NCBI GenBank assembly: GCA_016215115.1
Contig: JACRLN010000017.1
Location: 1-51,544 of the forward strand
Length of the DNA: 51,544 bases
Direction: 5' to 3'
DNA from: Nitrospirota bacterium
GTDB lineage: Bacteria > Nitrospirota > Thermodesulfovibrionia > UBA6902
The notes beneath the pieces were generated by a model, which saw only the letters and a program-made list of their open reading frames with translations, had not been told where the DNA came from and searched no databases. The translations under genes and the position numbers were made by a program. Numbering within the stretch: the first letter of the stretch is position 1; each line of letters opens with the position of its first letter. Positions 1 to 51,544 of the stretch are shown here, in pieces.

Positions 1-1
1 A

Positions 2-238
2 ACTCGTTTATTAAACCGCGTCGTTTCTTTCTATCACAAAAGCTTCTGTGAAGATCAGAGGGCGTTGCAGTATCTTCAATCGAGAGGCATCACCGATAAC
101 AGCATCTTCACAGACTTCCAGATCGGCTACAGCAACGGCACGTTGCTGAATACCATTCCGGACGAAGGGGATATCCTGGACTCACTTAAAGAGATCGGTA
201 TCTTGAATGACAAAGGTCACGAAATGTTTTACGGGTGA
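2..238 (+). pseudogene. CHC2/DnaG-like primase fragment, both ends missing
   Basis: The window opens inside an open frame of 78 codons. The peptide contains YLQSRGITD and FQIGYSNGTLL, then a GILNDKGHEMFYG stretch. These match the order of the N-terminal part of DnaG-type primase catalytic cores (YLxxRGL, FxIGY, and the region just before the conserved VIFPI strand). The frame stops right where that strand should begin, and six bases later an end repeat of the downstream transposase family starts (244-260). I read it as a gene cut by a repeat-mediated event. Such small CHC2/Toprim proteins often sit in mobile DNA. The function is dead or unknown; a short functional product is less likely. Confidence 0.5.
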
Positions 239-243
239 AAGAA

Positions 244-260
244 CGGGGTCGCACCTTGAC
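244..260 (+). repeat. Transposase-associated end repeat, copy 1
   Basis: Reads cggggtcgcaccttgac. It matches 16 of 17 bases of the repeat at 1442-1458 and is the reverse complement, with the same single difference, of 2516-2532. It lies just after the truncated primase-like gene. Confidence 0.75.
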
Positions 261-454
261 TATGTACGGGTTTGAGAAGCAAAAGGGGCGGGGCAGTTGA
301 GATCGTCTCTTACTTTCCCTTTCTCACCTTCTCGATGAACGATTTTACGTCGATGATCTTGATATTGTGGAAGTGTTTGAGATGGCAGAACTTGCTTGTT
401 AATTCTGGAACCAGGCAGAATAGAAAATCATACATATGGAGGAATAACATAATT

Positions 455-901
455 ATGAAAAGAATAATGCTGCTTTTTAGTTGTCTTGCTGTTCTGATTT
501 CAGGTTGTGCAAGTGCAAACAAATATGTTTTCTATGACGGTCCCAGTCTTCCAAAAAATAAAGTTGCAATCCTGTATGCCCCTGAAAATACAAATGTCAG
601 GCTTTTTGCTGTCAATAATCATAAATCTTCGAGCATTAACGGATTTGGTTCGGAATGGGGAGATGCATTTATAATCGAACTTCTTCCGGGAACATATAAT
701 CTTGCAGTAGGATATCGTGAGGTATACGGAGTTATCATATACTTTTCAAAAGACAATAAGGAAGTAGTTTTTAAGGCCGAGGCCGGACATATATATTTAC
801 TCACCGCCGAAAGCAAAAAATCTATTGAGGGAGTATGGTCTATTCCTAAAGTAATAGATGTAACACCGGATGTGGAGAAAAACGAAAAATACAGCTTTTA
901 A
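455..901 (+). CDS. Small putative lipoprotein
   Basis: 148 residues. The start at 455 is preferred over an upstream in-frame start at 272 because it has a GGAGG (438-442) upstream and begins a clean lipoprotein signal: basic start MKR, hydrophobic stretch, lipobox LISGC with the acylated cysteine at residue 18. The mature part is about 130 residues with many beta-forming segments (KVAILYAPENTNVRLFAVN, ELLPGTYNLAVGYR, GHIYLLTAESK). This resembles small envelope proteins with a PEGA-like or transthyretin-like fold, but I do not recognise the family. It lies between two transposase-type repeats, so it may be accessory. Envelope location is inferred from the signal only. Confidence 0.75.
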   Translation: MKRIMLLFSCLAVLISGCASANKYVFYDGPSLPKNKVAILYAPENTNVRLFAVNNHKSSSINGFGSEWGDAFIIELLPGTYNLAVGYREVYGVIIYFSKDNKEVVFKAEAGHIYLLTAESKKSIEGVWSIPKVIDVTPDVEKNEKYSF

Positions 902-945
902 AACATTAAAAACCGGATCATTTTAATTGCAGATCGCCGGGCGGT

Positions 946-1422
946 TTACAGTTCCTTTATCACCGCAAGTTCATTGCATTCCGGGAATTTATGACATTTG
1001 AGGCATTCACCCCAGATCTTTTGCGGCAGGGAATTTTTATCAATATCGGCAAACCCCAGTTCTTTAAAGAATCCCGGGTGATATGTAAGTGCAAATACTT
1101 TCTTAACTCCGAGTTTTTCTGCTTCTTCCAGGCATTTTTTTACAAGTTTTTTGCCTATACCCTGACCCTGATAATTATTAGAAACAGCTACGGACCTGAT
1201 CTCGGCAAGATCTTCCCACAGGATGTGGAGAGCGGCGACGCCGATGATCTTATCATTATCAAGACATATATAAAAATCACGGATGTTCTCATAGATCTCG
1301 TTGAGGGAGCGAGGCAGCATCTCGTCCTTATTGGCAAATTGATTGACAAGCGTATGTATTGCCTTTGTGTCAGTAATAAGCGCTTTTTTGATCTGGCGTT
1401 TAGTTGAGTTTTTTCTTATCAC
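946..1422 (-). CDS. GNAT N-acetyltransferase, short ArgA-like
   Basis: 158 residues from a GTG at 1422 that follows AGGAAA. A longer frame to 1452 would start inside the mobile repeat and is rejected. The GNAT fold is clear: an IRSVAV strand, then the acetyl-CoA pyrophosphate loop NYQGQGIGKKL, then a FFKELGF region near the C-terminus. The tail IWGECLKCHKFPECNE with three cysteines is typical of short N-acetylglutamate synthase-like acetyltransferases of arginine synthesis in bacteria that lack classical ArgA. Acetylation of glutamate is therefore the likely role but is not proved by sequence. It faces away from the flagellar genes and lies between repeat copies, so its linkage to the cluster is probably accidental. 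Confidence 0.8.
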   Translation of the reverse strand: MIRKNSTKRQIKKALITDTKAIHTLVNQFANKDEMLPRSLNEIYENIRDFYICLDNDKIIGVAALHILWEDLAEIRSVAVSNNYQGQGIGKKLVKKCLEEAEKLGVKKVFALTYHPGFFKELGFADIDKNSLPQKIWGECLKCHKFPECNELAVIKEL

Positions 1423-1441
1423 TTTTCCTGAGTAGAAGCAA

Positions 1442-2532
1442 AGGGGTCGCACCTTGACATTGGAAGGTTTCTGCCAGAAATAGATGATAAAAAATTGACA
1501 TTGGCCGATAGAAAAGGCTAATTTAATGAAGCCTTAAAAAATATTTTATGGGGACATGGCAAGATCATTACGAATAGAATTTGAAGGGGCGTTGTATCAT
1601 ATCACGTCGAGGGGAAACGAGAGGAAGAAAATATTCTTCTCAAAGAGCGATTATGATAAATTTCTCCACTATGTCGCTGAGGCCAAGAAAAAATATGGAA
1701 TAAAAATTCATTGCTATGTTCTGATGAGCAATCATTATCATTTGGTTATAGAGACACCGGAAGCCAATATTAGCAGGGCAATGCATCACATAAACAGTTC
1801 ATATACTACCTATGTCAATATAAAGAGAAAGCGAAGCGGCCATTTGTTTCAGGGAAGATTCAAGGCAATTGTAGTTGACCGGGACAACTATCTGGCAGAA
1901 TTAAGCAGATATATTCATCTTAATCCGGTCAGGGCAAAAATGGTACAGAAACCGGATGAATATCCCTACAGTAGTTACAATGCCTACATCACAAAGAATG
2001 GGAATAAATTGTTAACGCAGGATCTTATATTGAAAATGATTTCAAATAATGAGATTCATGTCAGGAATGAATACCGGCGATTTATAGAAAGCGCAATTGG
2101 GACAGAACTCGATAGTCCTTTAAAAGATACATACGGTGGCATTATTCTTGGCAAGAAGAAATTTATTAAAGAGATATTAAGCCGAGTGAAGGAGACTTTC
2201 TTGCAGGTTGAGGAAATTTCTAACAGAAAGGCGATGAAGTCATTGTATAATATGGCAGAGATAATAGACTTCTTAGAAAATTATTTCAATGTCAGCAAAA
2301 ACGAACTTATAGAGAAAAAATATTCTAAGTTGCGGCGGATCGCAATTTATTTGATAAAGGAAAATACGGGAGCAACTAATAGCGAAATCGGAAATTATTT
2401 CGGAAGAATAACATATTCAGCAGTAGCTAAGTCATGTGAACGATTCAAAAGAACACTAAAGATAAACAGAAAGCTGAAGGAGGAAATCCACAAAATTGGA
2501 CAGGAACTGTCTAAAGTCAAGGTGCGACCCCT
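1442..2532 (+). mobile_element. REP-associated transposase unit bounded by 17-bp inverted repeats
   Basis: The 17-mer aggggtcgcaccttgac at 1442-1458 is exactly inverted at 2516-2532. Between them lies one transposase gene (1556-2536) whose last codons run through the right repeat. A third, direct copy lies at 244-260. The right repeat directly abuts a decapitated flagellar motE-like gene. No target duplication is apparent, as expected for HUH single-strand transposases. Element limits are inferred from the repeats alone. Confidence 0.65.
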
Positions 2533-2536
2533 ATGA
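1556..2536 (+). CDS. REP-associated tyrosine transposase (Y1/HUH, RAYT family)
   Basis: 326 residues, start after gggac. The N-terminal 150 residues are a Y1_Tnp (IS200-like) domain: MARSLRIEFEGALYHITSRGN, the HUH pair in NHYHLVIET, GHLFQGRFKA, and the candidate nucleophile tyrosine in SRYIHLNPVRA. The C-terminal third (LIKENTGATNSEIGNYFGRI, YSAVAKSCERF) is a DnaA-like helix-turn-helix domain usual in long RAYTs. The coding region ends inside the inverted repeat, giving the tail SKVKVRPL. RAYTs cut and join single-stranded DNA at REP-like hairpins. The gene looks complete. Its position explains the disrupted genes on both sides. Confidence 0.9.
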   Translation: MARSLRIEFEGALYHITSRGNERKKIFFSKSDYDKFLHYVAEAKKKYGIKIHCYVLMSNHYHLVIETPEANISRAMHHINSSYTTYVNIKRKRSGHLFQGRFKAIVVDRDNYLAELSRYIHLNPVRAKMVQKPDEYPYSSYNAYITKNGNKLLTQDLILKMISNNEIHVRNEYRRFIESAIGTELDSPLKDTYGGIILGKKKFIKEILSRVKETFLQVEEISNRKAMKSLYNMAEIIDFLENYFNVSKNELIEKKYSKLRRIAIYLIKENTGATNSEIGNYFGRITYSAVAKSCERFKRTLKINRKLKEEIHKIGQELSKVKVRPL

Positions 2537-2756
2537 TGTGATACAACAGGCAACAGAAGAAGGAGGCAAGAGATTAAAGCATGTGGCAAAGGCATATGAA
2601 GCTATGCCGCCTGAAGACGCCGCTACACGACTTGCAGGACTTGATAATGAAACATCAGTTCAGATACTGCTGAAAATGGAGACTGATAAAGGAGGGGGTT
2701 TTTTATTGGAAAAACTTTCCTTATCAAGAAAATATTTCATTTATTTCAAATCTTAA
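2533..2756 (+). pseudogene. motE-like (MgtE N-terminal domain) flagellar protein, 5' truncated
   Basis: From the base after the right transposase repeat an open frame encodes AKAYEAMPPEDAATRLAGLD, then NETSVQILLKM and KGGGFLLEKL. That is the helical repeat pattern of the MgtE intracellular N domain found in MotE/FlbB-like proteins, which usually sit between fliJ and fliK. The next gene here is fliK, so the position fits. The signal peptide and coiled-coil half are missing, replaced by repeat sequence; the frame nominally opens at 2496 inside the transposase gene. The last dozen residues are atypical. I read this as the 3' remnant of a flagellar gene lost to a transposase-linked rearrangement. 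Confidence 0.6.
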
Positions 2757-2815
2757 AAATTCTATAGTTTTTTTAAAAAAGCTGGAATAACAAAGACTTG
2801 TCAATTCAATACTAA

Positions 2816-2832
2816 CTGGCATGTCTGTTGCT
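2816..2832 (+). promoter_or_regulatory. Sigma-54 promoter of fliK-flgD-flgE
   Basis: ctggcatgtctgttgct fits YTGGCACGN4TTGCW with one difference and exactly 10 bases between GG and GC. The predicted start is near 2843, immediately before fliK, so the fliK leader would be almost absent. Confidence 0.8.
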
Positions 2833-2844
2833 TTATAGGTCGTC

Positions 2845-4455
2845 ATGGAAATGAATCTCGCAAATATGCCGGATATAAATACCATACCGCAAGTTAATTC
2901 TGCAGCAGTTCCATCATCTGATGGAAATACCCAATCATGCAAACCATGCGAATCCAGGTTTGCTTCCATTGTTAATAAGGAAATTAATAGTCATGAGGCA
3001 GGTAATAAATCTGACAATTTATCAGGAAGCGCTCATGGAAATGAATTAAATAGCAGATCTGAACAGGCAGGAAACACATCAGATTTAAATATATCAGCAA
3101 ACAGTCCTCAAAATAAATCTGACAAATCCGGGAAGGAATCAGTATCAGAGGTACAAGGTAAAAAAGGATCAAAGATAGACAAGCTACTTTTAAATATGAT
3201 CGGAAGTTCAGTAACAGCGAATACAAACGGTTTGCAGGTCAGTTTAATAAATGAAATTGCAGATCCGGCAATAACAGAAGAAGCGCTTCAGCAGTTAATA
3301 AGTCAGCAAGAACAAAACATACCTGTTGAAAAGGGTTTACTGGCCAACTTAATCAAACAAATTAAAGATCAAGAAATAACAGAAGAAGCGCCTCAGCAGT
3401 TAATAAATCAGCAAGATCAAAACATACCTGCTGAAAAGGGTTTGAAAGTGGGCGCTTTATTATACTCCATGACTAACAATGTTGTTAATCCAACAGGCGA
3501 TTCTCATGCTGACTTGATTAACCAAAGTAACAGCGATACAAAAACTAAAGGAGAGACATTTACAGGAGAAATAAAGGGTTCTCCTGAACATGGTTTAAAA
3601 ACTGGCACGTTGTTATCCGGGACAAAGATAGAAACTCCCTTACGCGACTTAATTAAAGAGGGGACGGGAGGATTTTCAGCAGAGAAATCTCTATCAGCGT
3701 TTGCTCAGAATGAGAATAATAAGACCGCTTCAGACAGCGGCAAGTTATCTGTAGTGGAGAAACTCATGGAGCACTTTGATAAGAATAATAAAAATGAACT
3801 GAATCATTTAAAATCAGCCAAGGTACAGCAGGATATTACAGGTTCCGGTCTTACGGAAAACAATAACAATTCAAAAAATATTCAGGGCGGGCTGTCACTT
3901 GAGGTTGTGAAAGAAATCAGTAAAGCAGAGGGCTTTAAAAATATTACGGACAATTCTGTAAAAATGGAAAAAATTGAATCAACGTCTGATAACACCAATC
4001 TGTTAAATCATTCAGGTATCAAATTAGATAGCAGTAAACTTGCAGAAGCAATATCTTCAGGAAATGCATCGAGGCCCCCGGGAGCCAATCAGGCGCTGGA
4101 TAACATTGTCTATGTTATAAAAGGCAACAGTAAGCTGGGCGTTAGTGTTGAGCATGACATCCTTGGGAAACTTAACATCAATCTCAGCATGGAAAAAGGC
4201 ATGTTGAATGTACACATTAATACCTCCGGAAAAATAGCGAGGGAATTCATTGAGAATAATATTAACTACATTGTTGACTCTCTTGCAAAAGACGGTTTAA
4301 GTGTCGGAGGATTCTCGGTAGGATTGAAAAATCGTAATGACCATGAAGAAAATGTCTTTATTATGAACAACAAACAGGAAAGCCAGGAAAAACAGGTTAT
4401 AAATGAGAAAACAAAAATAAGTGCTATAAGCGGCCTTGTCAGTGTGTTTGCATAA
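2845..4455 (+). CDS. fliK: Flagellar hook-length control protein FliK
   Basis: 536 residues. The first 420 are low-complexity, polar and Asn/Ser/Lys-rich with no recognisable fold, as in FliK rulers. The C-terminal part (about 425-515) is the Flg_hook domain: KLGVSVEHDILGKLNINLS, GMLNVHINTSGKIAREFIE, then LAKDGLSVGGFSVGL. FliK is a secreted ruler that switches export through FlhB from hook to filament substrates. flgD and flgE follow, as in many fliK operons. A 35-residue unit is tandemly duplicated at about residues 133-202. Start choice is uncertain: the sigma-54 start site would lie 2 bases before 2845, so in-frame ATGs at 2851 or 2866 are possible; none has a good ribosome site. Confidence 0.9.
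   Translation: MEMNLANMPDINTIPQVNSAAVPSSDGNTQSCKPCESRFASIVNKEINSHEAGNKSDNLSGSAHGNELNSRSEQAGNTSDLNISANSPQNKSDKSGKESVSEVQGKKGSKIDKLLLNMIGSSVTANTNGLQVSLINEIADPAITEEALQQLISQQEQNIPVEKGLLANLIKQIKDQEITEEAPQQLINQQDQNIPAEKGLKVGALLYSMTNNVVNPTGDSHADLINQSNSDTKTKGETFTGEIKGSPEHGLKTGTLLSGTKIETPLRDLIKEGTGGFSAEKSLSAFAQNENNKTASDSGKLSVVEKLMEHFDKNNKNELNHLKSAKVQQDITGSGLTENNNNSKNIQGGLSLEVVKEISKAEGFKNITDNSVKMEKIESTSDNTNLLNHSGIKLDSSKLAEAISSGNASRPPGANQALDNIVYVIKGNSKLGVSVEHDILGKLNINLSMEKGMLNVHINTSGKIAREFIENNINYIVDSLAKDGLSVGGFSVGLKNRNDHEENVFIMNNKQESQEKQVINEKTKISAISGLVSVFA
3241..3450 (+). repeat. Tandem 105-bp duplication inside fliK
   Basis: Two 105-bp units. Their cores 3271-3338 and 3376-3443 differ at 4 of 68 bases and encode the near-identical ITEEALQQLISQQEQNIPVE and ITEEAPQQLINQQDQNIPAE. 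The frame is kept (35 residues per unit). Confidence 0.9.
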
Positions 4456-4456
4456 T

Positions 4457-4560
4457 AACTAAGAACTAAGAAATGGGAACTGAAAAAGTGAAGAGGGAAA
4501 GGCATCTTTTCAACAATTTCAACTTCTCAGTTCTCAGTTCTCAGATTTGAGTTCAGAAAG
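4457..4560 (+). repeat. Heptamer array fliK-flgD, two facing arms
   Basis: The left arm is built of units like aactaag; the right arm (4521-4556) of units like cagttct. Units recur every 7 bases. The right arm is close to the reverse complement of the left, so a hairpin is possible. The array ends at the flgD ribosome site AAAGGAG (4557-4563). Confidence 0.75.
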
Positions 4561-4568
4561 GAGTTAAT

Positions 4569-5210
4569 ATGGAAGTATCAGGCGTAAACGACATTAATAG
4601 TAAAGTCCAGACAGTTGGGGGTAAAACTTTTGGCAAGGAGGATTTCATGAAGATCCTTCTTAAGCAGTTGAATTATCAGGACCCTTTAAATCCCATGGAC
4701 AGCACGCAGTTTACATCGCAACTTACCCAGTTCAGTTCTCTTGAACAACTTACTAATATTAACAGTACCCTGGATAATGTACTTGCATTTCAGCATTCTA
4801 TGCAGAATGCATCAATAACAAATTTGATAGGCAGGACGATAAAAGTGTCTGGAGATACCACATATCTCAAAAATACAGCGGATATAAATTATGAGCTTCC
4901 AAAAGATGCGGCATCCGTGAAAATATCAATATACGATGGAACAGGAAAACTTGTACTGACAAAGGAAACAGGCCCTCAGTCAAAAGGCGACAATAAATTT
5001 ATATGGGACGGCAAGGACGCTTCAGGGAACCAAATGCAGGAAGGGAGTTATACATTTGATGTTAAAGCTAAAGATGCTTCCGGCGCTGTTAATGCTCTGA
5101 CGAATTCATTCGGTATGGTAACAGGCGTCGTCTTTGAAGATGATTTGGCATATCTTGTATTAAACGATGGAAGGAATATAAATCTCAGCGAAATTCAATC
5201 AATACAATAA
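4569..5210 (+). CDS. flgD: Flagellar hook-cap / hook scaffolding protein FlgD
   Basis: 213 residues, close to the usual FlgD size, with AAAGGAG 6 bases before the ATG. The N-terminal FlgD signature is complete: GKEDFMKILLKQLNYQDPLN, PMDSTQFTSQLTQFSSLEQL. After it comes a tudor-like/FnIII-like pair (NLIGRTIKVSGD, KISIYDGTGKLVLTK, GDNKFIWDGKDASGNQMQEG), the FLIG domain used by FlgD. It caps the growing hook so that FlgE can polymerise and is exported without a signal peptide. It sits between fliK and flgE, from which it is separated by a 55-bp palindromic repeat. Confidence 0.96.
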   Translation: MEVSGVNDINSKVQTVGGKTFGKEDFMKILLKQLNYQDPLNPMDSTQFTSQLTQFSSLEQLTNINSTLDNVLAFQHSMQNASITNLIGRTIKVSGDTTYLKNTADINYELPKDAASVKISIYDGTGKLVLTKETGPQSKGDNKFIWDGKDASGNQMQEGSYTFDVKAKDASGAVNALTNSFGMVTGVVFEDDLAYLVLNDGRNINLSEIQSIQ

Positions 5211-5213
5211 ATG

Positions 5214-5268
5214 GTAGCCGCAGGCTTAAGCCTGCGTAATACAGCGCAACCTGAAGGTTTGCGGCTAC
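5214..5268 (+). repeat. 55-bp palindromic intergenic element
   Basis: The ends are gtagccgca and its reverse complement tgcggctac. Inside are two smaller palindromes (caggcttaagcctg and aacctgaaggtt). The element fills the flgD-flgE gap and ends about 10 bases before the flgE ribosome site. It is probably a non-autonomous dispersed repeat. Confidence 0.75.
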
Positions 5269-5293
5269 AAAATAAAGAAAAGGAGGAAGTAAG

Positions 5294-6577
5294 ATGCTGA
5301 CATCTTTATTTACCGCGGTAAGCGGAATGAATGCGAACGGCACAGCCCTTTCGGTCATCGGCGATAACGTTGCGAATATGAACACCACCGCTTTTAAGTC
5401 AAGCCGTGCGTCCTTTGGTGACATCCTTAGTCAATCGTTGGGTAACTCACAGATTGGAAGAGGTGTCGCAGTAAGCAATATTTCGCCGGTTTTTACACAG
5501 GGTTCTTTTGAGAACACGGCAAATGTACTGGATCTGGCCATTGACGGTGATGGTTTATTTATCATGAGAGACAGCAGCGGAGTTGCTTATACAAGGGCAG
5601 GACAGTTCACTCTTGATAAAGAGGGCTATATTGTAAATACCAATGCAATGCGTCTGCAGGGATATCTTTTTTCTACCTCAGGCAGCTCAAGTGGTCTCGG
5701 CGATATCAATCTCTCAACGCTGAACAGTGCACCGAATTCAACGGACAATGCATCAATATCTGTGAGGCTTGATTCAACGTCTGCCGTTGGACTTGCATTT
5801 GATGTAACCGATCCCGGTAATACATCCAATTTTTCAAGCACCCTTACTGTTTATGATTCACTGGGGGTCAGTCATGTTATTAATATATATTTCAGGAAGG
5901 ATACCGAAGTTGCAACAGGGAACACATGGGAGTGGTTTGCAGTGGTTAACGATGCGGATTCGGCAAGCGGAAGTACAGAAATACAGGCTCAGGGCACTCT
6001 TGATTTCGACACTAACGGAGCCCTTTTTGACGAAAGTGCGATAACTTATCCTTTGGCTTCAAGCGGATTTGATTTTAGCGGTGGAGCTGCAGCCGGTCAG
6101 GTTATAGACTTTGATTTCGGTACAAACATAAATTCAGAGGCAGGCACGGGATTTGACGGTACGACACAATTCGGCGGTACTTCCGCAACCATATTCCAGA
6201 GCCAGGATGGTTATGCCTCAGGTTCTTTGAGGAACATAACCATAACGCAGGACGGCTATATAACAGGTATTTTTACTAATGGGCAGACAAGGGCCGTTGG
6301 ACAGGTTGCCCTTGCAAAGTTTCTTGCACCGTCAGAAGTTACAAAAATGGGCAAGAACCTTTATTCCGAATCTAATGAATCCGGGCAGCCGATCATCAGT
6401 ATCCCGGGAACCTCGGGAACAGGGGTGATCATGTCAAATACCCTTGAGCTAAGCAATGTCGATCTTGCAGAGGAGTTTGTCAGGATGATCATATCGCAAA
6501 GAGGTTTCCAGGCAAATTCAAAGATGATCTCGACATCTGACGAACTCATGCAGGAGCTTATCAACCTTAAGCGGTAA
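5294..6577 (+). CDS. flgE: Flagellar hook protein FlgE
   Basis: 427 residues with AAAGGAGG 8 bases before the ATG. The N-terminus MLTSLFTAVSGMNANGTALS and VIGDNVANMNTTAFKSSRAS is the flagellar rod/hook signature. LDLAIDGDGLFIMRDSSG and the FlgE central domain follow, and the C-terminal helix ends LAEEFVRMIISQRGFQANSK with ISTSDELMQELINLKR. It forms the hook, the universal joint between rod and filament, after export by the flagellar type III apparatus. It is the last gene of the fliK operon; a strong palindrome follows, then cheB in the opposite orientation. Confidence 0.97.
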   Translation: MLTSLFTAVSGMNANGTALSVIGDNVANMNTTAFKSSRASFGDILSQSLGNSQIGRGVAVSNISPVFTQGSFENTANVLDLAIDGDGLFIMRDSSGVAYTRAGQFTLDKEGYIVNTNAMRLQGYLFSTSGSSSGLGDINLSTLNSAPNSTDNASISVRLDSTSAVGLAFDVTDPGNTSNFSSTLTVYDSLGVSHVINIYFRKDTEVATGNTWEWFAVVNDADSASGSTEIQAQGTLDFDTNGALFDESAITYPLASSGFDFSGGAAAGQVIDFDFGTNINSEAGTGFDGTTQFGGTSATIFQSQDGYASGSLRNITITQDGYITGIFTNGQTRAVGQVALAKFLAPSEVTKMGKNLYSESNESGQPIISIPGTSGTGVIMSNTLELSNVDLAEEFVRMIISQRGFQANSKMISTSDELMQELINLKR

Positions 6578-6618
6578 GGGTTAAAGGATAAGGATTAAGA
6601 GGTAAGATGTAAGAGAAA
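6578..6618 (+). repeat. Heptamer array after flgE
   Basis: Degenerate 7-base units (aaggatt, aagaggt, aagatgt, aagagaa) run from the flgE stop to the terminator palindrome. The same aaggatt unit family occurs at 28481-28530. Confidence 0.7.
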
Positions 6619-6621
6619 ACA

Positions 6622-6648
6622 GTATGGGCGGGGTAACCCCGCCCATAC
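6622..6648. terminator. Palindrome between convergent flgE and cheB
   Basis: A perfect 13-bp stem (gtatgggcggggt and its reverse complement) with a single-base loop lies in the 75-bp gap between two convergent operons. Its position suits a bidirectional terminator. No long T-run follows on either strand, so the mechanism is uncertain. Confidence 0.65.
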
Positions 6649-6652
6649 AATG

Positions 6653-7693
6653 TTATACTGTATTAATAATCTCGCCGGCTATTTCATCAACAGGCACCAC
6701 CTTATCGGCGATTCCTGATTCTACCACGGCTTTCGGCATTCCATAGACAACACATGTTTTCTCACTTTCTGCAATGGTTTTGCCGCCGGCATTCTTAATT
6801 TCCTTCATTCCGTTTAAACCGTCATTTCCAAGTCCCGTAAGTATTACACCGAGAACATGCCCGGAAAAATTTTCTACAACTGAAAGCATGAGTACATCAA
6901 CAGAAGGTTTATAAATATAATTTCCTTTATTTTCGGTTATAGAAATTGTTGTTTCCGTTATCTTTTTCCGGAATACGCTCATATGTCCTCTTCCAGGCGC
7001 TATATATACAACTCCTTTTTTAAGAGATTCACCATTTTCTGCTTCTTTTACTTCAACCGCACTTAGTTGATTAAGTCTTTCTGCAAAAGGGCCGGTAAAA
7101 GCCGGCGGCATATGCTGCGCTATAAGAATAGGAACAGGGAAATCTTTTGGTAACTTGCAGATTATATTTTGCAAGGCCGTTGGGCCGCCTGTTGATGAAC
7201 CAATCGTAACAATATTTATCCTTCTGTGAGAAGTGTAATCAGCAGTTTTTGGCATCTGTAGTTGTTTGAAGGAGGATATTTTTTTTATTACAGGTAAACC
7301 TTTTTTACCAATTTTCTTGATTTTCTCTATTAAGGTTTCCTTGATTTTAACAATATTGACAGAGAGGTCTGATAAATTTTTTGGAATAAAATCAACAGCT
7401 CCAATTTCAAGCGCTTCAAGTGTAACCTTTGCGCTATCTGTCGTCAAGGAACTGACCATTATGACCGGGACCGGATTTGTCGACATTATCTGTTTCAATG
7501 CCTCTATGCCGTCCATCTTTGGCATTTCTACATCCATAGTGACTATATCAGGTTTTAATTGAGCGACTTTTTCGACAGCTTCAATACCATTTCTTGCAAT
7601 ACCTACAACCTGAATTTCCGGATCATCGGATATCAGGCTGGTGAGGGTATTTCTCATAAAAGCTGAATCATCAACTATCAGAACTTTTACCAT
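6653..7693 (-). CDS. cheB: Chemotaxis protein-glutamate methylesterase CheB
   Basis: 346 residues in two domains. The receiver (1-120) has the acidic pair DD at 8-9, phospho-acceptor D54 in TMDVEMPKMDG, and K105. The methylesterase (155-346) shows the triad in family context: S167 in GSSTGGP, H194 in AQHMP and D291 in TGLGNDG. It removes methyl groups from chemoreceptors and is activated by CheA phosphorylation. It is the last gene of the minus-strand chemotaxis group, separated from cheW by an inserted 158-bp element, so its expression may depend on readthrough or its own promoter. Confidence 0.97.
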   Translation of the reverse strand: MVKVLIVDDSAFMRNTLTSLISDDPEIQVVGIARNGIEAVEKVAQLKPDIVTMDVEMPKMDGIEALKQIMSTNPVPVIMVSSLTTDSAKVTLEALEIGAVDFIPKNLSDLSVNIVKIKETLIEKIKKIGKKGLPVIKKISSFKQLQMPKTADYTSHRRINIVTIGSSTGGPTALQNIICKLPKDFPVPILIAQHMPPAFTGPFAERLNQLSAVEVKEAENGESLKKGVVYIAPGRGHMSVFRKKITETTISITENKGNYIYKPSVDVLMLSVVENFSGHVLGVILTGLGNDGLNGMKEIKNAGGKTIAESEKTCVVYGMPKAVVESGIADKVVPVDEIAGEIINTV

Positions 7694-7789
7694 TTTTTAA
7701 AACCTGTTATAAATAATACGATGTATTTTTTTGTCATTCTTTCATAAGCAGATCGAAGCTGCTCTAATCATTATTTATACTGCTCCACC

Positions 7790-7947
7790 GTAACCCTTCA
7801 GTTACGGGTGGCAATAATTGTTTAAAGCGTGTCATCCCCGCAGTCCTTTGAGCGGGGATCCAGTTCTCTGTTTTCTGGATTCCCGCTTAACAGATCGCGG
7901 GAATGACAATCCAAATAGTTTTTTTGTCACCCATAACTGAAGGGTTA
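7790..7947. mobile_element. 158-bp MITE-like element with 9-bp target duplication at the cheW stop
   Basis: Inverted ends of 20 bp (taacccttcagttacgggtg at 7791-7810 and its complement at 7928-7947, one mismatch) enclose about 117 bp. The 9-mer tgctccacc directly flanks it at 7781-7789 and 7948-7956. Removing the element and one 9-mer gives cheW ending GGT GGA GCA GTA TAA; at present it ends GGT GGA GCA TAA, with the stop supplied by the element. No transposase lies inside. A second palindrome (7831-7907) is nested within. Confidence 0.8.
7831..7907. repeat. Nested GGAATGAC-type palindrome
   Basis: Begins gtcatccccgc and ends gcgggaatgac, with a second inner pair (agcggggatccag / ctggattcccgct). 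Sequences of the same family occur at 35634-35907, and a similar GGAATGAC end occurs at 42033-42040. Confidence 0.75.
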
Positions 7948-8391
7948 TGCTCCACCCATTAATCCGTCTATATCAATAAGTATAATGAGTCTGTTCTCAA
8001 GTTTTGCTATCCCTTTGATGAACATGCTGCTCATGCTTGATGCCATCGGCGGCGGTGGCTCTACTATATCTGCAGGTATTCTCAATACTTCCGAAACAGA
8101 ATCCACAACAAGTCCGTATGTAACACCATGAATATCCATAATTATAACCCTTGAAGAATCATCGGTATCTTTATTGTAAAGACCGAATTTTTTTCTGAGA
8201 TTTATTACAGGGATGACCTTACCACGAAGATTAATTACACCTTCCACATAGTCTGGAGCATTAGGTACCCTTGTTATCTCTGTTATCCTGTTTATCTCCT
8301 GTACATTAAGGATATTTACAGCATATTCTTCTTTTTCAAGGGTAAATGTTACCAATTGCAATACCTGTTCACTTACCATTGTATTTCCCAT
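7945..8391 (-). CDS. cheW: Chemotaxis coupling protein CheW
   Basis: 148 residues covering one CheW beta-barrel: LQLVTFTLEKEEYAVNILNV, then the receptor/kinase contact region VPNAPDYVEGVINLRGKVIP, then GVTYGLVVDSVSEVLRIP and the final LENRLIILIDIDGLM. CheW links chemoreceptors to CheA. The last codons coincide with the 9-bp target duplication of the downstream inserted element, which replaced the original terminal GTA TAA by TAA and so removed one valine. Upstream is an 80-bp palindrome, then the CheW-CheZ fusion gene. Two CheW domains in one operon suggest different array roles. Confidence 0.96.
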   Translation of the reverse strand: MGNTMVSEQVLQLVTFTLEKEEYAVNILNVQEINRITEITRVPNAPDYVEGVINLRGKVIPVINLRKKFGLYNKDTDDSSRVIIMDIHGVTYGLVVDSVSEVLRIPADIVEPPPPMASSMSSMFIKGIAKLENRLIILIDIDGLMGGA

Positions 8392-8410
8392 GTTATTCCT
8401 CCTTTTTTAT

Positions 8411-8490
8411 TAAAATCCCCCTTGTGCCCCCTTTTTCAAAGGGGGAAATCTATTCCCCTCTTTGACAAAGAGGGGTGCAGGGAGATTTTA
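8411..8490. repeat. 80-bp double palindrome between cheW and the cheW-cheZ gene
   Basis: The outer ends taaaatcccccttg and its near complement enclose two arms that are each hairpins (ccccctttttcaaaggggg and cccctctttgacaaagaggg). It can fold as one long stem or as a cruciform. No gene is inside; it is probably a dispersed non-autonomous repeat. Confidence 0.75.
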
Positions 8491-8494
8491 TAAA

Positions 8495-9733
8495 TTAAAA
8501 ATCAAAATCATTTAAAAGCGCTTCAACGTCAGACTGAGTAACTTTCTCAGCCGATTTAACGTCATTTCCAAATGTTTTATTCTGTCCCGCACCAACGCCA
8601 ACAACAGTTTTATCTGATTCTGCTCTAATCAGCACTCCAAACTTTGTTATCAACCTCAAGAGTTCAACTTCAACATTATTTACAAGATCTATAACCTTTT
8701 TGATAGTCTGACCTGTAATATCCTGAAACTGCTGTGCAGTAAGTATTATGGTCATATCATTGTCCATTGAATCCTTAAAAGATCTGAGATAATTAACTGA
8801 TTCTTCGTGTCCTTTAATTTCTTCGATATGTTTTGAAAAATCAATCGATTCTTCAAAATACCTTTCCACAATCTCCATTGTTTTATTAGCGGCTTCTTCC
8901 GTTTTATTGATTACAAATTGTAGGTTGTCAACAGCGTTAGGGACATCAGTTTTGGTAAGTTTCTGGAGGCCATTGTTTACGGAGCTTCTGAATTCCTCAA
9001 GTGAATCGTGCAGTCTTCTTGTTATTTTCCCGATTTCCTTAAAGAGATCACTGTCTGTTGCCTTGACTAATTGCTCAACAATACTTTCCATACGGTCATA
9101 TTCGTGAGCTGATAATGCATCCATAAAACTCAACATCAATTCAAATATGTTGTGTTTGGGATCGTTCTTGTCGAGTTTAGTGCTTAAGAAGTCCTTTGCA
9201 TCACGCAATTCTTTTACAGTAACTTTCCCGCCGCTCGTATCAATTTCTCTGGTAATTTCAACATTGTCTCCATCTGTTAAATTACTTACATTGACAATAG
9301 TATCTTCAAGCAGACTCATGTCATTGAGAGGCAGGATTTTTTTAGTGTTTAACAAAACAATAAGTCTGTTATCAAATTTAGCAACACCTTCTAAAAGTTC
9401 TACGTTATTACTGATCAGTTTTTCGGGAGGTTCGATATTTGCTTCATCTATTTTTACAACGCCGGTAATGCCATCCACAATTATGCCAAATGTTATTTTT
9501 CCTGCTGAAACAACAATTACTGTTTTTCCTGCTTCTTCACCGCCGTCTGAATTTAAAAGATTTTTTAAATTTACAATTGGAATTACAGTTCCTCTGAGAT
9601 TTGTTATCCCTCTTATATATGACGGCAAATGAGGCAGGACAGTTATTGACGGCATGGTAATAATTTCCCTCACCTTTAAGATAGGTATCATATATTCATT
9701 TTTGTTAAGATTAAACCCTATATATTGTTGCAC
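8495..9733 (-). CDS. CheW-CheZ fusion: coupling domain plus CheY-P phosphatase
   Basis: 412 residues. Residues 1-140 form a complete CheW domain (YIGFNLNKNEYMIPILKVRE, LPSYIRGITNLRGTVIPIVN, FDNRLIVLLNTKKIL). A linker follows, then a helical CheZ domain from about 225: AVDNLQFVINKTEEAANKTM, then ILTAQQFQDITGQTIKKVID. The motif D338-x3-Q342 matches CheZ catalytic Asp143/Gln147 of E. coli (DLTGQ). The last residues SDVEALLNDFDF resemble the CheZ tail helix that binds CheY. The expected role is dephosphorylation of CheY-P, held at receptor arrays by the CheW half. It lies between cheA and cheW. A stand-alone CheZ is the usual form, so the fusion is notable. Confidence 0.88.
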   Translation of the reverse strand: MQQYIGFNLNKNEYMIPILKVREIITMPSITVLPHLPSYIRGITNLRGTVIPIVNLKNLLNSDGGEEAGKTVIVVSAGKITFGIIVDGITGVVKIDEANIEPPEKLISNNVELLEGVAKFDNRLIVLLNTKKILPLNDMSLLEDTIVNVSNLTDGDNVEITREIDTSGGKVTVKELRDAKDFLSTKLDKNDPKHNIFELMLSFMDALSAHEYDRMESIVEQLVKATDSDLFKEIGKITRRLHDSLEEFRSSVNNGLQKLTKTDVPNAVDNLQFVINKTEEAANKTMEIVERYFEESIDFSKHIEEIKGHEESVNYLRSFKDSMDNDMTIILTAQQFQDITGQTIKKVIDLVNNVEVELLRLITKFGVLIRAESDKTVVGVGAGQNKTFGNDVKSAEKVTQSDVEALLNDFDF

Positions 9734-9777
9734 GAAGACCTCCCTTTAAATTTAAATATCATAAATATTTTCCTGCA

Positions 9778-11718
9778 TCAGGCTCTTGTCAATTCCATTA
9801 AATTTCTGGACATGCCTGTAACATCGAGTATGAACACAACTTTGCCATCACCTGTTATAGTTGCGCCAAGAACAAAAGAAGAGGTTGTATCCATCCCATT
9901 CAGTGTTTTTATTACGACTTCCTCCTGTCCTACAAGCTTGTCTACAGCTATACAGAACCTTCTGTCTCCCATTGATATAACAATGAGATATTTAAAATCC
10001 AGATCATCATTATTCCCGTTAGATCCAAACCCCAGTATGCTGCTTAAATCAAATAGCGGGCAAATATTATCACGGATAACAATTACGTTCTGTCCCGTAA
10101 TATTATTGATGTCCTTTTTTGATACTTTTAGAGTTTCTTCAATAGGTGACAGAGGAATGGCATATTTGACGCCGTTAACTTCGACCATTAATGCCTGAAT
10201 AATAGCTAACGTTAAAGGTATGCTTATTTTAAAAGTTGTGCCCACGTCTTTTTCCGTTGATACCTCAACATAACCGTTTAAAAGTGATATGTTCGTTTTT
10301 ACAACATCCATGCCAACACCGCGGCCGCTAAGTTCCGTCGCAACTTCTTTTGTGGAAAAACCCGGCATAAATATTATATCTATAGCATCCTTATCTGACA
10401 TTTTCTGGGCTTCTTCTTCTGTTAACAATCCTTTTTCAATGGCTTTTTTCTTCAGCTTGTTGAGATCCATTCCTTTTCCGTCATCCGTTATTTCAACAAC
10501 AATCTGAGTGCCTCTTTGATATGTATTAATAACAATTTTTCCTTTTGACGGCTTGCCTTTGGCAATTCTTTCTTCTGCCGGTTCAATAGCATGATCTATG
10601 GAATTTCTCAATATGTGAGTCATGGGATCTCCAATATGTTCTATCACTGTCTTATCAACTTCTGTACCTTCTCCGAATATTTGCAATTCAACATCTTTAT
10701 TGACAGAGGCTGAAATATCCCTTACGAGTCTCGGGAATTTGCTGAGAACCTTTTGAATGGGCTGCATCCGCATTTTCATGACTGCAATCTGCATATCGGA
10801 AGTAATTCGATCCAGAAAAGAAACTGCTTCCATAAGTATTTCAGTCATTTGATCGTCAGTATATTTCATATCGAAATAATTGGATATATTTAAAAGCCTG
10901 TTTCTTACAAGCACTACCTCGCCGGCGAGATCCATGACCTTATCAATCCTGTTGACGTCCACCCTCAAATTCTGAGCTTTTTGAACATTATCTTTTGCCG
11001 CCTGTATCATTTCATTAGGTTTCTGTTCACCATCAGTTGCAGCCTGTGTGCTTTCAGAATTTTTGATAGAATCATTTATGGTAGTTTTTGCAATTTCCGG
11101 AATTTGTGATAATTCTTCTGCTATTTGTGTTATCTGCGAGGATTTGGATGTTTCCTGAGCATTTTCGGTTACTTTGGCAGATTCAGCAACGTTTACCTTG
11201 TTGAGTGGTTTTTCTGAGGCAGATTCTGGTGAAATGCTTTCAGATTCTTTAGACGCTTTGGATGACTGTTCAGCCCGAATATCCGGTTTTACCGATATTC
11301 CTGCTTGCTCCTTATTATTTAAATTAGACATTGCAGCCTTCAAAGCCTTACCAAGTTCTTGAACCAGGGGAGCAACATTTTCTTCAACACCGTCTTTTTC
11401 TTTTATATGAATGAGAAGCAATCTGAGCATATCGATTGACTCAAGTATCACATCCATGAGAGACTTTGATAAAGAAATTTCGTTGTCTCTGAGTTTCTTC
11501 ATAATATTTTCCGCTGCGTGTGCAACGTCTACGATCAACTGGAATCCAAGAAAACCTGCAGCCCCTTTTATAGTATGCATGGACCTGAATATATCATTTA
11601 TAAGATTTGTATCCTGACCTTTTTGCTCAAGCTCAACAAATCTCGGCTCTATCCTGTCAAGAGATTCTTCCGCCTCTGTGATAAATTCCTGTATTATTTC
11701 TTCCATTTCATCGTTCAT
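9778..11718 (-). CDS. cheA: Chemotaxis histidine kinase CheA
   Basis: 646 residues. The P1 Hpt domain (1-110) carries the phosphorylated H48 in MHTIKGAAGFLG. Residues 130-250 are a Ser/Glu/Lys-rich disordered linker with no recognisable P2 domain. The P3 dimerisation helix begins LRVDVNRIDKVMDLAGEVVL. The P4 ATPase has the N-box HILRNSIDHAIEP, G1 DDGKGMD and G2 GRGVGMDVVK. The P5 CheW-like domain ends the protein (VEVNGVKYAIPLSPIEETL). CheA autophosphorylates under receptor control and passes phosphate to CheY and CheB. Loss of P2 would mean direct docking of regulators on P1/P4. Confidence 0.97.
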   Translation of the reverse strand: MNDEMEEIIQEFITEAEESLDRIEPRFVELEQKGQDTNLINDIFRSMHTIKGAAGFLGFQLIVDVAHAAENIMKKLRDNEISLSKSLMDVILESIDMLRLLLIHIKEKDGVEENVAPLVQELGKALKAAMSNLNNKEQAGISVKPDIRAEQSSKASKESESISPESASEKPLNKVNVAESAKVTENAQETSKSSQITQIAEELSQIPEIAKTTINDSIKNSESTQAATDGEQKPNEMIQAAKDNVQKAQNLRVDVNRIDKVMDLAGEVVLVRNRLLNISNYFDMKYTDDQMTEILMEAVSFLDRITSDMQIAVMKMRMQPIQKVLSKFPRLVRDISASVNKDVELQIFGEGTEVDKTVIEHIGDPMTHILRNSIDHAIEPAEERIAKGKPSKGKIVINTYQRGTQIVVEITDDGKGMDLNKLKKKAIEKGLLTEEEAQKMSDKDAIDIIFMPGFSTKEVATELSGRGVGMDVVKTNISLLNGYVEVSTEKDVGTTFKISIPLTLAIIQALMVEVNGVKYAIPLSPIEETLKVSKKDINNITGQNVIVIRDNICPLFDLSSILGFGSNGNNDDLDFKYLIVISMGDRRFCIAVDKLVGQEEVVIKTLNGMDTTSSFVLGATITGDGKVVFILDVTGMSRNLMELTRA

Positions 11719-11756
11719 TTTATATCCCCATGCAATATTTAATTATATTTATCATG

Positions 11757-12155
11757 CTATTGTTTTTGAGCGGCAAGTCGTTCAAATATCTTGTCCATTT
11801 TTTCTTTTAATACCTCCCCGGTAAAAGGCTTGACAATATAATTATTGACGCCGGCCTGTATTGCTGTTATGACTTTTTCTTTTTCTGCTTCAGCGGTTAC
11901 CATGAGAATCGGCAAATCTTTTAATTCAGGGTCACTGCGGACTTTCTTTAAAAGATCGAGACCATCCATATTGGGCATATTCCAATCGCTGACAACAAAA
12001 CCATATCCGCCGTTTTTCAGTTTTGAATAGGCCTGAGCCCCGTCTTCAGCTTCCTCTATATTTTCGTATCCGAGTTGTTTAAGAAGATTCTTGACAATTC
12101 TTCTCATGGTGGAAAAATCGTCAACAACAAGTATTTTCATCTTAAAATCCGACAT
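11757..12155 (-). CDS. cheY: Chemotaxis response regulator CheY
   Basis: 132 residues, a single receiver domain. [20 protein letters not shown] and [18 protein letters not shown] match true CheY; the phospho-acceptor is D57, with acidic residues D12-D13, a switch threonine in MVTAEAEKE and a lysine in [16 protein letters not shown] lies 6 bases upstream and overlaps the end of the second regulator gene. CheY-P binds FliM at the motor switch. FliM in this window has the N-terminal CheY-binding helix, and the CheW-CheZ protein gives a matching phosphatase. Confidence 0.95.
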
Positions 12156-12157
12156 AT

Positions 12158-12538
12158 TCAGCCTCCTTTTGAAAACAATTCTTTTAAAATATTTTTTATA
12201 TTTTCTGCAATAGCTTCTCCGATAACAGGCTTGACAACATAACCGTCTGCTCCAAAATGGAATGCTCGTTCTTTTTCTGTAACATCGTTTTCAGTTGTAA
12301 CCATCAAAACAGGAATATCAGAAAGGTTCGGGTCTGATTTTAAAGTCCTTATAAGTTCCATGCCGTCCATATACGGCATATTCAGATCTGTCATTATAAG
12401 GTTTACTTTTTCCGCGCTGAGCTTTTCCAGGGCATCAAGACCGTTTTCAGCAAATACAACGGAATATCCCCTTGACTTCAGGTAATGACCCAGCAGTTTT
12501 CTTGTGGTCTGACAATCATCAACAATCATAATTTTCAT
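12158..12538 (-). CDS. Second CheY-like single-domain response regulator
   Basis: 126 residues from the ATG at 12538. A longer frame to 12619 is rejected because its extra 27 residues are mostly the translation of a 7-bp array. The receiver is complete: [33 protein letters not shown] with D51, [10 protein letters not shown], and [10 protein letters not shown]. It has no output domain. It may be a phosphate sink or a regulator for a second output such as the HEAT protein or methylation. It differs from the first CheY in having TDLNMP rather than SDWNMPN, so motor binding is less certain. The gene ends 2 bases before the cheY start. Confidence 0.9.
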
Positions 12539-12558
12539 AGCATCACCCCAGAACTTGT

Positions 12559-12594
12559 TAATTTGAAATTTAAAATTTGAAATTTGAAATTTAT
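12559..12594 (-). repeat. Heptamer array upstream of the second cheY
   Basis: On the plus strand units of aatttga recur every 7 bases. It is the AAATTTG family also present at 18841-18882, 26890-26929 and 27642-27681. Confidence 0.8.
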
Positions 12595-12599
12595 CATTT

Positions 12600-13424
12600 T
12601 CACACCTTTTGATATGCAATGACTTTATTTAAGACATTCGGTTTGAACGCCCTTGTTATATTATGGAGACTTTCGGAAGACCCGATTAATAAATACCCGC
12701 CTGGATTCAAACAGTCATAAAGATGTGAGGTTGCTTTCTGTTTTGACTTTACATCAAAATATATAAGTACATTACGGCAGAATATTACGTCAACGTTACG
12801 TAACATTCTTATATTTTTATCATCAATGAGATTAATTTTCATGAAGTTAACAGTTTTTTTAGCTGAAGCACTCAGGATATATGATTGATTGCTGATGGAA
12901 AAATATTTATTCATATAGTATGCTGGTACATTTCTGACAGAATATGAACTGTAAACAGCCGTTTTTGCAGTGTTTAAAGCCCCTTCGCTTAAATCAGAAC
13001 CGTATATCTCAAACTGTTTGGGATTGAGTCCCTTCTCAAGAAGCATAATCGCAAGCGTATAAGGTTCTTCCCCGGTAGAGCATGCGGCAGACCATATTTT
13101 TATAACCTGAGATCCTTTCTTTTGACTTAATATCTTAGGCATGATTTCATCTGAAAAAATTTTGAGCTGGTCAAATTCCCTGAAAAAATAGGTCTCATTT
13201 GTAGTAACTGCATCAAAAAGCCTGTTAAGTTCATTTCCATTGCCGCTGAATTTTATAAGCTTCAGGTAATCTTCAAAATTATTAATTTTTTTTTCAAGCA
13301 AAATTCTCGAAAGCCTGTTTTCAATGAGGTACTTTTTTGTATCAGCTACATAAATACCGCTTTTTTCATATATATAATCCCGCAAGTCTTTAAAAGTAGA
13401 ATCAGGAAGAGGGATATTCAGCAT
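12600..13424 (-). CDS. cheR: Chemotaxis receptor methyltransferase CheR
   Basis: 274 residues. An N-terminal helical CheR domain (FKDLRDYIYEKSGIYVADTK) is followed by the Rossmann methyltransferase: TTNETYFFREFDQLK, the SAM loop KIWSAACSTGEEPYTLA, IYGSDLSEGALNTAKTAVYS, and DVIFCRNVLIYFD. It uses S-adenosylmethionine to methylate receptor glutamates, opposing CheB in the same operon. Its start lies inside the 3' end of the HEAT-repeat gene (7-bp overlap), so the two are probably translated together. Confidence 0.96.
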   Translation of the reverse strand: MLNIPLPDSTFKDLRDYIYEKSGIYVADTKKYLIENRLSRILLEKKINNFEDYLKLIKFSGNGNELNRLFDAVTTNETYFFREFDQLKIFSDEIMPKILSQKKGSQVIKIWSAACSTGEEPYTLAIMLLEKGLNPKQFEIYGSDLSEGALNTAKTAVYSSYSVRNVPAYYMNKYFSISNQSYILSASAKKTVNFMKINLIDDKNIRMLRNVDVIFCRNVLIYFDVKSKQKATSHLYDCLNPGGYLLIGSSESLHNITRAFKPNVLNKVIAYQKV

Positions 13425-14842
13425 TTCCTCTCCGAATTATATGACGATGTATATCTCGCTGCTATCTCCTGTATATTTTTATTAAATCCACTAATGCGCG
13501 AGAAGAACAAAGTTGAATTAATGTTGAGAAGTGATTTAATAAATTCATCAATAATATCGCTGTAAATTTCATTCCGAAGCAGTTTCATGAGTGGTTCAAA
13601 GGCCGACATTTCAGCTATTTTACCGAGTGCAATAATAGCTGATTTTCTGACATGGCTGTCTTCATCGCTGACTGCTTCAATCAGGTATTCTTTTGCTTCT
13701 TCGCTTTCTATCTGGCTAAGGGAATTTATACTGGCTCTTTTTATATCCCTGTAATTGCTTTTTACAAGTTTTATTAAATTTGAAACCGCGGCGGTGCATT
13801 TTAAATCTCCCACTATTTCTATGGCTAACGATTTGCCCCGGTACCTGAAGGTATCGTCTTCAAGGATTTTTAAAAGATAATCGTTGCAGCCGAAACTAAA
13901 AACTGCCTCCTTGATTACCTGTACTTTTTCTTCTCTGTCAGGAGCGGAAAACTCCATGGAGCCTGCGATATCTATCATATGGTAAATTGCACGATCTTCT
14001 CTCAAAATCAATAATCCTTTAATCGCTATGAATTTCTCTTCCCAGTCGCCGTTCTTCAACATTTCAATGAGGTCGACAGATATGTTCGGAGAGGAGGGTA
14101 TCATCCCTACCTGTACGAGACTCATTACGGTTGCTTTCCTTTCGAATTCATCTGCCCTGGAAATATACTCAAGTAAAGGATGTTCAGCCAGCGGTGAACC
14201 GATCTTTCCGAGCGCCTCAATGGCTGCAAACCTGATAGCTTCTGAAGGATTGTTCAGGAGTGTTACAATAGAATCGATAGAATCTTCATCTTTTAATACA
14301 GTAAGCGCTTCAATAGCAGAAAAACATACCCATTCATCATCTTTTAAGGCATTAACAAGTTGAGGTATTGCTTTTTTATAATTCAAAACACCTAATGTTT
14401 TTGCCGCAGCCGCCCTTACATTTGCGTTTGGATCGTTTTTTAGCATTTCTACCAATTTATCAGGATAATTACAGTACTGAATATCGCATATAAGGTTGAT
14501 GGCAAATTTTCTAACATCATCGTCTTTATCGTTTAACAGGACAATAAGAAGGGGAATAGTAAAGTTACCCATTTCTCTTAGAATAATTAAAGCTGTATTT
14601 CTCAGATAGGAATCTTCCCTTAATAGAGGCAGCATCATATATGCCGTGACCTCATTTTTTATCGCCATAAGAGAGTGCGTTGCAGCATCCTGCACCCCCA
14701 AATTATCATCACCTAACGCCTTGATCAGAGGATAGACAGCCCGTTCATCGCCTTCTGACAGCGCCTCAGCAGCAGAACGTCTTTTTGAAGGATCATGATG
14801 GCTGAGATTTTTTATAAGTCTTGCAAGTCTTGCATTATGCAT
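13418..14842 (-). CDS. HEAT-repeat protein coupled to cheR
   Basis: 474 residues made almost wholly of HEAT/PBS-lyase-type helical repeats of about 31 residues (LGDDNLGVQDAATHSLMAIK, LLNDKDDDVRKFAINLICDI, LLNNPSEAIRFAAIEALGKI, VSDEDSHVRKSAIIALGKIA). There is no signal peptide, membrane segment or catalytic motif, so it is probably a cytoplasmic docking scaffold. It is the first gene after a sigma-28-like site and overlaps cheR by 7 bp. HEAT proteins occur beside chemotaxis genes in several phyla; a role in array or methylation control is inference only. Confidence 0.85.
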   Translation of the reverse strand: MHNARLARLIKNLSHHDPSKRRSAAEALSEGDERAVYPLIKALGDDNLGVQDAATHSLMAIKNEVTAYMMLPLLREDSYLRNTALIILREMGNFTIPLLIVLLNDKDDDVRKFAINLICDIQYCNYPDKLVEMLKNDPNANVRAAAAKTLGVLNYKKAIPQLVNALKDDEWVCFSAIEALTVLKDEDSIDSIVTLLNNPSEAIRFAAIEALGKIGSPLAEHPLLEYISRADEFERKATVMSLVQVGMIPSSPNISVDLIEMLKNGDWEEKFIAIKGLLILREDRAIYHMIDIAGSMEFSAPDREEKVQVIKEAVFSFGCNDYLLKILEDDTFRYRGKSLAIEIVGDLKCTAAVSNLIKLVKSNYRDIKRASINSLSQIESEEAKEYLIEAVSDEDSHVRKSAIIALGKIAEMSAFEPLMKLLRNEIYSDIIDEFIKSLLNINSTLFFSRISGFNKNIQEIAARYTSSYNSERKC

Positions 14843-14919
14843 TTGTCATCCTCATTTAAATAATATATATATCTTGTCTCAAGTTAAATATACAGTAGTC
14901 CCTCAAATCTCATGCATAA

Positions 14920-14947
14920 TTATCGGAACTTTCTAACGATTACTTTA
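14920..14947 (-). promoter_or_regulatory. Sigma-28-like promoter for the HEAT-cheR-cheA-cheB genes
   Basis: On the minus strand: TAAA, 16 bases, TCCGATAA. It has the same -10 as the flagellin promoter, with one extra base of spacer. The predicted start is about 70 bases before the HEAT gene. Confidence 0.55.
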
Positions 14948-15033
14948 GGAGGAAGATGAAGAATAGATAAATAGTTTATCTCAAAATTGTAATGTTGAAT
15001 TAATAGATTCAGGAATTCGATAAAAAAACCAAT

Positions 15034-16326
15034 TCAGCGCGTTCCTTCAGCAGTAATATCATCTTCAGTTTTAACCTTGTTCCTGCCAGACTTTTTGGCA
15101 AGATAAAGTGCCTTATCAGATCTTTCAAATACTGTATTTACATCATCTCCCTTTTTGAAAGAACTTATGCCTACGCTGATTGTAAGAGGAATTTTCTGGT
15201 TTTTGTAGGAAAATACTGACATGTCAATATAAGACCTGATGCTCTCACCGGCAATCATTGCGCCTTTCATATCCGTATGCGGAAGGACAATGGCAAATTC
15301 TTCTCCTCCATATCGTGAAATGAAATCATTTATTCTCAATCTTTCTTTCAGGAGTTCCGCGAGTTTTTTCAAGGCAAGATCTCCGACTTTATGACCAAAA
15401 TTGTCATTTATCTTTTTAAAGAAGTCTATATCACAAATCATCAGAGAAGCCGTGACATTATATCGTCTAATATGAGCCAGAGTTTCTTCCATTTTTTCGT
15501 CATAAGCCTTGCGGTTGTGAAGACCTGTAAGAGCATCGCGGTAGGTCTCAACTTCCATTTCCTGCGATCTCTTTCTTATTTCGTCTGCTTCGCGCTTGAC
15601 TTCATTCATCCGCTTCTTCATTTCTTCGATGGTTTTCTCCGTTTCTTTCAAACGCACTATATCACGTTCTCTCTTTTTTTCGATCCCTTTGTTTATGTTT
15701 TCTATTTTGTTGATAAAGGCCATTTTGAGTGATTCAATATCATCGGTAACATTACATTCCTCCCGCATCATATCCATATATTTATAAATACTGTCTTCAA
15801 ACTCCCGGTCCTCACTGAATTTTTTCTGCTGGAAAGATAATTCATTTGTTAGGGGAGCTTCAATAGCAGCAAGATATTGCATGGTCTGTTTCAAGAACGC
15901 TTCAAGCTCGTTATTTCGTGTTGAGACAGACTCGATATATTTCTTTACAGTACTGATTGGAGAATCCAGCCAGTCCGCAGAACTATTAAAAATAGTATGA
16001 TCCTTAAATATCTCTTTCAGGCTGCAAAGATTTTCCACCATATGAGAAGGCACAAGCTCTGAAAACTTATCCAGGACTGTATTGGCAAGTTCTTTAAGGA
16101 ACTTGATTTCATCTTCTTTATTTGTTTCCCCGTTATTTTTATTAACCAGAGCATTTTTAACAGATTCTTTGTGAAACATTTTTTCGGCTATTGTTTTACT
16201 GTTTATCTGCTTCTGGTTTTCACGCGATAATTCTTTGAGGATATCAAGTACCTCGGCAGCGATGACATAAACTTTTTCTTCAAATCCTGCCAAATCAATA
16301 TCTTTGAGATAAATCTCATGAGTCAT
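15034..16326 (-). CDS. Diguanylate cyclase with helical N-terminal domain
   Basis: 430 residues. Residues 1-200 are helical with no family I recognise. A charged coiled coil (about 205-260) leads into a GGDEF domain: RDALTGLHNRKAYDEKM, ICDIDFFKKINDNFGHKVGD, and the active loop RYGGEEF (338-344). The inhibitory I-site RxxD is present at 331-334, five residues before GGEEF, so product feedback is expected. It should make cyclic-di-GMP from two GTP in the cytoplasm; there is no transmembrane segment. Its own sigma-28-like promoter and its place next to the chemotaxis genes suggest a link from motility to c-di-GMP. Confidence 0.92.
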   Translation of the reverse strand: MTHEIYLKDIDLAGFEEKVYVIAAEVLDILKELSRENQKQINSKTIAEKMFHKESVKNALVNKNNGETNKEDEIKFLKELANTVLDKFSELVPSHMVENLCSLKEIFKDHTIFNSSADWLDSPISTVKKYIESVSTRNNELEAFLKQTMQYLAAIEAPLTNELSFQQKKFSEDREFEDSIYKYMDMMREECNVTDDIESLKMAFINKIENINKGIEKKRERDIVRLKETEKTIEEMKKRMNEVKREADEIRKRSQEMEVETYRDALTGLHNRKAYDEKMEETLAHIRRYNVTASLMICDIDFFKKINDNFGHKVGDLALKKLAELLKERLRINDFISRYGGEEFAIVLPHTDMKGAMIAGESIRSYIDMSVFSYKNQKIPLTISVGISSFKKGDDVNTVFERSDKALYLAKKSGRNKVKTEDDITAEGTR

Positions 16327-16394
16327 AAATTATTTGATTCCTTTTAATAGCATAAAAGCCGGTCTAAGAAACTTCATATAGCACTCTTTGTAAT

Positions 16395-16422
16395 ATATCG
16401 GAAACTTAATGTCATTTCTTTA
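16395..16422 (-). promoter_or_regulatory. Sigma-28-like promoter for the diguanylate cyclase
   Basis: On the minus strand: TAAA, 16 bases, TCCGATAT. It shares spacing and core with the site at 14920-14947. The predicted start is about 60 bases before the gene. Confidence 0.5.
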
Positions 16423-16596
16423 ATCAAAACAATTCCTCGAAGCTCTGCTTCGGGATAGTTCATTAAAAATTATTCTATCCATGCAGAGCCAATTATTTAT
16501 CCTTGAGTCATTATTTTGACAGAAACCTGGAATTGTAAATCATTATTTGTCATGGTGTTACAGCAGGCATGATATTTGTATATGAAGAATTGTTGT

Positions 16597-16640
16597 TTGT
16601 TATAAGTTTATGTTTATAACGAGTAACGAATAACGTTTAT
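16597..16640 (+). repeat. Heptamer array before fliL
   Basis: Units such as tgttata, gtttata, acgagta, acgaata and acgttta follow at 7-base steps directly before the fliL Shine-Dalgarno sequence. Confidence 0.7.
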
Positions 16641-16658
16641 AAAGGGAGGGTATAAATA

Positions 16659-17168
16659 ATGGCAGAAGAAAAAGACGAGCTTCAGGTTGAGACACCCGAA
16701 GAAAAAGATTCAAAGAAAAAATTGGGGAACAAGAAACTTATTATTATTATTGTTGCCGCTTCTGTTGTGCTTGGTGCAGGAGGTTTTGCAGGTTATAAGC
16801 TGTTGGCAAGCAAAGGAAACGGAAATGCTGAACATAGTGAACAGAAAAAAGGGACAGAAAACAGCAAGACAGCTATTGTGGCCCTGGATCCGTTTGTTCT
16901 AAATCTATCAGAACACGGCAGGTATCTAAAGATAACCCTTCAGTTTGAAATTACTGACAAAAATATAGAGGAAACAGTGAAAGAAAAAACTCCACAGTTA
17001 AGGGATACAATAATTACTCTTGTAAGCAGTAAATCCCTGAATTCGATTTCGAGTCCTGAAGGAAAGTTTCAACTCAAGGATGAAATACTTTTTAGAGCCA
17101 ACCAGATAATGGGTATGGAAAAAGAAGCTTTTAAAAACCTTTATTTCACAGAATTTGTAATGCAATGA
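16659..17168 (+). CDS. fliL: Flagellar basal-body-associated protein FliL
   Basis: 169 residues. A charged cytoplasmic start (1-26) leads into one membrane helix (LIIIIVAASVVLGAGGFAGY, about 29-48), then a periplasmic FliL domain: IVALDPFVLNLSEHGRYLKI, LQFEITDKNIEETVKEKTPQ, LRDTIITLVSSKS and the C-terminal LYFTEFVMQ. FliL encircles the stator around the motor and supports torque. GGGAGG lies about 10 bases upstream. Its stop overlaps the fliM start by 4 bp, opening the long export-apparatus operon. Confidence 0.95.
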   Translation: MAEEKDELQVETPEEKDSKKKLGNKKLIIIIVAASVVLGAGGFAGYKLLASKGNGNAEHSEQKKGTENSKTAIVALDPFVLNLSEHGRYLKITLQFEITDKNIEETVKEKTPQLRDTIITLVSSKSLNSISSPEGKFQLKDEILFRANQIMGMEKEAFKNLYFTEFVMQ

Positions 17169-18139
17169 CAGATAAAATACTTTCACAGGATGAAGTCGAT
17201 GCCCTGTTAAAAGGAGTGGCCTCGGGCGATATTGATACCGAAGAAGCCCGTGATAAAATCATCGGGGGGATAAGAGCTTACGATTTTGCCAACCAGGAGC
17301 GTATCATTCGCGGCCGTATGCCCGGGCTTGAGATAGCAAATGACAGCTTTGCAAGGTTATTCAGAGGCTCTATGTCTTCCCTTGTCATGAAATTCATAGA
17401 CATAAGCATTCAAGGTGTTGAGATAATAAAGTTCAGTGATTTTATAAAGACCATTCCGGTGCCTTCCAGTATTAATCTTTTCACTATGGACCCGCTGAAA
17501 GGACTCTCATTGTTGGTGCTGGAAGCGCCCCTTGTTTTTGCCTTTATCGAATTTTTCTTTGGAGGAGCAACGGCAAAGCATATTAAATCGGAAGGAAGGG
17601 CCTTTACAGCAATAGAGCAAAGAGTGATCCAGAAGATAGTTAAATTGGCGCTGAAGGATATGGGAACTGCATGGAATGGAATAGCACAGATACATCCCGA
17701 ATACGTAAACTCCGAGATAAACCCCCAGTTTGTTACCATTGTTACTCCGGCTGAGATAGTCATTAGCGTTGAAGTGCTTATTGAGATAGAGGATTTCTCG
17801 GGTAAAATGTTCTTCTGTTTTCCTTATTCGATGCTCGAACCTTTGAAAGAAAAACTTTATTCCGGGATACACGGCAATAAATTTGAAATGGACCGCAGGT
17901 GGGCGGAAGTTATGAAAGAAGCTTTAATGAAAATGTATGTGAATGTGACTGCGGAGATAGGCAGTATGGTTATTAATTTCAAGGACGTCATGAATTTTGA
18001 ACCCGGTACCGTTCTTAATCTTGGTAAATCAATTACAGACGAACTTGTCGTAAAAGTTGAAAATTCTCCAAAATTCAAAGGAGAACCAGGAGTGAGCCGG
18101 GGAAATCAGGCGATTAAACTGACAAAGGTTATTGAATAA
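17165..18139 (+). CDS. fliM: Flagellar motor switch protein FliM
   Basis: 324 residues, normal FliM length. The N-terminal CheY-P-binding helix [13 protein letters not shown] (6-18) is followed by the conserved [20 protein letters not shown], a CheC-like middle domain (about 50-230) and a C-terminal SpoA domain. It forms the C-ring of the motor and reverses rotation when CheY-P binds. The ATGA overlap with fliL suggests coupling. A heptamer hairpin separates it from fliN. Confidence 0.97.
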
Positions 18140-18186
18140 ATCGTTATTCGTTATTCATGAGAAAGCGGATAACGTATAACGTATCA
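18140..18186 (+). repeat. Heptamer array fliM-fliN with facing arms
   Basis: The left arm repeats cgttatt twice; the right arm repeats ataacgt. The arms are reverse complements over about 14 bases (cgttattcgttatt against gataacgtataacg), so a stem of about 12 pairs just before the fliN ribosome site is possible. Confidence 0.8.
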
Positions 18187-18201
18187 AAAAATGGAGGTGT
18201 T

Positions 18202-18525
18202 ATGGATCAGGATGTTCAACAACATGAATTTGAGGATGTCAAAGATGAGAAGCAGCAGCAGACAAAAAGAGATATAGAATTTCTGCTTGATATCCCTGTT
18301 GAGATTACTGTGCAGCTTGGAAGGACCAGAATGCTTATAAAAGAGTTGCTGCAGCTGGGTCAGGGTTCAGTTATAGAACTGGAAAAACTTGCCGGCGAAC
18401 CTATGGAGATACTGGCAAATAGCAGACTTATAGCAAAAGGAGAGGTGGTTGTTGTAAATGAAAAATTCGGCGTCAGGCTGACTGACATTATCAGCCCCAC
18501 GGAAAGGTTAACACGACTGCAATGA
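18202..18525 (+). CDS. fliN: Flagellar motor switch protein FliN
   Basis: 107 residues from the ATG at 18202, which has GGAGG at 18193-18197. An upstream in-frame start at 18157 would only translate the 7-bp array. After a short acidic/glutamine-rich start, the SpoA domain is complete: [60 protein letters not shown] and the end [15 protein letters not shown]. FliN forms the lower C-ring and docks FliH for export. It overlaps fliO by ATGA. Confidence 0.97.
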
Positions 18526-18836
18526 CAGGGAGTTATATTCAGATGGCAGCAGCTCTTCTATTTGTGATTATTTTGATATTTGCTGCCGGTTTTATCCTGA
18601 AGAAGAAACAGAACAGGTTTGGTTTTATGAGTATTGTCGGTTATCAGCCGGTGGGCCCCAAGAAAGGAGTTGCAGCTTTGAAAGTAGGAAAAGAGGTTCT
18701 GATATTGGGAGTTACGTCCAACGATATGAGGCTGCTAAAAATTTTCAGGGAAGGTGAGCTTGAACTAACAGAAAGTGAAGCATTCCACACTAAACTTGAA
18801 AGATTCAAATTCAGGATAAAGGCAGAGGACAAATGA
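18522..18836 (+). CDS. fliO: Flagellar biosynthetic protein FliO
   Basis: 104 residues. One N-terminal membrane helix (about 7-26, [20 protein letters not shown]) is followed by a small cytoplasmic domain with the FliO pattern: [33 protein letters not shown]. FliO helps assemble the FliPQR core of the export gate. FliO is poorly conserved, but the position between fliN and fliP with 4-bp overlaps on both sides makes the call firm. Confidence 0.92.
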
Positions 18837-19585
18837 GCATTTTAAATTTCAAATTTCAAATTTCAGATTTAAAATTTAAAACTACGATCGTTATTGCTCT
18901 CTTTTTGCCCCTCATTCTCTTTACCGCTTCACCTGCCCATGCGATTGATTTTAAGGATATTGATAATCCTTTAATTCAGGTTTTTTTGCTGATCAGTTTC
19001 CTTTCTTTTTTGCCGGCTGTGCTGATTATGTTTACATCATTTACCCGTATTGTTGTCGTGCTTTCTTTTTTACGGCACGCATTTGGCGGACAAAGTATAC
19101 CGCCAAACCCTGTAATTATCGGACTTTCTTTGTTTTTGACGTTTTATATCATGTCACCAACAATTAATGTGATTACTGAAAAGGCAATCACTCCATATAT
19201 CGAAGAAGAAATAAATCTTGGAGAAGCTATTGAAGCGGCCACGCCGCCTTTAAGAGAATTTATGCTGAAGCAGACAAGGCAGAAAGATATTGCATTATTT
19301 GTGAACCTGTCAAAAAAGCCTGTTCCAAGCACTCCCGCTGATATAACAATGAGCGTTCTTGTTCCCGCCTTTGCAATAAGTGAATTAAAGACATCTTTTG
19401 AAATAGGTTTTTTACTGTTTCTGCCGTTTTTGATAATAGACATGGTTATTGCGAGCATACTATTAAGTATGGGTATGATGATGCTTCCGCCCGTTATGAT
19501 ATCACTTCCGTTTAAACTTCTTCTGTTTGTGCTTGTAGACGGTTGGAATCTTATAATCGGATCCATGGTAAGGAGTTTTTCATGA
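18833..19585 (+). CDS. fliP: Flagellar export gate protein FliP
   Basis: 250 residues with an unusual leader. Residues 2-16 ([15 protein letters not shown]) are encoded by an AAATTTC heptamer array, followed by a hydrophobic stretch and a probable cleavage after AHA at residue 37. The mature FliP is standard: LIMFTSFTRIVVVLSFLRHA, GGQSIPPNPVIIGLSLFLTF, DMVIASILLSMGMMMLPPVM, PFKLLLFVLVDGWNLIIGS. It builds the core of the type III export channel with FliQ and FliR. The start overlaps the fliO stop (ATGA), so the array must be translated. Confidence 0.96.
   Translation: MSILNFKFQISDLKFKTTIVIALFLPLILFTASPAHAIDFKDIDNPLIQVFLLISFLSFLPAVLIMFTSFTRIVVVLSFLRHAFGGQSIPPNPVIIGLSLFLTFYIMSPTINVITEKAITPYIEEEINLGEAIEAATPPLREFMLKQTRQKDIALFVNLSKKPVPSTPADITMSVLVPAFAISELKTSFEIGFLLFLPFLIIDMVIASILLSMGMMMLPPVMISLPFKLLLFVLVDGWNLIIGSMVRSFS
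18841..18882 (+). repeat. Heptamer array translated as the start of the FliP signal peptide
   Basis: Units aaatttc, aaatttc, aaatttc, agattta, aaattta at 7-base steps. Three frames over 21 bases give the cycle KFQISNF, visible in FliP residues 6-12 as KFQISDL. Confidence 0.85.
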
Positions 19586-19851
19586 GTCCGGAATTTGTAA
19601 GAGGAATTTCAGCAGAAATGTTTAAAGTCACATTGCTTGTAGCAGGTCCCCCGCTTCTTGTGGGTCTGGTTGTCGGAATACTTGTTGGCTTTTTTCAGAC
19701 CATAACACAGATACAGGAGTTTACCTTAACTTTTGTACCCAAAATGTTAGCGGTCTTTATTTGTCTATTTTTGCTGATGCCCTGGATGTCAAATAAGCTC
19801 ATAACTTTTACAGCTAATTTAATAGAGCAGATACCTAATTATATAAAGTGA
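19582..19851 (+). CDS. fliQ: Flagellar export gate protein FliQ
   Basis: 89 residues, the usual FliQ length, from the ATG at 19582 overlapping the fliP stop (ATGA). AAGGAG lies 8 bases upstream. An upstream in-frame start at 19543 lies inside fliP and is rejected. There are two membrane helices: VTLLVAGPPLLVGLVVGILV (about 15-34) and PKMLAVFICLFLLMPWMSN (about 54-72), with the conserved FFQTITQIQEFTLTFVPK between. It forms part of the FliPQR export gate. Confidence 0.97.
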   Translation: MSPEFVRGISAEMFKVTLLVAGPPLLVGLVVGILVGFFQTITQIQEFTLTFVPKMLAVFICLFLLMPWMSNKLITFTANLIEQIPNYIK

Positions 19852-19895
19852 GAAAAGAAAGTGAAAAAGCGAGGAAGTGAAGAAGTGAGAGAGGA
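19847..19895 (+). repeat. Heptamer-like array fliQ-fliR
   Basis: Purine-rich units (gtgagaa, gtgaaaa, agcgagg, aagtgaa, gaagtga) at about 7-base steps, less regular than the other arrays, end at the fliR ribosome site. Confidence 0.6.
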
Positions 19896-19900
19896 GATAC

Positions 19901-20680
19901 ATGTTAAACCTGAATAACATTAACACTGAATTTCTTGCTCCATACATGACGAACTTCCTGATTATACTTCTAAGAAGCAGTATCTTTGTCTCTCTTCTCC
20001 CTGTTATTGGAGGCAAGGAATTACCCGGACAATTCAGGCTTGGATTTGCAGTGTTTATTGCGATCCTTTTGACACCTGTAGTGAAAGTTGAGATTCATGA
20101 AAACTCTATCCCTCTGTTAATTATCAAGGAATTACTTATCGCCTTTGCACTTGGATTTACAGTCAGGTTTATTTTTATGGCGGTAAATCTTGCCGGTCAG
20201 CTCATGAGCCAGGCGATAGGTTTGTCTGCAGCAAGCATTTTTAACCCTGAAATGGGTCAGAGCACACAAATATCAGAGGTGTTAGGGGTTATAGCAATGC
20301 TGTATTTCATTGTACTGGATGCACACCATGAAGTTATATATATTTTTGTGAGAAGCTACGAATTGCTGCCCGCAGGGCAATTAAATATTGTGCCGGTAAT
20401 CCCGGAGGTGCTGGCTATGGGGAATAAAATGTTTGTCCTTGCATTAAAGATTGGAGCGCCTGTTATAGTTGGCTTGTTAATAACTAATATTTTGACAGGA
20501 TTTTTGTACAAGGTAGCGCCGCAGATGAATATATATTTTATTGCCTTGCCTCTTAACATTACTCTGGGCTTGCTATTGATAATATTGGGTATTCCTGTTT
20601 TTGAATATGTACTTAAAATAAACTTTACCAATTTAAATAATGAAATGGAACGTATTATTGCATTGGCAAAAGGAAGCTGA
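19901..20680 (+). CDS. fliR: Flagellar export gate protein FliR
   Basis: 259 residues, typical FliR length, with several membrane helices. Conserved features include FLIILLRSSIFVSLLPVIGG at the start, the LAGQLMSQAIGLSAASIFNP segment, and MNIYFIALPLNITLGLLLII near the C-terminus. It completes the FliPQR channel. GAGAGGAG precedes the ATG. Short 7-bp arrays lie before and after it. Confidence 0.96.
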   Translation: MLNLNNINTEFLAPYMTNFLIILLRSSIFVSLLPVIGGKELPGQFRLGFAVFIAILLTPVVKVEIHENSIPLLIIKELLIAFALGFTVRFIFMAVNLAGQLMSQAIGLSAASIFNPEMGQSTQISEVLGVIAMLYFIVLDAHHEVIYIFVRSYELLPAGQLNIVPVIPEVLAMGNKMFVLALKIGAPVIVGLLITNILTGFLYKVAPQMNIYFIALPLNITLGLLLIILGIPVFEYVLKINFTNLNNEMERIIALAKGS

Positions 20681-20703
20681 CAGCTATCAGCTAATAGCTA
20701 AAG
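20675..20703 (+). repeat. Heptamer array fliR-flhB
   Basis: Units agctatc, agctaat, agctaaa at 7-base steps, starting inside the last codons of fliR. The same AGCTATC family recurs before csrA (34903-34933). Confidence 0.7.
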
Positions 20704-20706
20704 AAA

Positions 20707-21744
20707 ATGGCAGAGGAATTTCAGGAAAAAACGGAACAGGCAACGGGCCGAAAAAAACAGAGGGCCAGGGAAAAGGGACAAGTCCCAAGGAACCGTGAGC
20801 TTACCTCAATGGCAGCAATGGGCGGGATACTGATGATGTTTTATTTTATCGGAGAATATTCCTTTACAAGTCTGTCCACTTTTACGGGAAGTCTTCTTAG
20901 CATGAGGTATGGATTGGAACCGATGAATGTATCCAGGGTAGCAATCATAGAGGGAGCAAGGATACTTTTTCCATTTTTATTTGCACCGCTTATTTTTGTC
21001 ACATTAGCGAGTGTGGCACAGGGAGGGTTTGTATTTAAAACCCTTGAATTTGACATTGAAAAGATCAACCCTCTTAACGGGATAAAAAAAATATTTTCCA
21101 TGAGTGGCGCAGCTGAATTGTTAAAGAGCCTTTTAAAGTTTGCAATAGGCGGATGGGTTATATATTACGTCGTAAAAAAAGATTTAAAAGCGCTTCCGAT
21201 GCTTTCAGCTATGGAACTGAATGTCCTGGTAAGAATATCAACTAAAATGATTGTTCGTGCAGTTGGAGTTGCATTTTTTTATTATTTGATTGTGGCCCTT
21301 GTCAGTTACGCAGTCGAAAAATGGCAGTTCGAGCGATCCTTGAGAATGACAAAACAGGAAATCAAGGAAGAACATAAGGAAATGGAAGGAGACCCGCTGA
21401 TCAAGTCAAGAATAAGAACCATTCAGAGAGAGACGGCCCGTAAGCGCATGATGCAGGAGGTGCCCAAAGCCACTGTCGTCATTACAAACCCGACACATTT
21501 GGCGGTTGCGCTTCAGTATGAGGATAAAAAAATGTTTGCTCCGAAGATAGTAGCCAAGGGCGCAGGTGTAGTTGCGGAAAAAATAAAGGAAATTGCAGCA
21601 GAGTACGGCGTACCTATTGTAGAAGACAAACCGCTTGCAAGGGCGCTTTTCAAACATGAAATTGATACGTTTGTACCTGAGGAACTTTATGTAGCTGTAG
21701 CCAGGATACTTGCATATATTTATAAGCTGAAAGGCAAGAAATGA
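20707..21744 (+). CDS. flhB: Flagellar export switch protein FlhB
   Basis: 345 residues. Cytoplasmic start EKTEQATGRKKQRAREKGQV, four membrane helices (about 35-210), a conserved cytoplasmic linker EHKEMEGDPLIKSRIRTIQR, and the self-cleaving motif N261-P-T-H264 in TNPTHLAVALQY. FlhB cleaves itself at NPTH and, with FliK, changes export from hook to filament proteins. No strong Shine-Dalgarno is visible because the upstream gap is a 7-bp array; coupling to fliR is possible. Confidence 0.97.
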   Translation: MAEEFQEKTEQATGRKKQRAREKGQVPRNRELTSMAAMGGILMMFYFIGEYSFTSLSTFTGSLLSMRYGLEPMNVSRVAIIEGARILFPFLFAPLIFVTLASVAQGGFVFKTLEFDIEKINPLNGIKKIFSMSGAAELLKSLLKFAIGGWVIYYVVKKDLKALPMLSAMELNVLVRISTKMIVRAVGVAFFYYLIVALVSYAVEKWQFERSLRMTKQEIKEEHKEMEGDPLIKSRIRTIQRETARKRMMQEVPKATVVITNPTHLAVALQYEDKKMFAPKIVAKGAGVVAEKIKEIAAEYGVPIVEDKPLARALFKHEIDTFVPEELYVAVARILAYIYKLKGKK

Positions 21745-21748
21745 TAAA

Positions 21749-21790
21749 AAATATCAAATATCAAATATCAAATATCAAATTTAATTTTGA
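21749..21790 (+). repeat. Heptamer array flhB-flhA
   Basis: Four near-perfect atatcaa units (21751-21778) and a degraded tail, ending just before the flhA ribosome site GAAGG. Confidence 0.85.
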
Positions 21791-21802
21791 AAGAAGGGCC
21801 GC

Positions 21803-23833
21803 ATGAATCATTTAACCCTGCTGCGAAAGAGAGAAGATATATTTGTTGCAATATTAATTGTATCAGTTATCGGAGTGATGATCCTTCCTGTTCCGCCTTT
21901 TATCCTTGATATATTACTGGCGCTTTCAATTTCTCTTTCCATGACAATAATAGTTACATCTGTATATATAAGAAAACCGCTTGATTTTTCTGTTTTACCG
22001 TCAATACTTCTTATGGCGACTCTTTACCGGTTGGCCCTTAATGTTGCAGCGACCAGATTGATACTCTTAAGAGGCAACGAGGGCATAGATGCTGCCGGGC
22101 AGGTTATTAAATCCTTTGGAAATTTTGTAGTAGGGGGCAACTACGCTGTCGGCATAATAATCTTCCTGATATTAGTTATTGTAAATTTTGTCGTCATAAC
22201 AAAAGGTTCGGGGAGAATCGCAGAGGTTGCAGCAAGGTTTACTTTGGATGCAATGCCGGGAAAGCAGATGGCCATTGACGCAGACTTGAATACCGGGCTC
22301 ATAGACGACAAGGAAGCAAGGAGACGAAGGGAACAGATATCACAGGAAGCAGACTTTTATGGATCAATGGACGGTGCAAGTAAATTTGTAAGAGGTGACG
22401 CGGTAGCCGGACTGATTATTACTGCAGTCAATATAGTAGGGGGGTTAATTATCGGCGTGTTGCAGAAAGGGATGCCGATTATTGAAGCCACAAAGACTTA
22501 TACGATCCTTACTATCGGTGACGGACTGGTGTCGCAGATACCGGCGCTTCTGACCTCAACTGCTGCCGGTATTGTAATGAGCCGTGCCGGGAAAGAGAGC
22601 GATATCGGAAAAGACATTACCCAGCAGGTGCTGATGAACCCCAAGGCTCTCGTTACAGTTGCTGGGGTTTTAATGGTTCTTGGTTTTGTTCCGGGGCTTC
22701 CACATATTCCTTTTTTTCTTATTTCGTTAGGTTCAGGTGGTATGGCATATTTTCTGACAAAGATGCCCGCGGAAGAAGAGAAGCTGGAGGTATTACAACA
22801 ATCAGCCGTTGAGGAGCCGAAGATAGAATCATATCTTGAACTGGACCCGCTAAGCCTCGAAATCGGCTATGGACTCATACCTTTTGTAGATGAATCCGGC
22901 GGAGAGCTGCTCGGAAAGATAAAGGCCATGAGAAGACAGATAGCAACAGAGATCGGTTTTGTTGTTGCGCCTATTCACATTAAAGACAACCTGCAATTAA
23001 GGCCTCATGAATACAGTTTTTTAATTAGAGGAGTTGAGATTGCGAGAGGCGAAGTTATGATGGGAAGCTGGCTTGCGGTAGCCTCGGGAGAAACTGAAAA
23101 GATTGACGGAATTCCCACAAAGGAACCAGCTTTTGGTTTGCCGGCATACTGGATTGATGAAAATGATGTTGAGAAGGCTCAATTGTCGGGATATATGGTT
23201 GTTGATACTGCTACGGTGATCGGCACGCATGTTACAGAGCTTATAAGGGAACACGCATGGGAACTTCTCACAAGAAGGGAAACCCAGAAGCTGATGGATA
23301 ATATTTCGAAATCCTATCCCAAAATGATTGAAGAGCTGGTCCCTGGAAATCTTACGCTTGGCACGGTCCAGAGGGTGCTGCAAAATCTCCTGAAAGAGAG
23401 AGTGCCGATTAAAGATATAATAACAATTTTCGATACATTGCTTGATTACTCTCCTAATATTAAGGATCCTGAAATGCTGACCGAATATGTGCGTCAAGCC
23501 CTCGCACGAACAATTACAAAACAGTATATCAACGATGATGGCAAGCTGACGATTTTTACTCTGGACCCTGCATTTGAAAAATTGATGTCCCAGGCAGAGG
23601 GCGGTACTATAAACCCTGATGTAATTAACAAGCTTGTTAAAAGCATAGAAAAAGTTCTTTCTTCAGGGAAATTTAAAGGGGTACAACCAATTATTTTATG
23701 TTCATCGAATGTCAGAAAATACCTCAGGCGTATTGTTGAAAGGATTTCTTCATCCATTGTGGTGCTTTCAAGCTCGGAAATTGTATCCACAACAAATTTA
23801 GATATAAGGGGAATGTTGAAATATGAAAGTTAA
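21803..23833 (+). CDS. flhA: Flagellar export platform protein FlhA
   Basis: 676 residues. The N-terminal half has about eight membrane helices with the FHIPEP region intact (FTLDAMPGKQMAIDADLNTG, LIDDKEARRRREQISQEADF, YGSMDGASKFVRGDAVAGLI). The C-terminal cytoplasmic half (about 340-676) shows LELDPLSLEIGYGLIPFVDE, ELIREHAWELLTRRETQKLM, and VLQNLLKERVPIKDIITIFD. It forms the nonameric export platform that receives FliI-FliH and chaperone-substrate complexes such as FliS-FliC and FlgN-FlgK. It overlaps flhF by 11 bp. Confidence 0.97.
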   Translation: MNHLTLLRKREDIFVAILIVSVIGVMILPVPPFILDILLALSISLSMTIIVTSVYIRKPLDFSVLPSILLMATLYRLALNVAATRLILLRGNEGIDAAGQVIKSFGNFVVGGNYAVGIIIFLILVIVNFVVITKGSGRIAEVAARFTLDAMPGKQMAIDADLNTGLIDDKEARRRREQISQEADFYGSMDGASKFVRGDAVAGLIITAVNIVGGLIIGVLQKGMPIIEATKTYTILTIGDGLVSQIPALLTSTAAGIVMSRAGKESDIGKDITQQVLMNPKALVTVAGVLMVLGFVPGLPHIPFFLISLGSGGMAYFLTKMPAEEEKLEVLQQSAVEEPKIESYLELDPLSLEIGYGLIPFVDESGGELLGKIKAMRRQIATEIGFVVAPIHIKDNLQLRPHEYSFLIRGVEIARGEVMMGSWLAVASGETEKIDGIPTKEPAFGLPAYWIDENDVEKAQLSGYMVVDTATVIGTHVTELIREHAWELLTRRETQKLMDNISKSYPKMIEELVPGNLTLGTVQRVLQNLLKERVPIKDIITIFDTLLDYSPNIKDPEMLTEYVRQALARTITKQYINDDGKLTIFTLDPAFEKLMSQAEGGTINPDVINKLVKSIEKVLSSGKFKGVQPIILCSSNVRKYLRRIVERISSSIVVLSSSEIVSTTNLDIRGMLKYES

Positions 23834-24887
23834 AAAATTTCAGGCAAAGAATTTTACAGAAGCTCTTGCAAATGTAAAGAAAGAACTTGGAGAAGATGCA
23901 ATAATCATCTCGTCAGAAGACAGGAAAGGGACGAGACCTTATGTGGAAGTTACTGCGGCTGTTGATTATGACATTGAACCATCCGGTAATTTAAATTGCT
24001 CACCTGCGTATTCAACATCTAACAGTGATATTGTGGAATTAAAAAATGAGATGAAGAACCTGAGGGAAAGCATAGAGATCATGAGAAACAGCGGATGTGA
24101 ATTGACTTTGCCCGCAGAGAGAAAGAAGATGTTTTATTTCCTCAGAGAACGGTCTATTAAAGACGAGTATGCATTAAGTCTGGTAGAAAGGGCCCATGCA
24201 ATAGAAGATTTAGAAACGATTATAACGGATGATATGAGCAGTTCAAGGTTGTTTAATACATCCTATTCCGGAATCTGGGGCATGTCGAGCAGGTACAATA
24301 AAAGGATAATTATGCTTATAGGTCCTACCGGCGTTGGCAAGACAACCACTGTTGCAAAGCTTGCATCAAAGGCGCTTAAAGAGGGTAAGCGGGTAGCTGT
24401 CATAGGCGTAGATACATTCAAGATAGGAGCGATAGAACAGATAAGGATATATTCAAAAATGATAGGAATTCCTCTTGATGTTATTTCAGACGCACAGGAT
24501 TTAAAAAAGAGCATCAGAAAATATAATGACAGGGATATTTTGTTAATAGATACAACAGGACAAAATCCCAGGGATGATAATTATATCAGGAGTCTTAAGG
24601 ATATATACAAGACAGGATTACCTATTGAGACCCAGCTCCTGCTGAGCGCCTCCAGCGATTGTGATTTCCTCATGGAAACATATAAGCATTACGGTACGCT
24701 CCCTGTAGATTATATAGCTTTTACAAAGACAGATGAGGCGGTAAAACTTGGTTCGATATATAACCTCTGCCGGACCTACAAAAAGCCTGTTGCGTATATA
24801 ACTACAGGACAGAAAGTGCCGGGCAATATCGAATTTGTTGATAATAAAAAGCTGACAAATCTTATTCTCAGAACGGGGAGTGCATAA
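23823..24887 (+). CDS. flhF: Flagellar SRP-like GTPase FlhF
   Basis: 354 residues. A short N-terminal domain (MKVKKFQAKNFTEALANVKK, LGEDAIIISSED) is followed by the SRP-type GTPase: P-loop GPTGVGKTTT (167-176), GVDTFKIGAIEQIRIYSKM, LLIDTTGQNPRDD, and the TKTDEAVKLGSIYNL base-recognition loop. FlhF marks the pole and fixes the site and number of flagella together with FlhG. The start lies inside flhA and the stop shares one base with the flhG start. Confidence 0.95.
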   Translation: MKVKKFQAKNFTEALANVKKELGEDAIIISSEDRKGTRPYVEVTAAVDYDIEPSGNLNCSPAYSTSNSDIVELKNEMKNLRESIEIMRNSGCELTLPAERKKMFYFLRERSIKDEYALSLVERAHAIEDLETIITDDMSSSRLFNTSYSGIWGMSSRYNKRIIMLIGPTGVGKTTTVAKLASKALKEGKRVAVIGVDTFKIGAIEQIRIYSKMIGIPLDVISDAQDLKKSIRKYNDRDILLIDTTGQNPRDDNYIRSLKDIYKTGLPIETQLLLSASSDCDFLMETYKHYGTLPVDYIAFTKTDEAVKLGSIYNLCRTYKKPVAYITTGQKVPGNIEFVDNKKLTNLILRTGSA

Positions 24888-25708
24888 TGAATATTGCGGA
24901 TCGAAAAACGGTAAGAACAATAGCAATCGCAAGCGGTAAAGGTGGTGTCGGGAAGACAAATATTACTGCCAATCTTGCAATCGGATTCAGCAGGCTGGAC
25001 AAAAAAGTTCTGGTATTTGACGCAGATCTGGGTCTTAGCAATATCGATGTCATACTGAACCTTGCAACGAGGTATAACATCAAGCATCTGTTTAAAGGGG
25101 AAAAGAAATTAAAAGACCTGATAATAGAAGGCCCTTCCGGCATAAAGGTGTTACCGGCCAGTTCCGGCATTCAGGAATTAACGGAGCTCGACGAATTTCA
25201 GAGACTGAGGATTATTGAAGAATTTGAGTCGTATGACGATGATGTAGATTATCTTCTCATAGACACTTCTTCCGGGATATCCACCAATGTTGCATTTTTC
25301 TGTATGGCTGCACAGGAAATTATTATTGTAACATCAGCCGAGCCAACTGCAATGACTGATGCATACGCTCTGATAAAGGTCCTTTTTACAAAATACCAGG
25401 AGAAGTATTTTAAAGTACTTGTTAATAATGTGAAGGATGAAAAAGAGGCAACAGAGGTGTACAGAAGGTTATCAACTGCTGCTGAAAAATTTCTCAGCAT
25501 CTCTCTTGATTACCTTGGATATGTGCCGTACGATGCTTTACTGCAACGGGCTGTAAGGCAGCAAAAAGCGTTAATTGAGATTTACCCTGACAGCGAAGCG
25601 GCCAGGAGTCTGATGAAGATTGCTGAAAAAATATCCTCTGAAAACAGTAATCAGATAAAAGGGACTCTTCAATTCTTTCTTGGAGGTCTGTTGAAGGCAA
25701 AATGTTAA
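24887..25708 (+). CDS. flhG: Flagellar number regulator FlhG (MinD/ParA-like ATPase)
   Basis: 273 residues. The deviant Walker A IASGKGGVGKTNITANLAIG, FDADLGLSNIDVILNLATRY, and LLIDTSSGISTNVAFFCMAA define a MinD/FlhG ATPase. EPTAMTDAYALIKVL and the 30-residue C-terminal tail fit FlhG/FleN rather than MinD. It limits flagellar number by stimulating FlhF GTPase and, in some species, restrains the sigma-54 activator. The start codon overlaps the flhF stop by one base and its end overlaps fliA by 7 bp. Confidence 0.94.
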   Translation: MNIADRKTVRTIAIASGKGGVGKTNITANLAIGFSRLDKKVLVFDADLGLSNIDVILNLATRYNIKHLFKGEKKLKDLIIEGPSGIKVLPASSGIQELTELDEFQRLRIIEEFESYDDDVDYLLIDTSSGISTNVAFFCMAAQEIIIVTSAEPTAMTDAYALIKVLFTKYQEKYFKVLVNNVKDEKEATEVYRRLSTAAEKFLSISLDYLGYVPYDALLQRAVRQQKALIEIYPDSEAARSLMKIAEKISSENSNQIKGTLQFFLGGLLKAKC

Positions 25709-26433
25709 AATATAAAGCAGCAATAAAAGAAGAAACCAAAGAAAAGATAATCAAGGAGTTTTTACCTTATATTAAATACACAGCCTACAGGCTTTCTTGG
25801 AAACTTCCTCCCCATGTTACCGTTGATGATCTTGTCAGTGTCGGCTTAATGGGATTAATGGATGCCCTCGAAAGGTTTGAACCAGGGAAGGTAAAACTCA
25901 AGACATATGCAGAATTGCGCATAAAAGGCTCGATGATCGATGAACTCAGGGCCACAGCATGGATTCCAAGGTCCATGAGGAAAAAAATTGATGAAATTAA
26001 CAATGCACGCAATAAACTTGAAAAGAAAAACGGCAGGATGCCCGACGACACCGAAGTTGCAAAATTTCTCAAGATGCCTCTTGATGAGTACTACAGGATA
26101 TTACAATATGCGGTATCTGCCATACCAATTAGGATTGAAGATTTCAAGACTAACAAATATTCTGACAGTGATCTGAACTTCTCCGAATGTATTGCCGACC
26201 CGGCTTCAAAAACCCCCCTTGAGGTTCTTGAGGAAAAAGATGTACAGGAAAAACTTGCAGAATTAATAGAATGTATGCCCGAAAAAGAAAAACTGGTCTT
26301 ATCTCTTTATTATTATGAAGAGCTTACAATGCAGGAAATCGGCAAGGTATTGAATATTACCGAGTCAAGGGTCTGTCAGATTCATAGCCAGGCGCTTATT
26401 AAGCTTAAATCAAAACTTACATGGGCCAAATAA
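25702..26433 (+). CDS. fliA: Flagellar sigma factor FliA (sigma-28)
   Basis: 243 residues. Region 2 (YIKYTAYRLSWKLPPHVTVD, DLVSVGLMGLMDALERFEPG, YAELRIKGSMIDELRATAWI), region 3 (PRSMRKKIDEINNARNKLEK) and region 4 (MPEKEKLVLSLYYYEELTMQ, EIGKVLNITESRVCQIHSQA) are all present. It directs transcription of late flagellar and chemotaxis genes. TAAA-N15/16-[GT]CCGATA sites are seen in this window before flgM, fliC, the HEAT gene and the cyclase gene. Its inhibitor FlgM is encoded at 31656. Confidence 0.96.
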   Translation: MLKYKAAIKEETKEKIIKEFLPYIKYTAYRLSWKLPPHVTVDDLVSVGLMGLMDALERFEPGKVKLKTYAELRIKGSMIDELRATAWIPRSMRKKIDEINNARNKLEKKNGRMPDDTEVAKFLKMPLDEYYRILQYAVSAIPIRIEDFKTNKYSDSDLNFSECIADPASKTPLEVLEEKDVQEKLAELIECMPEKEKLVLSLYYYEELTMQEIGKVLNITESRVCQIHSQALIKLKSKLTWAK

Positions 26434-26482
26434 ATCTTATGAGGTTTATTACGCGGCGATAAGATAAAAGTCGGGGTTAACA

Positions 26483-26650
26483 ATGCCGATTGATGGACTT
26501 GGAAATATATTAGGAATTCTTCCGGTAAAGAAGGAAAAAGAGGCTGGAGAGACCTCCAGGAGAAATCAAAAGAAAGACCGGAATAAGGGCGATAAGAAAG
26601 ACAGTGAAGAACCGAAGGGAAAAGAGGGTAAAATTGATATCAGGATATAG
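26483..26650 (+). CDS. Small Lys-rich conserved-context protein after fliA
   Basis: 55 residues, start ATG at 26483 with only a weak GGGG upstream. It opens with a hydrophobic MPIDGLGNILGILPV, has a long middle of Lys/Glu/Gly/Asp (KKEKEAGETSRRNQKKDRNK) and ends with KIDIRI. There is no signal peptide or known domain. It follows fliA in the same direction within 50 bp. It may be real because the amphipathic ends and charged middle are not typical of random AT-rich sequence; a family match could not be made from memory. Confidence 0.5.
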   Translation: MPIDGLGNILGILPVKKEKEAGETSRRNQKKDRNKGDKKDSEEPKGKEGKIDIRI

Positions 26651-26653
26651 GGG

Positions 26654-26710
26654 TGAAGAAGTCAGGGAAGTGCAAAAGAGCAGAAGTGCAAAAGTGTATG
26701 AGGGATGGAA
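26654..26710 (+). repeat. Heptamer array between the 55-codon gene and the flgF promoter
   Basis: Units such as gaagtca, gcaaaag, gtgcaaa, agtgtat and gagggat follow at about 7-base steps. An ORF across it (26653-26835) is judged spurious. Confidence 0.6.
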
Positions 26711-26839
26711 GGAAATATTTTCCAGGGGAAAGGAAAGATATTCCGCCCGGCAAACAAAAAATTGACGGTAAAATTTTCAAAAAGATAATGCAAGTGAGCG
26801 ATTTTAAAGACAATAAAAATAAAATTCTATTTTAAACCT

Positions 26840-26856
26840 CTGGCATCAAGTTTGCA
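26840..26856 (+). promoter_or_regulatory. Sigma-54 promoter of flgF-G-A-H-I-J
   Basis: ctggcatcaagtttgca has the -24 GG and -12 GC exactly 10 bases apart. The predicted start is near 26867, just before an AAGGAGG at 26873-26879. Confidence 0.8.
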
Positions 26857-26886
26857 TTAAACAAGAAAGTGTAAGGAGGCATTAAA

Positions 26887-26928
26887 TTGAAAATTATAAA
26901 TTTCAAATTTTCAATTTTAAATTTTTAA
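26887..26928 (+). CDS. 13-codon leader ORF made of a heptamer array, before flgF
   Basis: The only good ribosome site before flgF (AAGGAGG, 26873-26879) is 50 bases from the flgF ATG, but 7 bases from a TTG at 26887. From this TTG an open frame encodes MKIINFKFSILNF and stops at 26926-26928, one base before the flgF ATG at 26930. The whole frame is an AAATTTT-type 7-bp array (26890-26929). It may be translated to carry ribosomes to flgF, or the array may simply have been inserted between site and start. Confidence 0.4.
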   Translation: MKIINFKFSILNF

Positions 26929-26929
26929 A

Positions 26930-27640
26930 ATGTATAAAGGGATCTACATAGCGCTTTCAGGAGCAATTTTAAAACAGAAGCATATGGACATTTTTGCACA
27001 GAATGTTGCAAATGCGTCTACGCCGGGCTACAAGAAAGAAAGAATATCTTTCAAAGACTATCTGATACCTGTGGATAATAAACCGCCTTTTATGACTGAC
27101 GGAAGAACAATGACGGAAACTTCTCAAATCGTAACCGATTTTTCTAAAGGCAGTCTTTTAAGGACAGGTAATCCTCTGGACATGGCAATTAACGGGGAAG
27201 GGTTTTTTGCTCTTGAAGATAACAGATATACAAGGAACGGTAATTTTAAGATTGACAGTGAAGGTTACCTCACAACACAGGACGGAATAAAGGTCCTTGG
27301 CAGTGGAGGACCTATTGCGATGCAGGGGAAAAAACTCGATGTAAACGAATCGGGAGAAGTTTTTGTTGATGATATATCCGTTGGAGCATTAAAAATAGTT
27401 GATTTCTCCGACAAGGGGAAACTCAGAAAATTAAATGACGGAGCATTTACGACTGATGATACAGGCGAGGAAACAAGAGCAAGTATAAGTCAGGGCTATT
27501 ATGAAGCGTCGAATGTTGACGCGGTAAAAGAATTAGTGCAAATGATTACATCCCTCAGGGAATTTGAATCTTATCAGAAAGTAATTCAGACATTTGATGA
27601 AGCATCATCGAAAGTGACGAATGAACTGGGGAAGGGATAA
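26930..27640 (+). CDS. flgF: Flagellar basal-body rod protein FlgF
   Basis: 236 residues. The rod-family N-terminus MYKGIYIALSGAILKQKHMD, DIFAQNVANASTPGYKKERI is followed by PLDMAINGEGFFALEDNRYT, a FlgG-like central domain and the C-terminal QGYYEASNVDAVKELVQMIT helix. It builds the proximal rod/rod junction. The next gene is flgG, which supports FlgF over FlgE-like alternatives. Its start is separated from the ribosome site by a short array ORF. Confidence 0.93.
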   Translation: MYKGIYIALSGAILKQKHMDIFAQNVANASTPGYKKERISFKDYLIPVDNKPPFMTDGRTMTETSQIVTDFSKGSLLRTGNPLDMAINGEGFFALEDNRYTRNGNFKIDSEGYLTTQDGIKVLGSGGPIAMQGKKLDVNESGEVFVDDISVGALKIVDFSDKGKLRKLNDGAFTTDDTGEETRASISQGYYEASNVDAVKELVQMITSLREFESYQKVIQTFDEASSKVTNELGKG

Positions 27641-27641
27641 C

Positions 27642-27681
27642 CTTAAATTTTAAATTTGAAATTTGAAATTTCAAATTAAAT
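27642..27681 (+). repeat. Heptamer array flgF-flgG with palindromic centre
   Basis: Units of aaatttg change to aaatttc, so aatttgaaatt can pair with aatttcaaatt. The array ends at the flgG ribosome site GCAGGAGG. Confidence 0.8.
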
Positions 27682-27696
27682 GCAGGAGGATAGGCA

Positions 27697-28485
27697 ATGC
27701 AAAGGTCATTATTTATTGCAGCAACAGGAATGGAGGCGCAGAGACTTAGTATAGATGTCATATCAAATAACCTTGCAAACGTGAATACAACCGGGTTTAA
27801 AAAGAGCAGGGCTGATTTTCAGGAACTCCTGTATCAGGGGATTAAATCAGCCGGTGCATCTTCAGCCTCGGGAGCGGAACTTCCATCCGGCATACAGGTG
27901 GGTCTGGGTGTTAAACCCGCTGCTGTTCAGAAGATGTTTCAACAGGGAGATTTTGTTTCTACCGGAAACAATCTTGATCTGGTAATAGAAGGACAGGGGT
28001 TTTTTCAGATTACTAAACCGGATGGTGAAATTGCTTATTCCCGTGCGGGTGCTTTGAAGATTAACAGTGAAGGTAATATAGTAAACTCTGACGGCTATGC
28101 TCTTGAGCCGGCAATTACAATTCCGGTAAATACCTTGCAGATTACAATCGCTCAGGATGGTACGGTATCAACGCTGCAGGCAGGAAGTTCGACGCCTACA
28201 CAGGTAGGACAGATAGAATTAGCGCAATTTATAAATCCCGGCGGTCTTAATGCAACAGGAAAGAATCTGTTTTTGCCTACTGCAGCATCCGGCGAACCGA
28301 TTACCGGCAATCCCGGTTCAGACGGGCTTGGGACCATTAATCAGGGTTTCCTTGAATTGAGCAATGTAAATGTAGTTGAGGAAATGGTAAACATGATTGT
28401 GAGCCAGAGGGCCTATGAACTGAATTCTAAAGTAGTACAGTCATCAGATGAAATGCTCGCAACAGCGAATAATATTAAAAGATAA
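27697..28485 (+). CDS. flgG: Flagellar distal rod protein FlgG
   Basis: 262 residues, the normal FlgG size. [51 protein letters not shown] and [20 protein letters not shown] are diagnostic for FlgG; the C-terminus ends [20 protein letters not shown] with [14 protein letters not shown]. It forms the long distal rod crossing the periplasm to the L-ring. AGGAGG precedes the start by 8 bases. flgA, flgH and flgI follow, completing the rod and ring set. Confidence 0.98.
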
Positions 28486-28530
28486 GAAGTAGAGATTAAG
28501 GGATAAGGATTAAGGAATAAGAGGTGGAAG
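28481..28530 (+). repeat. Heptamer array flgG-flgA
   Basis: Units gataaga, agtagag, attaagg, gataagg, attaagg, aataaga at 7-base steps; the AAGGATT family as at 6578-6618. It ends at the flgA ribosome site. Confidence 0.8.
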
Positions 28531-28531
28531 A

Positions 28532-29230
28532 ATGAAAAAATATAGAAGTCAGGAGTCAGGAGTAAGGAGAGGAATATTTATTTCATGCATTCTGACTTTT
28601 GCATTCTGCCTTCTGAATTCTGCAGCATTTTCCTCCTCATGGGATGCAAAGGATGTTTTGCAGGGTTTTTTGGCAGATAAATATCCATGGGAAAAGATAG
28701 AGATAAGCAATATTAAGATAATCGGCGCGATCCCCGACAAAGCCCCCGATACTATAACTGTTGAAAAGGGTCCTGTTGGCAAAGCAGTCTTTTCGTTTGT
28801 ATTCGATAATAGTCAGAAAGTTACTGCAATGGCTGAAGTCAGGGCATATGATAGCATTGTTAAAAGCAAAAGACCTTTTAAAAAAGGGTATGTTTTGAGC
28901 AGTGATGACCTTTATTTGTCAGAGATGGATATAAATAAAATGCCGAAGAGCTCCGTGAAAGATCCGGAAACAATTATCGGGAAGTCATTAAACAGATCTA
29001 TCCCGGCGAATATCACATTAACAGAGGACATGGTGGAGAAGTCACAGGTTGTTGACAAAGGAAAACAAGTGGTGCTTTTGATTAATGCTCATGGATTCAA
29101 CATTACTGCAGCAGGTGAGACAAGAGAAAAGGGATATGTCGGGAAGCCTGTTAAAGCAACTAACCTGTCATCAAAAAAAGAGGTAAGAGGAGTTTTGATC
29201 AATGAAAGAACAGTTGAAGTGGAACTATAA
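28532..29230 (+). CDS. flgA: Flagellar P-ring assembly chaperone FlgA
   Basis: 232 residues. Signal peptide: basic n-region MKKYRSQESGVRRG, hydrophobic IFISCILTFAFCLLNSAAFS, probable cleavage near residue 35. Both the n- and h-regions are encoded by heptamer arrays of opposite orientation. The mature protein has FlgA features: KRPFKKGYVLSSDDLYLSEM (SAF domain), IGKSLNRSIPANITLTEDMV and GKQVVLLINAHGFNITAAGE. It is a periplasmic chaperone for FlgI, encoded 840 bp downstream. Its 3' end overlaps flgH by 29 bp. Confidence 0.93.
   Translation: MKKYRSQESGVRRGIFISCILTFAFCLLNSAAFSSSWDAKDVLQGFLADKYPWEKIEISNIKIIGAIPDKAPDTITVEKGPVGKAVFSFVFDNSQKVTAMAEVRAYDSIVKSKRPFKKGYVLSSDDLYLSEMDINKMPKSSVKDPETIIGKSLNRSIPANITLTEDMVEKSQVVDKGKQVVLLINAHGFNITAAGETREKGYVGKPVKATNLSSKKEVRGVLINERTVEVEL
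28544..28623 (+). repeat. Facing heptamer arrays inside the flgA signal sequence
   Basis: The left arm (28544-28572) repeats ggagtca; the right arm (28587-28623) repeats gcattct, gccttct, gaattct. The right arm is largely complementary to the left, so the flgA start region can fold into a hairpin. The arms encode RSQESGVRR and ILTFAFCLLNSA. Confidence 0.85.
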
Positions 29231-30032
29231 AACAGAAGTCAGAAGTCAGAAGTCAGAAGTCAGAAGACAGGAAACAGGAGTCAGGAGTCAGAGCACAAAA
29301 GACAGAAAACATAATACAAAGGTCTGCTTACTGCTTACCGCTTATTGCTTACTGCTGTTTTTAATGTACTCCTGCGCTACTCCTTCTGCAAATTTACCGC
29401 CTCCGCCTCCCAAATACGTTCAGGCAGTAGAAGATAAAATGTCAAAGCATTCTGCCAACTCACTCTGGAATGACTCAGCAAATATATTTGGAGACACAAA
29501 GGCAAGGAGACTTAACGACCTCGTGATGATAAGTATCGTAGAAAATCTATCCGGTTCCGGAACGGCTGATACAAATACCAGTCGCGATTCATCGGCAGAT
29601 TATAATTTGACCAACCTTTTGGGCATGAACAAGGATTTTAATCTTCACAATGCCTTTTTGCTGAAAGATCTATTTAAAGGTGCCAATATATTTGACCCGT
29701 CTGTTGTCGGCGATGGAAAGTCCGAATTTAAAGGAAAGGGAGACACAAACAGGGAGGGTAAACTTGTAGCTAATATAACTGCCAGAGTTGTTGAAGTAAT
29801 GCCTAACGGTAATCTCGCATTAGAAGCAAGAAAGGAATTGACTATAAATAACGAGAAACAGATACTGGTACTTACCGGAATGGTAAGACCTGATGATATT
29901 GATTCGAATAATACGGTTTTAAGCAGCAAGATAGCCGATGCTCAAATTTATTATGTAGGAAATGGAGTAATTCAGGATAAGCAGAGTCCCGGCTGGCTGG
30001 TCAGGATAATAGATAATATATGGCCGTTCTAA
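29202..30032 (+). CDS. flgH: Flagellar L-ring protein FlgH with extended, repeat-encoded signal
   Basis: 276 residues. The only usable start (29202, after AGAGGAG) lies in flgA, giving a 57-residue leader: about 40 polar residues with the heptads EVRSQKS, EVRRQET, GVRSQST, then VCLLLTAYCLLLFLMYS before C58, the likely acylated cysteine (weak lipobox MYSC). The mature FlgH is regular: SLWNDSANIFGDTKARRLND, LVMISIVENLSGSGTADTNT, FKGKGDTNREGKLVANITAR, NGNLALEARKELTINNEKQI. It forms the outer-membrane L-ring. Normal FlgH leaders are about 20 residues, so the extra part is array insertion. Confidence 0.95.
   Translation: MKEQLKWNYKTEVRSQKSEVRRQETGVRSQSTKDRKHNTKVCLLLTAYCLLLFLMYSCATPSANLPPPPPKYVQAVEDKMSKHSANSLWNDSANIFGDTKARRLNDLVMISIVENLSGSGTADTNTSRDSSADYNLTNLLGMNKDFNLHNAFLLKDLFKGANIFDPSVVGDGKSEFKGKGDTNREGKLVANITARVVEVMPNGNLALEARKELTINNEKQILVLTGMVRPDDIDSNNTVLSSKIADAQIYYVGNGVIQDKQSPGWLVRIIDNIWPF
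29233..29358 (+). repeat. Facing heptamer arrays translated in the FlgH leader
   Basis: 29233-29312 repeats agaagtc (four near-perfect copies, then decayed units). 29322-29358 repeats tgcttac (tgcttac, tgcttac, cgcttat, tgcttac, tgctg). Both are stop-free in the coding frame; the first is hydrophilic (EVRSQKS) and the second hydrophobic (CLLLTAY). Confidence 0.9.
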
Positions 30033-30034
30033 GA

Positions 30035-30187
30035 AAGTGAGAAGTAACAAGTGACGAGTAACGAGTGAAAAATGAAAAGTGAAAAGTTGAAAAAAGAAGT
30101 CAGAAGTCAGAAATCAGAAGTCAGAAGAATTGTGCAATGGTTATTTGTTTTCTTTTTCGTCACTTGTAACTTGTCACTTGTTACTGC
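30035..30187 (+). repeat. Composite heptamer arrays at the flgI start and signal peptide
   Basis: 30035-30129 runs through units gtaacaa, gtgacga, gtaacga, gtgaaaa, atgaaaa and then gaagtca. 30158-30187 repeats gtcactt, gtaactt, gtcactt, gttactg, which complements the early units (gtaacaagtgac at 30044-30055 pairs with gtcacttgttac). The flgI ATG lies inside the left array. Confidence 0.9.
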
Positions 30188-31226
30188 CGTTTACGCTGAG
30201 CGTATTAAGGATATAGCAAGTTTTGAAGGAGTGAGGGATAATCAGCTTATAGGTTACGGACTTGCAGTTGGACTTGATGGGTCAGGCGATAAAGGACAGG
30301 CGGCAGTGCTGGGCATAATAAACATGCTCAGTAGAATGGGAATGACTATTAATACGAATGATCTAAAATCGAAGAATATAGCTGCAGTTGTAATTACAGC
30401 GGTGCTTCCGCCATTTGCAAAACCAGGCACTAAAATTGACGCGCTTGTATCAACTATCGGTGATGCTAAAAGCATTCAAGGTGGAACGCTGCTTCTTACC
30501 CCCCTAAAGGGCCCTGACGGCAAGGTATATGCCCTTGCCCAGGGTCCTGTTTCAATTGGCGGTTTTGCTGCAGAGGGAGCGGGTACAACATCGCAGAAGA
30601 ACCATCCTACTGCAGGAAAAATACCGGAAGGAGTAACAATTGAGAAAGAGCCGCCTTTTGTTCTTGGAAAAGGAAACGATATCAGACTCTTCCTTCATAA
30701 GGCTGATTTCACTACTGCTGATATGGTGTCAAAGCAGATAAACAGAGAACTGCATGGTAATCACGCTGTTGCAATAGATTCTTCAGCGGTAAAGCTGTCG
30801 ATCCCGTCAGAATATAAAGATAATATCGTTGGGTTAATTACAAGGGTTGAAACGCTGGACGTTAAAGTTGATATGCCGGCAAGAGTTGTCATCAATGAAA
30901 GAACCGGAACTATCGTTATTGGTGAGAATGTTACGATATCTCCGGTAGCTATTGCACATGGTTCACTTTCAATTGAAGTTAAGGAAACGCCTGAGGTTTC
31001 ACAGCCTCTTCCATTTGCGCCTGAAAAGGCAGAAACAGTTAAAGTGCCCAGAACAGATATCACAGTTCAAGAGCAGAAGGGATCACTTGTTGAGGTCTCT
31101 GGCGTTACTTTGGGTGAAATAGTAAGGGCCTTGAATGCGTTAGGTGTGACACCGAGAGACCTTATATCTATAATTCAGGCATTAAAGGCATCTGGTGCAT
31201 TAAAAGCTGAAATAGAGATAATATAA
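30072..31226 (+). CDS. flgI: Flagellar P-ring protein FlgI
   Basis: 384 residues. The signal peptide is about 42 residues: MKSEKLKKEVRSQKSEVRR, then WLFVFFFVTCNLSLVTAVYA and cleavage before ERIKDIASFEG. The n-region and part of the h-region are translations of 7-bp arrays, and no Shine-Dalgarno is visible before the ATG. The mature FlgI is standard: RIKDIASFEGVRDNQLIGYG, LAVGLDGSGDKGQAAVLGII, TAVLPPFAKPGTKIDALVST, VVINERTGTIVIGENVTISP and the C-terminal LGVTPRDLISIIQALKASGA. It forms the periplasmic P-ring on the rod with help from FlgA. Confidence 0.96.
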   Translation: MKSEKLKKEVRSQKSEVRRIVQWLFVFFFVTCNLSLVTAVYAERIKDIASFEGVRDNQLIGYGLAVGLDGSGDKGQAAVLGIINMLSRMGMTINTNDLKSKNIAAVVITAVLPPFAKPGTKIDALVSTIGDAKSIQGGTLLLTPLKGPDGKVYALAQGPVSIGGFAAEGAGTTSQKNHPTAGKIPEGVTIEKEPPFVLGKGNDIRLFLHKADFTTADMVSKQINRELHGNHAVAIDSSAVKLSIPSEYKDNIVGLITRVETLDVKVDMPARVVINERTGTIVIGENVTISPVAIAHGSLSIEVKETPEVSQPLPFAPEKAETVKVPRTDITVQEQKGSLVEVSGVTLGEIVRALNALGVTPRDLISIIQALKASGALKAEIEII

Positions 31227-31227
31227 T

Positions 31228-31560
31228 ATGAGTAATATACAGAATACACAACAAATAGCCAGTAACGTAAATTCTAAAACACAAAGAACTGAGCAAAAAA
31301 TTCACAAACCTGAGATTAAAAAAGCTGCTAAAGAAATGGAGGCTCTTTTTGTATATGAATTAATAAAAGTAATGAGGGAAACTACAGAAGGCATGTCTTC
31401 AGATAGTAAGGGGCTTGGAAGTGAGACATATATGGGACTTTTTGACATGGAGGTCTCAAGGGTTATGGCTGACAAGGGGGTTGGTATTCAAGATGCAATA
31501 GTGAACTGGCTTGAAAGAAGCCCTAATAACAAAATAAATGACAATGATAATAAAAAATAG
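31228..31560 (+). CDS. flgJ: Rod-binding protein FlgJ, N-terminal domain only
   Basis: 110 residues. After a polar start, the rod-binding domain is clear: IKKAAKEMEALFVYELIKVM, RETTEGMSSDSKGLGSETYM, GLFDMEVSRVMADKGVGIQD. The peptidoglycan hydrolase half of enterobacterial FlgJ is missing, as is usual outside gamma/beta-proteobacteria; a separate hydrolase must open the cell wall. The gene starts one base after the flgI stop with no clear ribosome site, so translation is probably coupled. It ends the sigma-54 rod/ring operon, immediately before the flgM promoter. Confidence 0.9.
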   Translation: MSNIQNTQQIASNVNSKTQRTEQKIHKPEIKKAAKEMEALFVYELIKVMRETTEGMSSDSKGLGSETYMGLFDMEVSRVMADKGVGIQDAIVNWLERSPNNKINDNDNKK

Positions 31561-31563
31561 GTC

Positions 31564-31590
31564 TAAAGAAATTGCAAAAAGTGCCGATAA
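31564..31590 (+). promoter_or_regulatory. Consensus sigma-28 promoter of flgM-N-K-L-csrA-fliW
   Basis: TAAA (31564-31567), 15 bases, GCCGATAA (31583-31590): an exact match to the sigma-28 consensus. The start is expected near 31597. A small hairpin, gtgtaaa-tttacac (31603-31621), would lie in the leader. Confidence 0.92.
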
Positions 31591-31655
31591 GAGATACAGG
31601 AAGTGTAAAAGTAATTTACACCACCTGATAATATAAATGACAAAAGGGGGTTAAG

Positions 31656-31949
31656 ATGAAGATTGATGGAAATAGTCCAGTTGAAAGAAAAGATTTGCAT
31701 AGCGGCGTTCATGAAGTAAACAAACATCATGAAACAAAAAAGAAAAAGGATGTTGAAAAAGCAGATGCCGAAAAAGACAAGATCAGTCTGTCGGGCAAGG
31801 CAAAGGAGATAAGCGAACTTAAAACTGCAATAGATCGGCTTCCGGATGTGAGAACAGATAAAGTTGATGCCGTTAAACAGGCAATAGACACCGGTACATA
31901 TAATATTGACGCACGGAAAATAGCACAAAAGATATTGGAAGAACTATGA
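31656..31949 (+). CDS. flgM: Anti-sigma-28 factor FlgM
   Basis: 97 residues. A polar disordered N-terminal half (HHETKKKKDVEKADAEKDK) precedes the FlgM signature: DKISLSGKAKEISELKTAID, RLPDVRTDKVDAVKQAIDTG, TYNIDARKIAQKILEEL. FlgM holds FliA inactive until the hook is complete and FlgM is exported. It has AAGGGGG 8 bases upstream. Its sigma-28 promoter means FliA makes its own inhibitor, a feedback loop known from enteric bacteria. Confidence 0.95.
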   Translation: MKIDGNSPVERKDLHSGVHEVNKHHETKKKKDVEKADAEKDKISLSGKAKEISELKTAIDRLPDVRTDKVDAVKQAIDTGTYNIDARKIAQKILEEL

Positions 31950-32401
31950 CATGTGACAGAGCGGTTATTAGCATATTGAAAGAGCAGATTAGTGCTTACA
32001 AGATACTGCTTGATCTCCTGAAAAAAGAGAGGGTGTGTCTTGTGGATTTTGATGCAGAAAAGGTAGAGGAAATCTCAAAAGAGAAAGACACTGTTGTAAT
32101 GAGGTTGAGGCTTTTAGAAGAGGAAAGGGTGAGGTTGATAAAAAAATTTGCTGAGGACAACAGTCTTTCATTTAATTTAAATCTTGAAAAAATGGCGAAA
32201 CATACAGGAGACACGGCCTTTTCAGTATTGCGTTCCCAGATGCTCTCACTTCTTCAAAGCATAGATGAAATGAATAAATTTAACAGTATCTTGATAGATC
32301 GCTCGATCAGATACATCAGGACCACAACTAATTTTTTTAATTCATTTACAGCACAGCATATACCTCAAACCACGGGTGTTCTCTTGTCAAAGGAGACATA
32401 A
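31946..32401 (+). CDS. flgN: FlgK/FlgL export chaperone FlgN
   Basis: 151 residues, almost wholly helical: LKEQISAYKILLDLLKKERV, DAEKVEEISKEKDTVVMRLR, then a C-terminal helix SIDEMNKFNSILIDRSIRYI with TTTNFFNSF. That is the FlgN pattern: an N-terminal four-helix body and an amphipathic C-terminal substrate-binding helix. It starts in the flgM stop (ATGA) and ends exactly before the flgK ATG, its substrate gene. It carries FlgK and FlgL to the FlhA platform. Confidence 0.9.
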   Translation: MTCDRAVISILKEQISAYKILLDLLKKERVCLVDFDAEKVEEISKEKDTVVMRLRLLEEERVRLIKKFAEDNSLSFNLNLEKMAKHTGDTAFSVLRSQMLSLLQSIDEMNKFNSILIDRSIRYIRTTTNFFNSFTAQHIPQTTGVLLSKET

Positions 32402-34024
32402 ATGTCACTTCTTGGACTTTTTGATATAGGCAAATCTGCAATTTTTGCAAATCAGACCGCACTTAATGCTATAAGTAACAATATTGCAAATGTAAATACG
32501 CCGGGTTACAGTCGCCAGGACGTAGTGCTTGAAACAACCAGAGGCGTTCAGATAAGAGGTGATTATCTTGGGAGGGGTGTACAGATTGCCGGGATAAGAA
32601 GGCATTATGATAAATTTATACATTTACAGATCATCGGCCAGAATCAGAGTTATGGAAGATCATATTCCCTTGACCAGGGCTTAAGTCATGTTGAGCAGAT
32701 TTTCAATGAAGCGAAAGAATTAGGATTATCTAATTCATTACAGGATTACTTTAATGCATGGCAGGGAGTTGCAACTAATCCGGAAGGACAGCCTCAAAGG
32801 ATAACATTGCTTCAAAAAGCAAAAGCACTTATCCAAAATGCAAAACAAATAGAAAGAGATGTAACGGACACATTAAAAAACGTAAATGATGAAATTGCTA
32901 ATGTTGTTGATAAGGTTAATACCATAACTTCACAACTTGTTCAGTTAAATGAAAAAATCGTACAGGTTGAGGCAGGAAAAACCGATCAACAGGCAAGTTA
33001 CCTGAGAGATCAGAGGGATCAATTACTCAATGATCTTGCTGAACAAATAGATTACACATGGTTTGAAGATGATAATGGATATCTCACAATCATGATAGGC
33101 GGTAAAAGTCTTGTAACTCCTGAGAAGGCATATCAACTTTCTACGTCAGTAGACATAGAAGGCAACAGAAGTGTAACTTTTGGCGGAGAAGATTTAACAT
33201 CTTTATTTGAGAAAGGCCGGCTTGGCGGAAATATTGATGTCAGGGATGATATAAAAACAGATACACTGACGAGTCTTAGAAAACTTATTGCATCAATTAT
33301 TAAAGAAACAAACTCTTTACACAGCTCCGGGTATGGTCTTGATGGTTCAACAAACAATGATTTTTTTGATCCTCTGCAGATATACACACTCGATTACTCT
33401 TCAGGAGGATATATAACATCTGCAACAGTTACTGATCCTTCTGCACTCACTCTTGATGAATACGATATAAAATTTATTGATGCGTCAAACTATGAAGTAA
33501 ATAACAAGCGTACCGGGGCACTTGTCACATCAGGTAGTTATACTGCCGGCAACCCTATTGATTTTGATGGAATCCAGGCTGTTGTTGATGGATCTCCTGC
33601 TGCAGGTGACAGTTTTGTCATAAGCCCCCTGAAAGGCGTAATTGAAAACTTTAATATTGCAATAACAGATACACAAAAAATTGCGGCATCATCTTCTGAT
33701 CTGACTCTGCCGGGTGATAATACAAATGCATTAAATATTTTTCAGTTGTCTCAATCGGGCATTTCAGATCTTAGTGGAGCCACATTTGAAGGTTATTACA
33801 GTGGAATTGTTTCAAGTGTCGGTGTCAATAGCAAGGCAGCGGCAGATAGTCTTACGTATGATAACAATCTGCTTTTTGAGCTGCAAAAGAAGAGGGAAGA
33901 ATTATCAGGCGTTTCTCTTGATGAAGAGGCTGCCAATCTTATAAGATATCAGCGCTCGTTTGAAGCAGGAGCGCGAATACTGAAAATAACAGATGAATTG
34001 ATGGATATGATAATACAGTTATGA
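32402..34024 (+). CDS. flgK: Hook-filament junction protein FlgK (HAP1)
   Basis: 540 residues. N-terminus SLLGLFDIGKSAIFANQTAL, NAISNNIANVNTPGYSRQDV; the D1 region LQDYFNAWQGVATNPEGQPQ and DKVNTITSQLVQLNEKIVQV; the C-terminal SGVSLDEEAANLIRYQRSFE, AGARILKITDELMDMIIQL. All are FlgK hallmarks. It forms the first junction ring on the hook. It begins immediately after the flgN stop and its stop overlaps the flgL start by 4 bp. Confidence 0.97.
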   Translation: MSLLGLFDIGKSAIFANQTALNAISNNIANVNTPGYSRQDVVLETTRGVQIRGDYLGRGVQIAGIRRHYDKFIHLQIIGQNQSYGRSYSLDQGLSHVEQIFNEAKELGLSNSLQDYFNAWQGVATNPEGQPQRITLLQKAKALIQNAKQIERDVTDTLKNVNDEIANVVDKVNTITSQLVQLNEKIVQVEAGKTDQQASYLRDQRDQLLNDLAEQIDYTWFEDDNGYLTIMIGGKSLVTPEKAYQLSTSVDIEGNRSVTFGGEDLTSLFEKGRLGGNIDVRDDIKTDTLTSLRKLIASIIKETNSLHSSGYGLDGSTNNDFFDPLQIYTLDYSSGGYITSATVTDPSALTLDEYDIKFIDASNYEVNNKRTGALVTSGSYTAGNPIDFDGIQAVVDGSPAAGDSFVISPLKGVIENFNIAITDTQKIAASSSDLTLPGDNTNALNIFQLSQSGISDLSGATFEGYYSGIVSSVGVNSKAAADSLTYDNNLLFELQKKREELSGVSLDEEAANLIRYQRSFEAGARILKITDELMDMIIQL

Positions 34025-34905
34025 GAATCACAGCGTTTGCGATATTTAATCAAATGACAAGGTCCTTACAGGAAGGAATGAAGGAAATGTTTTTTTACTC
34101 TGACAGGCTTTCCTCAGGCAAGAAGATTAACAAGCCATCAGATGATGTTTTCGGCATGATGGAGGCAATGGGCTATAAGGTAACCATAAATGAGATTGAC
34201 CAATATAAAAAGAACATAGATGACGCAGACAGCCAGCTGGGTCTTACGGATTCGGTTATGTCCTCTGTTGCTACAATAGTAGCACGCGCCAGGGAACTTG
34301 CTGTACAAACCTCTACAGGCACACAAACTGCTGAAGACAGGGCGGTTGCAGCAGAAGAAATAGCCAACCTGAGAGACGAAGCCCTCAGACTTTCTCAAAC
34401 AAAGTTCAGGGAAAGATATATATTCTCAGGCTATAAAACAGACATGGTGCCATTTGATGCGAGTTTTAACTATCAGGGAGATTCTAACGAAATAAATGTA
34501 CTGGTTGACAGGGAATCTACAATAGCTTTAAACGTTGCAGGCACCGAAGCATTCAGTTCAGGAGGAGAAACCTATTTCGAGACCCTTGATAATCTTTATA
34601 ATGCGCTAAAAGATCCTTCCAGTAATTCAAGTACAATTGCCGCATTTATTACTTCACTGGATAATGCGACTAATCAGGTTGCTAATGTACGCGCTGACGT
34701 TGGTGCAAGAATTAGCTATATAGAAAGGCTGAAGTCTACACACGAAGACAGAGACACTTCATTAAAGACTCTGCTTTCAAATACCGAAGACACAGATATC
34801 GCAGGAACCGTAAGTGAACTTACAAAGATTCAGGTTTCTCTTGAATCGTTAAGGGCGTCAGGCGCAAAAGTATTATCACAGTCATTGATGGACTTTTTAG
34901 ATTAG
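34021..34905 (+). CDS. flgL: Hook-filament junction protein FlgL (HAP3)
   Basis: 294 residues, usual FlgL size. N-terminus MRITAFAIFNQMTRSLQEGM, FYSDRLSSGKKINKPSDDVF, and a flagellin-like helical core (ARELAVQTSTGTQTAEDRAV, LRDEALRLSQTKFRERYIFS); the C-terminus is a coiled helix ending SGAKVLSQSLMDFLD. It is the second junction layer between hook and filament. ATGA overlap with flgK. A short AGCTGTC heptamer array follows before csrA. Confidence 0.96.
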   Translation: MRITAFAIFNQMTRSLQEGMKEMFFYSDRLSSGKKINKPSDDVFGMMEAMGYKVTINEIDQYKKNIDDADSQLGLTDSVMSSVATIVARARELAVQTSTGTQTAEDRAVAAEEIANLRDEALRLSQTKFRERYIFSGYKTDMVPFDASFNYQGDSNEINVLVDRESTIALNVAGTEAFSSGGETYFETLDNLYNALKDPSSNSSTIAAFITSLDNATNQVANVRADVGARISYIERLKSTHEDRDTSLKTLLSNTEDTDIAGTVSELTKIQVSLESLRASGAKVLSQSLMDFLD

Positions 34906-34933
34906 CTGAAAGCTGTCAGCTATTAGCTGTCAA
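34903..34933 (+). repeat. Heptamer array flgL-csrA
   Basis: Units agctgaa, agctgtc, agctatt, agctgtc at 7-base steps; the same family as 20675-20703. It ends before the csrA ribosome site AAGGAGG. Confidence 0.8.
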
Positions 34934-34948
34934 CCATAAGGAGGCAGG

Positions 34949-35179
34949 ATGCTGGTTTTGACAAGGAAGTCGGGTGAATCAATAAATATTGGCGATGATA
35001 TTACGATTACCATCGTTGAAATAAAAGGGAACTCCGTAAGATTAGGCATAAAGGCGCCTGCCAGTCTTAAAATATACCGAAAAGAATTATATGAAAAAAT
35101 AAAACAGGAAAATCTTCTGTCATCAAATCTTTTCATGGATGAATTCAAAAAGATAAATAAAGTTTTGAGGTCAAAATGA
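34949..35179 (+). CDS. csrA: Carbon storage/translation regulator CsrA
   Basis: 76 residues. The core [55 protein letters not shown] is canonical, with L4 and R44 at the RNA-binding positions. A 25-residue C-terminal extension is typical of CsrA proteins paired with FliW. It binds GGA sites in mRNA leaders and blocks flagellin translation until FliW removes it. It overlaps fliW by 4 bp. A GGA-in-loop hairpin lies before fliC in this window. Confidence 0.97.
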
Positions 35180-35586
35180 TTAAACTTAGCACATCAAGAT
35201 TTGGAATTTTAGAGGCTGAAGAAGGAAAGATTATCAATTTTCCCGAGGGACTCATAGGTCTTCCGGATTTAAAACGTTTTATTATTATTGACCACAAGGA
35301 TACCCCTATTAAATGGCTCCAGTCTATAGATGATCCTGACATGGCATTTATTGTTGCTTCGCCTGACATTATGTCAACAGAATATTCAATAGATTTAGAT
35401 AAAACAGTAAAGCAATATCTCCAGATTGAAAATGATAATGATCTTGTTGTGCTTGTAATTCTGAGAGTCGACAGAGAAGATGTTATAGCCAACTTTCAAG
35501 GACCATTAATTATAAACGCACGGAATATGAAAGGTATTCAGATAGTTTTAGAGAACCCTAATAAATCCTACCAGAAAATTGGATAA
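35176..35586 (+). CDS. fliW: Flagellar assembly factor FliW
   Basis: 136 residues. Signature [57 protein letters not shown], then [20 protein letters not shown], and [19 protein letters not shown]. FliW binds both CsrA and flagellin, so free flagellin releases CsrA repression only when stocks are low. It overlaps csrA and comes just before fliC, giving the complete three-part control in 2 kb. Confidence 0.96.
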
Positions 35587-35633
35587 TACCTAACCCCTTT
35601 CCTAATATATTCCTGTTATGATAGCCGTTCTTC

Positions 35634-35907
35634 CGTCATCCCCGCCCGGTATGGATAAATTCCAACTGGAATCCAGTATTTATTTACAAACGTCTTCATA
35701 TCATTTCTCTGAGGGTTATTTTTCTCAATGAGTTTACCAGGGAGCTCATAAGTAAAGCTACATTGTTTGTCATTCCCGCATTCAGTAAGCGGGAATCCAC
35801 CCTTTGACAGGCTTAAGGTGACAAGTTGTCATGGTGAGCTTGTCGAACCATGGATGCCTGATTACACAGGGACGGCGTCTGGATTCCCGTTTTCACGGGA
35901 ATGACGA
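35634..35907. repeat. Patchwork of dispersed palindromic repeats
   Basis: It contains a half element cgtcatccccgcc (35634-35646), a palindrome tgtcattcccgc...gcgggaat (35768-35795), a hairpin catggtgagcttgtcgaaccatg (split here as catggtgagctt and gtcgaaccatg, 35830-35852), and ctggattcccg...cgggaatgac (35880-35905). The same GGAATGAC family is nested in the cheW-cheB insertion. Confidence 0.75.
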
Positions 35908-35975
35908 AAAAGCGGACATTATTTATGCAGTTTTCAATAATTTCTCTACCTGGAAAAAAAATTTACAGTTTAAGC

Positions 35976-36002
35976 TAAAGTTTTCAAAAAAACATCCGAT
36001 AA
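35976..36002 (+). promoter_or_regulatory. Sigma-28 promoter of fliC
   Basis: TAAA (35976-35979), 15 bases, TCCGATAA (35995-36002), one mismatch from consensus. The leader would be about 170 nt. Confidence 0.88.
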
Positions 36003-36092
36003 GAATACTAAAGGATAAAAGGTGAAGGTCGAGAAAGGGGTGATGAAAGAAGATTTTAAACAAAATGATCTAATCCTTAAAGAAAATTAACA

Positions 36093-36175
36093 GCAAGCTT
36101 TAGCTTGCACAAATTTGGTAAGGAAACCAAGCAGTCAGAGGTCATAAAAGATCGATGACTGAAAATCAAGGAGGA
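36093..36175 (+). promoter_or_regulatory. CsrA-responsive flagellin leader (candidate)
   Basis: Hairpin gcaagct-tt-agcttgc (36093-36108) is followed by hairpin ttggt-aaggaa-accaa (36115-36130) that shows GGA in its loop, the preferred CsrA site. The Shine-Dalgarno AAGGAGG (36168-36174) holds another GGA. One upstream loop GGA plus one at the ribosome site is the layout of the Bacillus hag leader. csrA and fliW lie directly upstream. Confidence 0.65.
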
Positions 36176-36179
36176 AAAA

Positions 36180-37028
36180 ATGAGTTTAGTAGTCAACACA
36201 AATTTATTTGCTCTCAATGCCCAGAGAAACGTTTCGAAAATTCAGACCGGCCTCGGAACATCCGTAGAAAGACTATCATCAGGTTTAAGAATCAATTCAG
36301 CAAAGGACGACGCAGCAGGTCTTGCTATCTCGATGAAACTGACTTCACAGGTCAGAAGTCTTGGTCAGGCCATAAGAAATGCGCAGGACGGTATTTCCGT
36401 TGTGCAGACTGCTGAAGGTGGAATGAACGAAATCCATACCATCCTTATAAGGATGAGAGAACTCTCTCAACAGGCTGCTACAGGAACATTAGCAACTTCA
36501 GACAGGACAGCGCTGGATAATGAGTTTGCAGATCTTAAGAGTGAAATCACAAGGATTTCAGATACTACACAATTCAACGGCCTTAGCCTGTTAGACGGAA
36601 CTTTAAGTGCTAATGGCGTATCCTTACAGGTCGGCATCAATAATACAGCTAATGACAGGATAGCAGTCAGCGGCGGCACTTTCAATGATATTGATGCATC
36701 ATCACTCGGTCTCACTACAACAACTGTATCAAGTATTGATACGGCTGCTAATGCACAGTCCATGCTGACAATAGTAGACAGCGCAATTGCTATTGTTTCT
36801 ACAAGAAGGGGTACTCTTGGCGGTGTTCAGAACAGACTCGGCAGCACCATTGCAAACCTTGGAATCGCGTCTGAAAACCTCTCAGCAGCGAATTCAAGAA
36901 TTGCAGACGCTGATTTTGCTGTAGAGACTGCAAACCTTACAAAGAGCCAGATCATATTACAGGCAGGCATTGCCGTCCTTGGACAGGCAAATGTGCTCCC
37001 GCAGTATGCTCTGCAACTTTTGAGATAA
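36180..37028 (+). CDS. fliC: Flagellin FliC
   Basis: 282 residues, a short flagellin. N-terminal D0/D1: LVVNTNLFALNAQRNVSKIQ, SVERLSSGLRINSAKDDAAG, LAISMKLTSQVRSLGQAIRN, AQDGISVVQTAEGGMNEIHT. The central variable part is only about 70 residues. C-terminal: GTLGGVQNRLGSTIANLGIA, ADFAVETANLTKSQIILQAG, ANVLPQYALQLLR. It is the filament subunit, exported with FliS (two copies encoded nearby) and probably glycosylated, given the sugar genes downstream. AAGGAGG is 5 bases before the ATG. Confidence 0.98.
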   Translation: MSLVVNTNLFALNAQRNVSKIQTGLGTSVERLSSGLRINSAKDDAAGLAISMKLTSQVRSLGQAIRNAQDGISVVQTAEGGMNEIHTILIRMRELSQQAATGTLATSDRTALDNEFADLKSEITRISDTTQFNGLSLLDGTLSANGVSLQVGINNTANDRIAVSGGTFNDIDASSLGLTTTTVSSIDTAANAQSMLTIVDSAIAIVSTRRGTLGGVQNRLGSTIANLGIASENLSAANSRIADADFAVETANLTKSQIILQAGIAVLGQANVLPQYALQLLR

Positions 37029-37050
37029 CTCTTTTTAAGGAGTAAATATT

Positions 37051-37084
37051 CAGGGGCAGGGTAAATTACTTTGCCCTGCCCCTG
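37051..37084 (+). terminator. Strong hairpin after fliC
   Basis: A 15-bp stem (caggggcagggtaaa with tttgccctgcccctg, one G-T pair) with a 4-base loop. It is followed by A-residues, not T, so it is not a classical terminator on the plus strand. It may stabilise the fliC mRNA 3' end or attenuate flaG-fliD-fliS. Confidence 0.55.
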
Positions 37085-37119
37085 AAAAAAAAGATAAGGA
37101 TATATAGCGGGGAAGAAAA

Positions 37120-37470
37120 ATGATTGACAGCATCATTAAAATAAAAGATTTTGATAATGCTTCAACTAAAGAAATGAAACGCGGTGATTATCCGGATGCT
37201 GTAAAGAAGAAAGTTGAGATCAAGGTTAATGCCGAAGATACAAATAAATATGAAAACAAAAGGGTGAAAGAGGCTATTGATCACATCGTCTATGCAGCAA
37301 ATTATTTTAACCGCAAAATCAGACTTGAAGTCAACAATGATATCATGGTAGTAAAGGTAATAGATGAAAAGACCGGTCAAGTTATCCGTCAGATACCGCC
37401 GGATGAGCTTGTTGAACTATCAAAAAATGCAAAAGATCTAAAAGGTCTCCTGATAAACAAGGAGGGTTAA
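37120..37470 (+). CDS. flaG: FlaG family protein
   Basis: 116 residues. A charged start is followed by the FlaG core: VKEAIDHIVYAANYFNRKIR, LEVNNDIMVVKVIDEKTGQV, IRQIPPDELVELSKNAKDLK, and GLLINKEG. The strand KVIDEKTGQVIRQIPP is the family hallmark. Its exact role is unsettled; it affects filament length in some bacteria. It sits in the standard place between flagellin and fliD, which it precedes by 4 bases with a GGAGGG ribosome site shared across the junction. Confidence 0.92.
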   Translation: MIDSIIKIKDFDNASTKEMKRGDYPDAVKKKVEIKVNAEDTNKYENKRVKEAIDHIVYAANYFNRKIRLEVNNDIMVVKVIDEKTGQVIRQIPPDELVELSKNAKDLKGLLINKEG

Positions 37471-37474
37471 TATT

Positions 37475-38842
37475 ATGTCGTCATTTACTGTCGGCGGCCT
37501 TAGCACAGGGATAGACTATAATGATTTAATTTCCAAACTCATTGAAGCCAAGAGCCAGCCTATTAAGATATTAGAAAAGAAAAAAACTTCATATAATAAT
37601 AAGATAACGCAATACAACAGTATTTCCTCAAAACTTTCAAGCCTTAAAAGCGCTGTTGAGAAACTGAAGACTTCTTCAAACTTTTATGCCAAGTCTGTAT
37701 CAGCAGGTGATTCAACTGTTTTAGAGGCTACAGTCACCAGTTCCGCCGGAATCGGAAACTATTCCATTACTGTAAAAAGTCTTGCATCTGAGGAACAGGA
37801 AGTGCATAGCGGAGTAACGACGTCAACTACAATAATCAATAACAGCGGAAGCGATAAGGTATTTCAGTATACATATGCAGGCACACAACGCAGCCTTACC
37901 GTTGCAGACGGAACTACTCTGGAAGGTCTCAGAAATCTTATTAATGATGATACGGGCAATCCCGGGGTAACGGCGACTGTTGTGAATGACGGTGTCGGCG
38001 CTGCGCCTTACCGAATGATCATTAAGGGCAATGGTTCGGGCGCTGCAAATACCATAACAGTAGATGCCGGCACCACCCTTGACGGCACAGGCAGCACCAC
38101 GGATTTCAGGAGCACTGCTTTTACAGAAAAGAAAACGGCTGCTGACGCTGATTTCACAGTAGACGGCCTCCAGATAAAAAGAAGCACGAATTCCATTACA
38201 GATGTAATATCGGGAATGACCATAAATCTGAAAAAGGACGGCGACGTATCAAGCAAAGTGACTGTAACTGCAGACAGAGACGCTATCAAGAAGCAATTAA
38301 ATGACTTTGTAACAGCCTATAATGACGTGGTTGATTTAATTTCTACAAATACAGCGTATGATTCTACGACAAAAACCAGCGGCGTACTTTCAGGAGAAGG
38401 GACAGCAAGAAATATTAAGAACCAATTAAGGAGCATTATCTCGGGCACTGTATCAAGCCAGCCGGCTGATATGAATATACTTTCACAGCTTGGTATAACA
38501 ACAAACAGTAAAACTGGTAAGCTTGATGTGAACTCCAGCACGCTGGAGACAAAACTTTCTTCTGATCTGACTGATGTTGCAACTCTTTTTACAACATCAA
38601 CAAATGGTATTGCTAATCAAATATACACCTATATTACTAACGTTACAAGCACTGTTGACGGTTCCGTAACACTCAGGGGAAAGGGCCTGCAGGATCTTAT
38701 TAAGGATATTGATGATACTGTGAAAAGTATGCAATACAGACTGGACAAAGAACAACAAGATCTGGTCCGTAAATTTACTGCATTAGAGTCGCTTGTCAGC
38801 GGTTACAACACAGTAGGAAATTATTTAAGTCGTTTAGCTTAG
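37475..38842 (+). CDS. fliD: Filament cap protein FliD (HAP2)
   Basis: 455 residues. N-terminus FTVGGLSTGIDYNDLISKLI, EAKSQPIKILEKKKTSYNNK, YNSISSKLSSLKSAVEKLKT; central domains with NTITVDAGTTLDGTGS and TDVISGMTINLKKDG; the C-terminal coiled coil KDIDDTVKSMQYRLDKEQQD and FTALESLVSGYNTVGNYLSR. It caps the growing filament and folds incoming flagellin. GGAGGG is 8 bases before the ATG. fliS follows, as usual. Confidence 0.97.
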   Translation: MSSFTVGGLSTGIDYNDLISKLIEAKSQPIKILEKKKTSYNNKITQYNSISSKLSSLKSAVEKLKTSSNFYAKSVSAGDSTVLEATVTSSAGIGNYSITVKSLASEEQEVHSGVTTSTTIINNSGSDKVFQYTYAGTQRSLTVADGTTLEGLRNLINDDTGNPGVTATVVNDGVGAAPYRMIIKGNGSGAANTITVDAGTTLDGTGSTTDFRSTAFTEKKTAADADFTVDGLQIKRSTNSITDVISGMTINLKKDGDVSSKVTVTADRDAIKKQLNDFVTAYNDVVDLISTNTAYDSTTKTSGVLSGEGTARNIKNQLRSIISGTVSSQPADMNILSQLGITTNSKTGKLDVNSSTLETKLSSDLTDVATLFTTSTNGIANQIYTYITNVTSTVDGSVTLRGKGLQDLIKDIDDTVKSMQYRLDKEQQDLVRKFTALESLVSGYNTVGNYLSRLA

Positions 38843-38853
38843 GAGACAGTTTA

Positions 38854-39240
38854 ATGGATATTACAGTTTACAAGAAAACGGTTCTTGCAAATACAGACAG
38901 GGTGCAGATCATATTAATGCTTTATGAAGGTACGTTAAATCATATAAAAATTGCAAAACAGAAAATCGAGAGGGGAGACACCTTATCAAAAGGAACTCAT
39001 ATAAGTAAGGCAACATTAATAGTCACCGAACTATCTAATGTATTGGATATGGAAAAAGGAGGAGAGATATCAAGCAACCTCAGAAGCCTTTACAATTTTG
39101 TTCTTCAGCGTCTCCTTTATGCAAATCTGAATAACGATGTGAATGCGTTGGAAGAAGCGGGAAAAGTAATCGATACTATTAAAGACGGCTGGAAAGAGAT
39201 GATGAAAGAATTTAAACAGCAGGTTGAAGTAGGGGTTTAA
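38854..39240 (+). CDS. fliS: Flagellin export chaperone FliS, first copy
   Basis: 128 residues, helical. YKKTVLANTDRVQIILMLYE, GTLNHIKIAKQKIERGDTLS, THISKATLIVTELSNVLDME, SSNLRSLYNFVLQRLLYANL and DNVNALEEAGKVIDTIKDGW-like helices fit FliS along its whole length. It binds the C-terminus of unexported flagellin and brings it to FlhA. It is the last gene of the fliC group. A second, diverged copy lies 3 kb downstream with its own sigma-54 site. Confidence 0.94.
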   Translation: MDITVYKKTVLANTDRVQIILMLYEGTLNHIKIAKQKIERGDTLSKGTHISKATLIVTELSNVLDMEKGGEISSNLRSLYNFVLQRLLYANLNNDVNALEEAGKVIDTIKDGWKEMMKEFKQQVEVGV

Positions 39241-39571
39241 ATTCAGCTTGAAAACGCTCTCACTGTATTTCAGAAAAGTCATTATATTGACAATACTATC
39301 CGAAAATATACTTTCTGAGATAGAATCGCTTTAAATATCTACAAAACTGTAATTCTATTTTATTTGTACTTTCATATAGTTATATAATCTCACCCTTTGC
39401 ATATTGCATTTTCTTTATTTTGGCAGGATATTTGCAATCTTACGGTAATGCTGACATTACTCAAAATATTATTTAAAGTGAACATCGTGTCAGAACTACG
39501 ATTTTATTCGATGAGCAGCGGCAGGTATTTTGATTTGTCGGCAGGTACATTTCCTGGGGAGAATGCTTTCT
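39241..39571 (+). other. Intergenic region before the methyltransferase-glycosyltransferase gene
   Basis: 331 bp, AT-rich, no credible gene. The only signals seen are the sigma-54 site at 39420-39436 and the ribosome site GGGGAG at 39556-39561. A small ORF at 39397-39582 runs over the promoter and is rejected. Confidence 0.7.
39420..39436 (+). promoter_or_regulatory. Sigma-54 promoter of the methyltransferase-GT4 gene
   Basis: ttggcaggatatttgca: TGGCA and TTGCA with the exact 10-base GG-GC gap. The predicted start is near 39447. Confidence 0.82.
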
Positions 39572-41794
39572 ATGGATACTAAGACAGGTGACTATTACCG
39601 GCAGGAAAGAAGAGAAGTAGAGGCGCTTATACCTAAAAATACTATTAAGGTTTTAGATGTAGGTTGTGGAGAAGGTATCTTTGGCAAAAGACTTCTTGAA
39701 AGAGGAGTTAAAGAAGTTATAGGCGTAGAGGTTAATCCGGATGCATGCCTTCAAGCCAGGAAGAATCTGTCAAGTCTTGTAAATGGTAATATTGAGGAAG
39801 TAGAACTTGATTTTGACGAGGGACATTTTGACTGCATAGTACTTGCTGACATTTTGGAACACCTGAAGAATCCTCTATTAACACTAAAAAAACTCAAGAA
39901 ATATGTTTCTGATTCAGGCACGATCGTGGCAAGTATTCCTAATATCAGATATTGGGGAATCATTAACATGCTGATAGAAGGACATTGGAAGTATGGAGAC
40001 TATGGCATCCTTGACAAAACGCATTTAAGATTTTTCACGAAAAAAGAAATAGAGAAACTTTTTGCGGATGCCGGATTTGAGATAACAGATATAAATGCAA
40101 ATATTGATCCTATGTATTACAAACTTAATGATGCTTCTTCAGGAGAGATAGCATTTGGAAGAGTATTACTGAAAGGACTTGCAATTGATGAGATAAAAGA
40201 CCTCTTTGTGGTCCAATATCTTATAAGGGCCAGGAATGACAGACTAACAACCGCTGAACAGACAGCTCACCTGTCAGATCAAATTGATACAGACAAAAAA
40301 GAATTAAAAAAAGTTGCTATTGTCAGAGGGGCTAATCTGAATAAATGGGAGATGCAGAATTACGAGCCGTTGTCAGACAGGTTTGACATCACTGCTTATA
40401 CTACAACACAAACATGTTTTGATATAAATCAGATCAAGATGCCTGTTATAAAGCTTCCTTTTCAGTCACAGGGACTCTTGCTGAATATGCAGGGACTTGA
40501 AGAACAGCTTGCAGGAAAAGACCTTGTTTTCTCAGCAGACATAACATATCAGTTTTCAGCGCAGGCAGTACAGGCGAAGAAATTGTATGGATATAAAGTT
40601 GTATGTCTGGAGTGGGAAAACATCCCGTTCAATTATGAAGAATATGAAGCTGTAAGCAATATTAAAGAGATGGTCAGGAAAGGGGCTGATTATTATATCG
40701 CAGTTACTGCGCGCGCTAAAGAGGCTCTGATCCTTGAAGGTGTTTCTGCCGAAATGATAGAAGTAATACCAATGGGAATTGATTTAAGCAGGTTCAAGCC
40801 CCAAAAGGAAGATGTTTTAAAGGACAGGGAGCGTATCGGGTTAAAGAAAGAAGAAATAGTGGTCCTTTTTATTGGAAGGATGGTATGGGAAAAGGGCGTA
40901 TATGATTTTGTTCATGCTGCAGCAAGAACTCTAAACGACAGATCGTTGAATAAGATTCCTGTCAGGTTTCTTATGGTGGGAAAGGGGCCTGAATTGTATG
41001 GTGTACAAGAGCGTGCAATGGCACTCGGTATCTCCAGCCGGTTCACGTTTATAGAGGAATATCCTTATCAGGAAATGCACAAGCTGCACAATCTTGCAGA
41101 TATCTTTGTCTTGCCAAGTATATCTACAAAAACATGGCAGGAGCAGTTCGGTATGGTATTAATAGAAAGCATGGCATGCGGAAAACCTGTAGTCTCCACA
41201 TATTCCGGCTCAATACCTGAAGTTGTTGAAGATGCGGGTATTCTTGTCCAATCCAACGATCATCTATCTCTTTATGGAGCGATAAAAAGATTGATAATTG
41301 ATAAAGCACTCAGAGAGAGTATCGGTAAAAAGGGATTGACAAGGGCAGAAACTGAATTTGATTCAAGGAAAATTGCTGAAAAGGTCCGGGAGGTTTTTGA
41401 GAAAGTTTTAAACAAGCAGGCACCAGAGGATTATATCAGAACAACTTATGCAGAAGGACTGCAACGCTGGAGGGATGACAATAAAGAGGAGGGATTTCAA
41501 CTGGTCTGTAAGGCTTTCGATGAGAACCCTGATAACAAGACCGTTCTGGATTCACTCGTCAGGATGGGAATGGAATTCATGAAATTTGATGTTATTGAAA
41601 GGTCTTTAAAAGAATATCTCAACTATCATCCAGCCGATCTGGATACCCTTACGGCGTTGGCAGAAATTTTATTGCGGTCGGGAAGCCCCGATCAGGCAGA
41701 TGCAGAATTGAAAAAGGTATTTCTTTTCGATCCTGAAAATCAAAAGGCTGCCGCATTGATGGAGAAGATAAGGGTATTAACCACAGATAATTAA
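39572..41794 (+). CDS. Methyltransferase + GT4 glycosyltransferase + TPR protein, probable flagellin modification
   Basis: 740 residues from the ATG at 39572, 10 bases after GGGGAG. An upstream in-frame start at 39530 has no ribosome site. Residues 20-190 are a class I SAM methyltransferase (VLDVGCGEG, FDCIVLADILEHLKNP, HLRFFTKKEIEKLFADAGFE). Residues 245-610 are a GT4 glycosyltransferase (VVLFIGRMVWEKGVYDF, E-x7-E at about 524/532 in EQFGMVLIESMACGKPVV, TYSGSIPEVVEDAGILV). Residues 625-735 are TPR-like helices. It is cytoplasmic. Following fliS under a sigma-54 promoter, it may methylate and attach sugars to flagellin; that role is inferred. Confidence 0.85.
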   Translation: MDTKTGDYYRQERREVEALIPKNTIKVLDVGCGEGIFGKRLLERGVKEVIGVEVNPDACLQARKNLSSLVNGNIEEVELDFDEGHFDCIVLADILEHLKNPLLTLKKLKKYVSDSGTIVASIPNIRYWGIINMLIEGHWKYGDYGILDKTHLRFFTKKEIEKLFADAGFEITDINANIDPMYYKLNDASSGEIAFGRVLLKGLAIDEIKDLFVVQYLIRARNDRLTTAEQTAHLSDQIDTDKKELKKVAIVRGANLNKWEMQNYEPLSDRFDITAYTTTQTCFDINQIKMPVIKLPFQSQGLLLNMQGLEEQLAGKDLVFSADITYQFSAQAVQAKKLYGYKVVCLEWENIPFNYEEYEAVSNIKEMVRKGADYYIAVTARAKEALILEGVSAEMIEVIPMGIDLSRFKPQKEDVLKDRERIGLKKEEIVVLFIGRMVWEKGVYDFVHAAARTLNDRSLNKIPVRFLMVGKGPELYGVQERAMALGISSRFTFIEEYPYQEMHKLHNLADIFVLPSISTKTWQEQFGMVLIESMACGKPVVSTYSGSIPEVVEDAGILVQSNDHLSLYGAIKRLIIDKALRESIGKKGLTRAETEFDSRKIAEKVREVFEKVLNKQAPEDYIRTTYAEGLQRWRDDNKEEGFQLVCKAFDENPDNKTVLDSLVRMGMEFMKFDVIERSLKEYLNYHPADLDTLTALAEILLRSGSPDQADAELKKVFLFDPENQKAAALMEKIRVLTTDN

Positions 41795-41964
41795 GGAAGT
41801 ATTTTGCATTCAGACATGGAAAAAATTGACTGAATGAGAATTATTTTCCCTCCCGGAGCCGGTTAGTTCTACCTCTTATACCGGATTGGCATAAATAATA
41901 CAGGTTCTTCTGGGCGTTATGCAAAAAAACACAAAAATCTCTTACTGAGCGAGTATCAAAGCAT

Positions 41965-42045
41965 TGTCGTTCCGGCTTGTCCGGAATCTGGCGGCGTACC
42001 ATGTTGAAAACAAAGAAAGATTCCGGACAAGCCGGAATGACGACA
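41965..42045. repeat. Long palindrome of the GGAATGAC type
   Basis: The left arm tgtcgttccggcttgtccgg (with aatct) and the right arm ttccggacaagccggaatga (with cgaca) are complementary over about 24 bases apart from a 3-base gap. They enclose a loop of about 28 bases. Confidence 0.8.
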
Positions 42046-42117
42046 AGTATGCTTTCCACATGAAAGCCTGAAGAAATATAAATATAAAGCGGTAAGTATT
42101 TTAATCCCTGATTTCTA

Positions 42118-42134
42118 TTGGCATGTATATTGCA
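42118..42134 (+). promoter_or_regulatory. Sigma-54 promoter of the second fliS
   Basis: ttggcatgtatattgca: nearly exact consensus with a 10-base GG-GC gap. The predicted start is near 42145, 34 bases before the gene. Confidence 0.85.
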
Positions 42135-42178
42135 AAAATATAATGATATTTTTACAACATAATTAAAAGGAGGACAAA

Positions 42179-42544
42179 ATGCAGGAACAGGAATTGAGCA
42201 GTCCTGATGTTAATGAACTGAACAGGATAAAGACCATTTCCATGCTTTATGAGGGAGCTTCAAATTTTACAAAGATAGCAAGAAAGAAAATGGAGGTTGG
42301 TGACTCTACAGGGAGATCGCATTATATCAGAAAGACCTCAGCGATCATAAAAGAACTTTCAGGCTCTTTAAATATGGACTCCGGGGAAATATCCCGGAAT
42401 TTAAAAAGGCTGTATGATTTTGTCATCATGAGTCTTGTAACCGCTGAAACACAAAACGACCTTAAGGCGCTCAGTGATGCGGAAAAAGTGATCGAGATAC
42501 TTGAAAGCGCATGGAAGGAGATGCAGGAGGTTAAAAAATATTAG
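42179..42544 (+). CDS. FliS-like chaperone, second copy
   Basis: 121 residues. LNRIKTISMLYEGASNFTKI, ARKKMEVGDSTGRSHYIRKT, SAIIKELSGSLNMDSGEISR, NLKRLYDFVIMSLVTAETQN and DLKALSDAEKVIEILESAWK align helix by helix with the first FliS (ILMLYEGTLNHIKIAKQKIE, LRSLYNFVLQRLLYANLNND). It lacks the usual FliS N-terminal tyrosine region. It has AAGGAGG and its own sigma-54 promoter. It could serve another flagellin or an earlier assembly stage than FliS1, which is behind the sigma-28 fliC promoter. Confidence 0.85.
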   Translation: MQEQELSSPDVNELNRIKTISMLYEGASNFTKIARKKMEVGDSTGRSHYIRKTSAIIKELSGSLNMDSGEISRNLKRLYDFVIMSLVTAETQNDLKALSDAEKVIEILESAWKEMQEVKKY

Positions 42545-43022
42545 ATCGTTCAGTATGCTGCCGGCATGCATGTTTAAAAGAAAAGTTTAGTTAAGGCCTG
42601 ACCGGAAAACATCAAGATGTTGACAATAAACAGTAAGATGACAACTTATTGACGCCTCCATATCGGGTAATGATAAAGGACAGACTTTTCCATATGCTGA
42701 TAATTTCTCGTTTTCAGCGTGTAATGCGGATAACCGGCAATCATTTTGAAACCCTAAAGAAAATATGAATTTTTCTATGCGTACCGCTCGTACTAAAGTA
42801 ATTTGGAGTCCCAATGCCCAAAGAATTTAAAGAATTAATTATGACAATAATTTGATGGCACAAATATTGCGTACTATTAAGTGCAGGAGACACAGCGACT
42901 ATAACATTTTTAGATTATGCGCTGTTGTTTATCTCAGTCATAAGAGCGATGCAAGGCGGGAAACAGAGTATGAAAGCTGACTTTTTAATTTGCGGTGAAA
43001 GTATGGGGATCAGGGGGATCTT
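42545..43022 (+). other. Intergenic region upstream of the sugar operon
   Basis: 478 bp. The only clear signal is a sigma-54 site at 42855-42871. After it lies a leader of about 140 nt with a possible 18-codon frame (42970-43026) ending in ATGA at the kinase start. The first 300 bp hold nothing I recognise. Confidence 0.65.
42855..42871 (+). promoter_or_regulatory. Sigma-54 promoter of the sugar operon
   Basis: atggcacaaatattgcg: TGGCAC and TTGC with the exact 10-base GG-GC gap. It places the sugar genes in the same regulon type as the hook and rod genes. Confidence 0.8.
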
Positions 43023-44018
43023 ATGATCATCAGCAGGACGCCGTTTCGTATATCATTTTTTGGAGGGGGGACAGATTTCCCCTCATGGTATAGAGAAAAC
43101 GGCGGCGCGGTTCTTTCTACTACAATAGATAAATACTGCTACATATCCTGCAGGCTTCTGCCTCCTTTTTTTGAGTACAGGCACAGATTTGTCTATTCGA
43201 AATCGGAGACTGTGGATGAAATTGACGAGATCGTTCACCCGGCGATCAGAGAAACATTGAAGTTCATGAGTATCAAGGAGGGGCTGGAACTGCATCATGA
43301 CGGTGATCTGCCGGCGAGAACAGGGTTGGCCTCGAGTTCGGCTTTTACCGTGGGATTGACAAATGCCCTTTACGCGCTGAAGGGAAAGATTGTTCCGAAG
43401 ATGCAGATCGCTCAAAATGCGATACATATAGAGCAAAATATGATCAGAGAGAATGTGGGCTCGCAGGACCAGGTGGCGGTTGCCTTCGGTGGTCTGAACA
43501 GGATCAGTTTCCAGGGTGAAGACAATATCGAAGTAAAGAACATCACAATCGGCAAGAAGAAAATACAGGAGTTTCAGGATCACCTGATGCTCTTTTTTAC
43601 GGGCTTTGTCAGGAACGCTTCAAAAGTAGAGAAAGATAAATTAGAAAAAGTTGACGAAAACAGAAAGACACTCAAGACGATGTACAAAATGGTTGACCAG
43701 GCCATCGATATCCTTTGCGAAGGAGATCTGATCGATTTCGGCAGACTTCTTCATGAAAACTGGATGCTCAAGAAGAGCCTGTCCGGAGGCGTATCCACCA
43801 GCTATATTGATTACATCTATGATATAGCCATGAAAAACGGCGCTATCAGCGGGAAGATATTAGGGGCCGGAGGCGGAGGATTCATGCTGTTTTTTGTAAG
43901 ACCGGAAGACCGTGAGCGGCTAAAACAGTCTCTGGCCTTTCTCCTGCATGTGCCGTTCAAATTTGAATTTTCAGGCAGCCAGATTATTTATTATACCGGG
44001 AACGGGGGATCAGAATGA
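43023..44018 (+). CDS. GHMP sugar kinase, HddA-like (heptose 7-phosphate kinase type)
   Basis: 331 residues. MIISRTPFRISFFGGGTDFP, SWYRENGGAVLSTTIDKYCY, the ATP loop DLPARTGLASSSAFTVG (96-110), NVGSQDQVAVAFGGLNRISF and the C-terminal motif GKILGAGGGGFMLFFV are those of D-glycero-alpha-D-manno-heptose 7-phosphate kinases (HddA). It should phosphorylate C1 of a sugar phosphate before activation by the nucleotidyltransferase at 45222. It is the first gene of the operon, 150 bases after a sigma-54 site; AGGGGG precedes the ATG. Substrate identity is inferred from family only. Confidence 0.85.
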   Translation: MIISRTPFRISFFGGGTDFPSWYRENGGAVLSTTIDKYCYISCRLLPPFFEYRHRFVYSKSETVDEIDEIVHPAIRETLKFMSIKEGLELHHDGDLPARTGLASSSAFTVGLTNALYALKGKIVPKMQIAQNAIHIEQNMIRENVGSQDQVAVAFGGLNRISFQGEDNIEVKNITIGKKKIQEFQDHLMLFFTGFVRNASKVEKDKLEKVDENRKTLKTMYKMVDQAIDILCEGDLIDFGRLLHENWMLKKSLSGGVSTSYIDYIYDIAMKNGAISGKILGAGGGGFMLFFVRPEDRERLKQSLAFLLHVPFKFEFSGSQIIYYTGNGGSE

Positions 44019-45211
44019 GAATACCTTTCGGCACTATTTCTGTTACGGAGAGATCTAAAGAACTGATAAGGGACATACTGGATTCAAACAGGTTGTCCAG
44101 CGGCAGATATGTGCGTGAATTTGAAAAAAGATTTGCCGAACTGGTCGGCGCAGGGGAGGCCGTTGCCGTCAGCAGCGGGACGGACGCTGATGTCCTGGCC
44201 CTGGCGGCCCTGTACGATTTTGGGGCTGAACGCGGAGATGAGATCATCCTGCCTGCCCTTTCTTTTGTTGCAACCGGCAATGCTGTATTGGCCGCGGGAT
44301 TTACGCCTGTTTTCGTTGATGTGGACCTGAAGACCCTTAACATCGACCCTCTGAAAATTGAATCAGCCATTTCAGAAAAGACAAGGGCGATCATGCCTGT
44401 GCATTTAATGGGCAAGCCTGCGGATATGGAAGCGATCAACGGCATTGCAAAAAAGTATGACCTGCGCGTAATAGAAGATGCGGCCGAGGCTCACGGCGCT
44501 GTATATAAGGGGAAAAATGCAGGGACGTTGGGGGATATGGGGGCTTTCAGTTTATATGTAGCTCATATTATCACTACTGTTGAAGGCGGCATCATCACAA
44601 CCGATAATGAGGCTTATGCGGAAATACTAAGATCGCTCAGGAGCCACGGCAGGGCGTGCAAATGTAAAAGCTGTATTCTCAATACCGCTTCCGCGTACTG
44701 TGAGAAAAGGTTCGGAAGCAACGGAAGCGGAGACATAAGATTTGTGTTTGAAAGAATAGGCTACTCCTCCAAGATGAACGAGATGGAGGCGGCGATAGGG
44801 ATAGGCAATCTTGATATTTATAATGAAATATTACAAAAGAGGAGAGAGAATCTGTATTACCTCCTCGAAAAAATGAAGCAGTTCGACCGGTACATTATTT
44901 CAATAGAAAAAGAGCATCACGAGGAGATAGGCCCTCATGCTTTACCGATGATAGTTCGGGAAGGGAAGGGATTTACAAGAAATCAGCTTGTGAAACATCT
45001 TGAAAAGAACGGTATTGATACCAGGGACCTGTTCACGTCAATGCCGACGCAGTGCCGGGGTTTTGAATTCAGGGGCTATAAACACGGAGACTTCCCGAAT
45101 GCGGAATATATAGGCAGGAACGGAACACACATAGGAGTGCATCAGGACCTCGGAAAGGAAGAATGCGATTATATTATCAATACTATAGAGGATTTTCTGG
45201 ATAAAGTATGA
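44015..45211 (+). CDS. DegT/DnrJ-fold PLP enzyme with His for Lys, probable sugar dehydratase
   Basis: 398 residues. The fold is DegT/DnrJ/EryC1: SSGTDADVLALAALYDFGAE, DEIILPALSFVATGNAVLAA, D155 in VIEDAAEAHGA. At the site of the catalytic lysine (xTKNLTxGEGG in aminotransferases) it has H184 in SLYVAHIITTVEGG. Such a histidine is known in ColD and in CDP-sugar 3-dehydratases (RfbH/E1), which remove a hydroxyl and do not transaminate. Cysteines 215, 217, 220 and 229 in GRACKCKSCILNTASAYCEK lie where E1-type enzymes carry Fe-S ligands, but the spacing differs. ATGA overlap with the kinase gene. Confidence 0.85.
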   Translation: MRIPFGTISVTERSKELIRDILDSNRLSSGRYVREFEKRFAELVGAGEAVAVSSGTDADVLALAALYDFGAERGDEIILPALSFVATGNAVLAAGFTPVFVDVDLKTLNIDPLKIESAISEKTRAIMPVHLMGKPADMEAINGIAKKYDLRVIEDAAEAHGAVYKGKNAGTLGDMGAFSLYVAHIITTVEGGIITTDNEAYAEILRSLRSHGRACKCKSCILNTASAYCEKRFGSNGSGDIRFVFERIGYSSKMNEMEAAIGIGNLDIYNEILQKRRENLYYLLEKMKQFDRYIISIEKEHHEEIGPHALPMIVREGKGFTRNQLVKHLEKNGIDTRDLFTSMPTQCRGFEFRGYKHGDFPNAEYIGRNGTHIGVHQDLGKEECDYIINTIEDFLDKV

Positions 45212-45221
45212 GGAGAATTAA

Positions 45222-45947
45222 ATGAAAGCTGTTATTCTGGCCGGAGGGAAAGGAACGCGCTTGAGAGATGTCATTAAAGATATTCCAAAACCTATGGCGC
45301 CTGTTAACGGAAGACCTTTCCTTGAGTATTTAATTTTGCAGCTTATCAGATGGAATATAAAAGATGTGATCCTTTCAATAGGTTATAAAGGCGAAGCAAT
45401 CAGTTCGTATTTTAAGAACGGATCCAAATGGGGAGTTAGGATAGAATATTCAGAAGAAACAGCCCCTCTCGGGACAGGCGGGGCCCTGAAAAAAGCCTCA
45501 GGCATGACAGATGACAGCCGGCTTGTTGTTATGAACGGCGATTCTTTTCTGGATATGGATTTTGAAGAATTCATAAAATGCAATGCAGAGAAGAACGCTA
45601 CTGCAGGCATAGGTCTGGTCTATGCTGCTCAGGCCGGCCGTTACGGAAAGGTCGAGACCGATGAGACCGGCGCAGTAGTGAGCTTTTCTGAAAAAGGAGA
45701 TGGCTGTTGCGGGTATGTGAACGGAGGAATATATATTTTCAGCAGGGAAATTATCGGACAGATCCCTGACGGCAACGTCTCATTGGAAAAGGATGTTTTG
45801 CCTTTGCTTATAAGTCAGGGGCTATACGGGACTAAAATAAATGGTTTTTTTATCGACATAGGTATACCGGAGGACTACTTGCGTTTGTGTAATAATCCGG
45901 AGCTCCTTGCTGTTTCATTTGCAGCAGCGAGCAGGGTTGGAAAGTAA
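45222..45947 (+). CDS. Sugar-1-phosphate nucleotidyltransferase, HddC-like
   Basis: 241 residues. MKAVILAGGKGTRLRDVIKD, IPKPMAPVNGRPFLEYLILQ, VILSIGYKGEAISSYFKNGS, APLGTGGALKKASG, MNGDSFLDMDFEEF, FSEKGDGCCGYVNGGIYIFS, FFIDIGIPEDYLRLCNNPE: a complete NTP-transferase of the HddC/RmlA-like group. It would make an NDP-sugar (GDP- or CDP-heptose is the family precedent) from the product of the HddA-like kinase. It follows the PLP enzyme by 10 bases with a GAGGAG ribosome site. Confidence 0.88.
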   Translation: MKAVILAGGKGTRLRDVIKDIPKPMAPVNGRPFLEYLILQLIRWNIKDVILSIGYKGEAISSYFKNGSKWGVRIEYSEETAPLGTGGALKKASGMTDDSRLVVMNGDSFLDMDFEEFIKCNAEKNATAGIGLVYAAQAGRYGKVETDETGAVVSFSEKGDGCCGYVNGGIYIFSREIIGQIPDGNVSLEKDVLPLLISQGLYGTKINGFFIDIGIPEDYLRLCNNPELLAVSFAAASRVGK

Positions 45948-46044
45948 TGAATTCAGGCAGATTTATTTATGAGAATATTTGAAGCAGATATGGCTTTTGA
46001 ACATTGTGCATGCGATGAATATCTATCAAAGCGCGCAAGATCGG

Positions 46045-46110
46045 AAGTGCGTAAGAGCGGAAGCAAGAAAGACTTCAGCGCTTATGCTCTTTCACGCTTA
46101 CGAACTTAAT
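46045..46110 (+). repeat. Heptamer array before the epimerase gene, facing arms
   Basis: Units such as agtgcgt, aagagcg, gaagcaa on the left and cagcgct, tatgctc, tttcacg, cttacga on the right. The right arm is roughly complementary to the left. It is the only such array seen outside the flagellar genes. Confidence 0.65.
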
Positions 46111-46128
46111 GTATAACGGAGGTATGAT

Positions 46129-47067
46129 TTGGGATATCACATATTAATTACCGGCGGCGCAGGATATCTTGGGTCTGTGCTGACACCAGAATTGCTGAGA
46201 TCCGGACATAAAGTAACCGTCCTGGATAATTTCATGTTCGGACAGAACTCTTTGCTCGAGTGCTGCGCAAATGAGAATTTCAATGTAACAAGAGGAGATG
46301 CAAGGGAAGAAGATGTTTTGAAGCCTCTTCTTAAGGATGCAGATTATATTATCCCCCTGGCCGCATTGGTCGGAGCTCCGCTCTGCCGGAGAGACAGAAC
46401 AGGCACTATAACCACAAGCAGGGATGCAGTGGCCACAATCGCGAGACTTGCCTCAAAAGAGCAAAGGATAATCTATCCTTGCACTAACAGCGGTTATGGC
46501 ATTGGTATGAAAGGGATACATTGCACGGAGGAAACACCTTTAAAACCCATATCCCTGTATGGCAAGGCTAAAGTGGAGGCGGAGAAGATCCTGCTTGAAA
46601 GAGGCAATGCCGTCAGTCTCAGGCTGGCGACGGTTTTTGGAATATCCCCAAGGATGAGAATTGACCTGCTGGTAAATGACTTTACGTACAGAGCGGTCAA
46701 CGACCGGTTTGTCGTGATTTTTGAAGGACACTTTAAAAGGAATTATATCCATATCCGTGATGTTGCAAGGGCTTTCATCCATACCATAGATAATTTTGAT
46801 GTGATGAAGGGCGAACCTTATAATGTCGGTTTGTCAGACGCCAATCTTTCAAAACTCGAACTCTGTGAAAAAATAAAAGGGCATGTGCCTGACTTTGTGT
46901 ATCTCGAGGCGCCTGTCGGCGAAGACCCTGACAAGAGAGACTATATCGTATCAAATGAAAAGATAGAAAAGACGGGCTTTAAACCGGTATATTCTCTTGA
47001 TATGGGAATAAAGGAACTTATTACGGGTTATACGATAATAACAAACAGCAGGTACAGCAATGTCTGA
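46129..47067 (+). CDS. NAD-dependent epimerase/dehydratase (SDR)
   Basis: 312 residues from a TTG at 46129, 6 bases after GGAGG (46118-46122); an ATG at 46124 is out of frame. The NAD-binding ITGGAGYLGS and VTVLDNFMFGQNSLLE begin it. The active site is YPCTNSGYGI followed by YGKAKVEAEKILL (YxxxK). It is an extended SDR of the NDP-sugar epimerase/dehydratase class, but differs from GalE and RmlB, so the exact reaction is unknown. It overlaps the radical SAM gene by 8 bp, so the two probably act together. Confidence 0.87.
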   Translation: MGYHILITGGAGYLGSVLTPELLRSGHKVTVLDNFMFGQNSLLECCANENFNVTRGDAREEDVLKPLLKDADYIIPLAALVGAPLCRRDRTGTITTSRDAVATIARLASKEQRIIYPCTNSGYGIGMKGIHCTEETPLKPISLYGKAKVEAEKILLERGNAVSLRLATVFGISPRMRIDLLVNDFTYRAVNDRFVVIFEGHFKRNYIHIRDVARAFIHTIDNFDVMKGEPYNVGLSDANLSKLELCEKIKGHVPDFVYLEAPVGEDPDKRDYIVSNEKIEKTGFKPVYSLDMGIKELITGYTIITNSRYSNV

Positions 47068-48592
47068 TAATCGTTTATTCTCCGGAAGTAAAAAAACAGA
47101 TGTTTTGTTTATACATCCGGGCGACCACAAAAAGACATACCAGGATTTATCAAAGGAGTTTACGGCTGTTGCGACGCCGGCCTGGACTTTGTTGCTTGCA
47201 GATTATTCAAGAAGAAAAGGTTACGCAACAGTTGTCTATGATGTAAATGTTGAAGGCTGGGATGAGAATGAGGCACACAGGTTATTAAGCAAATATGATC
47301 CCGAACTGGTTGTTCTGATGGTGTATGGTCATAACCCGTCTGCCTCGACGCAGACAATGCCTGCTGCCGGCAGGATAGCAAGGGATATAAAAAAATACAA
47401 TAAAGATGTCCCCATCGCTATGGGAGGGACCCATCCTTCGGCATTGCCTGAAAAAACCCTTGAAGATGAAGATATCGATTATGTGATCCAGGGAGAGGGG
47501 GCCTATACGATCGAAAGTCTTCTGAAATATTTAAAAGGCGGGGTGGGCATAAAGGATGTAAAGGGTTTGTGGTATATTGACGATACTTATGTCAAATTCA
47601 CTTCTCCTGCTGATACTATCAAAAATCTCGATGAAGAACTGGAAAACTACGCATGGGACCTGTTGCCGGATATCAGGAATTACAGGGCGCACAACATGCA
47701 CTGTTTCCAGGATTTTGAAGAGAGTAAAAAAGATGATTTTTCGGATGTGAGAACGCCCTATGTTGCGATGAACACTTCACTGGGATGTCCATATTCATGT
47801 AATTATTGCTGCATAAATGCGATATTCGGGAAACCCGGCGTCAGATACTGGTCCCTGGAAAAGGTTTTATCGTGGATCGATATGCTTGTTAATAAATACG
47901 GAGTAAGAAATATAAGACTTGACGATGAACTTTTTCTTCTGTCTCCGGCAAGGATAGAGAGGTTTTGTGATCTGATAATTGAGAGGGGATATGATCTGAA
48001 CTTCTGGGTTTACGGGAGAGTGGACACGATCAGAGAAGCGCTTTTGAAAAAACTGAAGAAGGCCGGCGTGAACTGGATATGTCTCGGCATAGAATCAGCA
48101 AATGAAAAGGTGAGGAAGGACGTAAACAAGAATATAAGGCAGGATGTAAAAGATACGGTGAAGCTGATACAGGCACATGATATATATGTCCTCGGCAACT
48201 ATATGTTCGGTCTCCCGGAAGATGACATGGATACGATGAGAGAGACCCTTGAGCAGGCCAGGGATATAAATTGTGAGTTTGTGAACTTTTACTCGGTCAT
48301 GGCTTTCCCCGGGTCTAAATTATACGAATGTGCCTGTCAGAATAAATGGAGACTGCCGGAGAACTGGGGAGGTTTTTCACAGCATGGATATGAAACCAGG
48401 CCTTTGCCGACAAAGTATCTTTCGGCAAGGGACGTCCTGAAGTTCAGGGACGAGGCGTTTTACGAATATTATATGAACCCTGCATATCTGGATATGACAG
48501 AAAAAAGATTTGGCGGCAAGGTTAGAAGGCATATTGAAAAGATGCTGGATATAAAGATCAGGAGGAAATTGCTGGAAACAATAATGGTGTAA
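47060..48592 (+). CDS. Radical SAM protein with cobalamin-binding-like N-terminal domain
   Basis: 510 residues. Residues 10-150 have the fold pattern of B12-binding domains (TDVLFIHPGD, WTLLLADYSRRKGYATVVYD, IAMGGTHPSALPEKTLED, DYVIQGEGAYTIESLL), but the cobalamin histidine motif DxHxxG is not seen. The radical SAM core follows, with C243, C247 and C250 in SLGCPYSCNYCC, then NIRLDDELFLLSPARIERFC and WICLGIESANEKVRKDVN. Relatives act on lipids, sugars and tetrapyrroles. In this operon, chemistry at an unactivated sugar carbon is the natural guess; the substrate is unknown. Confidence 0.87.
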   Translation: MSDNRLFSGSKKTDVLFIHPGDHKKTYQDLSKEFTAVATPAWTLLLADYSRRKGYATVVYDVNVEGWDENEAHRLLSKYDPELVVLMVYGHNPSASTQTMPAAGRIARDIKKYNKDVPIAMGGTHPSALPEKTLEDEDIDYVIQGEGAYTIESLLKYLKGGVGIKDVKGLWYIDDTYVKFTSPADTIKNLDEELENYAWDLLPDIRNYRAHNMHCFQDFEESKKDDFSDVRTPYVAMNTSLGCPYSCNYCCINAIFGKPGVRYWSLEKVLSWIDMLVNKYGVRNIRLDDELFLLSPARIERFCDLIIERGYDLNFWVYGRVDTIREALLKKLKKAGVNWICLGIESANEKVRKDVNKNIRQDVKDTVKLIQAHDIYVLGNYMFGLPEDDMDTMRETLEQARDINCEFVNFYSVMAFPGSKLYECACQNKWRLPENWGGFSQHGYETRPLPTKYLSARDVLKFRDEAFYEYYMNPAYLDMTEKRFGGKVRRHIEKMLDIKIRRKLLETIMV

Positions 48593-48610
48593 GGGAGGAG
48601 GGATTTAATA

Positions 48611-49447
48611 ATGAAGGTTTCGATCAGCGGACTTAAGAAAAAATCACACGGGATAAGGAAGACAATGATGGATATGTGCATAAAGGCAGGAACCGGCCAT
48701 GTAACATCCTCATTGTCGTGCATAGACATACTCGTTGCATTGTATCATGGATGTATTATGAAACATGATCCCGGGAATCCGGAGTGGGAAGAAAGGGACA
48801 GGTTTATACTGAGCAAGGGTCAGGCGAGTCCGGCCCTTTATACGGTCCTTGCGGACGCCGGTTATTTCGATCCTGAAAAGCTTAACAGGTTTGCACAGAA
48901 AGACGGCAGCTTCGGGGTCCATTTACAGCATGATGTGCCCGGGGTAGAGATAACCTCCGGGTCGCTCGGACAGGGCTTTGGAGTGGCTGCGGGCATTGCG
49001 TTAGGGGCCAAAATGAACAGGGAACTTTATATGGTCTTTACACTGCTCGGAGATGGTGAATGCTACGAGGGTTCAATATGGGAAACCGCGATGTTCGCCA
49101 GTCATAACAGATTGAACAACCTTATAGCGATCATTGACAGGAACTATCTCTGCGTTACGGATTTTACAGAAAACCTCATAGCGCTGGAACCGATGGAAGA
49201 CAAGTGGAAGGCCTTTGGATGGGACGTGCTGCGAATAAACGGACATTCAATGGAATGCATAGTTGATTCTCTCAGCACTGTGAGATCCAGGAGGTCCGGC
49301 AAACCGCTTATGATAATTGCGGATACGGTAAAAGGCGAGGGGGTTGATTGTATATCTAACAATCCCATATGGCACGGACTTTCTCCAAAAGGGGAAGATG
49401 CTGATATGGCAAGAATATGTCTGGAAAGGAGCTGCGGCAATGAATAA
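48611..49447 (+). CDS. Transketolase-like protein, N-terminal (TPP) subunit
   Basis: 278 residues. HVTSSLSCIDILVALYHGCI, DRFILSKGQASPALYTVLAD, EITSGSLGQGFGVAAGIALG, and the thiamin-diphosphate motif LLGDGECYEGSIWETAMFAS with DRNYL downstream are those of the N-terminal half of transketolase. Splitting into two genes is common in secondary-metabolite and polysaccharide clusters. It would move a two-carbon ketol unit to or from a sugar. The partner gene starts 8 bp before this one ends. Confidence 0.92.
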   Translation: MKVSISGLKKKSHGIRKTMMDMCIKAGTGHVTSSLSCIDILVALYHGCIMKHDPGNPEWEERDRFILSKGQASPALYTVLADAGYFDPEKLNRFAQKDGSFGVHLQHDVPGVEITSGSLGQGFGVAAGIALGAKMNRELYMVFTLLGDGECYEGSIWETAMFASHNRLNNLIAIIDRNYLCVTDFTENLIALEPMEDKWKAFGWDVLRINGHSMECIVDSLSTVRSRRSGKPLMIIADTVKGEGVDCISNNPIWHGLSPKGEDADMARICLERSCGNE

Positions 49448-50396
49448 TATTTCACAGAGAGACGCTTTTTGGAACAGGGTATACGAAATAGCAAGAAAGG
49501 ACACGGACGTTGTGGTGGTCTCCGCTGACATGGGGGCGCCGGCGCTCGACAAGTTCAGGAGAGATATGCCGTCGCAATTCGTAAATGCAGGAATTGCGGA
49601 GCAGAATGCTGTAACGATAGCCGCCGGTCTCTGTCTTGCCGGAAAGAAGGTTTTCGTATACGCCATCGCTCCCTTTATAACTTTAAGATGTCTTGAGCAG
49701 ATAAGGGTCGAAAATGCAATAATGGATATCCCCATTACCCTTGTTGGTGTCGGAGCAGGTTTTGGCTATGAAGACTCGGGGCCTACTCATCACATCATTG
49801 AAGATATCGCAATTATGAGGTCCATGCCGAGGATCCAGATAAACAGCATTACCGATAGCGTCATGGCTTCAGCCTTTGCTGATATTTCCTGTGACCTGAA
49901 AACAACTAATTATGTAAGGCTTGACAGGCAGGTTTTGCCTGACCTATATAATGAAGGCTCTGATTTCTCTAAAGGCCTGTCCATATTGAGAGAGAGCGAC
50001 GATTGTTACATTATTTCCACTGGCAGCATGACCCATACGGCCGTGGATATTGCGCGTCATTTCGGGGAAAGAAACATTAATATTGGTGTAATAGATGTCT
50101 ATAGCATTCCTGTTAACGGCAACGCCCTTGCAGAAAAAATCAGGAACGCAAAGAAACTGATAAGCCTTGAAGAACATTTTCTGCCGGGAGGACTGGGAAG
50201 CGCTGTTTGCGAGGTTTTAAATGATCGCAATATACCTGTCCGTGTAAAACGTTTAGGTCTGTCAACCGACAGGAACTATTGTTATAAATACGGCGGGAGA
50301 GAAGCAATAAGGAGTTATTACGGAGTGGATATGGACAGCCTGAAAAAAGAAATAGCTGAGTATTTATCGGTCGGTTCGCTTTGCGGGGCAAGGTAA
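49440..50396 (+). CDS. Transketolase-like protein, C-terminal subunit
   Basis: 318 residues from the ATG at 49440, inside the end of the N-subunit gene and after AAGGAG. An upstream start at 49344 would only read the N-subunit gene in another frame. Features: VVVVSADMGAPALDKFRRDM, VNAGIAEQNAVTIAAGLCLA (the catalytic glutamate lies in GIAEQN), GVGAGFGYEDSGPTHHIIED, YVRLDRQVLP and the C-terminal domain with ISLEEHFLPGGLGSAVCEVL. Together with the N-subunit it gives one transketolase-like enzyme, of a size close to DXS/transketolase halves. Confidence 0.92.
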   Translation: MNNISQRDAFWNRVYEIARKDTDVVVVSADMGAPALDKFRRDMPSQFVNAGIAEQNAVTIAAGLCLAGKKVFVYAIAPFITLRCLEQIRVENAIMDIPITLVGVGAGFGYEDSGPTHHIIEDIAIMRSMPRIQINSITDSVMASAFADISCDLKTTNYVRLDRQVLPDLYNEGSDFSKGLSILRESDDCYIISTGSMTHTAVDIARHFGERNINIGVIDVYSIPVNGNALAEKIRNAKKLISLEEHFLPGGLGSAVCEVLNDRNIPVRVKRLGLSTDRNYCYKYGGREAIRSYYGVDMDSLKKEIAEYLSVGSLCGAR

Positions 50397-50402
50397 AATG
50401 AG

Positions 50403-51422
50403 ATGAATGGGATTTCATTTAGAGAATCTACTGCCGCCAGGTTGTATGATGAGGCGCTGCGGTTAGCTGAAAAAGGCGATTTCAGAGAGGCGCTGAAGCT
50501 TTATGAAAAAATCCTGAGCGATAACCCGGATAATTTGTTAAAGGCAAAAGTTCTTAATGACCTCGGAGCTGTAAGTTTTATAATCGGCGATATCGATAAA
50601 GCGGAAGGACTTTTTAAACAGGCAATCTTTACCGATCCCCTTCTTAAGGATGCGCACAGGAATCTTGTACAGATCAATGCCGGGAAAGTAAGTGATAAAA
50701 GGCCGCGCAAGTTCTCTGTTGTCATTCCTACCTATAATCGCTGTTCGGATCTGCAGAAGTGCATTAAAAGCATCAGGGACCACAGTTTTTACCCTGTGGA
50801 GATGATCGTTATTAGCGATCCCTGCAGCGACGGAACTACGGAGTATCTGCAGAAGGAAAGATTGAAAGAGGATATCATTGTAATAATAAATGAAACGCAT
50901 ATGGGGGTCAATAAGAGCATAAACAGGGGTTTCTCTATTGCAACGGGTGATTATGTATGCCTCCTGAATGACGATGTTGAGGTCATGCCGGGGTGGGATC
51001 TGTCAATACTGGTTACCATAGACGATGACGGCACTGCCGGCGCCGGGGTCTCATTGATCGTTTATCCTGATGGAACTTCACAGTCCGTCGGACAGCATAA
51101 TTTATACAGGAGTGATTATCATGCCTGGATAGGAAAGGGCCCTTTTATTGACACTTCCCGGGTTGAGCGGAAATCTATCGAGAGCTTTCCGGAGTTTCAG
51201 GTATCCAGAGAATGTGATTACGGATTTTTCCCTGTGATGAAAAGAGATTGTTTTAAGAAGATCGGTCTGGTGGATGAACAGTTTGAACATTATTGTGTCG
51301 ACACTGACATTGGTTTAAAGATCCAGCAGATCGGTTACAGGAACATCTATTGTCCGACCAGTGTTATAGTTCATTATGAATTAAGCAAGGAAAATCTGAA
51401 GTCTCATGTAACCCTTCAGTGA
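50403..51422 (+). CDS. TPR-GT2 family glycosyltransferase
   Basis: 339 residues. Residues 10-90 are two TPR units (YDEALRLAEKGDFREALKLY, LGAVSFIIGDIDKAEGLFKQ). From about 103 comes a GT2 domain: KFSVVIPTYNRCSDLQKCIK, GVNKSINRGFSIATGDYVCL, the DxD-type LLNDDVEVMPGWD, and QFEHYCVDTDIGLKIQQIGY. It should transfer a sugar from an NDP donor, probably the product of the operon, to a protein or glycan. The TPR fusion recalls the TPR in the GT4 protein at 39572 and may bind a shared substrate such as flagellin. Confidence 0.88.
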   Translation: MNGISFRESTAARLYDEALRLAEKGDFREALKLYEKILSDNPDNLLKAKVLNDLGAVSFIIGDIDKAEGLFKQAIFTDPLLKDAHRNLVQINAGKVSDKRPRKFSVVIPTYNRCSDLQKCIKSIRDHSFYPVEMIVISDPCSDGTTEYLQKERLKEDIIVIINETHMGVNKSINRGFSIATGDYVCLLNDDVEVMPGWDLSILVTIDDDGTAGAGVSLIVYPDGTSQSVGQHNLYRSDYHAWIGKGPFIDTSRVERKSIESFPEFQVSRECDYGFFPVMKRDCFKKIGLVDEQFEHYCVDTDIGLKIQQIGYRNIYCPTSVIVHYELSKENLKSHVTLQ

Positions 51423-51500
51423 AAGGTGGAAGCAACACGCCTCAGATGTTATTTTTTGAATCAGGGCGGTTTCTTCTTTTTAAGGAGGTGGGGTATCTTT

Positions 51501-51544
51501 ATGGAACAAGAGGGGGGAAGGATCAAGGGTAATGTCCTTGGATA
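51501..51544 (+). CDS. Start of an unidentified gene, cut by the window end
   Basis: ATG at 51501, 10 bases after TAAGGAGGTG, a near-perfect ribosome site. The visible peptide is MEQEGGRIKGNVLG and runs off the window. The direction is that of the sugar operon. The family is not recognisable. Confidence 0.5.
   Translation, partial: MEQEGGRIKGNVLG

Follow-up and report, generated by a model that had tools for sequence, protein, structure and literature searches.

By family rule, the termini of IS66 insertion sequences begin with GTAA (PMC11946415, PMC12898284), and published members combine such ends with 8-bp direct repeats (PMC11946415, PMC3281130). The ISBst12 group of this family is exemplified by ISDge4 (terminal inverted repeat GTAACTGCTCAGCA, 8-bp direct repeats; PMC12898284), and the MITE that we describe here between cheW and cheB has the same type of termini, GTAAC..[CT]TCAG, and the same 8-bp repeats; however, it has no ORF, whereas an IS66 relative in a Desulfomonile MAG (L132) has a single ORF for its PF03050 transposase, and it has only the terminal ~22 bp in common with the group. 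The CGTC-tagged REPs, which are abundant and for which a survey found no dedicated transposase (PMC3733652), resemble the interior of the MITE: both have an AT pair after the tag in the stem and a CCA tail, and both occur head-to-head with a short spacer and as hundreds of genomic units, although the tag in the MITE copy is TGTC. The CGTC-1 dimers of H. neapolitanus all lie within 41-bp palindromes (PMC3733652), whereas here we recognize the palindrome around the dimer as a pair of transposon ends flanked by target duplications. Other bacterial MITEs, such as NEMIS/Correia, RUP, Nezha, and MITEAba12, are likewise short and non-coding, with inverted ends, target duplications, many copies, and a partner IS; the cheW–cheB element differs from them in its IS66-type ends and in an interior that is a captured dispersed repeat, not the remnant of an IS deletion. 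Tn3-derived TIMEs (PMC4133298) are also miniature and form mosaic non-autonomous structures, with Tn3 ends in place of the IS66-type ends found here. We found no IS66-derived MITE in the open-access literature searched, which omits most subscription journals.

Our analyses make it very probable that the insert is a non-autonomous MITE with IS66-family (ISBst12-like) ends and a REP-like dimer as cargo, and that its copies arose through an IS66-type transposase acting in trans. The insertion at cheW is as such ordinary, and the point of interest is the packaging of transposase-less REPs by IS66-type ends; what is new is that the ends are assigned to the IS66 type, that a private REP dimer is the cargo, and that these ends also enclose a second cargo. 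The window, by which we mean the whole 51,544-nucleotide stretch analyzed (positions 1–51,544 of JACRLN010000017.1), belongs to a Nitrospirota bacterium whose assembly (G000; 57 contigs, 2.82 Mb) served as the own genome in all searches. The features of the window to which we refer are the following.

1556-2536: RAYT-like gene, by profile match a Y1_Tnp domain (PF01797) joined in one gene with the C-terminal helix-turn-helix domain of DnaA
6653..7693, minus strand: cheB, the next operon gene (PF01339 and PF00072)
7778..7780, minus strand: displaced ancestral last codon GTA (Val), read from the sequence, with the ancestral TAA at 7777-7775
7782..7789, no strand: left target-site duplication GCTCCACC, 8 bp, the length also seen in sister copies and at 15 pairs of IS ends
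7790..7948, no strand: MITE, 159 bp, with IS66-type ends GTAACC...GGTTA(C>T), delimited from 14 genomic copies, their alignment, and the table of target-site duplications
7790..7813, plus strand: left terminal inverted repeat GTAACCCTTCAGTTACGGGTGGCA
7831..7863, plus strand: REP-like hairpin 1, GTCATCCCCGC...GCGGGGATCCAG
7875..7907, minus strand: REP-like hairpin 2, GTCATTCCCGCGATCTGTTAAGCGGGAATCCAG
7925..7948, minus strand: right terminal inverted repeat, reverse complement ATAACCCTTCAGTTATGGGTGACA, from the sequence
7945..8391, minus strand: cheW, now ending ...LMGGA-stop (PF01584, E 4.6e-41)
7949..7956, no strand: right target-site duplication GCTCCACC, from the sequence and the same table
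8495-9733, minus strand: CheW–CheZ fusion protein (CheW domain plus CheZ phosphatase domain), a member of the chemotaxis operon
9778-11718, minus strand: CheA-like ORF, named from sequence reading alone
51408..51544, plus strand: left end GTAACCCTTCAGTGAAAGGTGGAAG of a resident IS, truncated by the contig end, a candidate autonomous partner by its end motif and its pairs with 8-bp target-site duplications

The element is short, dispersed, and multicopy, has terminal inverted repeats, and contains no ORF, as a MITE does. Its arms pair over 73 nt with 74% complementarity, its folding departs strongly from that of shuffled sequences (z = -8.9 as DNA, -11.9 as RNA; -83 kcal/mol for the RNA hairpin), and the window matches no Rfam family at the gathering threshold. 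The sequence-only reading had proposed a MITE-like insertion, and this is borne out: the own-genome search recovered 13 copies besides that of the window, 91–97% identical and 141–165 bp in length, plus fragments, and the relatives compared have empty cheW–cheB junctions, none showing the same spacer without the duplication. Aligned with their flanks, the 14 copies yield a 158-bp consensus that starts with GTAACCCTTCAGTTACGGGTTGCAATAATTG and ends with GTTTTTTGTCACCCATAACTGAAGGGTTAC, its termini being GTAACCCTTCAGTTACGGG...GAAGGGTTAC, beginning GTAA. A perfect 8-bp target-site duplication brackets six two-ended copies, that of the window included, one further copy matches at 7/8 positions, and a copy on contig C27, next to which an IS lies, matches at 8/8 when the flank on the far side of that IS, found on contig C40, is added; some copies have no recognizable duplication. 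At this C27 site (L021/L068, C27:1-311 and the end of C40) the resident IS lies inside the target duplication right beside the MITE copy, and the events are thus nested and can be ordered. Two identical copies (L019, C20:11868-12007, and L020, C18:3927-4066) share the precise base at which the right end is lost, while their flanks are unrelated and show no duplication, and on C20 a 332-codon ORF extends 36 residues into the first of them.

The TAA stop of cheW, at 7947-7945, lies inside the right terminal inverted repeat of the MITE. When the flanks are joined without the element, cheW ends ...GGT GGA GCA GTA TAA (GGAV-stop) 81 nt before cheB, the empty junction reading GGAGCAGTATAA, so the earlier claims that excision restores this ending and that the element supplies TAA at the cost of one valine are upheld, as is the separation of the two genes, put then at 250 bp and here at 251 nt from the cheW stop to the cheB ATG. 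CheW loses only its C-terminal valine because the GTAA tip, entering in the phase GC|GTAA, gives an alanine codon and then TAA; an intact terminal base would read GCG TAA, also Ala-stop. Elements with GTAA ends can be mild at gene ends in this way, the tip being an immediate stop in one of three phases. The empty junctions come from related species and are not same-species alleles; their cheW–cheB gaps are mostly -1 to 84 nt without a terminal inverted repeat of the MITE type, one gap of 259 nt (G010) is also without such ends, and another junction (G009), ...ATCGGAGAGGCCGTATAA, encodes LIGEAV-stop, near the inferred GGAV-stop of the ancestral cheW. Compared with its nearest sister, the window copy has a single substitution of its own, at the terminal base, and the insertion at cheW therefore looks recent. 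This recency, at a site not common to relatives, is one reason why we regard as unlikely, if compatible with a MITE origin, the proposal that the insert is kept for a function, its spacer hairpin stabilizing or processing the mRNA or uncoupling translation and thereby tuning CheB. The very stable RNA hairpin, the short or overlapping junctions of the relatives, and the reported effects of REPs and MITEs on mRNA stability (PMC3733652) speak for such a role; however, scans at the MITE found neither a T-tract terminator nor a promoter scoring above chance, and with a spacer of already about 81 nt tight coupling was probably absent. Any effect of the insert on cheB expression would be expected to be small.

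The identity of the ends comes from relatives. The left terminal inverted repeat is near-identical to the ends of IS66 elements at two loci (L132 and L099/L129) and to IS left ends, GTAACCATTCAGTTACGGGTGGTAG, in a genome of the same order (G043). The first locus, in a Desulfomonile MAG (L132, 2987-4607), is a complete IS66 element between GTAACCCCTCAGTTACGGGTGGCAAATT on the left and GTAACCCCTCAGTTACTCGCG, with a single 485-codon ORF that matches PF03050 (139.6 bits, over the cut-off) and zf-IS66 and with a 9-bp direct repeat, AACAGTACC, not the usual 8. At the second, in a genome of the same family (G012, L099), an ORF with the IS66 transposase C-terminus (PF03050, 34 bits, above the Pfam cut-off) stops 95 bp inside the terminus GTAACCCTTCAGTGAAGGGTGGCA, and an identical stretch occurs in a record deposited as a 'Deferribacteres bacterium' MAG (L129). 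A Nitrospirae MAG (L133) has PF03050 at 126.5 bits in an IS66-type element; this element (815-3192) carries an accessory DruA-like ORF (PF14236) upstream of the transposase gene. A PF03050 transposase between such ends was seen in relatives only (G012 L099, L132/L133), and most IS66 loci of the relatives have other ends. The longer canonical IS66 motif GTAAGCG is absent from the ends of the MITE, in which GTAAC agrees with ISDge4. Because these PF03050 elements of relatives and the published IS66 members have such ends, we file the MITE under IS66-type, ISBst12-like ends, a class that its termini and its 8-bp direct repeats both fit.

A resident multicopy IS with similar ends is a candidate partner. 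The MITE-type end motif has 86 genomic matches with at most three mismatches (control 0), many of them ~110–140 bp from contig ends, and these contain the ends of an IS of about 29 copies: 29 left ends, GTAACCCTTCAGTGAAAGGTGGAAG, and 23 right ends, GTAACCATTCAGTGACGGGGG, at contig ends, with one right end internal. Its end motifs are GTAACCCTTCAGTGA and GTAACCATTCAGTGA, and the form GTAACC[C/A]TTCAGTGA stands at 52 contig ends. Matching left to right flanks in 696 comparisons gave 15 pairs with identical 8-bp duplications, about 0.01 being expected by chance, and none with 9; from these common duplications, 15 contig joins can be proposed. The contigs stop about 135 bp into the IS, and the rest of its interior is missing from the assembly; a PF03050 profile search of the own genome found no match, which we trace to this gap. 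By its ends and target-site duplications, the resident IS would belong to the IS66 family. Its end pattern was found neither in viral contigs nor in plasmids (distant blastn).

Direct sequence comparison at cheW reveals a 9-base repeat, TGCTCCACC, at 7781-7789 and 7948-7956, from which the sequence-only reading had derived a 158-bp element with a 9-bp duplication. The inverted ends and the 9-base repeat are present, but we read the duplication as 8 bp and the element as 159 bp because 8 bp is the length duplicated both in sister copies and by the related IS; the match at a ninth base (T7781/T7948) is most simply put down to chance together with a terminal C-to-T change in the window copy. That this copy alone duplicated 9 bp and then lost its end base is conceivable, given the 9-bp repeat of the IS66 relative in L132. 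These two cases are also what favors a MITE of a family that duplicates 9 bp (e.g., the IS903 group of IS5, or IS1/IS10-like), which we consider very improbable because sister copies match at 8/8 with complete GTAAC...GTTAC ends, all 15 resident-IS pairs are exactly 8 bp, and GTAAC ends lead to PF03050 transposases.

The inner GGAATGAC palindrome, at 7831-7907, consists of two REP-like hairpins arranged head-to-head as a dimer. The hairpin pattern GTCAT[Y]CCCGC...GCGGG[R]ATCCAG has 196 exact matches in the genome and none in the reversed control, so that this REP-like repeat family is independent of the MITE; its hairpins are often dimeric and have the tag CGTC or TGTC. The cargo is accordingly a CGTC-like REP dimer that is not of the strict CGTC type. 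Among the matches listed (about half of all), the arm GTCATTCCCGCGATCTGTTAAGCGGGAATCCAG or a one-base variant occurs in MITE copies only, and the position of the dimer, with its private arms, is identical in 14/14 copies. The dimer, identically placed in every copy, was therefore enclosed before amplification, and the order of events is capture first and spread second, with the dimer already in the MITE progenitor. The nested palindrome of the sequence-only reading is therefore present at 7831-7907, but the second event that it placed at the cheW locus did not survive this comparison. Two successive events at cheW, a plain MITE entered later by a REP palindrome or a RAYT-moved REPIN, are a very improbable reading, for although the hairpins exist independently of the MITE and the window contains a RAYT-like gene (1556-2536), the shared position and private arms (among the matches listed) of the dimer oppose it, and this RAYT-like gene, the one to which the comparison is confined, has unrelated GGGGTCGCACC inverted repeats at its flanks (about 1440 and 2520) and not the REP of the MITE, as a RAYT-moved REPIN would require.

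We posit that two IS66-type ends, each of about 22 bp, came to enclose a REP-like head-to-head dimer and that an IS66-type transposase, probably supplied by the resident IS or a close relative, then multiplied the resulting unit of 158–159 bp in trans, with 8-bp target duplications produced upon insertion. One copy entered cheW within its last codons, the right end of the element facing the gene, which lengthened the cheW–cheB spacer from 81 to 251 nt and added a predicted strong RNA hairpin without a T-tract. Mobilization in trans and the identity of the mobilizing IS are points that we infer, given that the IS interior is unassembled and that the termini of the MITE and the resident IS agree in part (about 17/22 positions), with nothing in common beyond the terminus. 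In the MITE, a REP dimer has become fixed between ends of the IS66 type and has multiplied together with them, with clean 8-bp duplications, which makes hitch-hiking of REPs on a DDE transposase a directly testable route.

The ends of the MITE are found around another, unrelated palindromic repeat as well, CCCCTCTTTG..AAAGAGGGGTTAGGGGAGATTTT; the genome contains 36 matches to this repeat, many of them without such ends. Of the copies of this second cargo, the one at C32:46504-46658 has remained intact and shows a duplication that matches at 8/8, GCAAAGCT, and others are decayed. At least two unrelated repeat dimers, of the GTCATTCCCGC type and the CCCCTCTTT type, hence stand between the same ends in this genome. 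We tentatively suggest, as a possibility that we hold to be somewhat doubtful, that IS66-type ends serve as a general vehicle, enclosing dispersed palindromic repeats again and again, and give transposase-less CGTC-type REPs a route of spread by a DDE transposase. The first cargo occurs in other genomes as well: a copy in a genome of the same genus (G006) is 168 bp long with the flanks ATAAAGAG/ATAAGGAG, and copies with diverged arms are found in two genomes of another genus (G029 and G035), one of those in G029 having the duplication GATAAATT.
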